From: Bacteroidaceae bacterium
GTDB taxonomy: Bacteria > Bacteroidota > Bacteroidia > Bacteroidales > Bacteroidaceae
Assembly (NCBI GenBank): GCA_017557635.1
Contig: JAFYYH010000013.1
Coordinates: forward strand, 1 to 64,000
Reading direction: 5' to 3'
Length of the DNA: 64,000 bases
Shown: in pieces, positions 1 to 64,000 of the stretch
Layout: each line of letters starts with the position of its first letter
Position numbering within the stretch: position 1 is the first letter of the stretch
The notes under the pieces: model-generated
The model's input: the letters and a program-made list of their open reading frames with translations, nothing else
Database searches by the model: none
Told to the model about the DNA's origin: nothing
Translations under genes and position numbers: made by a program

Positions 1-191
1 CCAAAGAATGCCTTGGCAACCTCAAATGACATCTCCTGGAATGTCATCTTGTCTATGTTCTCAAAGAACTCCTTGTCCAGCCTGTTAAGGCGCTCAGGCA
101 TGTAGAGACCGCGGTCAGGAGCAAGTCCGCGAACCACTGCGTCACGCAGGGTCACGTCATCGGACTTATGGTTTGTGCTGTAGTATTTCAT
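1..191 (-). CDS. thrC: Threonine synthase, N-terminal part (cut by window edge)
   Basis: Only the first 63 codons are in the window; the protein opens MKYYSTNHKSDDVTLRDAVV and continues with a GLAPDRGLYMPE segment, the usual N-terminus of PLP-dependent threonine synthase, which converts O-phosphohomoserine to threonine. The start codon overlaps the stop of the upstream ApgM-type gene as ATGA (four bases), so the two are translationally coupled. It is the third gene of a minus-strand threonine operon behind thrA and apgM. The catalytic lysine region lies outside the window. Confidence 0.93.
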   Translation of the reverse strand, partial: MKYYSTNHKSDDVTLRDAVVRGLAPDRGLYMPERLNRLDKEFFENIDKMTFQEMSFEVAKAFF

Positions 192-1402
192 TTCAATGAT
201 AGGAATATCTTGGTGAATTCTGTGCCCTCAATGTTGCCGTAGCCGCCCTGCTTGCAAGACTCCTCATCAAAGGCGGTAACGCTGTCAGCCTCCATTCCAG
301 GGGCATAGATAAGGAACGGAATAGGGTCCGATGTGTGCGTGCGGTGTGCGCAGGGCGTAGGATGGTCAGGCAGCACGGCAATTGCCACCGGCTCGTCCCA
401 TTTGCTTACCTCCTCATAGATAGGACCTATCAGGCGGCTGTCCAGATCCTCGACAGTGCGGTTCTTAAGGGTAAAGTTACCCTCGTGACCGGCCTCATCG
501 GGGGCCTCAACATGCACATATACAAAGTCATCGGTCTTAAGGGCATCGATGGCAGCCTGTGCCTTGCCCTCATAATTGGTATCAAACAGGCCTGTTGCAC
601 CCTCCACATCAATAACCTTCATGCCGGCGTAGTGACCTATTCCCTTGATAAGGTCCACGGCCGATATCACCGAACTCTTGCGTACATTGGGGTAGAGTTC
701 GTTTAAGGGCTGCATTGACGGACGGTAACCGGGTGACCAGGGCCAGATGCTGTTGGCGGGGTCCTTACCCTCGGCAACACGCTTCAGGTTAACGGGATGC
801 TTGGACAGTATCTCCTGCGAGCGCAGTATAAGGTCGTTCAAAAGGTCGGCTGTAGGCTGGGCATCGGGAGTGGCAGCCTTGATCATGAGGTCACGGAACG
901 GCTGTCCCGGTACATCATGAGGCGGAGTGCAGATAAGCTCCTTGCGGCCGCCGTCTATAACCAGCAGATGGCGGTACTGGATTCCGGTATGGAAATGCAC
1001 TTTATCAGTGCCCAGTTCCTTGTCAAGAGCCTTGATAAGCTCATCGGCCTCAGGGGTTGTTATATGACCGGCTGAGTGGTTCTTGATAATACCGTCCTGG
1101 ATGCAGATGATGTTGCAGCGCATACCCATCTGTCCGGGTTTTATGTCAACGCCTATGTTGGCGGCCTCAAGTACGCCTCGGCCCTCGAATGACTTGGTAA
1201 CGTCATAGCCCATGACGGTCATGTTGGCCACCTCACTGCCGGGGTGGAAACCGTCAGGCACGGTTTTGAGCATACCTGTGCGACCCTTGCGCGCAAGCAT
1301 GTCCATGTAGGGCTTGCGGGCATTCTGGAGTATGGTCTTACCGCCAAACTCCTTGACAGGCCAGTCGGCCATTCCGTCGCCCAGGATGATTATGTACTTC
1401 AT
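188..1402 (-). CDS. ApgM-type phosphoglycerate mutase-like protein, probable homoserine kinase
   Basis: 404 residues. The start MKYIIILGDGMADWP is preferred; an upstream in-frame start at 1438 would overlap the end of thrA. The protein is of the alkaline-phosphatase superfamily, cofactor-independent phosphoglycerate mutase (ApgM) branch: metal-site segments GDGMADW near the N-terminus, EAPDEAGHEGN in the middle and PDHPTPCAHRTHTSDP near the C-terminus. A subgroup of this family found between thrA and thrC in Bacteroidetes is proposed to replace ThrB as homoserine kinase. Here it sits exactly between thrA and thrC and no GHMP-type thrB is seen, which supports that role by context. Phosphoglycerate mutase activity cannot be excluded from sequence alone. 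Confidence 0.85.
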   Translation of the reverse strand: MKYIIILGDGMADWPVKEFGGKTILQNARKPYMDMLARKGRTGMLKTVPDGFHPGSEVANMTVMGYDVTKSFEGRGVLEAANIGVDIKPGQMGMRCNIICIQDGIIKNHSAGHITTPEADELIKALDKELGTDKVHFHTGIQYRHLLVIDGGRKELICTPPHDVPGQPFRDLMIKAATPDAQPTADLLNDLILRSQEILSKHPVNLKRVAEGKDPANSIWPWSPGYRPSMQPLNELYPNVRKSSVISAVDLIKGIGHYAGMKVIDVEGATGLFDTNYEGKAQAAIDALKTDDFVYVHVEAPDEAGHEGNFTLKNRTVEDLDSRLIGPIYEEVSKWDEPVAIAVLPDHPTPCAHRTHTSDPIPFLIYAPGMEADSVTAFDEESCKQGGYGNIEGTEFTKIFLSLK

Positions 1403-1424
1403 GTTATCTGGAAAAGGATTAGAA

Positions 1425-3851
1425 TCAAATGTTTGCAATACTCATGATATCGGCAAATACACCGGCAGCAGTAACTGCGGCGCCTGCTCCGTAACCCTGA
1501 ATCATCATAGGATACTCCTTGTAACGCTCGGTTGTAAGCAGGATTATGTTGTTGCTGCCCTGCAGGTTGTAGAACGGATGGTACTTGTTGACCTCGGCCA
1601 GCGCGATGCTTGCCTTGCCGTTCTCAAGACGTGCCACAAAGCGCATACGCTTGCCCTCCTTCTCTACACGGGCGCGGCGCTGCTCAAAGTCGGCATCCAG
1701 CTTGGGCAACTTCTTCCAAAACTGATCAATCGTGCCGTCAAACAGCTCCTGCGGGATAAAGAGTGAGCACTCAACATCCTTCTGCTCAATGGCGTAACCG
1801 CTCTCACGGGCCAGGATGACCAGCTTGCGCAGAACATCCTTACCGCTCAGGTCGATACGTGGATCGGGCTCGCTGTAACCCTTTTCCTTGGCCAGTCGGA
1901 TGGTCTGGCTCAGAGTGCAGTCAGCGCTCAGTGTGCTGAATATGAAGTTCAGGGTACCGCTTACCACAGCCTCGATCCTGAGGATGCGGTCACCGCTGTT
2001 GATCAGGTCATTGATGGTGTTGATTACCGGCAGGCCTGCGCCCACGTTGGTCTCAAACAGGAACTTGACACCGCGGCGGCGGGCAATCTTCTTGAGTTCT
2101 ATGTATTTCTCATACTCCGATGAAGCCGCAATCTTGTTTGCAGCCACAACTGATATGTTATGATCCAGGAAATCCTTGTACAGTCCGGCAACATCGGCAC
2201 TTGCGGTGCAATCCACAAATACTGAGTTGAAGATGTTCATGCCTATGACCTCGTCATGCAGAGTCTTGATGTTGCTTGCGGGAGCCTTCTCCAACTGCTC
2301 GCGGTAGGTATCCAGGTCAATTCCCTCACGGCAGAACATTGCCTTGCTGCCGCGTGCTATACCAACCACGTTCAGTTTGAGGCCGCGCTCCTGCATCAGT
2401 TTCTCGCGCTGTCCGCGTATCTGCTCCAGCAGGCTGCTTCCTACGGTGCCCACACCGCAGATGAACAGGTTCAGAACCTGATACTCTGACAGGAAGAACG
2501 AGTCGTGGATTACGTTGAGTGACTTGCGCAGTGAACTCTTCTGTACAACGAATGATATATTGGTCTCAGATGCACCCTGAGCGCAGGCAATCACGTTGAT
2601 ACCGTTTCGGCCCAGAACACTGAACAGCTTACCGGCAATACCGGGGCTGCGTTTCATGTTCTCACCAACGATAGCAACAGTTGCCAGATCCATCTCGGCC
2701 GATATGGGGAAGATGGCACCCAGCGCAATCTCCTTGCTGAACTCCTGGTTCAGGAGCTCACATGCGGGAGCGGCATCCTCATTACGTACACCGATTGATG
2801 TACTGTTCTCGGACGATGCCTGAGACACCATGAACACGCTGATACCGTTCTCGGCCAGCGTCTTGAATATGCGGTAGTTCACACCGATAACGCCCACCAT
2901 ACCAAGACCGCGCATGGTGATAAGTGCGGTGTCGCCTATGCTGGATATACCCTTGATGGCCTTTGTTCCGGCGGGGAGTTCGTTCACGATCTCGGTGCCG
3001 CGGGCCGTGGGGTTGAAGGTGTTCTTTATCAGAATGGGGATGTTCTTCTGGCAGACCGGATAGATGGTAGGCGGATAAACCACCTTTGCGCCGAAGTTGC
3101 AGAGCTCCATTGCCTCCACGTAACTCAGCTCATCAATGGTGTATGCGGTCGAGATCACGCGGGGATCGGCCGTCATGAATCCGTCCACATCGGTCCAGAT
3201 TTCCAGGACATCGGCATCCAGAGCAGCCGCAATCAGTGATGCGGTGTAGTCCGATCCGCCTCGGCCCAGGTTTGTGACCTCACCCGTCTGGGCATCGGAC
3301 GAAATGAATCCGGGTGCCAGACCCTTGTGGGGCATATCCTTGAATGTCTCGCGGATGAGTTTGTATGTAAGGTCGCTGTCTATTGCGTGGTTATGGGCGT
3401 TGTGCTCGGTCTTTATGAATTCGCGTGAGTCATAGAGCTTGATGTCATCTATGAGCTGAGCCACAATCTGTGATGAAAGGCGCTCGCCGTAGCTGACAAT
3501 GGTATCCATGGTCTTCTCTGACAGGTCGTGAAGCAGGTACAGACCCTGCATGATCTCCTTGAGCTCGCCAAAGAGCTTGCGCACCTGATTGTACGCTTTG
3601 CGGCGGCGCTCCGGAACAATCACGTCACGTATCATATCCTCGTGACGGGTCAGCATGGCCTCGGTCTCAGCCTCATACTGACGCTCACCCTTGGCAGCCA
3701 TCCTGGCTGTGGAAATAAGCTTGTCAGTAATTCCGCCAAGGGCAGAAACCACTACTATCACATCATCCTGCTGTGACTCAACAATCTGCTTAAGGTTGGT
3801 GATGCTCTCCTTTGATCCAACGGACGAGCCACCGAATTTTAATACTTTCAC
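1425..3851 (-). CDS. thrA: Bifunctional aspartokinase / homoserine dehydrogenase
   Basis: 808 residues from a GTG start reading (M)KVLKFGGSSVGS, the canonical aspartokinase N-terminus. A longer ATG frame begins at 3911, but the -7 promoter box (3875-3882) lies inside that extension, so the GTG start is chosen. Domain order: aspartokinase catalytic domain (about 1-290, with GRGGSDYTA), two ACT-type regulatory domains (about 310-450, ENSTSIGVR and QGASETNISFVV), then homoserine dehydrogenase (CGVGTVGSSL Rossmann motif, VVSGTLNFIF and DLSGKDVLRK). It catalyses the first and third steps from aspartate to threonine. First gene of thrA-apgM-thrC. No leader peptide or attenuator could be recognised. 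Confidence 0.95.
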   Translation of the reverse strand: MKVLKFGGSSVGSKESITNLKQIVESQQDDVIVVVSALGGITDKLISTARMAAKGERQYEAETEAMLTRHEDMIRDVIVPERRRKAYNQVRKLFGELKEIMQGLYLLHDLSEKTMDTIVSYGERLSSQIVAQLIDDIKLYDSREFIKTEHNAHNHAIDSDLTYKLIRETFKDMPHKGLAPGFISSDAQTGEVTNLGRGGSDYTASLIAAALDADVLEIWTDVDGFMTADPRVISTAYTIDELSYVEAMELCNFGAKVVYPPTIYPVCQKNIPILIKNTFNPTARGTEIVNELPAGTKAIKGISSIGDTALITMRGLGMVGVIGVNYRIFKTLAENGISVFMVSQASSENSTSIGVRNEDAAPACELLNQEFSKEIALGAIFPISAEMDLATVAIVGENMKRSPGIAGKLFSVLGRNGINVIACAQGASETNISFVVQKSSLRKSLNVIHDSFFLSEYQVLNLFICGVGTVGSSLLEQIRGQREKLMQERGLKLNVVGIARGSKAMFCREGIDLDTYREQLEKAPASNIKTLHDEVIGMNIFNSVFVDCTASADVAGLYKDFLDHNISVVAANKIAASSEYEKYIELKKIARRRGVKFLFETNVGAGLPVINTINDLINSGDRILRIEAVVSGTLNFIFSTLSADCTLSQTIRLAKEKGYSEPDPRIDLSGKDVLRKLVILARESGYAIEQKDVECSLFIPQELFDGTIDQFWKKLPKLDADFEQRRARVEKEGKRMRFVARLENGKASIALAEVNKYHPFYNLQGSNNIILLTTERYKEYPMMIQGYGAGAAVTAAGVFADIMSIANI

Positions 3852-3874
3852 AGTGACAATAATTTTACAAACTG

Positions 3875-3882
3875 CAAAAGTA
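3875..3882 (-). promoter_or_regulatory. -7 box TACTTTTG for thrA
   Basis: Matches the Bacteroidetes -7 consensus TAnnTTTG on the minus strand, 23 bases before the GTG start of thrA. No well-spaced -33 TTTG is present; the one at 3895-3898 is too close. Its position decides the thrA start. Confidence 0.6.
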
Positions 3883-3905
3883 CTCTTTTTTTGCCAAATA
3901 AACGA

Positions 3906-4010
3906 TACCATTGGGGACGGTTCTGTTTGGTACTGTTTTTGAGAATAGTACCATTGGGGACGGTTGACTTTCCCCTTCGGGCCGTCGAGCTAAACCTTCT
4001 ATTTGGTACT
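3906..4010 (+). repeat. Two GGGACGGTT-family repeat copies between radA and thrA
   Basis: Copy one is 3906-3932, TACCATTGGGGACGGTTC followed by TGTTTGGTA, with complementary ends (TACCA/TGGTA). Copy two begins AGTACCATTGGGGACGGTTG at 3947 but its middle is replaced by a CCCCTTCGGGCC-containing segment before ending TTTGGTACT at 4010. The second copy stops four bases from the radA stop codon (4014-4016). Both have the same orientation. They are members of the family also seen at 6123, 7147, 7889, 8591 and 11371. Confidence 0.85.
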
Positions 4011-4013
4011 GTT

Positions 4014-5414
4014 TTAGCTAAATAGTTGCTTGAAAGCCTCTTCTACTTTGTTGACGGGAACCACCTCAATACCGGCCTTTTTGGTGTTAAGTCCATGCAT
4101 ATTGGCCGATGGTATAATTATACGTTCAAAGCCAAGTTTTCCGGCTTCGGCGATGCGCTGCTCGATGCGGCTGACGGGACGGATTTCGCCCGATAGGCCC
4201 ACCTCACCCGTCATGCAGACGGTGCGGTCTATTGCTATGTCGAGGCTGCTGGAAAGGATTGCGCTGATTACGGCCAGGTCTATTGCGGGGTCGCTGACCT
4301 TGAGGCCGCCTGCTATGTTCAGGAACACATCCTTCTGACCCAGTTTGAAGCCCACGCGCTTTTCAAGAACTGCCAAAAGCATATTCATGCGTCTGACATC
4401 AAAGCCGATGGCACTGCGTTGAGGAGTTCCGTAAACAGCGGTGCTTGCCAGCGCCTGAACCTCAATCAGGAACGGGCGCACGCCCTCAATTGTGCAGGCG
4501 ATTGATACGCCGCTCATGCCCTGATGGCTGTCAGTGAGCAGCAGTTCACTGGGGTTGCTTACCTGACGCAGACCGTTCTCACGCATCTCATAAATTCCCA
4601 GTTCCGATGTGCTTCCAAAACGGTTCTTGATGGGGCGCAAAATACGATATAAGTAATGCTGATCACCCTCAAACTGAAGCACTGCATCAACAATGTGCTC
4701 CAAAATCTTAGGTCCCGCAATTGTGCCGTCCTTAGTAATATGACCAATCAGCAGAACCGGCGTGCCGCTCTCCTTTGCGAACTTGAGCAGTGAGGCAGCA
4801 CACTCACGCACCTGAGTCAAACTTCCGGCCGATGACTCAACGTATTCGCTGCTTATGGTCTGGATGGAGTCAATCACCACAATTGTGGGATGCACCTCCT
4901 TAATCTGAGCATAGATATTTTCAAGCGATGTCTCGCACAGCACCATCAGGTCATTGTTCCTGCTCTGAGCATCCTGTGCCAGGCGGTCAGCACGCATCTT
5001 GATCTGGCGGGCACTCTCCTCGCCCGATACGTAAAGGACTTTCTGACCTTGCAACTGCATCACAGTCTGCAAAATCAATGTAGACTTGCCTATTCCCGGC
5101 TCACCGCCCAGCAGCACGATAGATCCCTGAACAAGACCACCGCCAAGCACGCGGTTGAGCTCCGAATCCACCATATCGATGCGGGGTTCCTCGGTAGTCT
5201 CAATGCGGTCCAGGGTCTCAGGCTGCGGAGTATCCTCCTTCAGTCCCGATGCGCTCTTGCGCAGTGTTGTCGTGGCCGATGGCTTATCGGCCCTGATGGT
5301 CTTCTCCACCATCGTGTTCCACATGCCGCACGACGGGCATTTGCCGCTCCATTTGGGCGAGTCAAAGCCGCACTCGGTGCACACAAAAACGGTCTTGTCC
5401 TTTATAGTTGCCAT
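4014..5414 (-). CDS. radA: DNA repair protein RadA
   Basis: 466 residues, normal length. N-terminal four-cysteine zinc finger (CTECGFDSPKWSGKCPSCG, residues about 12-30), RecA-like ATPase core with Walker A GEPGIGKST and the RadA-specific KNRFG motif, and a C-terminal Lon-like domain (DVFLNIAGGLKVSDP, LSGEIRPV). RadA promotes branch migration of recombination intermediates. The pnuC-like gene upstream ends three bases before its start, so the two are likely co-transcribed. The stop codon is followed at once by a GGGACGGTT repeat. Confidence 0.96.
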   Translation of the reverse strand: MATIKDKTVFVCTECGFDSPKWSGKCPSCGMWNTMVEKTIRADKPSATTTLRKSASGLKEDTPQPETLDRIETTEEPRIDMVDSELNRVLGGGLVQGSIVLLGGEPGIGKSTLILQTVMQLQGQKVLYVSGEESARQIKMRADRLAQDAQSRNNDLMVLCETSLENIYAQIKEVHPTIVVIDSIQTISSEYVESSAGSLTQVRECAASLLKFAKESGTPVLLIGHITKDGTIAGPKILEHIVDAVLQFEGDQHYLYRILRPIKNRFGSTSELGIYEMRENGLRQVSNPSELLLTDSHQGMSGVSIACTIEGVRPFLIEVQALASTAVYGTPQRSAIGFDVRRMNMLLAVLEKRVGFKLGQKDVFLNIAGGLKVSDPAIDLAVISAILSSSLDIAIDRTVCMTGEVGLSGEIRPVSRIEQRIAEAGKLGFERIIIPSANMHGLNTKKAGIEVVPVNKVEEAFKQLFS

Positions 5415-5417
5415 ACG

Positions 5418-6101
5418 CTATGCCTTTTTTGACATCTTGCTCCACCAGACTATTCCGTAGATGGAGTTCATCATGTAGAATACGTACTGAACCACCATGA
5501 TGGGCGCAAACTGCACACCGCGGGTGGCTGCAATGGCCCACATCACCAGGTTGGCGCCGTTCACCACGATCCACATGAACCACTGCTCTATGAATGCGAA
5601 TGTGAGCAGGAACTGCGCGCCTACGGCGACTGTCATGGCCAGTGCGTCCGATACGGGCTGCGGGTCATCGGTCTTAAGCAGCAGGCGGCTGATACCCCAT
5701 ACTGCGGCAGCGCTCAAAACAATGAGCAAAGCCCTCTGAGGCCAGCTCATCCAACGCGTCTTGATGCCCTCGTGACCGCCGCCCAGCGCACGTTTGCGCC
5801 ACTGCGCCCAGCCTACGAACTGCATGGGCACATTATAGAGCAGGAACAGCGCCGCATTGGCGTAAAGTCCGCTCTTGAGAGCCATATATCCTTGAATGCA
5901 GGAACCTAAGAATCCAAATAAAAAATTGAGAACGCTGCCCTTGACGCCGAAAATCACGCAAAGCACACTGCACGTTCCCGCAATGAAACTAAGCACACTG
6001 AAATTACCGTTCAGCACACTCACCGCCACACTAACACTCATGAATCCCAGTATCAGGAACCAATCCCACCACGAAAACTTAGGTATCTCTATCTTTTTCA
6101 T
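5418..6101 (-). CDS. pnuC: PnuC-family vitamin/nucleoside transporter
   Basis: 227 residues with about seven predicted membrane segments. The motif around LYANAALFLLYNVPMQFVGW and a second WFMWIVVNGANLVMWA segment are characteristic of the PnuC fold, which imports nicotinamide riboside by facilitated diffusion. In Bacteroidetes some PnuC relatives (PnuT) carry thiamine, and the substrate cannot be fixed here because no NAD or thiamine gene adjoins it. Likely leads a pnuC-radA unit from the -7-like box TAACTTCG at 6109-6116. Confidence 0.82.
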   Translation of the reverse strand: MKKIEIPKFSWWDWFLILGFMSVSVAVSVLNGNFSVLSFIAGTCSVLCVIFGVKGSVLNFLFGFLGSCIQGYMALKSGLYANAALFLLYNVPMQFVGWAQWRKRALGGGHEGIKTRWMSWPQRALLIVLSAAAVWGISRLLLKTDDPQPVSDALAMTVAVGAQFLLTFAFIEQWFMWIVVNGANLVMWAIAATRGVQFAPIMVVQYVFYMMNSIYGIVWWSKMSKKA

Positions 6102-6108
6102 ACTGCTG

Positions 6109-6116
6109 CGAAGTTA
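6109..6116 (-). promoter_or_regulatory. -7-like box TAACTTCG for pnuC-radA
   Basis: Variant of TAnnTTTG on the minus strand, eight bases before the pnuC start. It lies seven bases from a GGGACGGTT repeat (6123-6152), so the upstream promoter half would fall inside the repeat. Confidence 0.4.
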
Positions 6117-6122
6117 CAAAAT

Positions 6123-6154
6123 AGTACCATTGGGGACGGTTCCGTTTGGTATCA
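6123..6154 (+). repeat. GGGACGGTT-family repeat overlapping a stop codon
   Basis: AGTACCATTGGGGACGGTTC then CGTTTGGTAT; the ends AGTACCA and TGGTAT are near-complementary. The TGA stop of the propeller lipoprotein gene (6152-6154, minus strand) is formed by the repeat edge, so the element joins that gene's 3' end to the pnuC promoter region. Confidence 0.85.
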
Positions 6155-7207
6155 TTTTGCTCTGAAAAACTCAAACTGAGCCTGGGAAGCTTTATACGGA
6201 TAAGGACCGCGGTCCTCGGGAGTGACCATATGTATTCGGACCAGCTTATTACCCACCTGCCTGTATTTATACTTGAACAGCCCGTCCACAGTAGCATCAT
6301 ATGACGGTCCCTGCCCTACCAGATTATGATGCTTGTCAAAAAAGGCCATTCCGTCCGTACCGTCATCATGGTAGTAATTGAACAGAAGGTTGCCTTTTGA
6401 CGCATAAATCAGCCGCAAATTATTAAGGGGTGAAAGAGCGGGATCGTTTATATCGGTCCCGATATGGAAGACCTTTTTGAGTTTCTCGCCGTCATACCTG
6501 TATCCGTCATTATTCTCAATGTCAAAACACAGAACCTTCCCGAAAGGACGGCGCATGAAAACCTCCGACGACAATATCAGCCTGGTATCGTATCTTTTGT
6601 ACTGACGTCCCTCCACCTTCACGAAAGAGACCCCCTTGGTCAGGCTTTTATTGGTGACCACATATTTACCCCTGCTACCCGTCTCGCGCCTGTTCAGAAA
6701 TATAAAGCCGTCCTTTATCCTGCAGAATGACGCAGCGTTCATATTCCTGACACTCGTCGAATCCGTCATATTAAGGTTCATGTCATATTCATAGACTATG
6801 CAGTTATTATCCACCCCTATGGCATAAAGATGTTTATCATAATAAGACAGAACCACCTGCGACCTTTTGAACTGTCTCTGGTCAACCACTCGGCGTTTTC
6901 TCAGGTCAATCTTGGACAATCTGCTGTTTCCATCCAGGATGAAAGCATATCTCCCGGCAAACACAATATCCCAGATCGTTGCCGAAACGGGGAATTCGTC
7001 GTCAAAAACAACGTTCACACGCTTAGGTTTCTTGAAGAAATCATCAAAAGAAAAGGTCTCATTGCTCCTGTTCAGCACAGGAATAGTGTACTCAACGGTG
7101 CTGTAATCCATCCTACAGCCCATCAGGAGCAATAAGACAACCAAACAGTACCATTGGGGACGGTTCTCTTTGGTATCATTTTTCTTCCTTTGACCAAGTG
7201 ACAGCAC
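6152..7207 (-). CDS. Predicted lipoprotein with TolB-like beta-propeller
   Basis: 351 residues from a GTG start. A charged stretch is followed by LVVLLLLMGC, a lipobox with cysteine at residue 31, so the protein is probably an outer-membrane-directed lipoprotein. The rest shows the repeated pattern of Bacteroidetes TolB-like six-bladed propeller proteins (AFILDGNSRLSKIDL, LYAIGVDNNCIVYEYD). Odd point: residues 9-20 (KNDTKENRPQWY) are encoded by the GGGACGGTT repeat at 7147-7178, so the repeat provides part of the signal peptide's charged region. The start is uncertain; a TTG at codon 22 would give a very short signal without positive charge. With the GTG start it overlaps the DUF2461 gene by 32 bases. 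Ligand unknown. Confidence 0.7.
   Translation of the reverse strand: MLSLGQRKKNDTKENRPQWYCLVVLLLLMGCRMDYSTVEYTIPVLNRSNETFSFDDFFKKPKRVNVVFDDEFPVSATIWDIVFAGRYAFILDGNSRLSKIDLRKRRVVDQRQFKRSQVVLSYYDKHLYAIGVDNNCIVYEYDMNLNMTDSTSVRNMNAASFCRIKDGFIFLNRRETGSRGKYVVTNKSLTKGVSFVKVEGRQYKRYDTRLILSSEVFMRRPFGKVLCFDIENNDGYRYDGEKLKKVFHIGTDINDPALSPLNNLRLIYASKGNLLFNYYHDDGTDGMAFFDKHHNLVGQGPSYDATVDGLFKYKYRQVGNKLVRIHMVTPEDRGPYPYKASQAQFEFFRAK
7147..7178 (+). repeat. GGGACGGTT-family repeat at a gene junction
   Basis: AGTACCATTGGGGACGGTTC then TCTTTGGTAT. Its right edge forms the TGA stop of the DUF2461 gene (7176-7178, minus), and in another frame it encodes residues 9-20 of the lipoprotein that follows. Nearly identical to the copy at 6123. 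Confidence 0.85.
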
Positions 7208-7859
7208 GGTTTATAAAGTCTAAGAACGGTTTTGTAGTTTTAAAGATTGACGCTACACGCTCTGCCAGATTGGGCTCCAGAATGAACTTCTCATCGGGAG
7301 TAAAAGCCATGCAGAAACGTTTGAGCCGATAAAAATCCGAGTCCGGAGTATCAGTTGGGAATCCGGCAGGCACTTTCTTGAGAGCGCCCTCATAATCCAA
7401 TTCAAAACGCGGATCAGCCTGAGCCAGAATCTTGCGGAAACCGCCGTCACTCATCTCAATATCCTCACGCAGAATAGCCAGCACCTTTGGGTCACACCAG
7501 TAATCACCGGCCGCCAGCATATGGGTTCCCTCCCAACTGTCACTGGCCGATGCACTCACCTGAAAGTAGTATCCGCTGTAGGCCGATTTCTTTCCGCCCG
7601 GGCAGATATACACGCCCATGTGGGTCTTGTACGGGGACTTATCGGCCGAAAACCTAACGTCGCGGTATATGCGATAGGTGATATCGTTCAACTGCAAATC
7701 GCCTATTGCAGGGTCAAACTTACGGATCTGAGCCAGCAACTCCAGCGCAAAAGCATCGAACCTTTCTTTTACCCGCTTATACTCATCCTTATGAGCCAAG
7801 AACCACTCGCGCTCATTATTAGCGCTCAGTTCCCTCAAAAATGCCAATATCTCTTTCAT
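7176..7859 (-). CDS. DUF2461 (TIGR02453) family protein
   Basis: 227 residues. The opening segment with ANNEREWFLAHKDEYKRV and the central YRIYRDVRFSADKSPYKTHM block are diagnostic of the DUF2461 family, a cytoplasmic protein family without an established function. No signal peptide or membrane segment. A TATCTTTG box at 7865-7872 lies just before the start. Stop codon coincides with a repeat element. Confidence 0.88.
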   Translation of the reverse strand: MKEILAFLRELSANNEREWFLAHKDEYKRVKERFDAFALELLAQIRKFDPAIGDLQLNDITYRIYRDVRFSADKSPYKTHMGVYICPGGKKSAYSGYYFQVSASASDSWEGTHMLAAGDYWCDPKVLAILREDIEMSDGGFRKILAQADPRFELDYEGALKKVPAGFPTDTPDSDFYRLKRFCMAFTPDEKFILEPNLAERVASIFKTTKPFLDFINRAVTWSKEEK

Positions 7860-7864
7860 ATCTC

Positions 7865-7872
7865 CAAAGATA
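7865..7872 (-). promoter_or_regulatory. -7 box TATCTTTG for the DUF2461 gene
   Basis: Exact TAnnTTTG on the minus strand, five bases before the ATG, implying a very short or absent leader. It lies between the gene and the inverted repeat pair at 7889-7955. Confidence 0.55.
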
Positions 7873-7888
7873 CAAAAAAGATACCAAA

Positions 7889-7955
7889 AGGTGCCACTGG
7901 GGACGGTTCTCTTTGGCCCTTTTTGGTGCCAAAGAGAACCGTCCCCAATGGCTCA
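7889..7955. repeat. Inverted pair of GGGACGGTT repeats
   Basis: Left copy 7889-7917 (GGTGCCACTGGGGACGGTTC...TTTGGCC) and right copy 7925-7955 in reverse, forming a hairpin with nearly 27-bp arms and a short loop. The right end contains the TGA stop of the OmpH/Skp gene (7953-7955). As RNA downstream of that gene it would be a strong 3' hairpin. Confidence 0.85.
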
Positions 7956-8453
7956 CTTTATGCCGAGTTTTGCTTTTACCTGCTCAGTGACATCGGTGGT
8001 AAGAGTGGTGCTGACATAGGGAACAGCGCCGGAAACGTCGAATATGCAGACAAAGCCGCCTTCCTCTCCCACACTCTGAATCGCCTTGAACGCCTTTTCC
8101 TGAATGCTGTTCATGAGTTCCATCTGCTTATTCTGGTACTTGACGTCGCAATCCTGAACATACTCGTTCATTCGCTTCATGCTGTTGGCCAGCTCCTCTT
8201 CACGACGCGCTCTCAGATCCTCGGACAGATTCTCATACTGAGCCTCATAGTCATCGCATTTCTTATCGTACTCTTTCTTCATGTACTCCAGTTCCTCTTT
8301 GTACATGGTCTGAAGTTTCTGGAGTTCTTCATCGGCCGCCCTATATTCAGGCATAAGCATTACTACTTCCGATACATTCAAGTTACCGAATTTCTGTGAG
8401 AACACACTCAAAGGCGCAATAGCAAGGATTGCTGCAAAAACAAGTTTTTTCAT
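7953..8453 (-). CDS. OmpH/Skp-family periplasmic chaperone
   Basis: 166 residues from MKKLVFAAILAIAPLSVFSQ, a clear signal peptide. An upstream ATG frame extending to 8486 is rejected because the promoter box (8484-8491) falls within it. The mature part is a long charged coiled-coil (EELQKLQTMYKEELEYMKKEYDKK) followed by a conserved C-terminal region (GGFVCIFDVSGAVPYVS) typical of Skp/OmpH, which holds outer-membrane proteins during transit across the periplasm. It stands alone rather than next to bamA. Confidence 0.9.
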   Translation of the reverse strand: MKKLVFAAILAIAPLSVFSQKFGNLNVSEVVMLMPEYRAADEELQKLQTMYKEELEYMKKEYDKKCDDYEAQYENLSEDLRARREEELANSMKRMNEYVQDCDVKYQNKQMELMNSIQEKAFKAIQSVGEEGGFVCIFDVSGAVPYVSTTLTTDVTEQVKAKLGIK

Positions 8454-8483
8454 TTTACTGTAAATTAAGTTAGTAGGACTTCG

Positions 8484-8516
8484 CAAAAATATGGGGGCCG
8501 ATGATGCCCTGCCAAA
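8484..8516 (-). promoter_or_regulatory. Bacteroidetes promoter for ompH/skp
   Basis: -7 box TATTTTTG at 8484-8491 and -33 TTTG at 8513-8516 on the minus strand, with 21 bases between them, a good match to the Bacteroidetes housekeeping promoter layout. Confidence 0.7.
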
Positions 8517-8590
8517 TCATTTGCATTAAATAGTGCGTCATTTATTCAATATTGTCAAATATCACCGCCCCTCTAACAGAGATTAACGCA

Positions 8591-8655
8591 GAGCCACTGG
8601 GGACGGTTCTCTTTGGCACCAAAAAGAGCCAAAGAGAACCGTCCCCAATGGACTC
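8591..8655. repeat. Inverted pair of GGGACGGTT repeats
   Basis: Left copy GAGCCACTGGGGACGGTTCT...TTTGGCACC (8591-8620) and reverse copy 8626-8655, forming a hairpin of nearly 30-bp arms with a 5-6 base loop. Unlike the other loci it is not at a stop codon; it lies between two divergent genes, seven bases before the -7 box of the FAD oxidoreductase gene. Confidence 0.85.
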
Positions 8656-8662
8656 TTTTTGC

Positions 8663-8670
8663 TACTTTTG
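8663..8670 (+). promoter_or_regulatory. -7 box TACTTTTG for the FAD oxidoreductase gene
   Basis: Exact TAnnTTTG nine bases before the ATG at 8680. It shows that the ATG at 8659 is upstream of transcription and cannot be the start. The -33 region falls inside the inverted repeat. Confidence 0.6.
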
Positions 8671-8679
8671 CAGTCGGAT

Positions 8680-10260
8680 ATGATCAAGGAATTACAACTC
8701 AGGGTAGAGCCGCAGTTTGCGTATAACGAGCAGGTGCTCAAGGAGACTGTCTCAAGGCAGTGCGGGCTTGACGTGCGCACCATCACGGCGGTACGGACTC
8801 TCAAGAAGAGCATCGACGCCCGCCAGCGCACCATTTTCGTGAACCTGACCCTGAGGGTATTCATCAACGAGCAGCCGCCAAAGGAAGAGTTCGAGCGCAT
8901 TGACTATAAGCCTGTTGACGGCAAGCCCACAGTCGTAGTGGTAGGCGCCGGTCCCGGCGGACTCTTTGCAGCACTCCACCTGATTGAGCTTGGATTACGG
9001 CCGATAGTACTGGAGCGAGGCAAGAACGTGCACGACCGCAAGGTGGACATAGCCGCCATAAGCCGCACTCACAAGATCGACCCCGAATCCAACTACAGTT
9101 TCGGCGAAGGCGGCGCAGGAGCCTACTCAGACGGCAAGCTCTATACCCGCAGCAAGAAACGCGGCAGCACCGACCGCATCCTGAACATATTCTGCCAGCA
9201 CGGCGCCAGCCCCACGATATTGTCCGATGCCCATCCCCACATAGGTACGGACCGATTACCGCGCGTTATCGAGAACATCCGCAACACCATAATCAACTGC
9301 GGAGGCGAGGTCCTTTTTGAGACCCTCATGACCAGTTTCATACTGCAGGGCAACCGCGTGATTGGCGTCAATGCTACGCATGCCGGCCAGCAGTGCACAT
9401 TCATGGGTCCTGTAATACTGGCAACCGGTCACAGCGCCCGTGACGTATACCGCTATTTTGCCGAGTCAAAATTCAACATTGAAGCGAAGGCTCTTGCCGT
9501 AGGATGCCGTCTGGAACATCCTTCGCAGCTGATCGACAGCATACAGTACCACAACCGCGCCGGCCGAGGCAAATATCTGCCCGCCGCCGAGTACAGCTTT
9601 GTCACTCAGGTGAACGGTCGCGGAGTTTACAGCTTCTGCATGTGCCCCGGCGGATTCGTGGTTCCGGCTGCATCGGGCCCACAGCAAATAGTAGTGAACG
9701 GAATGTCGCCATCAAACCGAGGCTCGCGCTGGAGCAACTCCGGAATGGTGGTCGAAACAAGAATAGAAGATATAGCCCAATCAGACGCAGACCTGAAAGA
9801 CCCGCTCGTAATGATGCGTTTTCAGGAGCAACTGGAGCGTGACTGCTGGCAGGCCGGCAACATGCGTCAGACCGCACCCGCCCAGCGAATGGCAGATTTC
9901 GTAAACGGCCGCCTGAGCTATGATCTGCCCGAGAGTTCATACTCACCCGGACTCATCTCATCACCGCTCCACTTCTGGATGCCCAAGTTCGTAACAGAGC
10001 GCCTCAAGCAGGGATTTCTGCAGTTCGGCAAGAGCTCCCACGGCTTCCTGACCAATGACGCCGTGATGATTGCCGTCGAGACCCGCACATCATCGCCCGT
10101 CCGAATAGTCCGCGACGGCGAAACCCTCCAGCACATCGGCCTTGAAGGCCTCTTCCCCTGCGGCGAGGGCGCCGGATATGCCGGTGGAATCGTATCTTCT
10201 GCCGTCGACGGAGAGCGTTGCGCCGAATCCGCCGCCCAATTCATCGCATCTTTTTGTTAA
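8680..10260 (+). CDS. FAD-dependent oxidoreductase (COG2509-type dehydrogenase)
   Basis: 526 residues from MIKELQLRVEP. An N-terminal domain of about 80 residues precedes the FAD-binding Rossmann motif VVVGAGPGGLFAA and a GRGKYLP/ATGHSARD region; the C-terminal FAD contact is FPCGEGAGYAGGIVSSA. This matches the family of uncharacterised FAD dehydrogenases (COG2509), cytoplasmic, substrate unknown. The mrp gene follows after 13 bases but has its own -7 box overlapping the end of this gene. Confidence 0.88.
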   Translation: MIKELQLRVEPQFAYNEQVLKETVSRQCGLDVRTITAVRTLKKSIDARQRTIFVNLTLRVFINEQPPKEEFERIDYKPVDGKPTVVVVGAGPGGLFAALHLIELGLRPIVLERGKNVHDRKVDIAAISRTHKIDPESNYSFGEGGAGAYSDGKLYTRSKKRGSTDRILNIFCQHGASPTILSDAHPHIGTDRLPRVIENIRNTIINCGGEVLFETLMTSFILQGNRVIGVNATHAGQQCTFMGPVILATGHSARDVYRYFAESKFNIEAKALAVGCRLEHPSQLIDSIQYHNRAGRGKYLPAAEYSFVTQVNGRGVYSFCMCPGGFVVPAASGPQQIVVNGMSPSNRGSRWSNSGMVVETRIEDIAQSDADLKDPLVMMRFQEQLERDCWQAGNMRQTAPAQRMADFVNGRLSYDLPESSYSPGLISSPLHFWMPKFVTERLKQGFLQFGKSSHGFLTNDAVMIAVETRTSSPVRIVRDGETLQHIGLEGLFPCGEGAGYAGGIVSSAVDGERCAESAAQFIASFC

Positions 10261-10265
10261 CTTTG
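10258..10265 (+). promoter_or_regulatory. -7 box TAACTTTG for mrp
   Basis: Exact TAnnTTTG, overlapping the stop codon of the upstream gene and eight bases before the mrp ATG (10274), implying a near-leaderless mRNA. Confidence 0.6.
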
Positions 10266-10273
10266 CAGCCACT

Positions 10274-11374
10274 ATGGCATTATATCCCAATCTGATAAAA
10301 GAAGCCCTGCAGACGGTCCGCTATCCCGGTACCGGCAAGGACATCATCTCCATGGAGATGCTTGAGGACGATATCCGCATCGACGGAAACAGCGTATCGT
10401 TCTCACTGATTTTTGAGAAACCCACTGATCCGTTCATCAAATCGATCGTAAAATCGGCCGAGACCGCTATCAAGCTCAAGGCAGGCAACGATACAACAGT
10501 CATCGTCAATGTCAAGACCCGTCAGGCCCCCCGTCCCGAGGGCCCCGAGCTGTTGCCCGATGTCAAGAACATCATAGCCGTAGCATCCGGCAAGGGAGGC
10601 GTAGGCAAATCAACCGTTGCAGCAAACCTGGCAGTCGCACTGGCAGGCATCGGCTATAAGGTAGGTCTGTTGGATGCCGATATTTTCGGCCCCTCAATGC
10701 CCAAGATGTTCAACACCGAGGGTGCACGCCCGTACGCTGAGAACAAGGACGGCCGCGACCTGATTATCCCGGTTGAGCAGTACGGAATCAAACTCCTCTC
10801 AATAGGTTACTTCGTTGACCCCGAGCAGGCTGTCCTGTGGCGCGGAGCCATGGCCAGCAACGCCCTCAAGCAACTCATTGCCGATGCTGACTGGGGTGAG
10901 CTGGACTACTTCATCATAGACATGCCTCCCGGCACAAGCGATATCCACCTGACTCTGGTACAGACCCTTGGCATAACCGGTGCCGTTGTTGTAAGCACCC
11001 CGCAGGAGGTTGCTTTGGCCGATGCCCGCAAGGGAATCGATATGTTCCGCAACGAGAAGGTGAACGTACCTGTACTTGGATTGGTAGAGAACATGGCCTG
11101 GTTCACACCCGCCGAGCTCCCGCAGAACAAGTACTACCTCTTCGGAAAGGAGGGCTGCAAGCGTCTGGCCGATGAACTCGGAGTACCTCTGCTTGGTCAG
11201 ATCCCCATCGTTCAGAGCATCTGCGAAGGCGGCGACAACGGTACTCCCGTTGCTCTGAACCCCGATACCATAACTGGTCTGGCATTCCGCGACCTGGCGC
11301 AGTCAGTTGCCATCGCGACCGATGCCCGGAATCACCAGCAACCGCCCACCAAGGCAGTCAGCACAAGCAAGTGA
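10274..11374 (+). CDS. mrp: Mrp/NBP35-type iron-sulfur carrier ATPase
   Basis: 366 residues from MALYPNLIKEALQTVRYPGT. N-terminal MIP18/DUF59 domain (about 1-85) and a ParA/MinD-type ATPase with deviant Walker A GKGGVGKST near residue 108, plus switch motif DMPPGTSDIHL. The family carries Fe-S clusters to apoproteins. The paired CPxC cysteines that hold the cluster in many Mrp proteins are not present; the corresponding region reads ENMAWFTPAELPQNKYYLFG. The TGA stop lies inside the palindrome at 11371-11441 shared with convergent cysK. Confidence 0.92.
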   Translation: MALYPNLIKEALQTVRYPGTGKDIISMEMLEDDIRIDGNSVSFSLIFEKPTDPFIKSIVKSAETAIKLKAGNDTTVIVNVKTRQAPRPEGPELLPDVKNIIAVASGKGGVGKSTVAANLAVALAGIGYKVGLLDADIFGPSMPKMFNTEGARPYAENKDGRDLIIPVEQYGIKLLSIGYFVDPEQAVLWRGAMASNALKQLIADADWGELDYFIIDMPPGTSDIHLTLVQTLGITGAVVVSTPQEVALADARKGIDMFRNEKVNVPVLGLVENMAWFTPAELPQNKYYLFGKEGCKRLADELGVPLLGQIPIVQSICEGGDNGTPVALNPDTITGLAFRDLAQSVAIATDARNHQQPPTKAVSTSK

Positions 11375-11441
11375 ACAATTAGGGACGGTTCTATTTTGCA
11401 CGCTTTATGTGTGCAAAATAGAACCGTCCCTAATTGTTCAC
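11371..11441. repeat. Perfect 31-bp inverted repeat of the GGGACGGTT family
   Basis: Arms 11371-11401 (GTGAACAATTAGGGACGGTT...TTTTGCAC) and 11411-11441 are exact reverse complements with a nine-base loop. The TGA stops of both convergent genes, mrp (11372-11374, plus) and cysK (11438-11440, minus), are inside the arms, so the palindrome spans exactly from stop to stop. It could serve as a bidirectional terminator. Confidence 0.92.
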
Positions 11442-12379
11442 TCAGCGCTGAATAATGCTGTTGAGAGATATCGTTCTCCCGTATCGGGCAGAAGTACGAA
11501 TACGTTCTTGCCTGCGAACTCGGGACGTGAAGCAACCACGCTTGCTGCGTATGCTGCAGCACCGCTTGATATGCCCACCAGCAGGCCCTCCTCCTTGGCC
11601 AGAGCGCGTGCGGTCTCAAATGCGTTGTCATTGCTTACGGGCAGAATCTCATCGATAATGCTGCGGTTAAAGTTATCGGGAACAAAACCGGCACCGATAC
11701 CCTGGATCTTGTGGGGACCGCTGGGGTTACCGCTCAGTACGGCCGATGACTCGGGCTCAACTGCAATGATACGTGCATTGGGGAAAGCCTCCTTGATTGC
11801 AATTGCAGAACCGCTCACGGTACCGCCAGTACCTACACCGGCAATGAAAGCGTCAATCTGAATACCTGATTCCTTGGCATCGGCCACAAGTTCCTTACCG
11901 GTGGTCTTTGAATGAATCTCGGGGTTGCTGGGATTGGTGAACTGCTGCAGGATTACTGCACCCGGAGTAGCGTCACGAAGTTCCTCGGCCTTGGCGATGG
12001 CACCCTTCATGCCGTTTGCGCCCGGAGTAAGAACTATCTCTGTGCCATAAGCAGCAGCCAGTTTGCGGCGCTCAATGCTCATGGTCTCGGGCATAGTCAG
12101 GATTACCTTATAACCCTTAACTGCGCCTACAAGTGACAGACCAACGCCTGTATTGCCCGATGTAGGCTCTATGATTGTACCACCTTTCTTAAGTATACCC
12201 TTCTTCTCAGCATCCTCAATCATAGCCAGAGCAATACGGTCCTTAACAGATCCGCCCGGATTGAAAAACTCAACCTTTGCAACAATGTTGGATTTGATAC
12301 CACGATTAGCCGTGAAAGTCTTAAGACTGACTGTCGGAGTCTTACCGATAAGTTCAGTAATGGAGTTGTAAATTGCCAT
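11438..12379 (-). CDS. cysK: Cysteine synthase (O-acetylserine sulfhydrylase)
   Basis: 313 residues, usual length. PLP lysine in VEFFNPGGSVKDRIA, substrate loop EPTSGNTGVGLS, phosphate-binding GVGTGGTVSG, and the C-terminal SSGAAAYAA serine. Makes cysteine from O-acetylserine and sulfide in the cytoplasm. Stands alone behind its own TAATTTTG box at 12417-12424; no cysE adjacent. Convergent with mrp through a shared palindrome. Confidence 0.96.
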   Translation of the reverse strand: MAIYNSITELIGKTPTVSLKTFTANRGIKSNIVAKVEFFNPGGSVKDRIALAMIEDAEKKGILKKGGTIIEPTSGNTGVGLSLVGAVKGYKVILTMPETMSIERRKLAAAYGTEIVLTPGANGMKGAIAKAEELRDATPGAVILQQFTNPSNPEIHSKTTGKELVADAKESGIQIDAFIAGVGTGGTVSGSAIAIKEAFPNARIIAVEPESSAVLSGNPSGPHKIQGIGAGFVPDNFNRSIIDEILPVSNDNAFETARALAKEEGLLVGISSGAAAYAASVVASRPEFAGKNVFVLLPDTGERYLSTALFSAE

Positions 12380-12416
12380 AATATCTAAGTTTTGTGTTTG
12401 TTTTCCGTTTCCGATG

Positions 12417-12424
12417 CAAAATTA
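12417..12424 (-). promoter_or_regulatory. -7 box TAATTTTG for cysK
   Basis: Exact TAnnTTTG on the minus strand, 37 bases before the cysK ATG. The rest of the 338-base gap between cysK and trmB (12380-12717) is taken up by the structured element at 12518-12716. Confidence 0.6.
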
Positions 12425-12517
12425 CCTCTACTGGAAACAGTCAACAAGAAAACCCAAAAATCAAGAAAACTATTCTAATAACTGCAAAATATGCAGTAAT
12501 CTTATTCCAGCGAGCAA

Positions 12518-12716
12518 GCAATAGAGAACTTTTTGGGGTATCGGTATCAGAAACCATAGACGCCCATGTCTCTGTGAATGGGAGGGGCCCGTGCTCAAGA
12601 AGATGCTCTGGGAGATGGGAACTTGTTCACGTCTTTCAGAGCGTCTTATTGAGGATGGGAGGGATAGCGCGAAGCGCGTAGTTTAGGATACTGATACCCC
12701 AAAAAGTCTCTATTGC
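12518..12716 (+). other. Structured non-coding element, copy 1 (candidate RNA)
   Basis: Outer stem: 12518-12550 pairs with 12691-12716 (about 25 bp with a small bulge and a six-base duplication GGTATC). Inside, in order: hairpin AGAC-GCCCAT-GTCT (12558-12571), motif TGGGAGGGGCCCG (12579-12591), long hairpin with CTCAA/TTGAG and AGATGCTCTG/CAGAGCGTCT stems capped by GGAACTTGTTCA (12618-12629), motif TGGGAGGG (12656-12663), then a small GCGC hairpin. The same layout and spacing occur at 52828-52998 with different stem sequences. G-U pairs favour the plus strand. The right end is two bases from the trmB stop codon. Function unknown. Confidence 0.75.
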
Positions 12717-12717
12717 G

Positions 12718-13476
12718 CTATTTCCCAACTTGCAGAGTACTCCTCTTAGTTCGCCCGTAACTTCTATAATCGTCAAGCTCGATCTCGATATCGGGTTCCG
12801 ATAATTCACCATCGGCCGGAAGATTGAAGACGATATACTTGATGCTCTTGCCCCGCTCCAGCCACTGCTGCTCATAGTGCGTCTTGATGGAGAGGATGTG
12901 GTCCGCATCACCGCTGGCGTAGAGGTCATCGGTCCTGAACTCCACCGGCAGACGGTTATGATCAACCATAGCACAAGTATAGGTAAACAGAAAGTTGCTG
13001 TCAGTCTTAAGATGAATCTTACCGCCCGGCTTAAGTATCTTACGATACCGCTCCATAAACCAGGTCGATGTAAGACGCTTGGTAGCCTTCTTCATCTGAG
13101 GATCCGGGAAAGTGATCCAGATCTCGCTCACCTCACCAGGAGCAAAGAACCGGTCAATAAGCTCAATGACGGTACGCAGGAACGCCACATTTGTCATGCC
13201 GGCCTCAAGCGACTGCTTGGCACCGGTCCACATACGCGCACCCTTGATATCGACCCCAATAAAGTTCTTATCAGGAAACAGCCCGGCCAGCCCCACGGTA
13301 TACTCACCGTGACCGCAGCCCAGCTCCAGAACAATAGGCCCGTCATTATGAAAGAAGGAGCTGTTCCAACAGCCCCTCATTTCAAACGGGACATCCTCAC
13401 GGAACGAGCCCTGCGGCTCGAACACGTGCGGATAAGTCCGCATATCGGCAAACTTGGCCAGTTTACCCTTACCCAT
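12718..13476 (-). CDS. trmB: tRNA (guanine-N7)-methyltransferase
   Basis: 252 residues. SAM-binding motif [28 protein letters not shown], and the TrmB signature [20 protein letters not shown]. It forms m7G46 in tRNA. ilvE lies two bases upstream on the same strand, so the pair is probably one transcript. The stop codon is next to the structured element. Confidence 0.95.
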
Positions 13477-13477
13477 A

Positions 13478-14497
13478 TCAGATATCCAGAACGGTTACCC
13501 AGCCGTGAGTATCGGGAGCGTCACCATACTGGATGGCACGCAGCTGATGGTACAGACCTGTCAGAACAGGACCCGGCTTACCGTCACCAATGACATAAGA
13601 CTTGCCAAGCTCAATATCATCGATACGTGAGATAGGTGAAATAACGGCAGCAGTACCGCAAGCACCGGCCTCGCTCATCTCATTGAGTTCCTCCAGAGGT
13701 ACGGGACGGCACTCAACAGTCATGCCGTTGTCCTTAGCCAGCTGCTGAAGGCTCTTATTGGTGATAGAGGGCAGGATTGACTCCGACTTGGGAGTGATGT
13801 AGCTGTTACCCTTAATGCCGATGAAGTTGGCGGCACCGCACTCATCGATATACTTCTTCTCCTTGGCATCCAGATAGAACTCACTTCCGTAACCCTTCTC
13901 ATGAGCGATGTTGTGAGCGTAGAGGCTGGCAGCATAGTTACCGCCTACCTTGTACTTACCCATACCCAGAGGAGCTGAACGGTCGTAAGAACGAACCAGT
14001 GCATAAGCGTTAGCTGCAAAACCGCCCTTGAAGTACGGACCTACAGGCATAACGAAAATAAGGAACATATACTCTTTGGCTGGCTTAACACCAATCTCTG
14101 CACCTGTGCCGATAAGCAGCGGGCGGATGTAAAGTGAAGCACCGCTCTCATAAGGAGGAATGAACTCCTTGTTGAGCTCGATGACGCGCTTTACCATCTT
14201 GCAGAAGGTCTCAGTAGGAAGCTCCGGCATCATGGTAGCACGGCATGTGCTCTGCATGCGCTCGGCATTGGCCTCCATACGGAACACTCGTACCTTGCCG
14301 TCCTTGCCGCGGAAGGCCTTCAGACCCTCAAAAGCCTCCTGACCGTAGTGCAGGCAGGTGGCGGCAATATGCATGGGTACATACTCGGAGTCAGATTCCT
14401 CGATCTCACCCCATTTTCCGTCTTTAAACCAAATTCTGAGATTCCAATTGGTCTTCATGTAACCAAATGACAGATTGGCCCAGTCAAGTTCTTTCAT
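13478..14497 (-). CDS. ilvE: Branched-chain amino acid aminotransferase
   Basis: 339 residues, fold-type IV PLP enzyme of the BCAT II type. The PLP lysine lies in [14 protein letters not shown] and the cofactor tail region in [24 protein letters not shown] is the conserved C-terminal segment. Interconverts branched-chain amino acids and keto acids. Other ilv/leu genes are not nearby. A -7-like TAATTTCG lies at 14521-14528. Confidence 0.96.
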
Positions 14498-14520
14498 AAC
14501 AGTATAAATTTAATCATCCG

Positions 14521-14528
14521 CGAAATTA
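14521..14528 (-). promoter_or_regulatory. -7-like box TAATTTCG for ilvE-trmB
   Basis: Variant of TAnnTTTG on the minus strand, 23 bases before the ilvE ATG. Confidence 0.4.
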
Positions 14529-14571
14529 CAAAAAATGCTATCAGATTGTCCTGCAGTACCTGTAAATAAAC

Positions 14572-14579
14572 TAAATTTG
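14572..14579 (+). promoter_or_regulatory. -7 box TAAATTTG
   Basis: Exact TAnnTTTG eight bases before the ATG at 14588; the resulting mRNA would have almost no leader, or start at the in-frame ATG at 14597. Confidence 0.5.
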
Positions 14580-14587
14580 TAACGTTT

Positions 14588-15748
14588 ATGGAAAATATGG
14601 AGACACAAAGCAAGCAAAACAGGCCCGATAACGCCAGAATGGACCGCAAAATAAGGACTATCAGATTCATACTTCTCTCCATAATCCTCTACTTTTTGAC
14701 CGATGCCATCGGCCGATGGTTCGTTCCCGCCCAGGATTCCGTGCCCGGACTCTACACAATGATGATATGGATTCTCTGTTTCATCACCGGAGCCCTGCAG
14801 TTCTTTTTCTGGCGCAGGATCAGCCTCAAATGGCTCCGATGGGCCACCGCCATAGCCTACGTAATCCTGTTCGCCATGCTGCTCAAATGGCGCGACTTCT
14901 ACTATTACGGCGGCTCCACGCTTATCGGTTATAAATTTTCAGTCACAATAATGCCCTTGTGGGGTTTCCTGATAGAGGCCACCTTCACATCATTCCTGCG
15001 CTGGTACGGTAACCTTATTAAACGCATCTTCAAGCTGGAATCCATCCAAAGCCCGGTATTCCTCTTCTTCATGCTGGTACCCATAGCACTTGTAGTGATG
15101 CTCTTCATAGGCGGCTACAAACTCTCCGGAACCCTATCGGACAAAGGGGCCGATATCCAGCAGTACATTGATGAGGGCGAGATCAATCACAACACCGATC
15201 ACCGCGAGCCCGTACGCCAGTACGACCGCCTGTTCAACGACCTGAACGACACCCAGCTGGAGGCAGCACGCAAGAACGGATTAAAGAAGCCCATCTCCCT
15301 TGATGAAGCTGAGACCAACCGCCAGCTCCAGAAAATAGAGACCAACCGCTACTACGTGGTGCAGAAGCTCACCCACTCCGTTCCCTACCTGGTTCCCAAG
15401 GCAGCCAAACTGCTCGAGGACATGGGAAAGGCCTTCCAGGACTCGCTCTTTAACCGCGGATACAACCGTAACCACCGATTCACCGTAACCAGCGTGCTCC
15501 GCACCGAGGAGACCGTCCGCCAACTGCGCAAGACCAACGTCAACTCCAGCGAGAACTCATGCCACTGCTACGGCACCACATTTGACATATCCTACTTCAC
15601 CTACAGTCCACCCCAGGTAGGCAAGGAGGCATCCATCGACAAGATGCGTCAGATACTCTACCAGGTGGCCTATGATATGAAACAGCAGGGCCGCTGCTAC
15701 GTAAAATACGAGAAACAGCAGACCTGCCTTCACATTACTGTCCGTTGA
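14588..15748 (+). CDS. Membrane protein with C-terminal DUF5715 (M15-peptidase-like) domain
   Basis: 386 residues. The N-terminal half has about five hydrophobic segments between residues 20 and 190 (ILLSIILYFLTDAIGRWF, LYTMMIWILCFITGALQFFF and others). The C-terminal half, from about 250, contains HRFTVTSVLRTEETVRQLRK and CHCYGTTFDISYF, with histidine and aspartate placed as in DUF5715, a Bacteroidetes domain related to D-Ala-D-Ala carboxypeptidase folds. A role in peptidoglycan is a reasonable inference but no activity is established. Fusing this domain to a polytopic membrane part is uncommon. Confidence 0.65.
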   Translation: MENMETQSKQNRPDNARMDRKIRTIRFILLSIILYFLTDAIGRWFVPAQDSVPGLYTMMIWILCFITGALQFFFWRRISLKWLRWATAIAYVILFAMLLKWRDFYYYGGSTLIGYKFSVTIMPLWGFLIEATFTSFLRWYGNLIKRIFKLESIQSPVFLFFMLVPIALVVMLFIGGYKLSGTLSDKGADIQQYIDEGEINHNTDHREPVRQYDRLFNDLNDTQLEAARKNGLKKPISLDEAETNRQLQKIETNRYYVVQKLTHSVPYLVPKAAKLLEDMGKAFQDSLFNRGYNRNHRFTVTSVLRTEETVRQLRKTNVNSSENSCHCYGTTFDISYFTYSPPQVGKEASIDKMRQILYQVAYDMKQQGRCYVKYEKQQTCLHITVR

Positions 15749-15754
15749 TTACGG

Positions 15755-16678
15755 TCAGAAACTCCTCTCTACGGTACCCGCCCAGGCATCATTGACCGAT
15801 ACTGACACCCCTGCGGTCTGAGTCTGTTTCCTGAACATCTCACCGCTGCATCGGGTTATCTTGTTCTTGGCCACAGGCACGTTCTCTATAGTCATCTTCT
15901 TGTACTCCTGATCCAGGCTGTCAATGGCAGTGACAGTAATGTTCATGGTGCTGTGTCCCTCACGCACGAACATATACATATCATACGTCCTGACATCGGA
16001 CTGTACATCGACCGTCTCTGTAATCTTGGTGCTGTTAAGTCCCAGTCCCGTGTAAACGTTGAGTGACTGGCTGGTTCCCACAACCTCAATCTGGAACTTC
16101 CTGATGCTCTCCGGAATATTCTGATCCGTCAGATTGAATTCAAGTTTTGCAACCACACGCTCCAGATTCACCTCAACGGGCTCCATATTCTCATGGACCG
16201 ATATCTCCTGGCAGTACAGGAACGTATCGGTTGCCTTACGGGTCTTCTTGTTGTTGAAGGTTGTCTTGGAGGGTGTTGTCATTGTGGGATTGCCGTCACC
16301 GTTATGTGCCAGCACCACCAGCGTGTATGTCCCCTCCTCGAGCAACAGGTCCATTGACCCGAAGTTATCGGCCTCCAGAGTCTGGTCTTTCTGGATCTTG
16401 TCGGGTTTTTCACCCTCTCCGCTGTAGATGCAGTAGGTAATCCTGGAACAGACCTCGTTCAAGGCCGATGCCTTGGTCAGACTGCCGAACGGTACCTGCT
16501 CGATTGACGCCACACGCACCTTGACGGGTATGCCCGTTCCTTCATCGACAGGAATCACATGAATACGGTCAGAGCAGGAGCATAGAAACACTCCGAATGT
16601 GATAAGGATTAATGAAAAGAATTGATTAACACGTGTCTTCTTTGGGGCTGAAGACTGCCTCATGGTCTTTTGTTTCAT
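15755..16678 (-). CDS. FimB/Mfa2-family fimbrial lipoprotein
   Basis: 307 residues. Basic N-terminus, hydrophobic stretch and lipobox GVFLCSC give a predicted lipoprotein. The body has the two-domain FimB/Mfa2 pattern: DLLLEEGTYTLVVLAHNGD in the first domain and ERVVAKLEFNLTDQ at the domain switch. In Porphyromonas these proteins anchor and limit major fimbriae. No fimbrillin (FimA/Mfa1) gene lies beside it, so it may act alone or with a distant partner. Downstream it converges with the DUF5715 gene, six bases apart. Confidence 0.82.
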   Translation of the reverse strand: MKQKTMRQSSAPKKTRVNQFFSLILITFGVFLCSCSDRIHVIPVDEGTGIPVKVRVASIEQVPFGSLTKASALNEVCSRITYCIYSGEGEKPDKIQKDQTLEADNFGSMDLLLEEGTYTLVVLAHNGDGNPTMTTPSKTTFNNKKTRKATDTFLYCQEISVHENMEPVEVNLERVVAKLEFNLTDQNIPESIRKFQIEVVGTSQSLNVYTGLGLNSTKITETVDVQSDVRTYDMYMFVREGHSTMNITVTAIDSLDQEYKKMTIENVPVAKNKITRCSGEMFRKQTQTAGVSVSVNDAWAGTVERSF

Positions 16679-16750
16679 AGCGTAAAAGATTTTTAAATGG
16701 TTATTAGGTCACCGCAATATTAGGGATTTTCTGTGATAGGGACAAAAAAA

Positions 16751-16775
16751 AGAGGCCCGAAGGCCTCTCTTTTTA
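16751..16775 (-). terminator. Rho-independent terminator with UUCG loop
   Basis: On the minus strand AGAGGCC-TTCG-GGCCTCT followed by eight T residues, 18 bases after the GH43 stop codon. A seven-pair GC-rich stem with a UUCG tetraloop is a textbook intrinsic terminator. The plus-strand reading also has a T-run, so it may stop both directions. Confidence 0.88.
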
Positions 16776-16792
16776 TCTGAAAGTCTGTCAGA

Positions 16793-18235
16793 TTAATACT
16801 GACGGAGATTCCACTTGCAGTTAACGTCGTTGATATCGAACTTGCCGAGTGAAGCGTTTGAGTCACCAACTGAGATCAGGCAAACCTTCTCATCAGTGCC
16901 GGGAACAGCCTTCGGGCAGATACGATATGTACCGTCAACGAGCTGATCAACGCTCCAGAGCTGCTCAGGTGCACCTGTGAACTCGGGAACAGTGGTGAGC
17001 TCCTTACCAGCGGTAGCAGCCAGAGCGCGGTTTGTACCGGCAATGACGATCTTGTAGTACGGAGTACCCAGAGTACCTTCCTCCTGAGCTACAAACTCCC
17101 ACTTCTGGTTGGGACGGAACTGATAGTCAATAACGCGAACGTCGATGTTACCCTTGGGCCAGTTGCCGATAACGTCCTCGAGCTTCTGGAAAGCAACCTG
17201 GGTGTTAGCCTGGTTACCGCCACCGCCGAACATTCCGCGGCCGCCGCCAAGACGTACATACTCAGTAGCGATTTCAAGAGCATAACCACGACGCTCTGAC
17301 TCGATCTCGTAAACACCGTTCTTTACGTTGTAACCAGCCTCGGGCCAGCCGTTGCGCCATACGATAGGCAGGATAGCCAGGGTGCTGCGGCCACTCATTG
17401 AGTAGTCAGCTTCCCAGTGGAATGACATCTTCTGAACGCCATCCTCTACGATGTAACGGCCAAAGTGACCTGCACCGGTGTAACCGTCGCGGCAGCCAAG
17501 AACCATCTTACCGCCACCCTCGATCATATCACGGCCTACGTTATCGATGAACGGACCTGTGGGGCTCTTTGAACGGCCGCAAACGATGTTGTATGTTGAG
17601 TTAACACCGTCGCAGCATGTTCCGTGAGTACCCAGCAGATAGTACCAACCATCCTCATAAATCATTGTTGTAGCCTCGCAGTCAACTGCAACGTTTACGT
17701 CAACAGCACCTGCAGCGCGATCACCGGTAGCGGGATCGAGCTCAACCACGCGGATGAAGCCGAAATATGTTCCGTAAGTTACGAAGAGACGGCCATCGGG
17801 AGTCATGATAAGACCGGCGTCGATAGCATCGCAGTCCTCGTCAACGAGTGACTCAGCAACCTGAATCTGCTCTGTCCACTCATAGTCAGGTGACTGGGGA
17901 TCCAGAGTCTTGTTCCACATAGTGCGGATTGTACCTGCGTGACCACCACCAAGGCCACCGCCTGTTGAGCTGTGTGCGCAGAGATAACGGTCACCGATCT
18001 TGATCATATCAGGAGCAGCACCTACGCTGATGCGGGCACCACCTTCGCTTGACCATACCCAACCGTCACTTGATACCAGCGGTGAACCGCCTGTACCCCA
18101 AGTATAGTATTTACCGTCACACTCCATAATAGTGGCAGGATCGTGAATGAACGGAGCACCGATCTGAGCCATTACAGTTTCAGACATTGCGACTGAAGCA
18201 AGGGCTACCAAGCCCATCTGAAATATCTTTTTCAT
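16793..18235 (-). CDS. Secreted GH43-family glycoside hydrolase
   Basis: 480 residues from MKKIFQMGLVALASVAMSET, a signal peptide cleaved after MAQ. The five-bladed GH43 propeller shows its acidic triad in context: HDPATI (base), CDAIDAGLIMTPDGRLFVTYGT (pKa modulator) and DCEATTMIYEDGWYYLLGTHG (acid). The family mainly cleaves arabinose- or xylose-containing polymers. The last 170 residues form an extra domain with a glycine-rich loop (GGGRGMFGGGGNQA) and may bind carbohydrate. It follows the lipoprotein gene at 18251 by 15 bases and ends at a strong terminator. No SusC/SusD pair is present. Confidence 0.85.
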   Translation of the reverse strand: MKKIFQMGLVALASVAMSETVMAQIGAPFIHDPATIMECDGKYYTWGTGGSPLVSSDGWVWSSEGGARISVGAAPDMIKIGDRYLCAHSSTGGGLGGGHAGTIRTMWNKTLDPQSPDYEWTEQIQVAESLVDEDCDAIDAGLIMTPDGRLFVTYGTYFGFIRVVELDPATGDRAAGAVDVNVAVDCEATTMIYEDGWYYLLGTHGTCCDGVNSTYNIVCGRSKSPTGPFIDNVGRDMIEGGGKMVLGCRDGYTGAGHFGRYIVEDGVQKMSFHWEADYSMSGRSTLAILPIVWRNGWPEAGYNVKNGVYEIESERRGYALEIATEYVRLGGGRGMFGGGGNQANTQVAFQKLEDVIGNWPKGNIDVRVIDYQFRPNQKWEFVAQEEGTLGTPYYKIVIAGTNRALAATAGKELTTVPEFTGAPEQLWSVDQLVDGTYRICPKAVPGTDEKVCLISVGDSNASLGKFDINDVNCKWNLRQY

Positions 18236-18250
18236 ATTCTGATCCAATAA

Positions 18251-19273
18251 TTAATTGTTAGTGATGGTGTAGTTCTTGAAGATTGTGCCGTCCTCATTGT
18301 AGAGACGTGCGCACATATCACTCATACCCGGGCCGTTGATGACAGCGGCGCGAATCAGGTTCTTACCCTTCTTGAGGGTGATGCGCTTTGACATACCGTC
18401 ATCGGCAACCATACGGCGGTCAGCCTGAAGAGTCAGGACCTTCTCACCGTTAACCCACCAGATTGATGATGCGTTTGAACCGGCAGCCAGACGTACAACT
18501 ACATCCTGATCTACGTTGATTACTGTGAAAGCATTGAAGATAAGACCGTAACGCTTCTGGCCGTTTGATGAACCGAGAGCAAAACGGATAAGCTTGATGT
18601 TGAACAGCTTGCTGTCAACTGAATGCCACTCAAGAGTATCCTTAACTGTAGCGGGAGCTGCAGCAGCGGGAGCACCGCCACCCATCATGCCACCACCAAA
18701 GCCGCCGAAGCCGCCCATACCCTGAGGAGCACCCTGAGGAGCGCCCTGGGGACGACCCTGCCCCTGAGGAGCACCCTGAGGAGCACCCTGCGGACGAGCC
18801 TGACCAGCACCGGGAGCACCGGCACCGGGAGCGCCCTGAGGACGAGCCTGACCGGCACCTGCACCCTGAGGAGCACCACCGCCAAAGCCGCCGAATCCGC
18901 CACGACCGCCGGCACGCGGAGCCTCTGACTCTACGATTACCTGATCACCGGTCTTGGGAAGAGCGTTGATGTCATTTGTAAACTGACCCTTGAAATACTC
19001 CTTGGTCAGCTCAGCCTGAATATAGCTGTCTGTAAATACTGTATTGCCACTGTTAGGCTTGTTGATAGGCTCAATGATAGTCCAACGACGGATGAAGCCT
19101 TTCTCATCGGGCTTAGCCGGAGCGGCATCGGCCTTGATCTCAGTAAAATACTGGTCGAACTCAACGTTTCTGTTGGCAATGCGAGACGGGTCAATCTTTG
19201 AACCGTTGGAACCGCAACCAACTAAAACTGCTGTCATTCCTACAGCCAGAATTAATTTGAAGTTTCTGTTCAT
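18251..19273 (-). CDS. Lipoprotein with large Gly/Pro/Gln-rich insert, function unknown
   Basis: 340 residues from MNRNFKLILAV; lipobox VLVGC with cysteine 20. An upstream extension to 19396 is rejected because it lacks any signal-like structure and overlaps a terminator. Residues 121-208 are a low-complexity insert made of GAPQG and GGFGG repeats. The regions on both sides look like one beta-sandwich domain (IRRWTIIEPINKPNSGNTVF before, WWVNGEKVLTLQADRRMV after), similar to the jelly-roll domains that accompany glycoside hydrolases. Located between esterase genes and a GH43 gene, so a role in surface polysaccharide breakdown is likely, but no enzyme motif is visible. Confidence 0.6.
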   Translation of the reverse strand: MNRNFKLILAVGMTAVLVGCGSNGSKIDPSRIANRNVEFDQYFTEIKADAAPAKPDEKGFIRRWTIIEPINKPNSGNTVFTDSYIQAELTKEYFKGQFTNDINALPKTGDQVIVESEAPRAGGRGGFGGFGGGAPQGAGAGQARPQGAPGAGAPGAGQARPQGAPQGAPQGQGRPQGAPQGAPQGMGGFGGFGGGMMGGGAPAAAAPATVKDTLEWHSVDSKLFNIKLIRFALGSSNGQKRYGLIFNAFTVINVDQDVVVRLAAGSNASSIWWVNGEKVLTLQADRRMVADDGMSKRITLKKGKNLIRAAVINGPGMSDMCARLYNEDGTIFKNYTITNN

Positions 19274-19390
19274 AGTGAACTTTGGATAAAAATTAGGTTT
19301 ATAATAAATTGATAGTTTGCACAACTGGCTCGCTAAGTTACAACAAATAGTTAATAATATTGCACAAATTTGAACTAAAATGGAACAAAA

Positions 19391-19422
19391 AAACATCCGA
19401 CCCCATAAGGAGCCGGATGTTT
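19391..19422 (-). terminator. Rho-independent terminator after the esterase genes
   Basis: AAACATCCG (19391-19399) pairs with CGGATGTTT (19414-19422), with further pairing inside; on the minus strand it is followed by TTTTTTT. Lies 20 bases after the stop of the esterase ending at 19442 and separates the esterase pair from the lipoprotein-GH43 unit. Confidence 0.85.
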
Positions 19423-19441
19423 AAATAATTATTCAGAAATA

Positions 19442-20719
<1,278 letters not shown>

Positions 20720-20736
20720 TTAAAATAGGTTTTCAA

Positions 20737-21996
20737 TTACTTGAAGCAGATCTGTACGAACTGGTACAGGCTGCGACGCCATGTATGCCACTCGTGAGCG
20801 GTACCCTCTGAGATGTAACCGGTAGCGTTGATGCCGGCCTTCTTGAGGTTCTCGGCAGCCTCCATAACACCCATGTTCTCCTTACCGCCGCAGCTCATGA
20901 AGAGAGCCTTGTTGGTCTCCTTGTAGCCCTCGGCACCCTCGATGTCCTGCAGAGAGATTGTGCCGCCACTGAACATACCAACATATGCGAATACCTTAGG
21001 ATTAGCCAGTGTGACTGAACGTGTGGTCATACCACCCATTGACAGACCGGCCATAGCGCGATGCTGAGGATCAGCAATTACGCGGTAGTTCTTCTCAACC
21101 ATCGGGATGATGTCCTTGATGAGAACGTCGCCAAAGGCGCCACCCATCATGAAGCCGCCACCAAAGCCGCCACGACGCTGGCCCTGGCCCTGAGGAGCCT
21201 GACCCTGTGCCTGAGCATCAGCTGAGGGACCGCCGGGACGCTGACCGCCAAAGCCGCCGAATCCGCCCATACCGCCACCCTGCTGACCGGGAAGCTGTGC
21301 ATCGAGGCAGTCAATAACGATGATGAACGGAACAGCCTTCTTCTCTGCAATCAGGTTGTCCATGATCTGAGCGGTGTGACCCTGCTCTGCCCAACCGTGC
21401 TCGTTCTCACCCATACCGTGCATCAGGTAGAGTACCGGGAACTTCTTGCTTGTGTTGGTGTAGTACTCATTGGGGAAATAGATGTAGCAGTGACGCATCT
21501 TCTCGGTTACTGATGACCAGTAGTAAACCTCGTTCATGCTGCCCTGCGGTACATTCTTAACCTGCCAGAAATCCTGGTCGTCTGAGGGAACCTCAATTCC
21601 GCTGCCCCAACGGCTTGCGCCATAGTAGTAGAGGCTTCCCGGATCGGGTACGCTTGCACCGTCAATGTTCAACTGATAGTAGTGGAAACCGGGATCCTGA
21701 GGAGCTGAAGTTCCTACCCATACACCGTTCTCGTTCTTGGTCATTGAATATATCTTACCGTCGATGTCAAGACCAACAGCTGTAGCATTGGGAGCTGAGA
21801 TCTGAGCACGTACCATACGCTGTGAGTTTACCATAGGATACTGGTGACCGCTCTGATTGTTTGCTGCGGGCTTGAAGTCCTCTGTTACGTTCTCGGTTAC
21901 TGAAGGTACTGTGGGATTACCGCCACGGCCACCACCAAACTGAGCATACGCTGACACTGTAGCCAGTGCCAAAAGTGAAAGGATAATCTTTTTCAT
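20737..21996 (-). CDS. Secreted CE1-like esterase, paralogue
   Basis: 419 residues with signal peptide ending near SAYAQ, followed by FGGGRGGN. Same architecture as its neighbour: E-set domain (residues 52-135, MVRAQISAPNATAVGLDI) and esterase domain with Ser319 in GLSMGG and His401 in [15 protein letters not shown]. The low-complexity insert covers residues 236-287. The pair probably arose by tandem duplication. First gene of the two-gene unit, behind a TATGTTTG box at 22046-22053. Confidence 0.86.
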   Translation of the reverse strand: MKKIILSLLALATVSAYAQFGGGRGGNPTVPSVTENVTEDFKPAANNQSGHQYPMVNSQRMVRAQISAPNATAVGLDIDGKIYSMTKNENGVWVGTSAPQDPGFHYYQLNIDGASVPDPGSLYYYGASRWGSGIEVPSDDQDFWQVKNVPQGSMNEVYYWSSVTEKMRHCYIYFPNEYYTNTSKKFPVLYLMHGMGENEHGWAEQGHTAQIMDNLIAEKKAVPFIIVIDCLDAQLPGQQGGGMGGFGGFGGQRPGGPSADAQAQGQAPQGQGQRRGGFGGGFMMGGAFGDVLIKDIIPMVEKNYRVIADPQHRAMAGLSMGGMTTRSVTLANPKVFAYVGMFSGGTISLQDIEGAEGYKETNKALFMSCGGKENMGVMEAAENLKKAGINATGYISEGTAHEWHTWRRSLYQFVQICFK

Positions 21997-22045
21997 ACTT
22001 GATTTTTGAATATTGGTTTGTTTAAAAAAATATGCACACGTTCTG

Positions 22046-22053
22046 CAAACATA
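22046..22053 (-). promoter_or_regulatory. -7 box TATGTTTG for the esterase genes
   Basis: Exact TAnnTTTG on the minus strand, 49 bases before the esterase ATG at 21996. Confidence 0.55.
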
Positions 22054-22069
22054 CTACATTTTTTTAATA

Positions 22070-22879
22070 TCACTGTATCTCTGCAGCGATTTTGCGAGCC
22101 TGCTCCATATGTTTCTGCAGGTTCTTTATGCGGTTTGCATGGCTGGGATGGGTGCTCATGAACTCGGGCACGTACTGGCTTTCATTGGCCGCCATGCGTT
22201 CCCAAAGCACAGGTGCCTGCTCAATGTCATATCCTGCAATGGCCATGATGTAAAGGCCAATCTCATCGGCCTCTGACTCATGTTTGCGTGAGTAAGGGAG
22301 CAGGTATCCGTATTCGCTGCCCACCGCAAAGGCAGCCTCAAAGAGCATCCTTCCGGCCTGCGATGTCTTCTGTTCCACAGCCTGTCCGGCAACACCGCCC
22401 ACAAGGCTGGTAAGTGCCTGCTGTGACATGCGCTCGTTGCCGTGACGGGCCAGTGCATGGGCAATCTCATGGCCCATTACCACAGCCACCAGGTCCGGTG
22501 TATCGCACAGCGGCATGATGCCCTCATAGAACACCACCTGACCGCCGGGCATGCAGAATGCATTGACCTGACTGTCCTGAACCAGTTTGAAACTCCAGGT
22601 GATATCGTCCAGTTGTGACTGCTGGCCTCTGCTGGCCAGATATTTGGTCAGGGCGCCGGTAAGACGCTCGCCCACCTCCTGAATCATAGCCGCCTGTTCC
22701 TTGTTGTCCGATACCTTGGCGGTTGCCATCATCTCGTTGTACGATTCGTTTGAAAGCGATGTAATCTCGCTGTCTGAATAGAGCAGCATGCGGTTTCGGC
22801 CCGTAAAAGCCACCGAACTGCACGCAATCAGTACCGCTGCTGACAGCAGGCACATCAACCACTTGACAGTCCTTCTCAT
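22070..22879 (-). CDS. M48-family metalloprotease lipoprotein
   Basis: 269 residues. Lipobox VLIACSS near residue 20 and the zinc site HEIAHALARH with the third ligand glutamate in KHESEADEIGLYIM define a LoiP/BepA-type M48 peptidase, which degrades or refolds damaged outer-membrane proteins. It ends with a short helical tail. Upstream xseB ends six bases away, so it may be the last gene of the 26.8 to 22.1 kb minus-strand unit. Confidence 0.93.
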   Translation of the reverse strand: MRRTVKWLMCLLSAAVLIACSSVAFTGRNRMLLYSDSEITSLSNESYNEMMATAKVSDNKEQAAMIQEVGERLTGALTKYLASRGQQSQLDDITWSFKLVQDSQVNAFCMPGGQVVFYEGIMPLCDTPDLVAVVMGHEIAHALARHGNERMSQQALTSLVGGVAGQAVEQKTSQAGRMLFEAAFAVGSEYGYLLPYSRKHESEADEIGLYIMAIAGYDIEQAPVLWERMAANESQYVPEFMSTHPSHANRIKNLQKHMEQARKIAAEIQ

Positions 22880-22885
22880 ATAGCG

Positions 22886-23068
22886 TTAATCTTCTGTTTC
22901 AAGAATCTTCTTTATCTCCTCATCGGTCTTGTACAGTTTATCCTTACAGAACTTGATCAGTTCACGGGCCTCCTTCAGGCTCTCACCGATCTGGTCTATG
23001 TCCATCTTGTTCTCTTCAATCCCTGAGACAATTTCGTCCAGGCGCTTCATTGCTTCTTCGTATTTCAT
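22886..23068 (-). CDS. xseB: Exodeoxyribonuclease VII small subunit
   Basis: 60 residues, MKYEEAMKRLDEIVSGIEEN onward: the short helical-hairpin XseB protein, ending in an acidic tail. Follows xseA by 24 bases, the usual pairing. Forms the multimeric nuclease that degrades single-stranded DNA. Confidence 0.92.
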   Translation of the reverse strand: MKYEEAMKRLDEIVSGIEENKMDIDQIGESLKEARELIKFCKDKLYKTDEEIKKILETED

Positions 23069-23092
23069 TCTTATTGGTATTTAGGTTTGTAA

Positions 23093-24322
23093 TCAGATGA
23101 TTTCACTCTCCACGCTTCCGTCGGCAAACACGGTTGTAAGCCTGTCGCCCTTCTTAAGGTCCGATACACACTTGACCGCGCGTCCGTTCAGACGGGTAAG
23201 CGAATAACCCCGCTTCAGGATGACATGCGGGTCAGCGGCGGCAAGCGTCTTGTCCACAATCTCCAGTTTATGCGCCTGTGCGGTAAGCATATTGCGCACT
23301 CCGTTGACCGATCTTATCCAAAGCGTCTCCAGAACCTGCTCCTGACGTGTTTTGAGCACTGCGAATAGAGAAGGCAGCTTCTGTGACATCCTTTCTATTC
23401 TCACCTTCTCGGCATTCATCTTCTCCGTTATGGCGTCGCTCATCCTGCGGGTCAGGTTTTCAAGTTCCGATGCAGTATCAAACACCCTGTTTATGATGAA
23501 CTCGGCTGCGGCGGTAGGCGTCTTGACCTTGGTATGCGCCACCACATCGGCCACCGTGTCGTCACGCTCGTGTCCTATTCCGGTAATTACGGGCAGCGGG
23601 AAATTGGCTATGTTGAATGCCAGGTTGTATGAGTCAAAGCAACTCAGTTCACTCACGGCACCGCCTCCTCTTATAATAATCACCACGTCAAAATCATCCC
23701 TGCGCAAGGCCACTGCATTCAGGGCCGATATCACACTGCGCTCCACATCGTCGCCCTGCATGGCGGCGGGGAACAGTTTCACGTAAAATCGGAATCCGTA
23801 GATGTTATTGGCCAACTGATCGCGGAAATCACCCCAACCGGCAGCCGTGGCCGATGAGATGACGGCTATCCTCTGCGGCAGCGCGGGTATCTCAAGTTCG
23901 CGGTTCAGCCCAATCACGCCGTCCTTCTCCAGCTGCTCCAGTATCTCCTTGCGGCGGCGTGCCATATCGCCCATGGTATATGTGGGGTCGATGTCCTGCA
24001 CCACCAGTGAGTATCCGTAGACCTCATGGAATGTGACGGTGACCTGAAGCAGGACCTTCATTCCCACCTTCAGCGTCTCGCCCGTCTGGGCCTCAAAATA
24101 GGGTTTCAATTTAAGCCATGTGCCGCGCCAGATATTGGCTTTGGCCTTGGCCAGGAAATTACGGCCTGTAGCGTCCTTCTGCACAAGTTCCAGATAGCAG
24201 TGTCCCTGCCCCGATGGGCTGATGCTGCTTATCTCGGCCTGTACCCAGTAGGCATCGGGCATCTCAAACTGGAGAGTGCTCTTGACGCGACCGTTGAGTT
24301 CAAGTAATGTGATTGCTTCCAT
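23093..24322 (-). CDS. xseA: Exodeoxyribonuclease VII large subunit
   Basis: 409 residues. N-terminal OB-fold domain (WVQAEISSISPSGQGHCYLE), then the nuclease domain with IAVISSATAAGWGDF, the catalytic-region segment VVIIIRGGGAVSELSCFD and TGIGHERDDTVADVVAHTKVKTPTAAAEF, then a coiled-coil region and a C-terminal RGYSLTRLNG segment that binds XseB. Slightly shorter than the E. coli protein. Lies between a phosphoesterase gene and xseB. Confidence 0.95.
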   Translation of the reverse strand: MEAITLLELNGRVKSTLQFEMPDAYWVQAEISSISPSGQGHCYLELVQKDATGRNFLAKAKANIWRGTWLKLKPYFEAQTGETLKVGMKVLLQVTVTFHEVYGYSLVVQDIDPTYTMGDMARRRKEILEQLEKDGVIGLNRELEIPALPQRIAVISSATAAGWGDFRDQLANNIYGFRFYVKLFPAAMQGDDVERSVISALNAVALRRDDFDVVIIIRGGGAVSELSCFDSYNLAFNIANFPLPVITGIGHERDDTVADVVAHTKVKTPTAAAEFIINRVFDTASELENLTRRMSDAITEKMNAEKVRIERMSQKLPSLFAVLKTRQEQVLETLWIRSVNGVRNMLTAQAHKLEIVDKTLAAADPHVILKRGYSLTRLNGRAVKCVSDLKKGDRLTTVFADGSVESEII

Positions 24323-24334
24323 AGTATCAAATAA

Positions 24335-24838
24335 TCAGATATCGTTTTCTCTCTTGATCTCAAGAACCTCAAGGTTCCTGAAATTCTTGCCTTCCACCTC
24401 CAGGCGGACCAGGGTCCTGACCTGCTGCCAGCCCTGCAGACCGGCTGCTCCGGGGTTGATGAACAGCATTCCGTATGTCTTGTCATGCATGACCTTCAGT
24501 ATGTGCGAATGGCCGCACACCAGCAAGTCTGGAGTCTCTATTAGCAACTGCTCCCTCACCGATCGGTCATAATGGTCAGGCGAACCGCCTATGTGCTTTA
24601 TCATGATGTTGGCGTCCTCCACCTTGAAACGGTAAATCTCAGTGGTGAACCGGCGCACGTCCTGTCCGTCACAGTTGCCCCAGACGGCACGGACGGTGGC
24701 TATCTTTGAAAGACGTTCCAGAATCTCGTACGATCCTACATCGCCGGCATGCCATATTTCGTCACATCCCTCAAGGAAGGTGGCGTAGCGGTCATCCCAA
24801 TAGGCGTGGGTATCGGACAGGATTCCTATCTTTTTCAT
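24335..24838 (-). CDS. YfcE-type metallophosphoesterase
   Basis: 167 residues from MKKIGILSDTHAYWDD. Metal ligands of the calcineurin-like fold are visible: SDTH, HAGDVGS, WGNCDG and CGHSH followed by NPGA. The family consists of small cytoplasmic phosphodiesterases of uncertain physiological substrate. The ATG overlaps the stop of the cytidylate-kinase-like gene as ATGA. Confidence 0.92.
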   Translation of the reverse strand: MKKIGILSDTHAYWDDRYATFLEGCDEIWHAGDVGSYEILERLSKIATVRAVWGNCDGQDVRRFTTEIYRFKVEDANIMIKHIGGSPDHYDRSVREQLLIETPDLLVCGHSHILKVMHDKTYGMLFINPGAAGLQGWQQVRTLVRLEVEGKNFRNLEVLEIKRENDI

Positions 24839-25461
24839 ATTCCAAGCTTTTCCTTTGCCAAAGATACTATTATATCGGCGCACTTTTCATATCCCAGGGT
24901 GGTACTGTTCAGACAAATGTCATAAACGGCGGTGTCACCCCATGTACGGCCGGTAAAGTAGTTGTAGTACGATGAGCGCTTGCGGTCAATGTCCTCAATC
25001 AGCGACAGGGCCTTTGACTGGGTCATATCCTCACCGGCGTGACGCATCACGCGGGCCACGCGGTCGTTGATATCGGCCGCAATGAAAACGTTGAGCAGAC
25101 GGTCGCTGTCACGCAGCACGTAATCGGCGCAACGGCCTATGAACACGCAGTCCTCAGTCTCGTGGATCTTGCGGATGGCGTCGCTCTGCATGTTGAATAT
25201 GGATTCGTTGCTCAGGTAGTTGTTGGACAGTCCGTTGCTGCTGCTCATGTGGGTCATGAACAGCGAGCGCAGGCCCTTGCGGGTCTTCTCCTCATCGGCC
25301 TCAGCAAAGAACTGCTCGCTGAAACCGGTGTCCTGGGCGGCCTTTTTCAGAAGGTCACGGTCATACACCTTGATACCAAGTTTCTCAGCTACGATAGCTG
25401 CTACGTTACGGCCTCCGCTGCAGAACTTGCGGCCTATGCATATACAGTAGTGCTTGTCCAT
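24835..25461 (-). CDS. Cytidylate kinase-like family protein
   Basis: 208 residues. P-loop-like opening CICIGRKFCSGGRNVAAIVA and the family segments YDRDLLKKAA and CVFIGRCADYVL mark the cytidylate kinase-like group (Cytidylate_kin2), distinct from housekeeping Cmk. Enzymatic role unproven. Coupled by four-base overlap to the phosphoesterase gene and only one base from the MATE gene, so all three are one transcript. Confidence 0.86.
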   Translation of the reverse strand: MDKHYCICIGRKFCSGGRNVAAIVAEKLGIKVYDRDLLKKAAQDTGFSEQFFAEADEEKTRKGLRSLFMTHMSSSNGLSNNYLSNESIFNMQSDAIRKIHETEDCVFIGRCADYVLRDSDRLLNVFIAADINDRVARVMRHAGEDMTQSKALSLIEDIDRKRSSYYNYFTGRTWGDTAVYDICLNSTTLGYEKCADIIVSLAKEKLGI

Positions 25462-25462
25462 A

Positions 25463-26812
25463 TTATGCCATTTTTTTGAGTTTTCTTACTTGAGGAATGA
25501 GCAGTGACACACCCAGTATCACTGAAAGGAAGTCCGATGCCGGCATGCTGTACCAGATTCCGTTTATGCCGTAGTAGCGCGGCAGTATGAGCAGGAACGG
25601 TATGAGCAGCAGCAACTGGCGTGACAGAGACATCAGGATAGACTTGCCGGGCATGCCTATGCTCTGGAAGAAGTTACCGGTTACCATCTGTGAGCCTACC
25701 AGCGGGAAGACTATGAAGGTGAGTTTCATACCTGTCATGGCTATGGCGGTAAGTTCAGGATCGTCAGTGAATATGCGTATGCACGGACCCGGCAGGAACT
25801 CAGTGATGGCAAATCCCAGCGTGGTCACTATCGTACCAAAGAACATAGTCAGATAGAGAACCCTGAGCACACGGTCAAACTGACGTGCACCGTAGTTGTA
25901 GCCTGCAATAGGCTGCATGGCCTGGTTGAATCCCATAACCATCATCACAATCAGGAATCCAAAGCTGTTCACGATGCTGTATGCGCCTATGGCCACGTCA
26001 CTGCCGTACTTTAGCAGGCCGCGGTTTATAAGGAGTACCACAAAGCAGGCGGCTGCATTCATAAGACAGGGTGAAAGACCTATTGTGAGCATGTTCTTTA
26101 CCAGGTCACCGCGCAGACGGTAGGTACCCTTCTTAAGGTGAATCAGCTCACTCTTGTCTGACAACTGGTAGCACTGCCAGCAGAATGCCAGCACCTGTGA
26201 AATGACGGTTGCAATAGCCGCGCCCTTGATGCCCCAGTGGAACACCATAATAAATAGGTAATCCAGAAATGTGTTCAGAAGCACAGTTCCGATGGTTGCC
26301 ACCATCGCCTTGTTGGGGTGTCCGGCCGCACGCAGTATGCAGTTGATTCCCAGATAAAGGTGGGTGAAGGCGTTACCTGCCAGAATGATGATCATATACT
26401 CGCGGGCATAGCCGATGGTGACATCGGTCGCACCGAACAGCGTCAGTATGGGATTGATGAAGATAAGTGAGAATACGCCGAACAGCACTCCAATGAGTAT
26501 GTTCAGAGTCACTGAGTTGCCCAGCAGCATCTGGGCGCTCTCATGGTCTTTCTGTCCCAACTTAAGTGAAATCATGGTTCCCGAGCCCACGCCCACCATT
26601 GATCCGAGCGCGGCTGAAAGGTTCATCAGCGGAAATGTGACCGCCAGTCCCGAAAGAGCCATCGGCCCTACTCCGTGGCCTATGAACGCACGGTCTACAA
26701 TGTTGTAAAGGGATGACGCAAGCATAGCAATCATGGCCGGTACAGCGTACCTGATTAGAAGCTTTCCGATTTTTTCCGTACCCAGTTCCTGGGGTGTTTT
26801 CAATTCTGCCAT
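25463..26812 (-). CDS. MATE-family multidrug/cation exporter
   Basis: 449 residues, twelve predicted membrane segments in two homologous halves (LLIRYAVPAMIAMLASSLYN at the start, MVMGFNQAMQPIAGYNYGAR in the second half). The family exports drugs or metabolites in exchange for Na+ or H+. Leads the minus-strand unit from a TATCTTTG promoter box at 26835-26842; substrate unknown. Confidence 0.93.
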   Translation of the reverse strand: MAELKTPQELGTEKIGKLLIRYAVPAMIAMLASSLYNIVDRAFIGHGVGPMALSGLAVTFPLMNLSAALGSMVGVGSGTMISLKLGQKDHESAQMLLGNSVTLNILIGVLFGVFSLIFINPILTLFGATDVTIGYAREYMIIILAGNAFTHLYLGINCILRAAGHPNKAMVATIGTVLLNTFLDYLFIMVFHWGIKGAAIATVISQVLAFCWQCYQLSDKSELIHLKKGTYRLRGDLVKNMLTIGLSPCLMNAAACFVVLLINRGLLKYGSDVAIGAYSIVNSFGFLIVMMVMGFNQAMQPIAGYNYGARQFDRVLRVLYLTMFFGTIVTTLGFAITEFLPGPCIRIFTDDPELTAIAMTGMKLTFIVFPLVGSQMVTGNFFQSIGMPGKSILMSLSRQLLLLIPFLLILPRYYGINGIWYSMPASDFLSVILGVSLLIPQVRKLKKMA

Positions 26813-26834
26813 TTAAATTCTTATCTTTTCAATG

Positions 26835-26842
26835 CAAAGATA
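26835..26842 (-). promoter_or_regulatory. -7 box TATCTTTG for the MATE unit
   Basis: Exact TAnnTTTG on the minus strand, 22 bases before the MATE ATG; divergent with the box at 26889-26896, forming a compact divergent promoter region of about 120 bases. Confidence 0.6.
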
Positions 26843-26888
26843 CACTTTTTAATGAGGTCAATTAAACTTTTGGCTTTTCCTGATATCT

Positions 26889-26896
26889 TATCTTTG
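26889..26896 (+). promoter_or_regulatory. -7 box TATCTTTG for the Gly-rich periplasmic protein
   Basis: Exact TAnnTTTG on the plus strand, 39 bases before the ATG at 26936. Confidence 0.6.
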
Positions 26897-26935
26897 TGAA
26901 CAGAAAATTCTGTCTAACCTAAATAACAAATCAAA

Positions 26936-27430
26936 ATGAAGAAGATTTTATTCGCAATCGCAGCTCTGATGGTTTCAACCATGAGCTTTGCACAGGGATT
27001 TGGCGGCGGTTTCGGCGGCGGCCAGGGTATGAACATGAATCCTGAGGATATGGCCAAGCGTCAGGCTGACCGTCTGCAGGAGCAGCTCGAACTCACCAAG
27101 GTTCAGTATGACTCAATCTACAACTACTATCTTGCAAGCAGCAAGGAGCAGGCAGCTCGTCGTGAGCAGATGCAGAATGGTGGCGGTCAGATGCCCGCCG
27201 AGGGTGACATGCAGGCTATGATGGAGCAGATGCAGAAGCAGCGTGAGGCTCAGGAGGCTAAGATCAAGTCATTCCTGACCGATGACCAGAAGAAGAAATA
27301 TGACGAGATTCAGGAGCAGCGTCGTCAGCAGCGCCAGCAGGGAGGCCAGGGTGGCTTCGGCGGCGGCATGGGCGGCTTTGGCGGCGGTATGCCTCAGGGC
27401 GGCGGCTTCGGCGGCGGACGTCCCCAGTAA
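26936..27430 (+). CDS. Gly-rich periplasmic protein, Spy/DUF4890-like
   Basis: 164 residues with signal peptide MKKILFAIAALMVSTMSFAQ. The middle is a charged helical region rich in Gln, Glu and Met (RQADRLQEQLELTKVQYDSI, FLTDDQKKKYDEIQEQRRQQ) that resembles Spy/CpxP-type and DUF4890 periplasmic proteins. Both ends are GGFGGG repeats (residues 21-30 and about 138-164), the same motif found in the secreted esterases at 19-22 kb. Function unknown; a stress-related periplasmic role is only an inference. Ends at a rho-independent terminator. Confidence 0.7.
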   Translation: MKKILFAIAALMVSTMSFAQGFGGGFGGGQGMNMNPEDMAKRQADRLQEQLELTKVQYDSIYNYYLASSKEQAARREQMQNGGGQMPAEGDMQAMMEQMQKQREAQEAKIKSFLTDDQKKKYDEIQEQRRQQRQQGGQGGFGGGMGGFGGGMPQGGGFGGGRPQ

Positions 27431-27452
27431 TCCCATACAGCAAAACAGTTAC

Positions 27453-27493
27453 AGCGGGAGTTCGGGTAACCGGACCCCCGCTATTATTTTTTT
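27453..27493 (+). terminator. Rho-independent terminator
   Basis: AGCGGGAGTTCGG (27453-27465) pairs with CCGGACCCCCGCT (27470-27482), loop GTAA, two imperfect pairs, followed by ATTATTTTTTT. Terminates the Gly-rich protein gene. Confidence 0.85.
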
Positions 27494-27539
27494 CTACCGA
27501 CAAATTTCAATATACCAAAAAATGCATACATTTATAGCC

Positions 27540-30116
27540 ATGAAACATTTGATTCTTGTTACGGCATTAGCACTCCTCTGTACAGGATTGTCAGCCGACA
27601 ATAGCCCCGAAGCGTCCGATGATTATTCACGCGAACTGATGCGTTTCTCAGGAAACATACACCAGTTCAACAGTCTGTTTCCTCAGGAGAAAGTATATCT
27701 GGAATTTGACAATACTGCCTATTTCCAAGGCGAGGTAATATGGTTCAAGGCGTTCGTGACACATGCCACGACTCTCAAACGTGCGCCCAGCAAGGTGTTG
27801 TACATCGATTTCATCGCACCCACAGGCCAACTTATCTCCCAGCAGAAACTCAAGGTGGTGGCCGGTCAGTGTGACGGTGCAATTCCGCTGTGGAACGGAG
27901 GAACCGTACAAGCCAGAGAGAAAGTCGGCGTACAGGAGTATCCCAGCGGTTTCTATGAGATCAGGGCATATACCCAGAACATGCTTGACTTCAGCCATGA
28001 AGCCATATTCTCACGCGTAATCCCGGTCTACACCAAGCCCAAACGTGATGGCGATTTCGATAACTCCCACGTAGTTCTAAAGAATGACAATCCTCTTATT
28101 CCCGATGTCCGCGTGGAGGCCGATGAGGATGACAATAAGATCAATGTGTCTTTCTTCCCCGAAGGCGGTGACCTGATTGCAGGCCTGCCCTGTAACGTAG
28201 CATTCAAAGCCACCGGTGCCGACGGTTTTGAACTGGAGGGAACGCTTGAATATCAGGACGGAGCCGATCCTGCACCTACCGTACATGACGGAATGGGTAT
28301 GTTCACCATCGTATCCAAGGGCGGTGAAGCCGTTCATTTTGTAACGAAGGAGGGAAAGAGGAAAAGATTCACTCTGCCCAAAGCACTCAAGAGCGGCTAT
28401 TCCATGACCGCCCTGCCCTGCTCAGATTCCATCCTGCAGGTAAGCATCGCCCGCACATCGGACCTTATCGGGGAACAGACGGCCATTGCCGTTACATGCA
28501 GGGGTGATGTCATTTACTTTGGAGAGGTTACTGAACAGAATGACGCACAACTCGATATAGACTGCTCCAACTGGCCTATCGGAGTATGCCGTCTGACGCT
28601 GTACAACAAGGAAGGCAGGATACTGTCATCCCGCAGCATCTTCCACAACAACGCCAAGTTCAAGAGTCCCACCATAACCGTCTTCACCGACAGCATGTCA
28701 CGCCAGCCATTCAGCAAGGAGATAATGAACTTCAAACTGACCGATAAGGACGGAAGACCCATCCGTGACCGTTTTTGCCTTTCGGTACGAGACGCCACCG
28801 ACTATGGTAACGGCCTTACCGAGAACCTGCAGTCCAACCTGCTGCTGTCATCGGACCTCAAAGGCTATATACATGATCCGGCATGGTATCTGACGGTGAA
28901 CGATGAGGAGCATCGTACGGCCCTCAACCTGCTTACGCTTGTACAGGGATGGGAGCGTTACGAATGGCAGTTCATGACAGGACAGAAGTTCTTTGCCGAG
29001 AAGCACAGGGTTGAGGACAGTCTGACCATGAACGGTTGGGTATTGTCATACGCCAAACGTAACCCCGTATCGAACATTGATGTGTATGCATCGGTCATGC
29101 CTAATGAAGACAAGACTCTGTTCGAGACATTCGCTTATCATACGGATTCCACCGGTTATTTCGGATTTGACCTTACAGACTTCTACGGCAAGGCAAAAAT
29201 GCAGATTAACCTGATGTCAAAGAAGAGAAACGGCAATTCAAAGTTTGAAAAGAGCACACGAATCAAATTCGAGCGTTCCGACAAGCCCGAGCCCAAACCG
29301 TTCCTGAAACAGGAGATTGACCTGGAGCACAACAAGCCCAAGAAACAGGAGGTTGATTTCACCGATGACGGACTGCCGCTGGTCATCAGGGAGGACCTGG
29401 GAATAGTTTTGGAGGATGTGGATATTACCGAGAAACGCCAGTTCGTGGATTACGACACGTTCACATCATTCGATGCCGAGAAGGAATCCGAGATGGAACT
29501 TGACCTTGGTGAATATACCACCGATGTCGCTGGTTATTTCCTGGAAAAAGGAATACGTTTTGACGATGAGGTCATCCAGCCCTATTTCTATATCCACGAT
29601 CAGAGTAAGGTGTTGGACAAAAAGCCTTTCGACCTACCCATGCAGATTGACATGATTGACGTCAAGAGCATCATCGTGTTTGACAGGCCCATGTACCCCC
29701 AGAAATTCGTAGAGTTCACTCCCCTGCTTGTCGATTATCACAATAAACGACTTGATTTTGACTGGTTCATATGGATTGATACATGTACGGACAGATTCTA
29801 TCTCATAGACATTCAGATCAAGAATGAAAGGGATCTGATTTCATACAATGACATCCGTAACCTGGGCCGAAGAGTAACCACCATTGACGGTTTCTCAAAA
29901 CCTGTTGAGTTCTATGCGCCTCAGTATCCCGAAGGTGCCGTTTACGGTGATGTGGATGCCCGCCGCACCCTTTACTGGAATCCCAATGTCATAACCGACA
30001 GCGAGGGTAACGCGCGCGTGGAGTTCTACAACAACAGTTACTCACAGCGCTACACAATCATCGGTGCCGGCATCACTGCCTCCGGCACACCTTACATCCT
30101 GAACCAGAACTGGTAA
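27540..30116 (+). CDS. Large secreted protein with MG2-type domains
   Basis: 858 residues from MKHLILVTALALLCTGLSAD, a signal peptide. An in-frame ATG at 27522 would add six residues. The opening mature segment FPQEKVYLEFDNTAYFQGEV followed by IWFKAFV is typical of the Bacteroidetes proteins with macroglobulin-like MG2 beta-sandwich repeats, often annotated near TonB-plug/carboxypeptidase-regulatory proteins. A C-terminal ARVEFYNNSYSQRYTIIGAG strand region supports this. No TonB-dependent barrel follows. Probably a cell-surface or periplasmic protein of unknown function. Its stop directly abuts the stop of the convergent transporter gene. Confidence 0.65.
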   Translation: MKHLILVTALALLCTGLSADNSPEASDDYSRELMRFSGNIHQFNSLFPQEKVYLEFDNTAYFQGEVIWFKAFVTHATTLKRAPSKVLYIDFIAPTGQLISQQKLKVVAGQCDGAIPLWNGGTVQAREKVGVQEYPSGFYEIRAYTQNMLDFSHEAIFSRVIPVYTKPKRDGDFDNSHVVLKNDNPLIPDVRVEADEDDNKINVSFFPEGGDLIAGLPCNVAFKATGADGFELEGTLEYQDGADPAPTVHDGMGMFTIVSKGGEAVHFVTKEGKRKRFTLPKALKSGYSMTALPCSDSILQVSIARTSDLIGEQTAIAVTCRGDVIYFGEVTEQNDAQLDIDCSNWPIGVCRLTLYNKEGRILSSRSIFHNNAKFKSPTITVFTDSMSRQPFSKEIMNFKLTDKDGRPIRDRFCLSVRDATDYGNGLTENLQSNLLLSSDLKGYIHDPAWYLTVNDEEHRTALNLLTLVQGWERYEWQFMTGQKFFAEKHRVEDSLTMNGWVLSYAKRNPVSNIDVYASVMPNEDKTLFETFAYHTDSTGYFGFDLTDFYGKAKMQINLMSKKRNGNSKFEKSTRIKFERSDKPEPKPFLKQEIDLEHNKPKKQEVDFTDDGLPLVIREDLGIVLEDVDITEKRQFVDYDTFTSFDAEKESEMELDLGEYTTDVAGYFLEKGIRFDDEVIQPYFYIHDQSKVLDKKPFDLPMQIDMIDVKSIIVFDRPMYPQKFVEFTPLLVDYHNKRLDFDWFIWIDTCTDRFYLIDIQIKNERDLISYNDIRNLGRRVTTIDGFSKPVEFYAPQYPEGAVYGDVDARRTLYWNPNVITDSEGNARVEFYNNSYSQRYTIIGAGITASGTPYILNQNW

Positions 30117-31808
30117 TCAGAAGAGACTGCAGCCAATCAGCACCATAAGCTGTGCCGTAAGTATGCGCAGGAACATTGTGAGGGGGTAAACCGTGGAGTA
30201 CGCTACAGCAGGAGCGTCATGCTCGGTCTGGCTGTTGGCGAATGCCAAAGCCGGAGGATTGGTGCTGGCACCAGCAACAAGTCCCAGTATGCTGTAGTAA
30301 TTCATGTTATGACGTTTCCTTGCTATGAGCGCCACCACGAATACCGGTATGATTGTTATGAGCAGACCGGCCAGCATGAATGTAAGGCCGTCGCCCGATG
30401 TGATTGTCTCAACGAATGTGGCACCCGACTTGATTCCCACGCTTGCCAGGAAGAGTGCGATACCCACCTCGCGCAGCATCATCAGCGCGCTTGCTTTTGT
30501 ATAGGTGACAAGACCCAGCTTATATCCGAATCGGCTTATAAGAATTGCCACAACCAGCGGACCGCCGGCAAGACCCAACTTAAGCGGCGTAGGAATACCG
30601 GGAATAGCGATTGGAATGCTTCCGAACAGGACACCAACCAGAATACCTATAAACAATGTAGCGATATTGGGCACATCCAGACGCTTCATCTCATTGCCCA
30701 CACGCTGAGCCACTGCAGCCACGCTGCTCTCCTTACCTACTACTGACAGGCGGTCACCTATCTGAAGTATCAGGCTGGCCGATGCAAACAACTCAGTACC
30801 TGAACGTACCACGCGGGTGATGGTAACATCATATATGCTGCCCAGATGCAACTGTCCAAGAGTCTTGCCGTTGAGTTTCTCCTTGGTGACAACGATACGG
30901 CGTGAAACCATAGGCTCGGTAGCCTTCACGTTATCCAATTCAACCTCAACCGGTGTTCCAAGCAGGGTGCGGATGGCCTCGCCGTCATCCTCGGCGCTTA
31001 CCACGCATAACTGATCACCCAGTTTGACAACAGTATCCCTGTGGGGAGTTTCCATAACACCTTCATGGAGCAGACGTGAGCATATGAACTCACGGTTTAT
31101 CAGACGGCGCAGCTCAAGGATGGTCTTGCCGTCCAGACGCTCATTGGTCACCTCCAGATACTGCTTCATGGGCTTGGTGCTGGTATCCTGCTGCTTCATG
31201 CTCTCCAACTGAGCGTTCTCCTTGTCATCCTTGACGCGGCAGATGGCCTTCACTATCATCGGCACCATAATTACACCCAGTACGGCAAGCGGATATGCGC
31301 ATGCGTAACCGTTGGCAATATCGGCGTTGCTTCCGCCTATCTGACGCAGCGCCTCCTCGGCGGCACCAAGTCCCGGTGTATTTGTAACAGCACCGCTCAG
31401 CACGCCCACCAGCATGGGGAAACTGTCGGGATCGGTGCGGTCAAACAGCAGGAAGTATGCGCCTACTGCAACCACGATATTGAGGAATATCATCAGTACT
31501 GCCAGACGGTTCATCTGGACGCCTCCTTTTGCGAATGAACTGAAGAACGAAGGACCTACCTGAAGTCCCAGGCTGTAAACGAACAGTATAAGTCCGAAAT
31601 CCTGAATAAAACTTATAGTCTTAATGTTGCCGGTAAATCCGAAATGAGCTACTACGATACCGGTAAAGAGTACGAATGCAACTCCGAATGATACACCGCG
31701 GAACTTGAGTTTTCCAAGCAGCATGCCTACGGCAATCACGAAAGAGTAAAGCAGAAGCAGATGGGCTATTGATTCAGTGTCAAAAAGAAGTGTCCTAATC
31801 CAATCCAT
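30117..31808 (-). CDS. AspT/YidE-type transporter with two TrkA-C domains
   Basis: 563 residues. Two bundles of membrane helices flank a cytoplasmic region (about 205-375) containing two TrkA-C (RCK_C) modules, each with the GDQLCVV/GDRLSVV pattern. Motifs GVLSGAVTNTPGLGAAEEAL and GLVAGASTNPPALAFANSQT are the paired signature of the aspartate:alanine exchanger family. Substrate not determined; the family includes an aspartate:alanine exchanger. Own -7 box TAACTTTG at 31860-31867. Confidence 0.9.
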   Translation of the reverse strand: MDWIRTLLFDTESIAHLLLLYSFVIAVGMLLGKLKFRGVSFGVAFVLFTGIVVAHFGFTGNIKTISFIQDFGLILFVYSLGLQVGPSFFSSFAKGGVQMNRLAVLMIFLNIVVAVGAYFLLFDRTDPDSFPMLVGVLSGAVTNTPGLGAAEEALRQIGGSNADIANGYACAYPLAVLGVIMVPMIVKAICRVKDDKENAQLESMKQQDTSTKPMKQYLEVTNERLDGKTILELRRLINREFICSRLLHEGVMETPHRDTVVKLGDQLCVVSAEDDGEAIRTLLGTPVEVELDNVKATEPMVSRRIVVTKEKLNGKTLGQLHLGSIYDVTITRVVRSGTELFASASLILQIGDRLSVVGKESSVAAVAQRVGNEMKRLDVPNIATLFIGILVGVLFGSIPIAIPGIPTPLKLGLAGGPLVVAILISRFGYKLGLVTYTKASALMMLREVGIALFLASVGIKSGATFVETITSGDGLTFMLAGLLITIIPVFVVALIARKRHNMNYYSILGLVAGASTNPPALAFANSQTEHDAPAVAYSTVYPLTMFLRILTAQLMVLIGCSLF

Positions 31809-31859
31809 TATAAATCAGTGTTTTGTCCAGATAAGATATTTTGTCCTAATTTTCGGGTG

Positions 31860-31867
31860 CAAAGTTA
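31860..31867 (-). promoter_or_regulatory. -7 box TAACTTTG for the AspT-type transporter
   Basis: Exact TAnnTTTG on the minus strand, 51 bases before the ATG. Confidence 0.55.
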
Positions 31868-31982
31868 CTTACATTTTGCCGATATTGGCAGTGTGCACTC
31901 TATTATAAAACCTTAAAAATTTATAGTTATTCATAGAATATAAATCTATAAGATTTAAGTTCGTTTACTCAATCTAATTATA

Positions 31983-31990
31983 TATCTTTG
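31983..31990 (+). promoter_or_regulatory. -7 box TATCTTTG for mutAB
   Basis: Exact TAnnTTTG, 63 bases before the mutA ATG. The leader contains a short hairpin CCCC-CTTTAC... pairing with GGGG (around 32001-32014) but nothing resembling a B12 riboswitch. Confidence 0.6.
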
Positions 31991-32053
31991 CGAAACTGTG
32001 CCCCCTTTACGGGGTCATAGCGAGAGAATTATCCTATCAAACAAGTATATTTT

Positions 32054-33931
32054 ATGTCAAACAAGAAAGAAAAACTCTTCTCAGAGTTCCCACCCGTGTC
32101 TACCGAGGAGTGGATGGCCAAGATCACCGAAGATCTGAAAGGTGCCGATTTTGAGAAGAAACTCGTCTGGAGAACCAACGAGGGATTCAAGGTCCAGCCG
32201 TTCTACCGCCAGGAGGACCTCCAAGGCCTTGACACAGAAACCAAACCCGGAGAATTTCCTTACAAGCGCGGCACAAAAGCCTGCAACACATGGTTCGTAC
32301 GTCAAGGCATCAGCACGAAAGACATTAAGGAAGCTAACGCAAAGGCACTTGACATCCTCAACAAGGGTGTCGATTCACTCAGTTTCTGCTGCCGCGGCCG
32401 TCTGATCGAAGGGGCCGATCTGGAAGCACTGCTCAAGGACATCTGCGCCGATTGCATTGAGCTGAACTTCAGCACCAAGCCCCAGCTGGCATGTGCACAG
32501 GCCCAGGCTCTGGTTGACTACTTCACCAAGAAGGGTTATGACCTGAGTGCCCTGAAGGGTTCAATCTCATACGATCCCATCGCTTCAATGCTCAAGAGCG
32601 GTATCGAGTGCGGATTTGAGGATGCAGCCAAGCTGATTGAGATACTCAAGCCCCTTAAGAAGTTCCGCGCCCTTACAGTCAAGGCTTCAATGCTGACTGA
32701 TTCAGGTGCATTCTGCTATCAGGAGCTGGGTTATGCTCTGGCTTGGGGTAACGAGTACATGCGTACCCTCACCGAGGCAGGTGTTCCCGCCGATGCAGTA
32801 GCCAAGAAGATACAGTTCAACCTGGGCATCGGCTCCAACTACTTCATGGAGATTGCCAAGTTCCGTGCAGCACGCATGCTGTGGGCCAAGATCGTCGAGG
32901 CCTACAAGCCCGAGTGCCACTGCTCAGACAAGCCCGAGGACGGTATCTGCCGCTGCGCATGCAAGATGCACATCAACGCTGTAACCACCAAATACAACCA
33001 GACCATCTTTGACCCGTATGTGAACCTGCTGCGTTCACAGACCGAGGCCATGAGTGCCGCTCTGGCTGGTGTTAACTCAATAACAGTCACTCCGTTTGAC
33101 GCCGCTTATGAGACTCCCGATGATTTCTCAGAGCGTCTGGCCCGCAACCAGCAGCTGCTGCTCAAGGAGGAGTCACACCTGGATAAGGTTGTAGATCCCG
33201 CCGGCGGTTCATACTACGTAGAGAATCTGACCGAGGCTCTGGCTGAGCAGGCTTGGAACCTGTTCCTCTCAGTTGAGGATGAGGGCGGTATGCTTGCAAT
33301 GGTTAAGGCCGGCAAGGTTCAGGAGGCAGTCAACGCCACCAACGCCGCACGTCATGACAACGCCGCCAAGCGTAAGGAGTCACTACTGGGAACCAACCAG
33401 TTCCCCAACATCAAAGAGATGTCCGAGGGCCGCGCTCCCAAGACCTGCAACTGCTGCTGCAAGGCTGAGGGCAATCCCACCATCGCCACCCTTGACAGCG
33501 CACGCATAGCTTCACAGTTCGAGGAGCTCCGCCTGGCTACCGAGGCCAGCGGCCGTCGTCCCAAGGTATTTATGCTCACCATAGGTAACCTTGCAATGCG
33601 TCAGGCCCGCGCCCAGTTCTCGGGCAACTTCTTTGGCTGCGCAGGATACGAGATTATTGACAACCTCGGATTCAAGACCGTCGAGGACGGAGCCGAGGCA
33701 GCACGCAAGGCAGGTGCCGATATCGTAGTGCTCTGCTCAAGCGATGACGAGTATGCCGAGTACGGTCCCGCCGCATTCAAGGCCGTAGGTGACAGCGCAA
33801 TCTTCGTAATTGCCGGTAATCCCGCCTGCATCGAGGACCTCAAGGCCGTAGGTATTGAGAACTATGTTCACGTACGCTGCAACGTGCTTGAGACACTGAG
33901 AGATTTCAACAGCAAGCTTAACATCAAATAA
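32054..33931 (+). CDS. mutA: Methylmalonyl-CoA mutase small (beta) subunit
   Basis: 625 residues. N-terminal WMAKITEDLKGADFEKKLVW, barrel segments (FNLGIGSNYFMEIAKFRAAR, NSITVTPFDAAYE, VDPAGGSYYVE) and a degenerate C-terminal B12-type domain lacking the DxHxxG histidine motif, as expected for the non-catalytic subunit. Odd: two cysteine-rich stretches, residues 288-303 (CHC...CRCAC) and 465-469 (CNCCC), in regions where orthologues known to me are not so rich in Cys. Forms the MutAB heterodimer with the next gene, nine bases downstream, in propionate/succinate metabolism. Confidence 0.93.
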   Translation: MSNKKEKLFSEFPPVSTEEWMAKITEDLKGADFEKKLVWRTNEGFKVQPFYRQEDLQGLDTETKPGEFPYKRGTKACNTWFVRQGISTKDIKEANAKALDILNKGVDSLSFCCRGRLIEGADLEALLKDICADCIELNFSTKPQLACAQAQALVDYFTKKGYDLSALKGSISYDPIASMLKSGIECGFEDAAKLIEILKPLKKFRALTVKASMLTDSGAFCYQELGYALAWGNEYMRTLTEAGVPADAVAKKIQFNLGIGSNYFMEIAKFRAARMLWAKIVEAYKPECHCSDKPEDGICRCACKMHINAVTTKYNQTIFDPYVNLLRSQTEAMSAALAGVNSITVTPFDAAYETPDDFSERLARNQQLLLKEESHLDKVVDPAGGSYYVENLTEALAEQAWNLFLSVEDEGGMLAMVKAGKVQEAVNATNAARHDNAAKRKESLLGTNQFPNIKEMSEGRAPKTCNCCCKAEGNPTIATLDSARIASQFEELRLATEASGRRPKVFMLTIGNLAMRQARAQFSGNFFGCAGYEIIDNLGFKTVEDGAEAARKAGADIVVLCSSDDEYAEYGPAAFKAVGDSAIFVIAGNPACIEDLKAVGIENYVHVRCNVLETLRDFNSKLNIK

Positions 33932-33940
33932 TCCGTAGTT

Positions 33941-36088
33941 ATGAAACCTGATTTTAAGAACATCGACATAAAGGCTGCCGCTCCCGCAGAGAAGCTCTGT
34001 GGCTGCAAGGCAAAGAAAGCAGGTGCAGACGAGATCTGGAAGACTCCGGAGCATATTGAAGTCAAGCCTGTATATACCAAGGAGGATCTGGAGGGCATGG
34101 AGCACCTCAACTACGCTGCAGGTATCGCCCCCAACCTTCGCGGACCTTATTCAACAATGTATGTGATGCGCCCCTGGACCATCCGTCAGTATGCCGGATT
34201 CTCCACCGCCGAGGAATCAAACGCATTCTACCGCCGTAACCTGGCCGCCGGTCAGAAGGGTCTGTCAGTTGCATTTGACCTTGCCACCCACCGCGGTTAC
34301 GATGCTGACCACGAGCGTGTAGTAGGTGATGTAGGTAAGGCCGGTGTATCCATCTGCTCTGTTGAGGATATGAAGGTGCTGTTTGACGGCATACCTCTTA
34401 ACAAGATGTCTGTATCAATGACAATGAACGGCGCCGTTCTGCCTATCCTGGCCTTCTACATCGTATCAGGTCTGGAGCAGGGTGCCACACTTGAGGAACT
34501 TCAGGGTACAATCCAGAACGATATCCTCAAGGAGTTCATGGTACGTAACACCTACATCTATCCGCCTAAATTCTCAATGAAGATCATCGCCGACATATTC
34601 GAGTACACATCACAGAATATGCCTAAGTTCAACTCAATATCAATCTCCGGTTACCACATGCAGGAGGCAGGTGCTACCGCCGATATCGAGCTGGCTTACA
34701 CCCTGGCCGATGGTATGGAATATCTGCGTGCAGGTATCAACGCCGGCATGAACATCGATACATTCGCACCGCGTCTGTCATTCTTCTGGGCCATCGGTAC
34801 CAACCATCTCATGGAGATTGCCAAGATGCGTGCAGCCCGTCTGCTCTGGGCCAAGATCACCAAGAGCTTCGGCGCCAAGAACCCCAAGTCAATGGCTCTG
34901 CGTACACACTGCCAGACCTCTGGTTGGTCACTCACCGAACAGGATCCGTTCAACAACGTAGGACGTACCTGCATCGAGGCTATGGCCGCTGCCCTGGGTC
35001 ACACCCAGTCACTGCACACCAACGCCCTTGACGAGGCTATCGCACTGCCTACCGATTTCTCGGCACGTATTGCCCGTAACACCCAGATCTACATCCAGGA
35101 GGAGACCAACGTATGCCGCGAGGTTGACCCGTGGGCTGGCTCATACTACATTGAGTCACTGACCGACGAGATTGCCCACAAGGCATGGGAGCACATCCAG
35201 GAGATCGAGAAGCTGGGCGGTATGGCCAAGGCTATCGAGACCGGTCTGCCCAAGATGCGTATCGAGGAGGCCGCTGCCCGCACACAGGCACGTATTGACT
35301 GCGGCATCCAGACAATCGTAGGTACCAACAAGTACCGTCTGGACCACGAGGATCCCATCGATATCCTTGAGGTTGACAACACCGCCGTACGTAACCAGCA
35401 GATCGAGCGCCTCAAGCAGCTCCGCGCCAACCGTAACGAGGCCGATGTACAGAAGGCTCTTGATGCTATCACCAAGTGCGTCGAGACCGGTCAGGGCAAC
35501 CTGCTTGCTCTTGCCGTCGAGGCCGCCAAAGTTCGTGCATCACTCGGTGAGATTTCATATGCCTGCGAGAAGGTTGTAGGCCGTTATAAAGCAGTAATCA
35601 GAACAATTTCAGGCGTGTATTCATCAGAAAGCAAGAAAGACGCAGACTTTGAGAAAGCCTGCCAGCTTACAGCAGAGTTCGCAAAGAAGGAGGGCCGTCA
35701 GCCCCGTATCATGATTGCCAAGATGGGTCAGGACGGTCACGACCGCGGCGCCAAGGTTGTAGCCACCGGTTACGCCGACTGCGGTTTCGACGTAGATATG
35801 GGTCCGCTCTTCCAGACTCCGGCTGAGTCAGCCCGCGAGGCTGTTGAGAACGATGTCCACGTACTTGGCGTCTCCTCACTTGCCGCCGGTCACAAGACCC
35901 TTGTACCGCAGGTAATCGAGGAACTCAAGAAGCTTGGCCGTGAGGATATCATGGTAATCGTAGGCGGTGTAATCCCCGCCCAGGACTACGACTTCCTCTA
36001 CAAGGCAGGAGCCGCCGCCATCTTCGGCCCCGGCACCTCCGTTGCCAAAGCGGCTGTCCAGGTAATGGAACTGCTCCTGGCGGAGTAA
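33941..36088 (+). CDS. mutB: Methylmalonyl-CoA mutase large (alpha) subunit
   Basis: 715 residues. Catalytic TIM-barrel with [20 protein letters not shown] and the C-terminal cobalamin-binding domain with DGHDRGAKV, where His600 ligates cobalt (DxHxxG). Interconverts succinyl-CoA and methylmalonyl-CoA, the B12-dependent route to propionate in Bacteroidales. The N-terminus carries an extra CGC pair (residues 20-22). No meaB chaperone or epimerase lies nearby. Confidence 0.97.
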
Positions 36089-36098
36089 TTCCCCTGCT

Positions 36099-36240
36099 CG
36101 CCAAAGTGTCCCACAAGAACCCCGCTCACACCCCGTGCAGCGGGGTTCACTGTGTCACATCCCCTCATCTCGGCCCCCTGTCCCACACTCACCCGCCTCC
36201 CAACCCTCTCTCGCCCACCCACCCGTGGGACACTTTGGCG
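36099..36240. repeat. Palindromic element with inner hairpin and possible G-quadruplex
   Basis: Outer arms CGCCAAAGTGTCCCAC (36099-36114) and its exact reverse complement (36225-36240). Inside: hairpin ACCCCGCT/AGCGGGGT (36119-36126 with 36139-36146), then a C-rich stretch whose minus strand reads GGGTGGGTGGG-7 nt-GGG (36204-36224), a canonical quadruplex pattern. The left arm starts ten bases after the mutB stop. The right arm contains the TTTG (-33) of the next gene's promoter. Sequence unlike the GGGACGGTT family. Confidence 0.75.
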
Positions 36241-36265
36241 GGAATCCAAAAAACCACTATCTTCG
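36234..36265 (+). promoter_or_regulatory. Promoter partly formed by the palindrome
   Basis: -33 TTTG at 36234-36237, inside the right palindrome arm, and -7-like TATCTTCG at 36258-36265, with 20 bases between them. Drives the propeller lipoprotein at 36281. Confidence 0.55.
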
Positions 36266-36280
36266 CAAAAACAAAACAAT

Positions 36281-37387
36281 ATGAGAAAAGTCCTTGTCCA
36301 TTGTCTATCACTTTTGGTGACAGTTGCAATTATTTCCTGTTCTTCCAGGAGCAGTGTTTCACAAATTGACGGCGTTGTCACGATTGATGTTCCCGCTTAT
36401 GAGAATGATTCGATACAGATGCCTAGTATATCCCAGTTGTTTGATACTGTCAATATTGTGCTGGAGACCGGCGGTATTGAGACTCTTATCGGCGGAACGA
36501 TATCGGATATCAAGATTTGCTGTGACACACTGATAATCTTTTCAAACAATGTCTTTCAACTTTTTGATATGAACGGCCGATTTATCAGAAAGATAGACAG
36601 ATTAGGTCGTGGGCCAGGCGAGTATATCAATATCATCCGTCATTTTGAAGTTGATGAGGAGCAGCACCATATTATAGTATTTGATAGAGGCTCAGGATTC
36701 AAGCGTTATACATTGAGCGGCAAATTCGTAAACATAGTCCGATATGAACATGACGCTGTGGATTTTGCAATACTGCCTGACGGCGGGTATGTCCTGTTCT
36801 CTCCGTTTTCCAAGACCCCTGAAGGAGGCTTATGGATGGTTGATGCTCAAGGCAATTTCAAGCGCAATCTGATTTCATATGACGATTTAAATATCAGTGT
36901 CATAGTAGGATCACGATGGCTGACTCATGTAAATGATTCCATTATAGGATTCCCGGGGCTGGAAGACATTATTTACCATGTGACCAATGACACCATTTTC
37001 CCTGCATTTCATATAATCTCTGAAATCATTGATCCCGATGAGGTACAGGAAGAAGGTAAGTTGCGTTCATATTATAAAGATAATTACCTGGAATCCGACA
37101 GGTTGGTTTCATTCAACCTGCAGACAATAGTTGAGCCCTACCGTTTTGTCAAAACAGTCTTTGACAAGAAAAACGGTAAGGCCACATATCTGTTTACAGC
37201 ATCCACCATCAATCATCCAGGTATTCCCAAAGACAATCGCCTTCCTAATTTCCTGTTGAACCAGAAGGAATATTTCTTCAATGAATTGAGTACCTTCTCA
37301 ATCACAAACAATGATGATCTCAAAGCAAAATATCCGGGGATAACTGAGGAATCCAATCCCATAATCCAAATCTTCCGCTCAAAATAA
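36281..37387 (+). CDS. Six-bladed beta-propeller lipoprotein
   Basis: 368 residues from MRKVLVHCLSLLVTVAIISC, with lipobox IISC. A longer frame from 36152 runs through the palindrome and is rejected. Contains the family signature GRGPGEYINIIRHFEVDEEQ at about residue 110, shared with the propellers at 39216 and 41934. Such Bacteroidetes proteins (DUF5128-type) are surface or periplasmic lipoproteins without a known ligand. Confidence 0.82.
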   Translation: MRKVLVHCLSLLVTVAIISCSSRSSVSQIDGVVTIDVPAYENDSIQMPSISQLFDTVNIVLETGGIETLIGGTISDIKICCDTLIIFSNNVFQLFDMNGRFIRKIDRLGRGPGEYINIIRHFEVDEEQHHIIVFDRGSGFKRYTLSGKFVNIVRYEHDAVDFAILPDGGYVLFSPFSKTPEGGLWMVDAQGNFKRNLISYDDLNISVIVGSRWLTHVNDSIIGFPGLEDIIYHVTNDTIFPAFHIISEIIDPDEVQEEGKLRSYYKDNYLESDRLVSFNLQTIVEPYRFVKTVFDKKNGKATYLFTASTINHPGIPKDNRLPNFLLNQKEYFFNELSTFSITNNDDLKAKYPGITEESNPIIQIFRSK

Positions 37388-37392
37388 TTTTG

Positions 37393-37400
37393 TAACTTCG
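37393..37400 (+). promoter_or_regulatory. -7-like box TAACTTCG for topB
   Basis: Variant of TAnnTTTG five bases before the topB ATG, suggesting an almost leaderless mRNA. Confidence 0.45.
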
Positions 37401-37405
37401 CGTAC

Positions 37406-39187
37406 ATGATAGTATGCATAGCTGAGAAGCCCAGCGTAGCAAAGGATATTGCCGATGTTCTGGGCGCCAAGACAAAACACGACGGGTACATTGAGGGTAA
37501 CGGTTACCAGGTAACCTGGACCTTCGGCCACCTTTGTACCCTGAAAGAGCCCCATGATTACACTGCCAACTGGAAGAACTGGAGTCTGGGCAGCCTGCCC
37601 ATGATACCGCCCCGGTTCGGCATAAAACTGATTGAGGATAAGGGAATCGAGAAACAGTTCAAGATAATTGAGTCACTAATGCAGAAGGCCGATGGCATTA
37701 TCAACTGCGGTGATGCCGGCCAGGAGGGTGAGCTCATACAGCGCTGGGTGATGCAGAAAGCCGGTGCCAAGTGCCCGGTCAAGCGCTTGTGGATATCGTC
37801 ACTGACCGAGGAGTCCATTCGCGAGGGATTCAGCCATCTGCAGGACCAGGATGCGTTCAAGTCACTCTACGAGGCTGGTTTGTGCCGCGCCATCGGCGAC
37901 TGGCTGCTGGGCATGAACGCCACCCGACTCTACACCATCAAGTACCGAAATAACAACAGCCGCCAGGTATTGTCCATCGGCCGAGTCCAGACCCCCACTC
38001 TGGCTCTTGTAGTCAACCGCCAGAAAGAGATTGATAACTTCAAGCCCGAGCAGTACTGGGAACTCAAGACCACATACCGCGACACCTCTTTCTCTTATAC
38101 CAAGGGAAAGTTCACCAAGATTGAGGACGGCCAGGCCGTGCTGGAGGAGATCCGCCCCTTGAACTTTGTCATAACCGACGTATCCCGTAAGGAAGGCAAG
38201 GACTACGCCCCGCGCCTGTTTGACCTGACATCACTCCAGGTTGAGTGCAACCGCAAATACGGATATTCGGCCGATGACACCCTCAAGACCATCCAGTCAC
38301 TCTACGAAAAAAAGATCACCACATACCCGCGCGTAGATACCACGTTCCTGAGCGATGACATCTACCCCAAGTGCCCCGGCATACTCAAGGGACTCAAGGA
38401 TTACGCCCAGTTCACCGCCCCGCTGGAGGGACAGAAACTGCCCAAGTCCAAGAAGGTGTTTGACAACAGCAAGGTGACCGATCACCATGCCATCATACCC
38501 ACCGGAGTCTACCCCAACAACCTGACCCAGCAGGAGCGCGCCGTGTTTGACCTGATAGCCCGCCGGTTCATCGCCGTCTTCTACCCCGACTGCCTCTACG
38601 CCCAGACAACAGTCATGGGAAAGGCCGGCCGCGCCGAGTTCAAGACCACGGGCCGCGAGATCCTCAAACCCGGATGGCGCGTGCTCTTTGACAAGGAAAA
38701 GACCGATGAAAAGGCCGATGACGACGAACGCATACTCCCCCAGTTCACCGTCGATGAGAGCGGTCCCCACCTGCCGGAGCTGCAGGAAAAGTGGACCACC
38801 CCGCCCAAACCCTACACCGAGGCAACCCTGCTGCGTGCAATGGAAACCGCCGGTAAGCTGGTAAACGATGAGGAACTGCGTGATGCCATGAAGGAGAACG
38901 GAATAGGCCGCCCGTCAACCCGCGCCGCAATCATAGAGACCTTATATAAACGCGGGTACATGCGCAAGGAGAAGAAGAACCTGTATCCCACGCCCACGGG
39001 CATCGGCCTAATAGACCTTATACATGAGGAGTTGCTCAAGAGCGCCGAACTCACGGGAATCTGGGAGAAGCACCTGCGCGAGATAGAGCGCGGCAAATAC
39101 CAGCCCGCCCAGTTCATGGACGAACTCAAGCAGATGGTCACCACACTGGTCCACGATGTTCTGGCCGACAACTCATCAAGATTATAG
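37406..39187 (+). CDS. topB: DNA topoisomerase III
   Basis: 593 residues. TOPRIM domain at the N-terminus (MIVCIAEKPSVAKDIADVLG, then NCGDAGQEGELI with the acidic metal-binding residues), and the active-site tyrosine in TYPRVDTTFLSDD. GIGRPSTRAAIIETLYKRGY is the conserved C-terminal core. Type IA enzyme that relaxes and decatenates DNA. No cysteine-rich zinc-finger tail follows the core, so this is a short form. Confidence 0.93.
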   Translation: MIVCIAEKPSVAKDIADVLGAKTKHDGYIEGNGYQVTWTFGHLCTLKEPHDYTANWKNWSLGSLPMIPPRFGIKLIEDKGIEKQFKIIESLMQKADGIINCGDAGQEGELIQRWVMQKAGAKCPVKRLWISSLTEESIREGFSHLQDQDAFKSLYEAGLCRAIGDWLLGMNATRLYTIKYRNNNSRQVLSIGRVQTPTLALVVNRQKEIDNFKPEQYWELKTTYRDTSFSYTKGKFTKIEDGQAVLEEIRPLNFVITDVSRKEGKDYAPRLFDLTSLQVECNRKYGYSADDTLKTIQSLYEKKITTYPRVDTTFLSDDIYPKCPGILKGLKDYAQFTAPLEGQKLPKSKKVFDNSKVTDHHAIIPTGVYPNNLTQQERAVFDLIARRFIAVFYPDCLYAQTTVMGKAGRAEFKTTGREILKPGWRVLFDKEKTDEKADDDERILPQFTVDESGPHLPELQEKWTTPPKPYTEATLLRAMETAGKLVNDEELRDAMKENGIGRPSTRAAIIETLYKRGYMRKEKKNLYPTPTGIGLIDLIHEELLKSAELTGIWEKHLREIERGKYQPAQFMDELKQMVTTLVHDVLADNSSRL

Positions 39188-39215
39188 ACAATCAACCTAA
39201 TTATAACCGATTAAT

Positions 39216-40403
39216 ATGAAGAAATCCTTTTCCTTTATTTGTGCAGCCCTGTGCCTGATGGGATGCGCCGAAGTCGTTGTTCAGGATGTTCCTGAGGTAG
39301 ATGATGACGATGCCGTTGAGGTGGCATTTGAAGATGTCACGACCGATGTCCGTATCGTACCGCTCATTTCAGATGATCCCTTGGGAGCATGCAATGAGCT
39401 CCATTGCTACGGCAATGAGGTATTCATGTCCGATAATACCGGCGAATACATCTACTACTTTGTTGACGGAAAACTGCAGTCAACGCTGCATGCCGTAGGA
39501 CGCGGTCCCGGTGAATATACCACCATCGCCCACTTCACCTACTCACCTGAAAAGAAACTGCTTCTGGTCAGCGCAGTGGGTGACATAACTGAATTCATGC
39601 AGCAGACCAACTCCATGATTATGAAATTCACCGTGCCTGACATGAAGTTTGTAGGCAAGATGCCCGTCGAAGGAAAGATAGCCACCATGTCATGCCAGGA
39701 CGGCGACAAGGTTCTTGCGGTAACCGCAGCCGCCAGTTTCTCACCCAATGACTTAAGTACATCGTTGGACACAAGCAGGATAGTCCTTTTTGACATAGAG
39801 ACCGGCCAGATCATCAAGAAATGCAGGAACATTTCATATTATGAATTCATGCAGGCAGACATATTACAGGCATCAGGAACCAATCTGAGCAACAACGTCT
39901 GCACGAGCGGTCTCATTAACAAGCTCTACCATTATGAGGACGGTAAGGAGAAGTTTGCCTTTGCCTTTACATTCCGTGAGAAGAATATCCCGCAAAACTA
40001 TTTTGATACTGACAAGGATCCGCAGGAGTCTCTCATGGGATTGATTGAGTTCATGATGACGGAGCAGGCAAAATACTGTCTGGAAGGCGGATTCTGGCCA
40101 ATCGTTGACGGAGACCGATACTCATTCTGGTATCACAATGTCATGGAACACTACCGTGACCACTATTACAGCTATGAAAACGGCAAGACCTTAAACTATT
40201 GCGGATTCCGCGCCAAGGGAACCAACAGACCTCTTTTACCCAAGGCAGTGGACGGCACGACATATGTCACAATAATGGAAGGTACGCCCGAATCACTGTT
40301 CGGTCCATCCAGTGAGCGCAGTTCATTCTCCTCCGATCTGGAGAAGGCCATGAACGCCCAGAATCTTAATAATCCGGTACTTGTTTACTACAAAATCAAA
40401 TAA
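39216..40403 (+). CDS. Six-bladed beta-propeller lipoprotein (cassette copy 1)
   Basis: 395 residues with lipobox CLMGC near residue 17. Propeller signature GRGPGEYTTIAHFTYSPEKK. Closely related to the protein at 41934: both share EVAFEDV-TD-RIVPLISD near the start and a NNPVLVYY-IK ending. Located just before an ECF sigma factor gene, so it may be the sensed or regulated envelope component. Only 28 bases separate it from topB. Confidence 0.82.
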   Translation: MKKSFSFICAALCLMGCAEVVVQDVPEVDDDDAVEVAFEDVTTDVRIVPLISDDPLGACNELHCYGNEVFMSDNTGEYIYYFVDGKLQSTLHAVGRGPGEYTTIAHFTYSPEKKLLLVSAVGDITEFMQQTNSMIMKFTVPDMKFVGKMPVEGKIATMSCQDGDKVLAVTAAASFSPNDLSTSLDTSRIVLFDIETGQIIKKCRNISYYEFMQADILQASGTNLSNNVCTSGLINKLYHYEDGKEKFAFAFTFREKNIPQNYFDTDKDPQESLMGLIEFMMTEQAKYCLEGGFWPIVDGDRYSFWYHNVMEHYRDHYYSYENGKTLNYCGFRAKGTNRPLLPKAVDGTTYVTIMEGTPESLFGPSSERSSFSSDLEKAMNAQNLNNPVLVYYKIK

Positions 40404-40470
40404 TTTCACCCAAATCGAAAAAAAATTTCATTTTCTCTGAAAGGAATCTGAGGGTTCGGATACTAATTGT

Positions 40471-40500
40471 ATGAACGAACTCCAAAAAACAGATGGATAA
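40471..40500 (+). CDS. Possible upstream peptide overlapping the sigma factor start
   Basis: A nine-codon frame MNELQKTDG followed by TAA starts 22 bases before the sigma factor ATG and ends eight bases into it, in a different frame. It could couple or limit sigma factor translation. No conservation data; it may be chance. Confidence 0.2.
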   Translation: MNELQKTDG

Positions 40501-40978
40501 CTTAGAGCTAGAATTCACAAAAATGGTCAGAGAGCACCGTAAGACAATATATACGGTCTGCTACTTCTTCTCTGACAATCCTGCCGAGGTCGATGACCTT
40601 TTCCAGGAAGTGTTGGTTAATCTTTGGAAAGGGTACCCCAAATTCCGCGGTGAAAGCAGTGTAAAGACTTGGCTGTGGCGCGTAAGCCTTAACACCTGCT
40701 GTGCCGTGAGCCGAGGCGAAAAGCGGAAAGCGCCAACAGTTCCGCTTGGCATTGAAAGCGACATTCTCAGCACCGGAAATGATGAGTCAAGTCATCAGAT
40801 CAAGATGCTGTATGACAGGATCAACAAACTCGAAGTGTTTGACCGCGCTATAATCCTTCTGTGGTTGGAGAGTATGAGTTACGATGAGATTGCAGCCATT
40901 GTAGGCCTTACCACATCGGCCGTTACAAGCAGGCTGTTCCGCATCAAGGAGCAACTCAAATCAATGTCTAACAATTAA
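40493..40978 (+). CDS. ECF-type RNA polymerase sigma factor
   Basis: 161 residues. Region 2 (TICYFF-like YTVCYFFSDNPAEVDDLFQE then VLVNLWKGYPKFRGESSVKTW) and region 4 (FDRAIILLWLESMSYDEIAA, IVGLTTSAVTSRLFRIKEQL) of sigma-70 family ECF factors. No region 1 or 3. Followed after 12 bases by a polytopic membrane protein that could restrain it, and flanked by two paralogous propeller lipoproteins. No FecR-type anti-sigma is present. Confidence 0.93.
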   Translation: MDNLELEFTKMVREHRKTIYTVCYFFSDNPAEVDDLFQEVLVNLWKGYPKFRGESSVKTWLWRVSLNTCCAVSRGEKRKAPTVPLGIESDILSTGNDESSHQIKMLYDRINKLEVFDRAIILLWLESMSYDEIAAIVGLTTSAVTSRLFRIKEQLKSMSNN

Positions 40979-40990
40979 AACAACGAACCT

Positions 40991-41920
40991 ATGACAGACA
41001 ATACTTTCAACCTCGATGAACTCAACGAGCTGAAGCAGGCTTATCAGCTTATTGATGAGAAACTGGACGGCAAGGAGATCGTAACTACCGAGCAGATCCG
41101 CACCGTCACCATTAAGAATATCGGATTCTTCAGGTCAATCTTCAAGAGAGACTTTAAATGGTCAACCCTTGCATTTGTACCTATCACCATCCTCTATCTG
41201 GTCATTGACCATAAATATACGGTCACATCGCTGTCTGTACTCTGCATTTATTATGCCATTGAGCTGACACTGCGTTACCTCCTGTTACGCAAGATGTATA
41301 CGGCCGATTTCTCCGTACTTGACGTGAAAACGCTCTTGGAAGAGGAGAAGAAATTTATGAAAGCCAATGTCGCCATTGCATTCTTTGGATACGCATTCTG
41401 GATTGCATACAGTCTGTTATACCTCAACATCACCATTGCAATAATCTTCTCAGCTATACTGCTTCTGATGATTGTGACCAGAACCGGATTATTCAAGAAA
41501 GGTCTTGTCAGGTCTCTCTCCACTCCCGTAGAACCCGTACAGATAGGAAAGGGCAGACAGATATTCATCTGGATATTCTCCACGATTCTGCTTCTTGTAC
41601 TTATCCCATTATTCGTAGGGTTTGTCAAAGACTTGATAGACAATGGATTTGATTTCATCAAGTTAGTGCACAGAATAGGTTATGGACTCGCTTACCTTAC
41701 CGTCGTACTCCAAGGCATGTTCCTGAGAAAGATCAGGGACGGTAAGGCCACCATTATGAGCAAGGTCACTTCAATTATGGCAATAGCCAGCATCGTACTG
41801 ACAATAATACCTGCCGTAAGTATGTGTATCAACAATGACTCAGTAATGTTCACCGATCTTTTCCCTGCATTCCTTTCAACAATGGTATTGTATCTTAACA
41901 CAATGCCCAGAAAACACTAA
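40991..41920 (+). CDS. Polytopic membrane protein, candidate anti-sigma factor
   Basis: 309 residues. The first 50 residues are soluble and charged (LNELKQAYQLIDEKLDGKEI); about eight hydrophobic segments follow, including WSTLAFVPITILYLVI and IFIWIFSTILLLVLIPLFVG. No zinc-binding anti-sigma (HxxxCxxC) motif. Its place directly behind the ECF sigma gene and its cytoplasmic N-terminal helix region make it a plausible membrane anti-sigma factor, but this is inference from context. No recognised family. Confidence 0.5.
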   Translation: MTDNTFNLDELNELKQAYQLIDEKLDGKEIVTTEQIRTVTIKNIGFFRSIFKRDFKWSTLAFVPITILYLVIDHKYTVTSLSVLCIYYAIELTLRYLLLRKMYTADFSVLDVKTLLEEEKKFMKANVAIAFFGYAFWIAYSLLYLNITIAIIFSAILLLMIVTRTGLFKKGLVRSLSTPVEPVQIGKGRQIFIWIFSTILLLVLIPLFVGFVKDLIDNGFDFIKLVHRIGYGLAYLTVVLQGMFLRKIRDGKATIMSKVTSIMAIASIVLTIIPAVSMCINNDSVMFTDLFPAFLSTMVLYLNTMPRKH

Positions 41921-41933
41921 AACTGATATTATT

Positions 41934-43097
41934 ATGAAAAGAACTATATTTCTTGTTTGCATGACAGCTACAGTCATGCTGTTCACAGAGTGTAAGAAAA
42001 CCGCGTCCTTTGAAAACTTTGTTTCAATAACCGATTGCGATCAGGCCCAGGAAGTTGCGTTCGAGGATGTTGCAACCGATATCAGGATTGTACCTCTCAT
42101 AAGCGACGAGCCCGTTGGCGGCTGTAGCAGCGTCAAATGTTACGGATCCATGGTACTGGTACTTGCCGATCAGGCAAAAAGCCTCTACATCTTTGAAGAC
42201 GGCAAGCAGATAGCCCATCTGTGCAAGGTCGGCCGCGGCCGTGGAGAATACACTCTCATAGGTGATTTTGTATACTCTCCCAAGAACAAACTTCTTTATA
42301 TCAAAGGAGCCGCTGGCATCAACCATGTACTTGTCTATTCCTTCCCTGACCTGCAGTTCCTGAGATCATTTGACGGCGGTGACTTCACAGCTTTTGCCGA
42401 GCATGACGATTCCACTCTGATCTGCCGAATGGCTTATGAAGAGGACTGCAAGTTTGCCGATTATTTCGTCAGCACAAAAACGGGCGAGAAACTCGGCTTT
42501 GTAAAAGAGGTTGGCCTGACATCCCTGATGTACAACACCGAGATGAATTATTACACTCCCGAGCACAGAATTCTGCTTGAGACGGGCTCTGTCAATACCA
42601 TATCGGAAATACCGGCCAAGATAGGTGAAAAAGAGAGAATCATACGTAAGTTCGACTTTGGTGACAAGAGTATTTCCTCCAAATACGATTCAATCAACTT
42701 AGAAGATGACCTGAACTCCTTGTTAACAGACTTCATGCAGTCCATCTTAACCAATAGTGAAACCATACTGAACATAAACAAGGCCGTTGCGACCGAAGGT
42801 TCTGTCTCCTTCTGGTATAGTTCCCTCGTCAAGGGAAAGGATGCCACCTATTGCCGCATCAACGACAACGATGAAATGGTCAGATACTGCGGTTTCAAGG
42901 CTTCGGGAACAAAAACCGGACTGTTTGCAACCACCGTAACTGAGAAAGGCGAATACGTAGCTCTGGTTGAAGGACTCCCCGAGACACTTTTTGATGAAGA
43001 GTCCGATGTGCGCAGCGAGTTCTCAGCCAAACTGGAGAAAACAATGAAAGCCCAAGCCTTCAATAACCCCGTACTGATATATTACAACATAAAATAA
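41934..43097 (+). CDS. Six-bladed beta-propeller protein (cassette copy 2)
   Basis: 387 residues, paralogue of the protein at 39216. N-terminal hydrophobic stretch ends MLFTECKK; if this is a lipobox it has glutamate at -1, which is abnormal, so anchoring is doubtful. Signature reads GRGRGEYTLIGDFVYSPKNK in place of GRGPGEY. Follows the candidate anti-sigma gene by 13 bases, so it is probably co-transcribed with the sigma factor. Confidence 0.78.
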   Translation: MKRTIFLVCMTATVMLFTECKKTASFENFVSITDCDQAQEVAFEDVATDIRIVPLISDEPVGGCSSVKCYGSMVLVLADQAKSLYIFEDGKQIAHLCKVGRGRGEYTLIGDFVYSPKNKLLYIKGAAGINHVLVYSFPDLQFLRSFDGGDFTAFAEHDDSTLICRMAYEEDCKFADYFVSTKTGEKLGFVKEVGLTSLMYNTEMNYYTPEHRILLETGSVNTISEIPAKIGEKERIIRKFDFGDKSISSKYDSINLEDDLNSLLTDFMQSILTNSETILNINKAVATEGSVSFWYSSLVKGKDATYCRINDNDEMVRYCGFKASGTKTGLFATTVTEKGEYVALVEGLPETLFDEESDVRSEFSAKLEKTMKAQAFNNPVLIYYNIK

Positions 43098-43105
43098 AAC
43101 AATAT

Positions 43106-43148
43106 AGCCGTTCGTTTCACGTTATTACAACAGATGAGACGAACGGCT
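43106..43148 (+). promoter_or_regulatory. Hairpin overlapping the start codon of the PorE-like gene
   Basis: AGCCGTTCGTTTCA (43106-43119) pairs with TGAGACGAACGGCT (43135-43148), 14 pairs with one G-U. The ATG (43134-43136) sits at the loop-stem boundary and the first codons form the right arm. Formed in mRNA read through from the propeller gene, it would hide the start region. Confidence 0.6.
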
Positions 43149-45113
43149 GCATATCTTATAGTGTCAGCCCTGTGGTTGCTTTGCAGCTGCGGGGCTGAAC
43201 TCAGTCTGCGTAAGGGTGACCAGCGCTATGCCCTGGGCGAATACACCGAGGCCGCCGCTCTCTACAAGAAAGCCTACGCCGGAACCCCCGCGTCCGAAAA
43301 GCAGTTGCGCGGTGAGACCGCCTTCAAGCTGGCCGAGTGCTACCGCCGCACTAACTACGTGCCGCGTGCCCTTGCCGCCTACCGCAACGCCATCCGCTAC
43401 AACTATCCCGACTCCATAGTCTATCGCCATCTGGCCGATATGCTCCGACTTGACGGTAAACCCGCCGAGGCCGAGAAGAACTACCTCATCGCGCTGCAGC
43501 ACGACTCAACTGATGTGCTGGCCAGGAACGGTCTGGAATCCTGCCGTCTCATCCAGGGCTGGAAGGACAACCCCACCCGATATATCGTCAAGAAGGATCC
43601 CTTACTGAACGGCCGCTACAGCGACTGGTCACCGGTATTCGGCAGCGCAGAGTATGACGTCATCTACTTCACCTCATCCCGAAAGGAGTGTGCAGGCGAT
43701 GAGATAAACGGAATAACCGGAATGAAGAACTGTGACATATTCGTGTCACGCAAGGATGACAAGGGAATCTGGAAAAAGCCGGAACCGATTGAGGGAGGCC
43801 TGAATTCCGAATTTGAGGACGGCACCTGTGCGCTGAGCCCCGATTTCTCCACCATGTACTACACCTACTGTGCATCGGACCCTCAACAGCCCCGTCCCGC
43901 CGCCATTTACAAATCCGCCAGATCCGACGCCTCATGGTCAGAGGGCTCACCTTTCGGCAGTTCCAAAGACTCCATCTATAACTTTGCGCACCCCACTGTC
44001 TCGCCCGACGGAAAGTGGCTCTATTTCGTGTCCGATATGGACGGAGGCTTCGGTGGAATGGACCTGTGGCGAATCCCCATTGACGGCCGTCTGATAGGAG
44101 CCGAAAACCTTGGCCCCTACATCAACACCCCCGGCAATGAGATGTTCCCCATGTTCCGCCGTAACGGAGAGCTCTACTTCTCATCAAACGGCCATCCCGG
44201 CATGGGCGGACTGGATATCTTCTGTGCCGTAAGCACCAGTGACACCACCTGGACCGTAACCAATCTGGGTACTCCCGTAAACTCTCAGGCCGATGACTTT
44301 GGCATGACCTTTGAGGGTGACTACACACGCGGATTCTTCAGCAGCAACCGCGGCGACGGACGCGGACGTGACCATATCTACTCCTTTGAACTGCCCGAAA
44401 CCGTTCACAACATAATAGGCTGGGTCTATGAGAAAGACGGTTATGAACTGCCCGATGCGCTGGTCTACCTGATAGGCAATGACGGCACCAACCTCAAACT
44501 GAACGTCAGGGAAGACGGCTCATTCACACAGCGAGTCAAACCGGGAGTAAGTTACCTGCTGCTGGGCACAGCCAAGGGTTTCATGAACTACAAGCAGGAG
44601 ATGACTGCCGACAGCACCGTCCAGGACCGCGAATACGTGCTGCAGTTCCCGCTCTCATCAATCTCCAAGCCGGTGCTCATAGACAACATCTTCTTTGACT
44701 TCAACAGCGCAAACCTGCGTGCCGAGTCGGCAGAGTCACTTAACGAACTGGTACAGCTGCTTACAGACAACGCAGGCGTAACCATCGAGATTGGAGCCCA
44801 CTGTGACTATAAGGGTGATGACGAATACAACAAACGCCTCTCACAGCAGCGTGCCGAGAGCGTAGTCGATTACCTGATCAAACACGGCATAAAGAAAGAC
44901 CGCCTTACCGCACGCGGTTACGGAGAGTCACAGCCCAAGACCATCAACAAGAAGGTGGCCGAAAAGTATGATTTCCTTACGGAGGATACCGTATTGACCG
45001 AGGATTTCATCCTGACCCTGCCCGATGCCCAGCAGGAGATCTGCAACCAGCTTAACCGCCGTACCGAGTTCCGCGTTATACGCACCACCTACGGTCTGTT
45101 CGGCGGACAATAA
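43134..45113 (+). CDS. PorE-like OmpA-family lipoprotein (TPR, PD40, CRD, OmpA)
   Basis: 659 residues with lipobox WLLCSC near residue 20. Order: TPR region (about 25-130, LRKGDQRYALGEYTEAAALY), PD40/WD40-like propeller blades (about 150-420, FAHPTVSPDGKWLYFVSDMD), a carboxypeptidase-regulatory-type domain (about 425-510) and an OmpA peptidoglycan-binding domain (DNIFFDFNSANLRAESAESL; IEIGAHCDYKGDDEYNKRLS). This is the architecture of PorE of the type IX secretion system, although other Bacteroidales OmpA proteins share it and no other por genes are present. Stop directly abuts the convergent rRNA methylase stop. Confidence 0.82.
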   Translation: MRRTAAYLIVSALWLLCSCGAELSLRKGDQRYALGEYTEAAALYKKAYAGTPASEKQLRGETAFKLAECYRRTNYVPRALAAYRNAIRYNYPDSIVYRHLADMLRLDGKPAEAEKNYLIALQHDSTDVLARNGLESCRLIQGWKDNPTRYIVKKDPLLNGRYSDWSPVFGSAEYDVIYFTSSRKECAGDEINGITGMKNCDIFVSRKDDKGIWKKPEPIEGGLNSEFEDGTCALSPDFSTMYYTYCASDPQQPRPAAIYKSARSDASWSEGSPFGSSKDSIYNFAHPTVSPDGKWLYFVSDMDGGFGGMDLWRIPIDGRLIGAENLGPYINTPGNEMFPMFRRNGELYFSSNGHPGMGGLDIFCAVSTSDTTWTVTNLGTPVNSQADDFGMTFEGDYTRGFFSSNRGDGRGRDHIYSFELPETVHNIIGWVYEKDGYELPDALVYLIGNDGTNLKLNVREDGSFTQRVKPGVSYLLLGTAKGFMNYKQEMTADSTVQDREYVLQFPLSSISKPVLIDNIFFDFNSANLRAESAESLNELVQLLTDNAGVTIEIGAHCDYKGDDEYNKRLSQQRAESVVDYLIKHGIKKDRLTARGYGESQPKTINKKVAEKYDFLTEDTVLTEDFILTLPDAQQEICNQLNRRTEFRVIRTTYGLFGGQ

Positions 45114-46469
45114 TCAGGATATTGAATTACGTATCCTCCACTCCTGAGGATACAAGTTATTGGCACGGTTGCCTATATTCTTGGCAAATCCCAGAGGTAT
45201 GTCCTTATATGTGAGCAGCAATATGCCGCGCGGTGCATCATCAAGTCTGATTGCATCGCAGTGAAGGTATGAAAGAGCCTGCTGTCGGGTAACCTCAACC
45301 TGCCGGAAAGCATCACGGTTAAGAGCGTTGCTCATGGCAAGAGCGTGAGCCGGAACCCAGTCACGACCCTTCATGACAGCCACCTCGATACCGGGCACAA
45401 GCGCATACAGATCCTGTCCGGCCTGCCACATCTCATCCTTAAGGTCCGATGGCAACGCATATACCGATTCGTTCTTTATGAAGAACTCGTATCCGTCTGC
45501 AATCCATCCCTTGCACTCGGCAGGTATCTTTGAACCGTCTGCCTTGAAAGGTCTGCCCTTCAATGCAACCTGAGACCCTTCAGGCTTGCGCAACAGACAA
45601 AGGAAGAAACCCTCGCCGCGTGTGCGGTGCTGCATGAAATGGTAAACAGGCAGATTGTCATCAGTCAGTGAACCCGCGATATTCCATTCGGGATCAGGAT
45701 TCAGGTCAACGGCCTCTGCTCCGAACCTGTCCATAATCCAGCGTACATTATCCTCATCCTCCTGACGGTTGAAGGTGCAGGTGCTGTAAATCAGGTATCC
45801 GCCGGCCTTCAGTGCAGGCCAGATATCCGCAATTATCTCACGCTGACGCTGGGCACACATCTCCACGTTCTTAAGGCTCCAGTCACGTACTGCAACCTCA
45901 TCCTTACGGAACATACCCTCACCCGAGCAGGGTGCATCGACGGCAATCACATCAAACATAAGGCTTGACTCGCCGATCTGCCTGGGCGAGTTGCAGGTGA
46001 CCATCACACCGGGACGTCCCCACTTGACCATATTCTCGGCCAGTATCTGTGCGCGGCCGCGCTGAATCTCGTTCGATATGAGCAGACTGCCCTCCGGAAG
46101 CAGCCCGGCCAGCAGCGTTGATTTTCCGCCGGGAGCGGCGCAGAGGTCAAGCGCACGGACCGGACCGTTTACGCATTTCCTCAAAGCCTGGGCCAGGAAC
46201 ATGGACGAAGCCTCCTGAACATAATAGCAGCCTTGATGCAGCAGCGGATCCATCGTAAACTGCGGACGATGATCCAGATAGACGGCATTGTCCATCCACT
46301 TAACGCGTGCATCGGCCCTGCATTCAAGTGACTCAAGAACAAGGTTTTGGGCATCGGCAGACTTGGAATTGAACCTTATGCTTACCTCCGGTTCGGTCTC
46401 CAAAGCGGCCAGCAAAGCGTCACGCTCTGCAGCCGGTAAGATGTTGATAAATTCCTGCGGAAATGCCAT
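45114..46469 (-). CDS. RsmF/YebU-like rRNA (cytosine-C5)-methyltransferase
   Basis: 451 residues. NOL1/NOP2/Sun family: SAM motif ALDLCAAPGGKSTLLAGLLP, catalytic segment VIAVDAPCSGEGMFRKDE, and the second cysteine in LIYSTCTFNRQEDEDNVRW. A C-terminal region of about 150 residues resembles the PUA-type RNA-binding part of RsmF. Expected to form m5C in 16S rRNA. Divergent from thyA. Confidence 0.92.
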   Translation of the reverse strand: MAFPQEFINILPAAERDALLAALETEPEVSIRFNSKSADAQNLVLESLECRADARVKWMDNAVYLDHRPQFTMDPLLHQGCYYVQEASSMFLAQALRKCVNGPVRALDLCAAPGGKSTLLAGLLPEGSLLISNEIQRGRAQILAENMVKWGRPGVMVTCNSPRQIGESSLMFDVIAVDAPCSGEGMFRKDEVAVRDWSLKNVEMCAQRQREIIADIWPALKAGGYLIYSTCTFNRQEDEDNVRWIMDRFGAEAVDLNPDPEWNIAGSLTDDNLPVYHFMQHRTRGEGFFLCLLRKPEGSQVALKGRPFKADGSKIPAECKGWIADGYEFFIKNESVYALPSDLKDEMWQAGQDLYALVPGIEVAVMKGRDWVPAHALAMSNALNRDAFRQVEVTRQQALSYLHCDAIRLDDAPRGILLLTYKDIPLGFAKNIGNRANNLYPQEWRIRNSIS

Positions 46470-46511
46470 GCCTTAGTTGAATTATAACGCGAAGGTAAGC
46501 CAAAAAATCAG

Positions 46512-46519
46512 TATATTCG
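46512..46519 (+). promoter_or_regulatory. -7-like box TATATTCG for thyA-folA
   Basis: Variant of TAnnTTTG, 23 bases before the thyA ATG at 46543; supports that start over in-frame codons upstream. Confidence 0.4.
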
Positions 46520-46542
46520 CAGACAATAAAAAGGAAAACTTA

Positions 46543-47337
46543 ATGAAACAGTATCTCGACCTGCTTGACAGAATACTTCGTGAAGGAGTGCAGAAAGGTG
46601 ACCGTACCGGCACCGGCACAATCAGTGTGTTCGGACACCAGATGCGGTTCAATCTGGAGGAGGGATTTCCGCTCCTTACCACCAAGAAACTGCACCTTAA
46701 ATCCATCATCTACGAGCTGCTCTGGTTCCTTGACGGCAATACCAACGCAAACTGGCTGCAGGAGCGTGGCGTCCGCATCTGGAACGAGTGGGCCGATCCC
46801 GACGGCAGCCTGGGCCATATCTACGGCTACCAGTGGCGCTCATGGCCCGATTACGAGGGAGGTTTCATAGATCAGATTTCCGAGGCAGTCGAGACCATCA
46901 AGCACAACCCTGATTCACGCCGCATAATCGTGAGCGCATGGAACGTGGCAGACCTCAAGAACATGAACCTGCCCCCCTGCCATGCATTCTTCCAGTTCTA
47001 TGTGGCAAACGGCCGCCTGAGCCTGCAGCTCTACCAGCGCAGCGCCGACTGTTTCCTGGGTGTGCCCTTCAACATAGCATCGTATGCCCTGCTCACCATG
47101 ATGATGGCGCAGGTAACCGGCCTCAAACCCGGTGATTTCATCCATACCACAGGTGATACACATCTCTATCTGAACCATCTGGAGCAGGCCCGTCTGCAGC
47201 TTACACGTGAGCCTCGCCCGCTGCCCAAGATGATCATCAACCCCGATGTCAAGAGCATATTCGACTTCAAGTATGAGGACTTCCAGCTTGAAGGATATGA
47301 TCCCCATCCGCACATCAAAGCCGACGTTTCAGTATGA
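46543..47337 (+). CDS. thyA: Thymidylate synthase
   Basis: 264 residues from [20 protein letters not shown], the standard ThyA N-terminus and length. Catalytic cysteine in [13 protein letters not shown], dUMP contacts in [20 protein letters not shown] and the GDTHLYLNH segment. Makes dTMP from dUMP with methylene-tetrahydrofolate. Overlaps folA by four bases (ATGA). Confidence 0.98.
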
Positions 47338-47822
47338 TATCAATAATTGTCGCTATAGCCCAGAACGGAGCCATAGGTTATAAAGGGGACTTGATCTATC
47401 ATCTGAGTGCTGACCTGCGCCGTTTCAAGGAACTCACCACAGGTCACACGGTAATCATGGGCCGCAAGACCTATGAGTCACTGCCCAAGGGCGCACTGCC
47501 CAACCGCCGCAACATAGTACTCACACGCCAACAGGGAGCATCATTTCCCGGCACCGAGGTCTATTCATCCATCGACGAGGCCCTGAGCAAGTGCTCACGT
47601 GACGAGAAAGTCTATATCATGGGAGGAGCGCAGGTCTATACTCAGGCACTCCCCATGGCCGATGAACTTGAAATCACTCTGGTTCATGACTCTCCCGCCC
47701 AGGCCGATACATTCTTCCCCGAGTTCGGAAGTGATGAAAGCTGGCATCTGATAAACCGCGAGGATCACCAGCCGGATGAGAAAAACCCCTATCCCTACTC
47801 GTTCCTGACCTACCGCAGATAA
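47334..47822 (+). CDS. folA: Dihydrofolate reductase
   Basis: 162 residues. [20 protein letters not shown] at the N-terminus with the substrate-binding acid, GRKTYESLP, and [14 protein letters not shown]. Regenerates tetrahydrofolate consumed by ThyA; the two genes overlap by four bases and end at a shared terminator. Confidence 0.97.
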
Positions 47823-47826
47823 AACA

Positions 47827-47858
47827 AGAAAGGCTCCTTGAAAAAGGGGCCTTTCTTA
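47827..47858. terminator. Bidirectional terminator between folA and exbD
   Basis: AAGAAAGGCTCC (47827-47838) pairs with GGGGCCTTTCTT (47847-47858), 12 pairs with one G-T, A/T-rich flanks. Lies between two convergent operons. Confidence 0.75.
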
Positions 47859-47876
47859 TAAAGGAACGTATAAACG

Positions 47877-48353
47877 TTATTTATCCTTATTATCCTTACC
47901 GGCTGAATAGACGATGTTCAGAGCACGTGCCTTACGAAGCTCCTGCTTCACGTCGGTTACGATACCCATCTGAACGCCCTGGTCTATCTTAAGAGACATC
48001 TTCATGAGAGGCTTATCCTTCTCATACATGCTCTCACGCTCGGAGATTACGAACTCACGGATTGCCTCGGGCTCAGCAAAGAATTCATTAAGCTGAATAC
48101 GGGGAGCGCCACCGTAAATTGCGCGATACTGCTTTGAGGGAGGACCGATGTAAATATGTGACACCAGTGATTTTCTCTCAAGCTTCTCAATCTCTGAACC
48201 TCCGGTAGGAGTCTTGACCTGAACCTTTACCTCTACGTCACGCATGGATGTTACCATCATGAAGAAGAACAATACGGTAAAGATAAGGTCAGGAAGTGAC
48301 GAAGTATTCAACTCCGGCATTTCTCTTTTTCCGTTACTTCTGAATTTACTCAT
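47877..48353 (-). CDS. exbD: ExbD/TolR-type biopolymer transport protein (second copy)
   Basis: 158 residues. Single membrane helix near the N-terminus preceded by MPELNTSSLPDLIFTVLFFF, where the aspartate is the conserved proton-path residue, and a periplasmic domain. Overlaps the preceding ExbD gene by four bases. Part of the motor that energises TonB-dependent outer-membrane transport. Confidence 0.92.
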   Translation of the reverse strand: MSKFRSNGKREMPELNTSSLPDLIFTVLFFFMMVTSMRDVEVKVQVKTPTGGSEIEKLERKSLVSHIYIGPPSKQYRAIYGGAPRIQLNEFFAEPEAIREFVISERESMYEKDKPLMKMSLKIDQGVQMGIVTDVKQELRKARALNIVYSAGKDNKDK

Positions 48354-48952
48354 TGTGCAGTACCATATTGTTTAGGTTCAGCCTCCGATATCTTGTTAGA
48401 GTATACACCTCTAACTACCGGCTGCTCAGTCTTTTCATCACACTCTGCATACGGTTTGCCAAAATTCTTTCTGGCCCACTGATCTCTCAATTCGCTATAA
48501 GCCTTTGACAGCTCATGCTGGACTTGGAAATAAATCTCGTAATTGGTCGTACGGTCTGTCTGAAGTGATATTACATGCTTTACGGTAGTTACAACTACGC
48601 CGTAGCCCTCAATATCATAGTCCTCCTTGATGGGAAGATTTACGTTATCGTCAGGATTTGCAATGAACTCCTTGGCGATATCCTTCAGCTCGCTGACCTC
48701 AATCTGGCGATTTATTACACCATTCTTGACATAGATCTCATTGAATTTGTTGACCTGGACCGTCATTACGTTACGCTCCTTGATCTTCATCTCCTGCTCT
48801 ACTGCGTCCGGATCCCACTCAGGAAGACGACGGGACAGACCCGAGTCAGTGTCCATTGATGTGGTCACCAGGAAGAAGATCAGCAGGATGAACGAGATAT
48901 CCGCTGTCGAAGACTGGTTAAGTCCGGGAACTTTTCTTTTTCCTTTTCCCAT
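48350..48952 (-). CDS. exbD: ExbD/TolR-type biopolymer transport protein (first copy)
   Basis: 200 residues. VPGLNQSSTADISFILLIFF carries the conserved aspartate in the membrane helix; the periplasmic part is longer than in the second copy. Two divergent ExbD proteins in tandem are normal in Bacteroidetes. Followed by the second copy with a four-base overlap. Confidence 0.92.
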   Translation of the reverse strand: MGKGKRKVPGLNQSSTADISFILLIFFLVTTSMDTDSGLSRRLPEWDPDAVEQEMKIKERNVMTVQVNKFNEIYVKNGVINRQIEVSELKDIAKEFIANPDDNVNLPIKEDYDIEGYGVVVTTVKHVISLQTDRTTNYEIYFQVQHELSKAYSELRDQWARKNFGKPYAECDEKTEQPVVRGVYSNKISEAEPKQYGTAQ

Positions 48953-48976
48953 AACTCTTTTGCTTCAATTAGTCGG

Positions 48977-49471
48977 TTACTTTCTTGCCTTGAAGATTCC
49001 GAGCATAGAAAGAACGGAGCACAATACTGATACTACTACGAGAGCGTAAATTGAGTACAGGCAAACGTCTGAAAGCTGAAGCTGCCATACTGTCCTTACA
49101 AGCTCACCGTCACCCTTGCGGATAGGCTTTGTGCTTGACAGGAAGTAAGATACAATCAGAATTACGAAGGTAAATATGAATACCCAGCCGGCAAAACCTG
49201 TTCTCTGCTGTCCGGTAGTCTTTGTCTTCATGTTCCTGAAACCTGCAACAATACCGAATCCCAGAACTGACAGGACGCATATGCCAACAAGGGCATAGAG
49301 CCAGATCAGCAACAGACCGGTAAACTGAGGATCTGTCAGGTTCTTACCGTTCAGGTAGGTGGTATTTCCGTAACCAACGCCGAAGAACAGTACGAGTACT
49401 ACGGCTGAAAGTACGAAGAGAATACCAAGAGCCCACTTGGACGCCTTTATTTGTTTATTCTCGTTTTCCAT
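48977..49471 (-). CDS. Small four-helix membrane protein of the ExbB-ExbD operon
   Basis: 164 residues with four hydrophobic segments (WALGILFVLSAVVLVLFFGV, LLLIWLYALVGICVLSVLGF, WVFIFTFVILIVSYFL and YSIYALVVVSVLCSVLSMLG). Lies between exbB and exbD in what is clearly one operon. No recognised domain; its place suggests an accessory part of the Ton motor. Confidence 0.7.
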   Translation of the reverse strand: MENENKQIKASKWALGILFVLSAVVLVLFFGVGYGNTTYLNGKNLTDPQFTGLLLIWLYALVGICVLSVLGFGIVAGFRNMKTKTTGQQRTGFAGWVFIFTFVILIVSYFLSSTKPIRKGDGELVRTVWQLQLSDVCLYSIYALVVVSVLCSVLSMLGIFKARK

Positions 49472-49483
49472 AATTTGGAGTTA

Positions 49484-50320
49484 TTACTTTTTGAACTTCA
49501 GGTTGTACTTCATGATGATGTCGAGCAGAGATACTGAAGAATCCTCCATATCTGTGTTGAGAGCCTCGACCTTACTCAGAATGTAGTTATAGAACACCTG
49601 AAGAATCAGAGCAACGATAATACCGAAAATAGTTGTGATAAGGGCCACCTTCATACCGCCGGCAACAACGTTAGGTGAAATATCACCAGCCTTCTGGATA
49701 TCATCGAATGCCTGTACCATACCGATCACAGTACCAAGGAATCCGAGTGAAGGAGACATTGCAATGAACAGGGTGATCCATGAGAGGTTCTTCTCAAGGT
49801 TAGAAGCCTGAACGCTACCGTAAGAAACAACTGAACGCTCAACTACGTCAAGACCCTCGTCGATACGGAGCATACCCTGATAGCAGATTGAAGCAACAGG
49901 ACCACGGGTGTCGCGGCAGATTGCCTTTGCACCTTCAACGTCACCGTTCTCAAGAGCAGCCTGAATGTCCTCGAGGAGCTTCTTGCTGTTGATCTCAGAA
50001 AGGCTGAGGAAAATAATACGCTCGATGCAGAGAGCAAGACCGAAAATCATAGCTACAGCTACAAGAGCCATGAAGCCTGCACTACCCTCGATGAACTTAA
50101 CCTTGATTGTCTTGTGGAGACCCTTTGCATCATCCTCCTCTTCGGCGATGACGTCGTCAGCCTCTACATCTTCAGCAGCTGCGATTGAATCAACAGCAAC
50201 AGAATCTTCCTGAGCAACCTCCTCGATGGCAGGTGCTGCCTCTTCTTGAGCATTGATTGTCTGGTTCACTCCAAAAGTAAGGAGGCCCATCATTGCAACG
50301 AATGCAAATACCTTTTTCAT
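49484..50320 (-). CDS. exbB: ExbB/TolQ/MotA proton channel protein
   Basis: 278 residues. A signal-like N-terminus (MKKVFAFVAMMGLLTFGVNQ) is followed by a strongly acidic stretch (about residues 25-65), then three membrane helices with the MotA/TolQ core (SWITLFIAMSPSLGFLGTVI, GMVQAFDDIQ). Works with the ExbD proteins. First gene of exbB-orf-exbD-exbD; tRNA-Ser lies 66 bases upstream on the same strand. Confidence 0.92.
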   Translation of the reverse strand: MKKVFAFVAMMGLLTFGVNQTINAQEEAAPAIEEVAQEDSVAVDSIAAAEDVEADDVIAEEEDDAKGLHKTIKVKFIEGSAGFMALVAVAMIFGLALCIERIIFLSLSEINSKKLLEDIQAALENGDVEGAKAICRDTRGPVASICYQGMLRIDEGLDVVERSVVSYGSVQASNLEKNLSWITLFIAMSPSLGFLGTVIGMVQAFDDIQKAGDISPNVVAGGMKVALITTIFGIIVALILQVFYNYILSKVEALNTDMEDSSVSLLDIIMKYNLKFKK

Positions 50321-50386
50321 TTGAGATAATTTTTAGTTATTGGTTATATTTAATTTGTTTCAAATAGTAATCAGTTCCAAACTCTG

Positions 50387-50474
50387 CGGAAAGACGGGGA
50401 TTCGAACCCCGGATACGCTTTTGGCGTATACACGCTTTCCAGGCGTGCCTCTTCAACCACTCGAGCATCTTTCC
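50387..50474 (-). tRNA. tRNA-Ser (anticodon GGA)
   Basis: 88 bases, class II tRNA. Acceptor stem GGAAAGA/TCTTTCC with discriminator G; anticodon stem-loop CACGCCTGGAAAGCGTG gives GGA; long variable arm TATACGCCAAAAGCGTATC; T arm GGGGTTCGAATCCCC. The 3' CCA is not encoded. The 210 bases on its far side up to lpxK (50475-50684) hold only the lpxK promoter box. Confidence 0.97.
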
Positions 50475-50636
50475 CTTCAGGCACTATTTGCCCATAGCGT
50501 CCAAAACGGGCGCAAATTACAACATTTTTAGTGAATATTACAACCAAAGGTTATTAAAACATGTAAAAATGATGTCATCTGTACCGTTCCGTCAAAGCCT
50601 TGAACTTGAAATGTACCCTATATCTTATATTTTACG

Positions 50637-50644
50637 TACTTTTG
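50637..50644 (+). promoter_or_regulatory. -7 box TACTTTTG for lpxK-thiL
   Basis: Exact TAnnTTTG, 40 bases before the lpxK ATG. No clear -33 TTTG. Confidence 0.55.
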
Positions 50645-50684
50645 CATCAAATATCTCTCAAAGATAGGGTATTATAACCGAATA

Positions 50685-51743
50685 ATGAAGTCTGGATTCA
50701 GAATAAACAACGCGCTTCGTCCACTGGGATGGCTATACGGTCTGGTTACCGGAATCAGGAACATCCTTTATGATAAAGGAGTCCGCAAAAGCCAGCAGTT
50801 TGACCTCCCCGTAATCAGCATAGGCAACATAACTGTGGGCGGAACCGGCAAGACCCCTCACGCCGAATATACCGCCACCCTGCTCAAGGACCGTTTCAAG
50901 ACGGCCGTACTGAGCCGCGGATACGGACGCCATACCAAAGGATTCTTCATGTCCGATGCCCATTCCGACAGCGGCCTCATCGGCGACGAACCCCTGCAGA
51001 TAAAGCGCCGTTTTCCCGATCTTGAAGTGGCTGTATGTTCAGACAGAGCCCAGGGTATCAGACGTCTTATCGAAATGTGCGCCCCGCAGGTGATAATACT
51101 GGATGACGCCTTCCAGCACCGCCGCGTCAAACCCTCCCTGAACATACTTCTGGTAAACTGGCACCGCAACATCCTGGATGACGCGATGCTGCCCGCCGGC
51201 TATCTGCGCGAAAGCGTGAAAGGACGCAAAAGGGCCGATATCATAGTAGTCACCAAGTGTCCCGAGAACCTGGACAAGGAGTCTATGGCAGACCTGACCC
51301 TTAAGCTGAAGGTCAACCCTGAGCAGCAGGTCTTCTTTACCACTCCCCATTACAACAGACCGTATCTGATAGACGATGCAGGCACACCGCTTGACCTTCC
51401 GCAGGTACCGCTGCTGGCTGTAACCGGAATAGCATCACCCGCCCTCATGCAGGCGGAACTTGAGCGTCAGGGACACCAGGTAACCCTCATGGACTACCCC
51501 GACCATTACCGCTTCACCAAGCAGGACATAGCCAATATCACCACCCGTCTGGAAGGCCTGGGCCAGGATGCCGTAATAGTCACGACAGCCAAGGACGCAG
51601 CCCGTCTCCAGGACCTGGACCTTGCCGAGGAGTTAAGGAAAAAGATTTACATCCTTCCCGTAGGAGTACGCTTCCTCCGCGATGCCGACAAGTTTGAAAA
51701 AACCGTCATTCAGCACGTGGAATCATTCGTAAACAAGAAATAA
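50685..51743 (+). CDS. lpxK: Tetraacyldisaccharide 4'-kinase
   Basis: 352 residues. Membrane-associated N-terminus and P-loop region DLPVISIGNITVGGTGKTPH, followed by VAVCSDR and ILDDAFQHRRVKPSLNILLV, both typical of LpxK. Phosphorylates the lipid A disaccharide at the inner membrane. thiL follows after ten bases. Confidence 0.95.
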   Translation: MKSGFRINNALRPLGWLYGLVTGIRNILYDKGVRKSQQFDLPVISIGNITVGGTGKTPHAEYTATLLKDRFKTAVLSRGYGRHTKGFFMSDAHSDSGLIGDEPLQIKRRFPDLEVAVCSDRAQGIRRLIEMCAPQVIILDDAFQHRRVKPSLNILLVNWHRNILDDAMLPAGYLRESVKGRKRADIIVVTKCPENLDKESMADLTLKLKVNPEQQVFFTTPHYNRPYLIDDAGTPLDLPQVPLLAVTGIASPALMQAELERQGHQVTLMDYPDHYRFTKQDIANITTRLEGLGQDAVIVTTAKDAARLQDLDLAEELRKKIYILPVGVRFLRDADKFEKTVIQHVESFVNKK

Positions 51744-51753
51744 CTACATAGCA

Positions 51754-52809
51754 ATGGCAGATACCAAACGTACCGAGATAGCAGAACTCGGAGAGTTCGG
51801 TCTTATAGACCACCTCACCAAAGACCTCAAACCGCAGAACGCCTCCACCCTCTATGGAGTTGGCGATGACTGCGCCGTACTGGACTATTCAGGAAAGGAC
51901 AAGGAGGTTCTGGTAACAACCGACATGCTCATGGAGGGCGTACATTTTGACCTCACCTACGTACCCCTGAAACACCTGGGTTACAAGAGCGCGATGGTCA
52001 ACATCTCCGATATCTACGCCATGAACGGAACACCCCGTCAGATGACCGTCTCAGTGGCACTGAGCAAGCGTTTCTCGGTCGAGGACATGGAGGATTTCTA
52101 TGCCGGCATCGTGCTGGCATGCCAGCGTCACAACGTTGATCTTGTAGGCGGTGACACCACCTCATCCCTGACCGGTCTGGCCATCAGCATAACCTGCATC
52201 GGCGAGGCCGAGAAAGGCAAGGCCGTATACCGCAACGGAGCCGGCCAGAACGACCTCATCTGCGTATCAGGCAACCTTGGAGCCGCCTATATGGGACTGC
52301 AGCTGCTGGAGCGTGAGAAAGCCGTCTTCAACAGCACCCCGCACAATGCAAACGAGCCTTTCAACCCCGATTTTGCAGGAAAGGAATACCTGCTTGAGCG
52401 CCAGCTCAAACCCGAAGCCCGCGGTGACATCATAAAGCAACTCCGCGAGGCCGGAATCCAGCCCACCGCCATGATGGACATCTCCGACGGCCTGTCATCG
52501 GAACTCATCCACATCTGCAAGCAGAGTAACACCGGCTGCAGCGTCTACCAGGAGCGAATCCCCATCGACTACCAGACCGCAGTCATGGCCGAGGAACTCA
52601 ACATGGACGTCTACACCTGCGCCCTCAACGGAGGCGAAGACTACGAACTCCTCTTCACCGTCCCCCTGACCGCCCACGACAAAATCATCCAGCTCAAGGA
52701 CGTCAAACTCATCGGCCACATGACAAAGCCCGAACTTGGTCGCCACTTAGTAACCAAATCCGGGCAGGAAGTCGAACTGAAAGCCCAAGGCTGGACTTCC
52801 AATCTCTGA
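51754..52809 (+). CDS. thiL: Thiamine-monophosphate kinase
   Basis: 351 residues. PurM-type fold: GVGDDCAVLDYSG, VTTDMLMEGVHF, VGGDTTSS and MMDISDGLSSELIHIC are the ThiL nucleotide- and metal-binding motifs. Converts thiamine phosphate to the pyrophosphate cofactor. No thiamine riboswitch precedes the operon. The structured element at 52828 follows its stop by 18 bases. Confidence 0.95.
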   Translation: MADTKRTEIAELGEFGLIDHLTKDLKPQNASTLYGVGDDCAVLDYSGKDKEVLVTTDMLMEGVHFDLTYVPLKHLGYKSAMVNISDIYAMNGTPRQMTVSVALSKRFSVEDMEDFYAGIVLACQRHNVDLVGGDTTSSLTGLAISITCIGEAEKGKAVYRNGAGQNDLICVSGNLGAAYMGLQLLEREKAVFNSTPHNANEPFNPDFAGKEYLLERQLKPEARGDIIKQLREAGIQPTAMMDISDGLSSELIHICKQSNTGCSVYQERIPIDYQTAVMAEELNMDVYTCALNGGEDYELLFTVPLTAHDKIIQLKDVKLIGHMTKPELGRHLVTKSGQEVELKAQGWTSNL

Positions 52810-52827
52810 AAAAGATTCCCAGTGAGC

Positions 52828-52998
52828 GGAAATAGAGGGATAGTACCCTCAGGGACTCTCGCACCCACGCGAGACTAGTGGGAGGGGCCCGCGACAGGTT
52901 GTAGCTATTCTGGAACTAGGAACTTGTTCATAGTTTCGGAATAGATACAAGATGTTGTGGGAGGGCATTGTCCCAGAGGGTACTATCCCTCTATTTCC
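52828..52998 (+). other. Structured non-coding element, copy 2 (candidate RNA)
   Basis: Outer stem 52828-52856 with 52970-52998, 28 of 29 paired. Inside: hairpin TCTCGC-ACCCAC-GCGAGA (52857-52874), TGGGAGGGGCCCG (52879-52891), a long hairpin with CGACA/TGTTG, TTGTA/TACAA and CTATTCTGGAACTA/TAGTTTCGGAATAG stems capped by GGAACTTGTTCA (52919-52930), then TGGGAGGG (52958-52965). Motif spacings match copy 1 to within one base while stems differ. G-U pairs favour the plus strand. Right end is two bases from the stop of the PG0541-like gene. Confidence 0.8.
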
Positions 52999-53000
52999 CC

Positions 53001-53294
53001 TTAAATACTCTTTTCGATATTCCAGACGAATGCACGCAGGCCGAGTTTCTCGGTAGCAACGTCCATTGCGTGGAGTTTCTCCAGGATAATGTCGACCTTG
53101 TCGTCATCGACCATGGTGATGATGCCCGAGCACATAGACGGCCACGCGTGATTGCCGTAGTGAGGCTCACCAGTCTTGGAGCCCCTGCCCTGCAACTGCT
53201 CCACCATGGAGAATCCGCGGCAGTTGTTAGTTGTGAGCAGGTCGATTATACGCTCGGTATAAGACTGGTCAAAAGTTATCAGTATTGATTTCAT
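53001..53294 (-). CDS. PG0541-like small PII-fold protein next to an RND pump
   Basis: 97 residues, MKSILITFDQSYTERIIDLL onward, with the short alternating beta-alpha pattern of PII/DUF190-like proteins. Matches the small protein found beside RND efflux genes in Bacteroidetes (PG0541 type). Last gene of the efflux operon, 12 bases after the permease. Role unknown; regulation of the pump is a guess from context. Confidence 0.75.
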   Translation of the reverse strand: MKSILITFDQSYTERIIDLLTTNNCRGFSMVEQLQGRGSKTGEPHYGNHAWPSMCSGIITMVDDDKVDIILEKLHAMDVATEKLGLRAFVWNIEKSI

Positions 53295-53306
53295 AGTGCT
53301 GTCAGA

Positions 53307-56300
53307 TTAATGTTTAGCCGTCTTGTCATGAATGAACTGATCCTTGTTCTCGGCCCAGAAGGCTGCCAGCTCCAACTGTTTGCGGTGCTTGCGGCGAGCC
53401 TTCCTGATGCCGGTACTCTGGAACATGCAGTACAGAGTAGGAACAAGCACAAGAGTAAGGATGGTCGATACTGTCAGACCGCCGATAACCGATATACCCA
53501 GAGGACGCCACATTGCGGAGCCCTGACCCTGGCTCAGAGCCATAGGAATCATACCCAGGATGGTGGTCAGAGTGGTCATGAGCACAGGACGCAGACGACT
53601 GCGTGCTGCGGTAACGGTAGCGGTGATGGCCGACATACCGCGCTCACGGCAAAGACCAGTATAGTCAATAAGCACAATACCGTTCTTAACAACAATACCG
53701 ATAAGCATGATGGCACCCAGCATACTCATCAGGTTGATTGAGGTACCGGTAATATAAAGTGCAATCAGCACACCGCTAAGAGCGAACGGAATTGAGAACA
53801 TGATGATGAACGGCAGAGTCAGAGACTCGAACTGAGCAGCCATCACGATGAATACCAGCATGATGATAAGCAGAGCCAGAGTAGCCATATCGGCAAATGA
53901 CTCCTGCTGATCCTCATAGTCACCCGAAATCTGAACGTTCACACCCTCGGGCAGCTCCATGCCGTCAATCACAGCCTGACCGGCCTTGACAACATCACTC
54001 AGAGCGGCACCACCCGCAATGACGCAGGTAACGGTATTGATACGCTGACGGTCCTTACGCTGGATTGTAGGCGGCGTGAACACCTCCTCCAGATGACCAA
54101 CGTCACGAACGCGGACAGCGCTGTTGCCGCTTCCGTAAAGCAGGATGTTCTCAATATCCTCAAGCTGTGTACGGTACTCGGGAGCATAACGTACCTTGAT
54201 GTAGTACTCCTCGCCGTCCTCACGGAAATAAGAAGCGGTAGCACCGTAGATACGGTTACGCAGATATGTAGCAGCGGTTGAAAGGTTCAGACCATGCTGA
54301 GCCAGTTTCTCGCGGTCAAACACAACCTCATACTCAGGCTGGTAGTTGTCACGGCTGATGTAAGCCTCACCCACACCAGGTACGTTCTTCATCGCAGCAA
54401 GGAACTCAGCGGCAACCTGATCGGTCTCACCAAAGTCATAACCGTAAATCTCAAACTCGGCAGTAGACTGACCGCCCATGCTCATACCGCCGCCGGCAGT
54501 AACCATGAAACGCTCAATCTCCGGACGGGCGTTCAGATCGGCACGCATCTCGGCCACGACCTGGTCCGATGAGATGCTGCGCTCATCCAGTTCCTTAAGT
54601 GAAATGGTGAATGAGATGATATGAGTACCGTTGGTCTGCATTGATGCAAAGGTGTTGTTCTCATCGGCAGCACCAACACGGTAGTTACAGGTAACCAGAT
54701 CCTTCTCATAACGTGCCATCCAAAGGTCTGACAGTTCCTGAGCCACACCGCGTGAACGGTTCACGTTGGTGTTAATCGGCATATAGATGGTGGCCGATAT
54801 ACGTGACTGCTCATCGGACGGGAAGAACTCTGACTTGAGGTTCTTGGCAGTGAACAGGGATGCCACGAACAGCAGGATACAAGCCACAACAATGCTCTTG
54901 CGGTGACGCACGGCATGATTGATGCGGCGTGAATACCAGCGGTCCAAGCCATCCAGGCCCTTCTGTATGGGACGGTAAAGGAATGTATGCAGGCGGCTGC
55001 CCTTCTTCTCCAGCTTAAGCATGCGTGAGCAGAGCATAGGAGTAAGAGTCAGTGACACAGCCAGTGAAATGGCAATGATGACGCAGATCATACCGCCCAA
55101 CTGCTTGAACATCACACCTGCCATACCGGACATCATGGTGAGCGGGAAGAACACCGCAAAGATGGTCATGGTAGATGCTATAACTGATACTGCGACCTCA
55201 TTGGTAGCATGTATGGCTGCCTGCTTGGGGTTGGCGCCACGCTCAATATGCGTTGTGATGTTCTCCAATACAACAATCGAGTCATCCACAACCATACCGA
55301 TGGCAATGGTCAGTGAACTAAGCGATATGATGTTCAGTGAACCGTCGGTTACGAACAGATAGATGAATGATGCAATCAATGACAGCGGAATTGTGATAGC
55401 CACAACCATGGTTGCACGCCAGCGTCCGGTGAACAGATAAACCACCAGAACCACAAACAGCAGAGCGTATACGATAGTCTCGGCAAGAGAGTTGACAGTC
55501 TGGATGATATCCTGTGAACCGTCATTGATCATACCTATCTTGATGTCGCTGGGCAGGTTCTTCTGCAAAGCAGGCAGAGCCTCATTTATCTTGCGGCATA
55601 TCTCAACGGTATTTGCACCGGTCTGCTTCTGGATAACCATCATGGCACCCTGCACACCGTTGTTGTAAGACTCCTGGGCACGCTCCTGAGTGCGGTCCAC
55701 GATCTCGGCCAGATCCTTCAGGTAAACGTTACGTCCCTGGATTGATGCCACAACCAGATGCTCCATGTCACGCGGATCCTTGAACTCACCGTCCACGCGC
55801 AGGGCATATGTCTCATTACCCACATCCAGGTTACCGCCCGGAACACTGCGGTTCTCAGAACCGATCAGTGCCGCAATAGCCTCAATGGTCAGGTTGTAAG
55901 CTTCCAGTTTTGCAGGATCGCAATATACATAGATCTCACGCTGCGGGGCACCGGTAACAGACACAGTACCCACACCAGGGATACGTGCCAGCGGGTTAAC
56001 CACATTCTCATCCAGAATCTTGTAAAGGGCCGATTGGCTCTCACCAGCCTGAACAGAAAGCAGCATGATAGGCAGCATACTGGTATCGAACTTGAATATG
56101 ATAGGCGATCCCGCGCCGTCAGGCAGCGAGTTGGAAATCATACTCAACTTATCACGTACATCATTTGTCAGGTCATCGATTGAATGTCCGTACTCAAACT
56201 CCAGAGTAATTACGGATACGTTTTCCGATGAACGTGAAGTGATATGCTTGATATGCGTACAACTGTTCAGAGTGTTCTCCAACGGGCGGGTTACATTGTT

Positions 56301-56480
56301 CTCAATGTCCGATGCGTTGGCGCCGTTGTAGTATGTGAACACCATAATGGTGTTTGACTCTATGTCAGGCAGCTGATCAATAGGCAGTTTGGTGTATGAG
56401 AACACACCGAAAACCACCACAGCCACAAAGCACAGAGCCGTAAAGATTGGTCTCTTGACCGAGCCTTCGTATAAACTCAT
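53307..56480 (-). CDS. RND-family efflux permease (AcrB/HAE1 type)
   Basis: 1057 residues, twelve membrane segments and two large periplasmic loops. Begins SLYEGSVKRPIFTALCFVAV; the proton-relay aspartates are in SLTIAIGMVVDDSIVVLENI, and GAIMLIGIVVKNGIVLIDYT is the TM10-11 signature. Exports hydrophobic compounds through the trimeric pump. Preceded by adaptor and TolC-type genes in one operon (58905 to 53001). Substrate unknown. Confidence 0.95.
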   Translation of the reverse strand: MSLYEGSVKRPIFTALCFVAVVVFGVFSYTKLPIDQLPDIESNTIMVFTYYNGANASDIENNVTRPLENTLNSCTHIKHITSRSSENVSVITLEFEYGHSIDDLTNDVRDKLSMISNSLPDGAGSPIIFKFDTSMLPIMLLSVQAGESQSALYKILDENVVNPLARIPGVGTVSVTGAPQREIYVYCDPAKLEAYNLTIEAIAALIGSENRSVPGGNLDVGNETYALRVDGEFKDPRDMEHLVVASIQGRNVYLKDLAEIVDRTQERAQESYNNGVQGAMMVIQKQTGANTVEICRKINEALPALQKNLPSDIKIGMINDGSQDIIQTVNSLAETIVYALLFVVLVVYLFTGRWRATMVVAITIPLSLIASFIYLFVTDGSLNIISLSSLTIAIGMVVDDSIVVLENITTHIERGANPKQAAIHATNEVAVSVIASTMTIFAVFFPLTMMSGMAGVMFKQLGGMICVIIAISLAVSLTLTPMLCSRMLKLEKKGSRLHTFLYRPIQKGLDGLDRWYSRRINHAVRHRKSIVVACILLFVASLFTAKNLKSEFFPSDEQSRISATIYMPINTNVNRSRGVAQELSDLWMARYEKDLVTCNYRVGAADENNTFASMQTNGTHIISFTISLKELDERSISSDQVVAEMRADLNARPEIERFMVTAGGGMSMGGQSTAEFEIYGYDFGETDQVAAEFLAAMKNVPGVGEAYISRDNYQPEYEVVFDREKLAQHGLNLSTAATYLRNRIYGATASYFREDGEEYYIKVRYAPEYRTQLEDIENILLYGSGNSAVRVRDVGHLEEVFTPPTIQRKDRQRINTVTCVIAGGAALSDVVKAGQAVIDGMELPEGVNVQISGDYEDQQESFADMATLALLIIMLVFIVMAAQFESLTLPFIIMFSIPFALSGVLIALYITGTSINLMSMLGAIMLIGIVVKNGIVLIDYTGLCRERGMSAITATVTAARSRLRPVLMTTLTTILGMIPMALSQGQGSAMWRPLGISVIGGLTVSTILTLVLVPTLYCMFQSTGIRKARRKHRKQLELAAFWAENKDQFIHDKTAKH

Positions 56481-56495
56481 TGTACTCTACGCTTT

Positions 56496-57524
56496 TTATT
56501 CTACAACTTCAACCTCCTTGCCGTCAGCCAGCTTGGCCATACCGGTAATTACAATCTGTGCACCGTTGGGCACGCCCGATATAAGTTCATAACGGTCACC
56601 CAGGCGCTGGCCCAGTTCAACCTTGCTATAAACTACCTTACCGTTCTCATATACATAGACAAAGCGGTCACCGGATCCTGCACGTTTCTCAATAGCCAGG
56701 TCAGGAACAACCACATGGTCCAGAGTACCCAGGTTAAGGGTAGCGCGGGCAAACATACCGGGACGCAGCTTCAGGTCCTCATTTGCAACGTTGATCTCAA
56801 CCGGGAAGGTATGAGTCATAGCGTCAATGGTAGGATAGATCAGTGACACCTTACCGGTAAATGTCTCACCGGGATAAGCATCCAGTTCAATGCTGACCTC
56901 ATCACCCTTCTTAACCTTTGAGTAGTACTGCTCAGATACGTTGATGGTCAGCTTTACAGGAGCAATCTTCTGGACAACCAGGATAGCCTGACCGCCGTAA
57001 AGGTCACCGTTGTCATAATAACGTGCTGTAACCACACCGTCAATAGGACTTGCCAGCTGTGTGTTCTCCTTAAGGGTCTGGAAACTCTTGCGGGCAACCT
57101 GAAGCTGCAGGTTCACGTTATCCCACTCTGACTTTGAAACGCCGCCCACCTGATAAAGCTGGTCAATACGGTTGAACTCTGTCTCAAGGTTCTTGAGCTG
57201 CATCTCCTGCTGGCTCAGAGTTGTCTCGTCCATCTCGACAAGAATCTGACCCTTCTTGACATTGTCACCAACCTCAACCTTGATCTTGCTGATACGACCG
57301 GGAGTAGAAGGAGCGATATTGTTCTTGATCTCACCTACAATGGTAGCAGAGTATACCTGAAGCTGTGCTACCGGCTCTGACTTAACCGTAGCAAGCTGTA
57401 CCTTGGGTTTTGCGTTAGGATCCGGAGCCATAGGGCCGGCTGCTGCATCCTGGGGTTTCTGTCCGCAGGCTGCCATAAGCAGCATGGAGCAGAGCATGAT
57501 TCCTGAAAATCTGAATGCTTTCAT
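56496..57524 (-). CDS. RND periplasmic adaptor (membrane-fusion) lipoprotein
   Basis: 342 residues. Lipobox SMLLMAACGQ near residue 20; biotinyl-lipoyl halves around APSTPGRISKIKVEVGDNVK and ASPIDGVVTARYYDNGDLY with a coiled-coil hairpin between, then beta-barrel domain. Bridges the RND permease and the TolC-type channel. Fifteen bases separate it from the permease gene. Confidence 0.94.
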   Translation of the reverse strand: MKAFRFSGIMLCSMLLMAACGQKPQDAAAGPMAPDPNAKPKVQLATVKSEPVAQLQVYSATIVGEIKNNIAPSTPGRISKIKVEVGDNVKKGQILVEMDETTLSQQEMQLKNLETEFNRIDQLYQVGGVSKSEWDNVNLQLQVARKSFQTLKENTQLASPIDGVVTARYYDNGDLYGGQAILVVQKIAPVKLTINVSEQYYSKVKKGDEVSIELDAYPGETFTGKVSLIYPTIDAMTHTFPVEINVANEDLKLRPGMFARATLNLGTLDHVVVPDLAIEKRAGSGDRFVYVYENGKVVYSKVELGQRLGDRYELISGVPNGAQIVITGMAKLADGKEVEVVE

Positions 57525-57552
57525 ATCTTATTGTTTGTTTTTGTTCCTGTAA

Positions 57553-58905
57553 TTATTCTTCCGTAGCCGGAATGTTTTCCTCATTTCCAAGCACCTTGTC
57601 TAGGTCGGCCTTGGCTGCCAGATAATTGTAGATAGACTGGCTGTATGTAAGCTTAGCCTGAGTGAGTGATACCTCGCTGTTGTTCAGCTCAAGTATGGTA
57701 CCCTTACCAATCTCATAGCGCTTGCTTGCAATCTCACGTCCCTTCTCGGCCTGTTCGATTGCCTCATGGTTGCTGGCCACCTGCTCGGCATTTGCCTTCA
57801 TGTTGTCAACATAACTGCGAACCTGCATGCTGAGCTGCTTCTCTGTGTAGCCGATGTTCTCGCTGAGCTGGCTGATCTGCAACTTGGTGCTGCGCAGTTT
57901 GGTAAAGTTACCCATGCGGAAGATAGGCACTGACAGTGACAGCACGATTGATGAACTCTTGGCCCAAGTGTAGTCAAACACGTTCCAGTTGTCATTGTAA
58001 AGAGACTGGAATGCATAAGTGCCTGCCAGAGCAAGAGTCGGCATAAAGTTCATCTTCTGCACCTTGAGTGTCTGATTCAGCATGGTCTCGTTCATTCTGA
58101 GCTGACGCATGTTGGTGTTGTTCTCAAGTGAATAACTGCCTGCCTGCAGGGCCTCGGCGTAGAGTTCATCCTCATAATCCTCCATGCTGCCCTCAACAAC
58201 TATCTCGGTCTCAGGGTCAACTCCCATCAGCACCATCAGCTGGAGTTTGGCAAGAGATACAGCATTGCGTGCCTGAATAACCGTAGGGTTAAGGCTGCGC
58301 AACTGCACCTCGGCGCTTATCTTATCGTACTCACTGGTACCACCCAGATCATACAGTGACTTTACTACATTGAAATTCTTCTCGGCCTGCTCCAGACTCT
58401 TGCAGAGTACATCATAACTGTCCTGTGCCAGAATAACCTGGTAGTATGCCTTGGTAACCTGATTGACCAGATCCAGCTTTGAACTGCGGCTCTGCTCAAC
58501 GGCATTGGCAAGATCCGTCTCGGTCATGTTCATCGTGGCATAGACCGTAGGAGCAAAAATGGGCAGACTCACCTGAATCTGACCGTTCCATGTGCTGGTA
58601 TTATCCTGACCCATCTTGAACTCCATGCCGTTCAGTTTCATAACTGCTGCCAATACGGTGTACTGAACCGTACCGTTAAAGTCCACGCTGGGCAGAAGTG
58701 ACTGCCAAGCCTCATTCTTGCTTATCTTCTTGACCTCAATCTGCTGTTCAGCCACCTTGATTGTAGGGTTCTCGCTCAAAGCAATCTTAAGAGCATCATC
58801 AAGTGTTAGATTAATTACAGTGCCGGCCTCCTGCGCTCTCACTGTAGCAACCAGCATCACTGCCGCTATCAGGAATCCGGTTTTTACTAAAAGAAATCTT
58901 TTCAT
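57553..58905 (-). CDS. TolC-family outer-membrane efflux protein
   Basis: 450 residues with signal peptide MKRFLLVKTGFLIAAVMLVA. Two repeats of the outer-membrane efflux protein fold (long helices such as TKAYYQVILAQDSYDVLCKS and TLKVQKMNFMPTLALAGTYA). First gene of the tripartite pump operon, behind TAATTTTG at 58964-58971. Confidence 0.93.
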   Translation of the reverse strand: MKRFLLVKTGFLIAAVMLVATVRAQEAGTVINLTLDDALKIALSENPTIKVAEQQIEVKKISKNEAWQSLLPSVDFNGTVQYTVLAAVMKLNGMEFKMGQDNTSTWNGQIQVSLPIFAPTVYATMNMTETDLANAVEQSRSSKLDLVNQVTKAYYQVILAQDSYDVLCKSLEQAEKNFNVVKSLYDLGGTSEYDKISAEVQLRSLNPTVIQARNAVSLAKLQLMVLMGVDPETEIVVEGSMEDYEDELYAEALQAGSYSLENNTNMRQLRMNETMLNQTLKVQKMNFMPTLALAGTYAFQSLYNDNWNVFDYTWAKSSSIVLSLSVPIFRMGNFTKLRSTKLQISQLSENIGYTEKQLSMQVRSYVDNMKANAEQVASNHEAIEQAEKGREIASKRYEIGKGTILELNNSEVSLTQAKLTYSQSIYNYLAAKADLDKVLGNEENIPATEE

Positions 58906-58963
58906 TATATGGTTTTGATTGTATCAAAAGTAAATGTACTACAGTCCTTTAATTTAGGATGTG

Positions 58964-58971
58964 CAAAATTA
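58964..58971 (-). promoter_or_regulatory. -7 box TAATTTTG for the RND operon
   Basis: Exact TAnnTTTG on the minus strand, 58 bases before the ATG of the TolC-family gene. No repressor gene is adjacent. Confidence 0.55.
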
Positions 58972-59050
58972 CAGAAAACTCCACGCAACGCGCAGAGTTT
59001 TCCGCCCAAAACGGCTCACCTTTAGCCATTTTTAGCACTTTGTCACAGTG

Positions 59051-59080
59051 GACACAATAGGGACAGTCCCTACTGTGTCA
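59051..59080. repeat. Degenerate GGGAC palindrome at a stop codon
   Basis: GACACAATAGGGAC (59051-59064) and GTCCCTACTGTGTC (59066-59079) form a 14-bp palindrome with one mismatch. It shares AATAGGGAC with the 11371 palindrome and ends on the TGA stop (59078-59080) of the beta-barrel gene. Probably a distant member of the GGGACGGTT family. Confidence 0.6.
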
Positions 59081-60157
59081 GAACGTGTACACTATCTGGG
59101 CGCAGACGCCGAGATTGGCGAGGCCTTCATAGTGTTCTTTGTCGCGCTCCTGTGTTACAGTCTCTTTCCCGTCTGTAGCGGTGACTTTCCTGATTACGCC
59201 CGATGTAAAGGATACTTCGGCACCCAGGGTGACGTTTCTGCTCAGGAAATATGAATAGTTGAAACCTGTAGTCAGGCCAAGCGTCTTGCCTCTAAGAGTA
59301 ATGTAATCGGAGTTTATGGTACCATTGTCATACCACAAAAGCACTCCCAATCCTACATAATCCTCAAACAGATGCTTGCCGTTACGGCTCAACGCCCTGG
59401 CGGCATAAACCGGGCCAATATAACTGATATTGACAGTCTCATCAAGTATTCCTTGAGTAAAGGTGAGACCGTTATCGTATGAAACAGTTACAACATCGGC
59501 CGATGATGCATGCATGAGCTGGAATCTCAAACCCAGGCCGCTGCTGCCACGGGACTGGTCAAAAAACTGAATGAATTCCATTCCGATAATCTCGCCGTTC
59601 ATAAGTCTCTTGTTGTGCTGTTTGGCAAACAGATCCAGACTGGGGTCGATTCTATTCAACCGGCGTCCGTAACCTCCGAAAACACGTAATTCGTTGGGGC
59701 CCAGTTTACTGAGAGGAGAAACAATCTCCGGTATTTGTGGTTGCCCGCCTGTGGTGTTATAAGAACTTACAACATTGCCGTTACGGTCTATCACCTTTAC
59801 ATCATCGGGGTTGGGTTCTGTGGTATCGGCCCAGTACAGATTGGAATTCATGACATGAATGTCCGAGCGCACGCCATCGGTTTTAAAATCGCTTATCTTG
59901 ACGTACTTGGCACCATCGGTCCACGCTCTGGTACGGGTCATCTCAGCCATCTTGTCGTAATTGGCTGAACCTTTGACCTCAATACTGCCCATCCATTGGG
60001 CATCGGCCGGAAGCGGTTCGTTCTCTTTGATCAGAACCACATCATCAAGATACTCTTGGGGATTTACTCTGTGAATAACATTCGATGTTACTTTTGGTGA
60101 GCATGAAGACAAAGCCCACAGTGTAACGCAAACAAATAAAGGAGTTAATGCTTTCAT
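59078..60157 (-). CDS. Lipoprotein-headed outer-membrane beta-barrel protein
   Basis: 359 residues. N-terminus MKALTPLFVCVTLWALSSCS has a good lipobox. Residues 35-110 form a small soluble domain (PADAQWMGSIEVKG, YDKMAEMTRTRAWTDGAKYV) similar to small Bacteroidetes lipoprotein domains. From about 150 to the C-terminal phenylalanine (CAQIVYTF) the alternating pattern of an eight- to ten-stranded barrel appears. Joining a lipidated head to a barrel is unusual. Function unknown. Behind TATCTTTG at 60181-60188. Confidence 0.65.
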   Translation of the reverse strand: MKALTPLFVCVTLWALSSCSPKVTSNVIHRVNPQEYLDDVVLIKENEPLPADAQWMGSIEVKGSANYDKMAEMTRTRAWTDGAKYVKISDFKTDGVRSDIHVMNSNLYWADTTEPNPDDVKVIDRNGNVVSSYNTTGGQPQIPEIVSPLSKLGPNELRVFGGYGRRLNRIDPSLDLFAKQHNKRLMNGEIIGMEFIQFFDQSRGSSGLGLRFQLMHASSADVVTVSYDNGLTFTQGILDETVNISYIGPVYAARALSRNGKHLFEDYVGLGVLLWYDNGTINSDYITLRGKTLGLTTGFNYSYFLSRNVTLGAEVSFTSGVIRKVTATDGKETVTQERDKEHYEGLANLGVCAQIVYTF

Positions 60158-60180
60158 TGAAAAAAAGATTGAATATGAGG

Positions 60181-60188
60181 CAAAGATA
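60181..60188 (-). promoter_or_regulatory. -7 box TATCTTTG
   Basis: Exact TAnnTTTG on the minus strand, 23 bases before the barrel protein ATG, just after the terminator at 60202-60238. Confidence 0.6.
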
Positions 60189-60201
60189 AGGTTTTTGGAA
60201 T

Positions 60202-60238
60202 AAAAAACGGCTTAAGCGTATTGCAAAAGCCGTTTTTT
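60202..60238 (-). terminator. Rho-independent terminator after the secA-linked gene
   Basis: AAAAAACGGCTT (60202-60213) pairs with AAGCCGTTTTTT (60227-60238), 12 pairs with T-run on either strand. Begins three bases after the stop of the gene ending at 60242 and closes the secA unit. Confidence 0.88.
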
Positions 60239-60241
60239 AAT

Positions 60242-60685
60242 TCATTCAGCCAGGAGATCCTTGAGGAAGGAATTAAGTTCCTCGTCCAGACCTTGCATCA
60301 GGCTCTGACTCAGAAGCGTATTGTCCTCGTCAAAGAGCATCAGTTCGGCCACCGTTTCACCGTCATCATCAACCAGTACGAACGAGAAGGGTTTCCAAAT
60401 GGCAAGGTTCTCAAGCGGTTGATTTGCATCGATATCCCTGAGGATACTGCGCAGGGCCTTTTCCATCACCTGATAGAAGTCCTCCTCGGGTATCTCGACC
60501 AGATCCGACAGACGGGTGGAAGCCAGAACGCGGTCATCATCACTTACCGTCACATCGCCTGTCTCGCGATTGGGCATGATATGTATGTCCGTCACTACTG
60601 ACTGTTCCTGAGGACGGCGGAACTCGTTAATGACTCCTGTCAGGAGTGTCTTGATTTCCTGGAATGATGATTCGCTTAATCTCAT
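60242..60685 (-). CDS. Conserved acidic protein downstream of secA, function unknown
   Basis: 147 residues, no signal peptide or membrane segment, strongly acidic (VTVSDDDRVLASTRLSDLVE, ELMLFDEDNTLLSQSLMQGL). I do not recognise a family. Follows secA by 22 bases and shares its terminator, so it is probably co-transcribed; the acidic, compact makeup would suit a cytosolic binding protein, but nothing ties it to secretion beyond position. Confidence 0.6.
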   Translation of the reverse strand: MRLSESSFQEIKTLLTGVINEFRRPQEQSVVTDIHIMPNRETGDVTVSDDDRVLASTRLSDLVEIPEEDFYQVMEKALRSILRDIDANQPLENLAIWKPFSFVLVDDDGETVAELMLFDEDNTLLSQSLMQGLDEELNSFLKDLLAE

Positions 60686-60707
60686 AGCTGTATGGTTTTA
60701 TCTTGTT

Positions 60708-63700
60708 TTACAGACCTTGTCCGTGGCAGTTCTTGAACTTCTTGCCGCTGCCGCACGGGCACGGATCGTTACGTCCCGGTGTCTTATCCACGCGGATGGG
60801 CTCACGAACCTGCTGACGGGTGTCACGTCCGGCTGCTGCGCGCTGGTTAGGATCACCAAGGTCGCTGTTGCGGTTCTCGGTGTACTGACGGCGCTGCTGG
60901 CGGTTCTGTGCCGGTGCCTCACGTACCTGATCGGGATCGGGCTCCGGAATCTGACCGCGCATCAGGATGGATACTGTCTGGTCATTCATCTTGTTGACCA
61001 TATTGTCGAACAGGTTCACAGACTCAAGCTTGAATATGAGCAGCGGGTCTTTCTGCTCGTAACTTGCATTCTGTACGGAATGCTTGAGTTCATCAAGCTC
61101 ACGCAGGTTCTCCTTCCAGCACTCGTCAATCTGGTGCAGCAGGATAGCCTTCTGGAATGAAGTTACTACGCTCTTACCTTCGCTCTCGTATGCCTCCTTA
61201 AGATTGCACGGAATCTGATATACGCGACGGCCGTCGTTAATGGGAATAAGGATGTTCTCATAACGGTCACCCTGCTCCTCGAATACCTTCTTGATAACGG
61301 GAGTGACAATCTGAGCCATACGCTCGCACTTGCGCTTGAAGGTGTCCATGGCGGCATTGAAGATGCGCTCCGATACCTCATCGGGTTTCATCTTGCTGAA
61401 CTCCTCCTCAGTGAACGGAAGTTCAATGGCAAGTACGCGGAAAGCCTCCATCTGCAGACTCTCATAATCGGCGCAGTTCTCGGCGGCACCTGCTGAACGG
61501 TCCCAGATCATGTTGGCTATATCCATTCCGATACGCTCACCAATCAGAGCGTGACGGCGCTTCTCATAAACTACGGTACGCTGCTTGTTCATCACGTCAT
61601 CGTACTCCAGCAAGCGCTTACGGATACCAAAGTGGTTCTCCTCAACTTTCTTCTGTGCCTGCTCGATGCGCTTGGTGATGAAGCTGTTCTCAATCATCTC
61701 ATCCTCCTGCAGACCCAGCTTATCCATAAGCGGAGCGATACGGTCTGATCCGAACAGACGCATCAGGTTATCCTCAAGTGAGATGAAGAATACTGATGAA
61801 CCCGGATCACCCTGACGTCCTGAACGACCGCGCAACTGACGGTCAACACGACGGCTCTCATGACGCTCGGTACCTACGATGGCAAGACCTCCGGCCTCAC
61901 GGACCTCGGGTGACAGTTTGATATCGGTACCACGACCTGCCATGTTGGTGGCAATGGTTACGATACTCTTCTGACCTGCCTTTGCAACGATATCGGCCTC
62001 CTTCTGATGCAGCTTGGCGTTCAGCACGTTGTGCTCGATCTTACGCATGGTAAGCATACGGCTAAGCTGCTCACTGATCTCGACCGATGTAGTACCCACC
62101 AGTACAGGACGGCCGGCCTCGACCAGACGTACAATCTCCTCGATTACGGCTTTGTACTTTTCACGTTTGGTCTTGTATATGCGGTCATTCTGATCGATAC
62201 GTGCAATGGGCTTGTTGGTGGGAATTACAACCACATCCAACTTATAGATATCCCAGAACTCACCTGCCTCAGTCTCAGCGGTACCGGTCATACCGGCCAG
62301 CTTGTGATACATGCGGAAGTAGTTCTGCAGTGTGATTGTTGCGAATGTCTGGGTTGCAGCCTCGATGTTGACGCGTTCCTTTGCCTCGACAGCCTGATGC
62401 AGTCCGTCACTCCAGCGGCGACCCTCCATGATACGGCCTGTCTGCTCATCAACGATCTTTACCTTGCCGTCCTCGGTAACGATGTAGTCTACATCGCGCT
62501 CGAACATGCAATATGCCTTGAGCAGCTGGTTGATGGTATGTATGCGCTCGCTCTTTACGGCGTAGTTGGTAAGGAGCTCATCCTTCTTGGCCAGACGCTC
62601 CTCCTGACTCAGTTCCTTCTCGTTCTCAAGCTCTGAGAGCTGTGATGCTATATCGGGCAGGATAAAGAAATCGGGATCCTGGTTGGTGCCGCTTATCAGC
62701 TCGACACCCTTGTCGGTCAGGTCAACGCTGTTGAGTTTCTCATCAATCACAAAGTACAGGGGCTCCACAGCCTCAGGCATACGCTTGTTCTGCTGCTCCA
62801 TGTAGATCTCCTCGGTCTTCTGCAGACCTACCTTGATACCCGGTTCGCTGAGGAACTTGATAAGGGCCTTGTTCTTGGGCAGGGCCTTGAAACTGCGGAA
62901 CAGTGACAGGAAACCCTCAGCTACCTCATCCTGATTCTCGGAATGTACTTTCTTACGGGCATCGGCCAGATACTGTGTGGCCAGGCGCTTCTGAGCCTCG
63001 AAAAGTTGCTCTACCTGCGGGCGCAGCTGCTCGAACTGCTGGTCATCGCCCTTGGGTACGGGACCTGATATAATAAGAGGTGTTCGGGCATCGTCAATGA
63101 GCACCGAGTCAACCTCATCCACAATTGCATAATTATGTCCTCTCTGTACAAGTTCGCTGGGATGACCGGCCATATTGTCACGCAGGTAGTCAAAACCGAA
63201 CTCGTTGTTGGTACCGAATGTGATATCGGCACGGTATGCGTTACGGCGGGCTTCGGAGTTGGGCTGATGCTTGTCGATGCAGTCAACTGACAGTCCGTGG
63301 AACATATAGAGCGGCCCCATCCACTCGGCATCACGTTTGGCCAGGTAATCGTTCACTGTTACAACGTGTACGCCGTTGCCTGTCAGGGCATTTAGGAATA
63401 CCGGCAGGGTTGCCACGAGTGTCTTACCTTCACCGGTAGCCATCTCGGCGATCTTACCCTTGTGCAGTACCACACCACCGAACAGCTGAACATCATAGTG
63501 GATCATGTTCCATACGGTGTCGTTACCGCCGGCTACCCAGTGCTGCTGCCAAAGGGCCTTGTCACCGTCTATGACAACAAAGTCATGCTTAGCTGCCAGG
63601 TCACGGTCAAAATCAGTGGCGGTTACCTCCACCTGCTCGTTCTGTGTAAAGCGGCGGGCGGTATCCTTGATGATGGCGAATACATCGGGAAGGACCTCAT

Positions 63701-64000
63701 CCAGAACCACCTCATAGCGGTCCAGAACCTCCTTCTCCAACTTATCTATCTGGTTGAACAGCGGCTCTCTGTCCTCAAGCTCGGTCTGCTCAACCTTGGC
63801 CTTAAGTTCCTCAATACGTTTTTGCTCAGGTATGACAAAATCGCGCACCTTCTGCTTAATCTGCTGTGTTGCGGCGCGCAGCTCATCATTGGAAAGTTTT
63901 TCATACTTAGGATAAGCTGCCTTGATCTTCTCCACCCACGGCTGAATCTCCTTGATATCACGGGTCTGCTTGTTACCGAACAGCTTACCTATAAATTCAT
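60708..64000 (-). CDS. secA: Preprotein translocase ATPase SecA (start cut off by window edge)
   Basis: 1097 complete codons in the window; the frame is open to base 64000, where it reads [20 protein letters not shown], so only about four N-terminal residues are missing. A GTG at 63935 is internal, not the start. DEAD motor with [14 protein letters not shown] Walker A and [20 protein letters not shown], helicase part [12 protein letters not shown] and [15 protein letters not shown]. Contains a Bacteroidetes-type insertion, so it is longer than E. coli SecA. C-terminal zinc motif [14 protein letters not shown]. Drives protein export through SecYEG. Confidence 0.97.

Follow-up and report, generated by a model that had tools for sequence, protein, structure and literature searches.

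Two structured elements in the window, the whole 64,000-nucleotide stretch of Bacteroidaceae bacterium DNA analysed here, belong to a dispersed family of palindromic repeats that is mobile: its presence varies at orthologous positions, near-identical copies occur at unrelated loci, and copies are found within genes. The explanation that we favour, with moderate confidence, is a non-autonomous mobile palindromic element of ~75–220 bp that is similar to the Rickettsia palindromic elements (RPEs) and acts as a folded single plus strand of DNA. The two window copies span positions 12518–12716 (copy 1) and 52825–53001 (copy 2) and comprise the following parts.

Copy 1, 12518..12554, plus strand: left arm of the outer stem, ending with the inner-stem AAAC (33 Watson-Crick pairs when aligned locally with the right arm).
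Copy 1, 12555..12574, plus strand: hairpin Pa, loop GCCCAT at 12562-12567 (from the sequence; the stem covaries in the family).
Copy 1, 12563..12582, plus strand: predicted pseudoknot helix, CCCAT at 12563-12567 with ATGGG at 12578-12582 (family covariation, pairs 4 and 5).
Copy 1, 12588..12659, plus strand: hairpin P2, CCCG...TGGG, long form with tip GGAACTTGTTCA.
Copy 1, 12660..12663, plus strand: conserved, unpaired AGGG 3′ of P2 (invariant in alignments A2 and A3).
Copy 1, 12667..12677, plus strand: optional hairpin Pc, GCGC-GAA-GCGC (from the sequence; loop class counted).
Copy 1, 12681..12716, plus strand: right arm of the outer stem (arm alignment).
Copy 2, 52825..52856, plus strand: left arm of the outer stem (arm alignment).
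Copy 2, 52858..52873, plus strand: hairpin Pa, loop ACCCAC at 52863-52868 (from the sequence).
Copy 2, 52864..52882, plus strand: predicted pseudoknot helix, CCCAC at 52864-52868 with GTGGG at 52878-52882 (family covariation).
Copy 2, 52888..52961, plus strand: hairpin P2, CCCG...TGGG, long form.
Copy 2, 52962..52965, plus strand: conserved, unpaired AGGG (invariant in the alignments).
Copy 2, 52970..53001, plus strand: right arm of the outer stem (arm alignment).

The outer arms are almost perfect inverted repeats in both copies, and their sequence differs between copy 1 and copy 2. Two minus-strand genes flank copy 1, one for a pyridoxal-phosphate enzyme (PF00291) and one for a TrmB-like methyltransferase (PF02390); the right arm of copy 1 stops just before the reverse-strand stop codon of the latter (12718-13476, minus). 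Copy 2 has as neighbours a ThiL-like plus-strand gene (AIRS domain) and an ORF on the minus strand with no Pfam match at 1e-5. The initial annotation had described pieces shared by the two copies in the same order, with steps of 39 and 38 bases in copy 1 and 40 and 39 in copy 2, and the motif starts bear this out: the NCCCAN loop, TGGGAGGGGCCCG, GGAACTTGTTCA and TGGGAGGG begin at 12562, 12579, 12618 and 12656 in copy 1 and at 52863, 52879, 52919 and 52958 in copy 2. As RNA, both copies fold far more stably than shuffled sequences, with z-scores of -11.75 for copy 1 and -10.64 for copy 2 and no shuffle as good among 200 in either case. The G-U pairs reported in the long hairpin (at least three in copy 1, two in copy 2) are present in P2 of both, where folding gives 5 and 4, above the earlier counts.

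The annotation had matched the elements to no known RNA class, and this agrees with the Rfam search, in which only tRNA reached gathering scores in the window. At both copies there were only matches far below gathering, on which ground we rejected a known Rfam class. The sigma-70 consensus is not known to cover Bacteroidota promoters; a scan with this consensus, which may not fit promoters of the phylum, found no promoter-like site around either copy. A terminator scan near the copies, which reads loops of 3–8 bases and is blind to the outer stem, found unrelated sites.

The elements are members of a large family, and the search for further copies by covariance model that the annotation had proposed returned many. 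The 13-mer TGGGAGGGGCCCG occurs 11 times in the genome of origin, against none for the reversed control. A covariance model built from 30 copies (R1) gave 18 near-full-length matches in this genome, as well as three weak antisense matches. Because four of the 18 lie at contig starts, we put the number at 16–18 copies, which is a lower bound, as 150 of the 422 candidates were scored. A looser pattern matched 22 of the 37 genomes of the genus (with four reversed-control matches in all and at least five forward matches that are not elements: two in L033 and one each in L037, L078 and L093), and 70 distinct copies were retained as the genus set. Across the order, the core pattern matched five genomes in five genera among 393 genomes of 207 genera, own genome included, with no match for the reversed control; the covariance model, with eight candidates scored per genome, found the same five genomes and three weak matches (G349, G391 and G538) that we did not count. 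In a collection of species genomes, the core pattern had at least 120 matches in at least 119 stretches. These 120 matches, four of which are also in the genus set, constitute the wider set. The 80 titles among the matches listed all refer to Bacteroidales, Bacteroidia, Bacteroidaceae or Cryptobacteroides, and many name herbivore gut samples. An origin from plasmids, phages or viruses is not supported, with no match for copy 2 in plasmids and phages and none for the core pattern in viral contigs. Literature searches on palindromic, in-frame and repetitive elements of Bacteroidales or the rumen, on the core string and on structured RNA, whose scope mostly excluded subscription papers, yielded no description of the family among the matches listed.

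Two further observations concern the extent of the family. Near another copy in L031, degenerate relatives at ~1640–1700 and 1340–1430 (minus strand) carry GGGGGGG or GGGTGG in place of GGGAGGGG, which suggests more distant subfamilies. Four copies of genome G354 (L112, L116, L119 and L121) have further flanking sequence in common and look like a composite repeat; on contig C58, two of the four are arranged head to head.

The mobility of the element is seen at orthologous loci of the genus. At the TrmB locus, for which 35 genomes were matched and 26 loci read, the element is present in G000, G155, G171, G174 and G177; G161 and G104 have a different insert within a related outer stem, and G133 has an apparent scar. 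At the ThiL locus (25 loci read of 36 matched), G000, G152 and G161 carry the element; it stands in the opposite orientation in G168 and G153, is reduced to GAGCGGAACTAAGTTCCCC in G157 and is missing in G175, G159 and G024, among others. A diverged CTTTRAA on both sides at this locus is a candidate target-site duplication that falls short of a clear one. A third locus (23 read of 36 matched) has seven carriers. In addition, genome G206 contains five near-identical copies with differing downstream sequence, four of them at contig ends. These copies (L108, L113, L349, L354 and L360) share ~85 further bases ending in a terminator-like hairpin, so that behind the element the unit looks like the end of an RNA gene. 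A precise empty site for a G206 copy was not found, the nearest relative found having other sequence there. Of the three options in the initial annotation, a mobile non-coding element is thus favoured by the orthologous presence and absence, the G206 copies and the intragenic copies, and its two alternatives, a 3′-end RNA and a new structured RNA, have become less favoured.

Other inserts use the same places. The different insert at the TrmB locus (L128 of G161 and L129 of G104) has its own 22-base inverted ends, GCAGAACTTTCAGTTTGGGGAG...CTCCCCAAACTGAAAGTTCTGC in G161. After the TrmB-like gene, in L137, L138, L144, L142 and L143, palindromic repeats of other kinds (caattggggtctgaccccttttgtatc; ggggacggttctgttcgcg) are found in the same intergenic positions and may be associated with the Y1_Tnp genes located at G000:C20 126786 and 227676. 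Repeats of the AATTGA type (gaattgagaattgaaaattg), found in L187, L191, L196, L162 and L164, are a further palindromic insert, which in several genomes is located at the ends of genes.

Most copies of the genus (50 of the 69 typed, many of these copies being orthologous) lie between convergent genes. We rejected a strict confinement to such sites, which holds for most copies of this one genus and does not extend to the wider set, in which 18 sites are convergent, 48 tandem and 8 divergent, and 24 fall inside predicted genes. These assignments were made with a codon-based gene caller, since palindromes create spurious frames and a first caller had placed 57 copies inside ORFs. Under a strict test that requires a frame open through the element and a coding signal on both sides, 18 of the 115 testable wider-set copies remain intragenic. 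With two from the first list added, 20 intragenic copies were examined. In ten of these, Pfam domains flank the core on both sides or span it: UvrA (L223), UvrD (L275), AtpG (L284), GreA/NUDIX (L285), SpoU (L302 and L316), PP-loop (L306), shikimate dehydrogenase/kinase (L320 and L326) and the UDP-glucose dehydrogenase family (L332). Three more match one family in two stretches (MazG in L230, PP-loop in L297 and L321), in six a domain is reported on just one side, and L249 lacks any domain. In alignments with chains of solved homologues, AtpG has 79 residues at the element versus 16 in the homologue and UvrA has 66 versus 6; the insertions in these two proteins are in-frame and ~60 residues long. 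The PP-loop and SpoU genes are hit in different species and in both orientations, as independent insertions would be.

The best-known palindromic repeats with in-frame insertions in genes are those of Rickettsia, for which neither the route of movement nor an enzyme that mobilises RPEs is known. RPEs are described as small, palindromic, multi-copy repeats, many of them in-frame in unrelated protein genes (PMC10969869, PMC3733652), with a size of ~150 bp (PMC10969869). The present family, with its 16–18 palindromic copies in one genome and its 20 open frames through the core, would by analogy work like RPEs in kind, not in lineage: it belongs to another phylum and differs in its conserved predicted pseudoknot, its G-rich core and a locus-specific stem that mirrors the flanks at some loci.

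What the copies have in common is the core. Going inwards, the outer stem comes first, followed by Pa, whose loop of six bases reads NCCCxN; after a short linker come zyGGGAGGGG, P2 (which begins with CCC and ends with GGG), AGGG, an optional Pc and the right arm. The part from the NCCCxN hairpin through zyGGGAGGGG and CCC hairpin GGG to AGGG constitutes the family core, and its sequence is kept across families both in the alignment and in the model matches. The four pieces put forward as the core by the initial annotation therefore stand as regards the NCCCxN hairpin and the G-rich strands, and GGAACTTGTTCA drops out, being the tip of one long form of P2 in place of which other copies have a short hairpin or a different tip. 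Because P2 and Pc differ in length and sequence among copies, the parts are modular. In L076 and L091, P2 is gone together with one of two GGGAGGG repeats, the pattern expected from recombination between repeats.

Covariation predicts that the core is an H-type pseudoknot in which the Pa loop forms five pairs with the downstream zyGGG. Among 103 wider-set copies, for which a Pa hairpin with at least three pairs was the sole screening criterion, pair 4 is GC in 61, AT in 21, TA in 19 and CG in 2, and pair 5 is TA in 67 and CG in 36, so that both are Watson-Crick in all 103 copies, with no mispair. This count omits 17 of the 120 wider-set matches: two cut at a contig start (L286 and L292), some with a one-base change in Pa, several in which the Pa part is replaced or interrupted (L219, L240, L296, L312, L314 and L319) and two chance-like matches (L309 and L329). 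The genus set, whose pattern admitted only A or T at pair 4, agrees with the pairing in 70 of 70 copies. Over the whole structure, 96.7% of the cells are paired in 56 aligned copies, versus 30–55% when the alignment is slid by 1–3 columns, and the covariation score is 0.41 versus a shuffled mean of 0.13. Two of the five covariation measures are not clearly above shuffles, namely both-side changes (reached by 29 of 500) and further pair types (242 of 500); L287 and L299 mispair at pair 4 in this alignment, in which their rows are shifted by one or two columns. The Pa stem covaries as well. The annotation's statement that the stems differ in sequence and nevertheless pair thus holds for the arms, the pseudoknot and Pa, and the stems are conserved as pairs, with the reservation, developed below, that a part of the outer-stem signal may be mutational. 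Energy folding of the RNA favours a plain CCCAN/NTGGG hairpin, excluding Pa, over the pseudoknot, and the two covarying helices could therefore be alternative states.

Several copies depart from this plan. In L126, L176, L312 and L314, an additional domain of very roughly 80 bases separates Pa from the pseudoknot strand. Neither the outer arms nor pair 4 of the pseudoknot match in L126, as if two copies had recombined or the assembly were chimeric.

Wobble pairs identify the strand that folds. When the outer arms are scored symmetrically, the plus strand has 49 G.T pairs versus 8 A.C in the genus set (68 copies, two duplicates dropped) and 77 versus 32 in the wider set (104 of 120 kept). After removal of the four genus-shared copies, two chance-like matches and near-duplicate arms, 97 wider-set copies give 73 versus 30 (p = 3e-5; shared ancestry makes the p-values too small). 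As their fourth P2 pair, 57 of the 120 copies have G.T, 53 have A-T and 8 have G-C; 2 have others and none has A.C. We conclude from the wobble bias and from this pair that the plus strand is the folded strand. The initial annotation's preference for a plus-strand RNA is accordingly upheld for the strand and only half shown for RNA, since the loops are of a DNA type and the element is neutral in orientation. The P2 tip is C(GNA)G in 44 of the 120 copies, with a single GNRA and a single TTCG, and the Pc region has C(GNA)G tips in 37 of 120. When one rule is applied to both groups (a stem of at least 4 Watson-Crick pairs and a loop of 3–4), C(GNA)G is found in 43 of 97 P2 hairpins versus 100 of the 8,864 hairpins in the rest of these loci, and at six pairs or more in 8 of 43 versus 7 of 689; this matched-stem control was used in place of control hairpins with stems longer than those of P2, which gave 0 of 178. 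GNA and GNNA loops closed by G-C pairs have been described as extraordinarily stable DNA mini-hairpins (PMC4686876), and the GAA triloop has been termed ultra-stable (PMC11101458). At tandem sites, the element has the same orientation as the genes in 10 cases and the opposite in 9 in the genus (19 and 29 in the wider set), and inside genes the split is 9 to 11. Local GC skew, taken as an indicator of replication, gave a weak and mixed signal relative to element orientation.

DNA-stabilising apical loops and the lack of a clear orientation bias to genes favour single-stranded DNA over RNA, and we consider that single-stranded plus-strand DNA fits at least as well as RNA; the plus-strand wobbles would equally arise from selection on RNA. 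A structured RNA family, in which the plus-strand RNA is functional, for instance as a dispersed 3′-end RNA that terminates or protects transcripts or as one that spreads by reverse transcription, is possible but doubtful. The strong covariation, the wobble bias, the very stable RNA folding of both window copies, the prevalence of convergent sites in the genus and the terminator-like hairpin at the end of the G206 unit are all consistent with it. However, the near-even orientations and the rarity of GNRA and TTCG tips speak against it, insertions into genes in both orientations are unexpected for a functional RNA gene, and the promoter scan of the window copies, weak evidence in this phylum, points the same way.

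The outer stem behaves differently from the core. Scoreable arms are present in 104 of the 120 wider-set copies, with a median of 28 bp. Among three copies in genome G384, the cores are 93–97% identical, whereas the arms are 47–61% identical (random 34-mers, 46%), and despite this divergence the two arms within each copy match each other. Likewise, three own-genome copies with both arms read (L371, L372 and L374) have cores 92–95% and arms 55–72% identical. There are counter-cases: between L371 and window copy 1, the arms are 89% and 75% identical and the cores 83%, and between L371 and L378 the right arms are 83% identical and the cores 98%. Arms, then, do not always diverge faster than cores.

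The arms can also extend into host genes. Among 67 genus copies with a scoreable stem, they extend into the left gene in 21 copies and into the right gene in 18; in 14 copies both genes are reached, and the arms run past the stop codons of the two. For 12 of these 14, the positions at which the two genes end coincide within the mirrored arms. The 14 copies correspond to about six loci, six of them being one locus in six species and some others pairs. At the third locus, the two genes have the same last codon ahead of the stop: AAT in six carriers, AAC in G174. In L045 and L053, long arms run through other palindromic repeats. Since the stems are locus-specific and can mirror the host flanks, part of the outer-stem covariation may be mutational, produced by copying from arm to arm, and we rejected the view that all of it reflects selection. 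The arms are, we infer, built or renewed at the site by copying from side to side, and selection for pairing could add to their complementarity.

These properties bear on two alternatives. MITEs, such as BrickBuilt of Porphyromonas gingivalis in the same order, are short and non-autonomous and have inverted-repeat ends. An ordinary MITE moved by a classical DDE transposase, with the outer stem as its terminal inverted repeats, would account for the small size, the inverted-repeat ends, the many copies and their presence or absence, and a left end resembling GAGC(G)GAA occurs in 25 of the 70 genus copies, 23 of which also have TTCCC on the right. We nevertheless regard it as unlikely: the ends vary even where the G384 cores are nearly identical, so that terminal repeats are not conserved among copies; there is no clear target-site duplication; and a conserved asymmetric pseudoknot is unexpected inside a MITE. 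BrickBuilt is described as strictly intergenic (PMC10969869), whereas some copies of the present family are intragenic.

Template switching is described as a process by which hairpin arms become perfect reverse complements through copying (PMC8794818), and the arms of the present element share this likeness. There it is a mutation process in RNA genes (PMC8794818); here the palindrome is a dispersed element that reaches coding ends. A purely mutational origin, in which template switching keeps functionless palindromes perfect, fits the concerted, locus-specific and flank-mirroring arms. It is very unlikely to be the whole explanation, however, because the core sequence is conserved across families, the pseudoknot pairs covary along with Pa in a way that one hairpin cannot explain, and correction between arms would tend to erase the conserved wobbles.

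A more far-reaching proposal, which we put forward only tentatively and think rather unlikely, is that a single-stranded DNA pseudoknot, and not the ends, gives the element its identity. The core would insert without inverted repeats, and host replication would mirror the flanks into a stem, rewriting the 3′ ends of the neighbouring genes. If true, convergent genes would come to share one stop codon sequence.

RAYT transposases likely recognise the single-strand fold of REPs. REP/BIME systems are among those closest to the present family. Like these, the element is palindromic and dispersed between genes, would fold as a single strand and has GGAG within its core, and Y1_Tnp genes are present in the own genome and in all six other genus carriers searched. 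In contrast, Y1_Tnp was found in none of the four carrier genomes outside the genus (96–99% complete), and the core was absent within ~1.5 kb on each side of Y1_Tnp genes at all 12 genus loci. We rejected RAYT/REP mobilisation on these grounds, and a REP-type element moved by a Y1 (RAYT) transposase is the least probable of the explanations considered here. The predicted pseudoknot is a further difference, as is size, REPs being described as 20–40 bp long (PMC3733652).

For the RPE-like element acting as folded plus-strand DNA, we propose the following model. The conserved part would be a plus-strand single-stranded fold of Pa, the five-pair pseudoknot, P2 and the G-rich AGGGG and AGGG, exposed as single-stranded DNA at replication or in a transfer intermediate. 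A putative enzyme acting in trans would recognise this fold and then copy or insert the element. The sites at which the element is observed are mostly intergenic, in one genus mostly convergent, and sometimes in-frame in genes. The long outer stem, which in the compared cases does not travel faithfully with the core, would be made or renewed at the site; most likely, template switching between the sides of the hairpin copies the flank across and keeps the arms complementary, as the mirrored arms suggest. At the 3′ ends of genes, the stem may serve as a two-way terminator.

The analysis defines a Bacteroidales family, rich in herbivore gut samples, with well over 100 copies, some of them recent, a sharply covarying core that is a target for biochemistry, and natural in-frame insertions in core genes such as UvrA, AtpG, DnaX and UvrD. 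Its locus-specific, partly mirrored stems would show how palindromes arise and persist.
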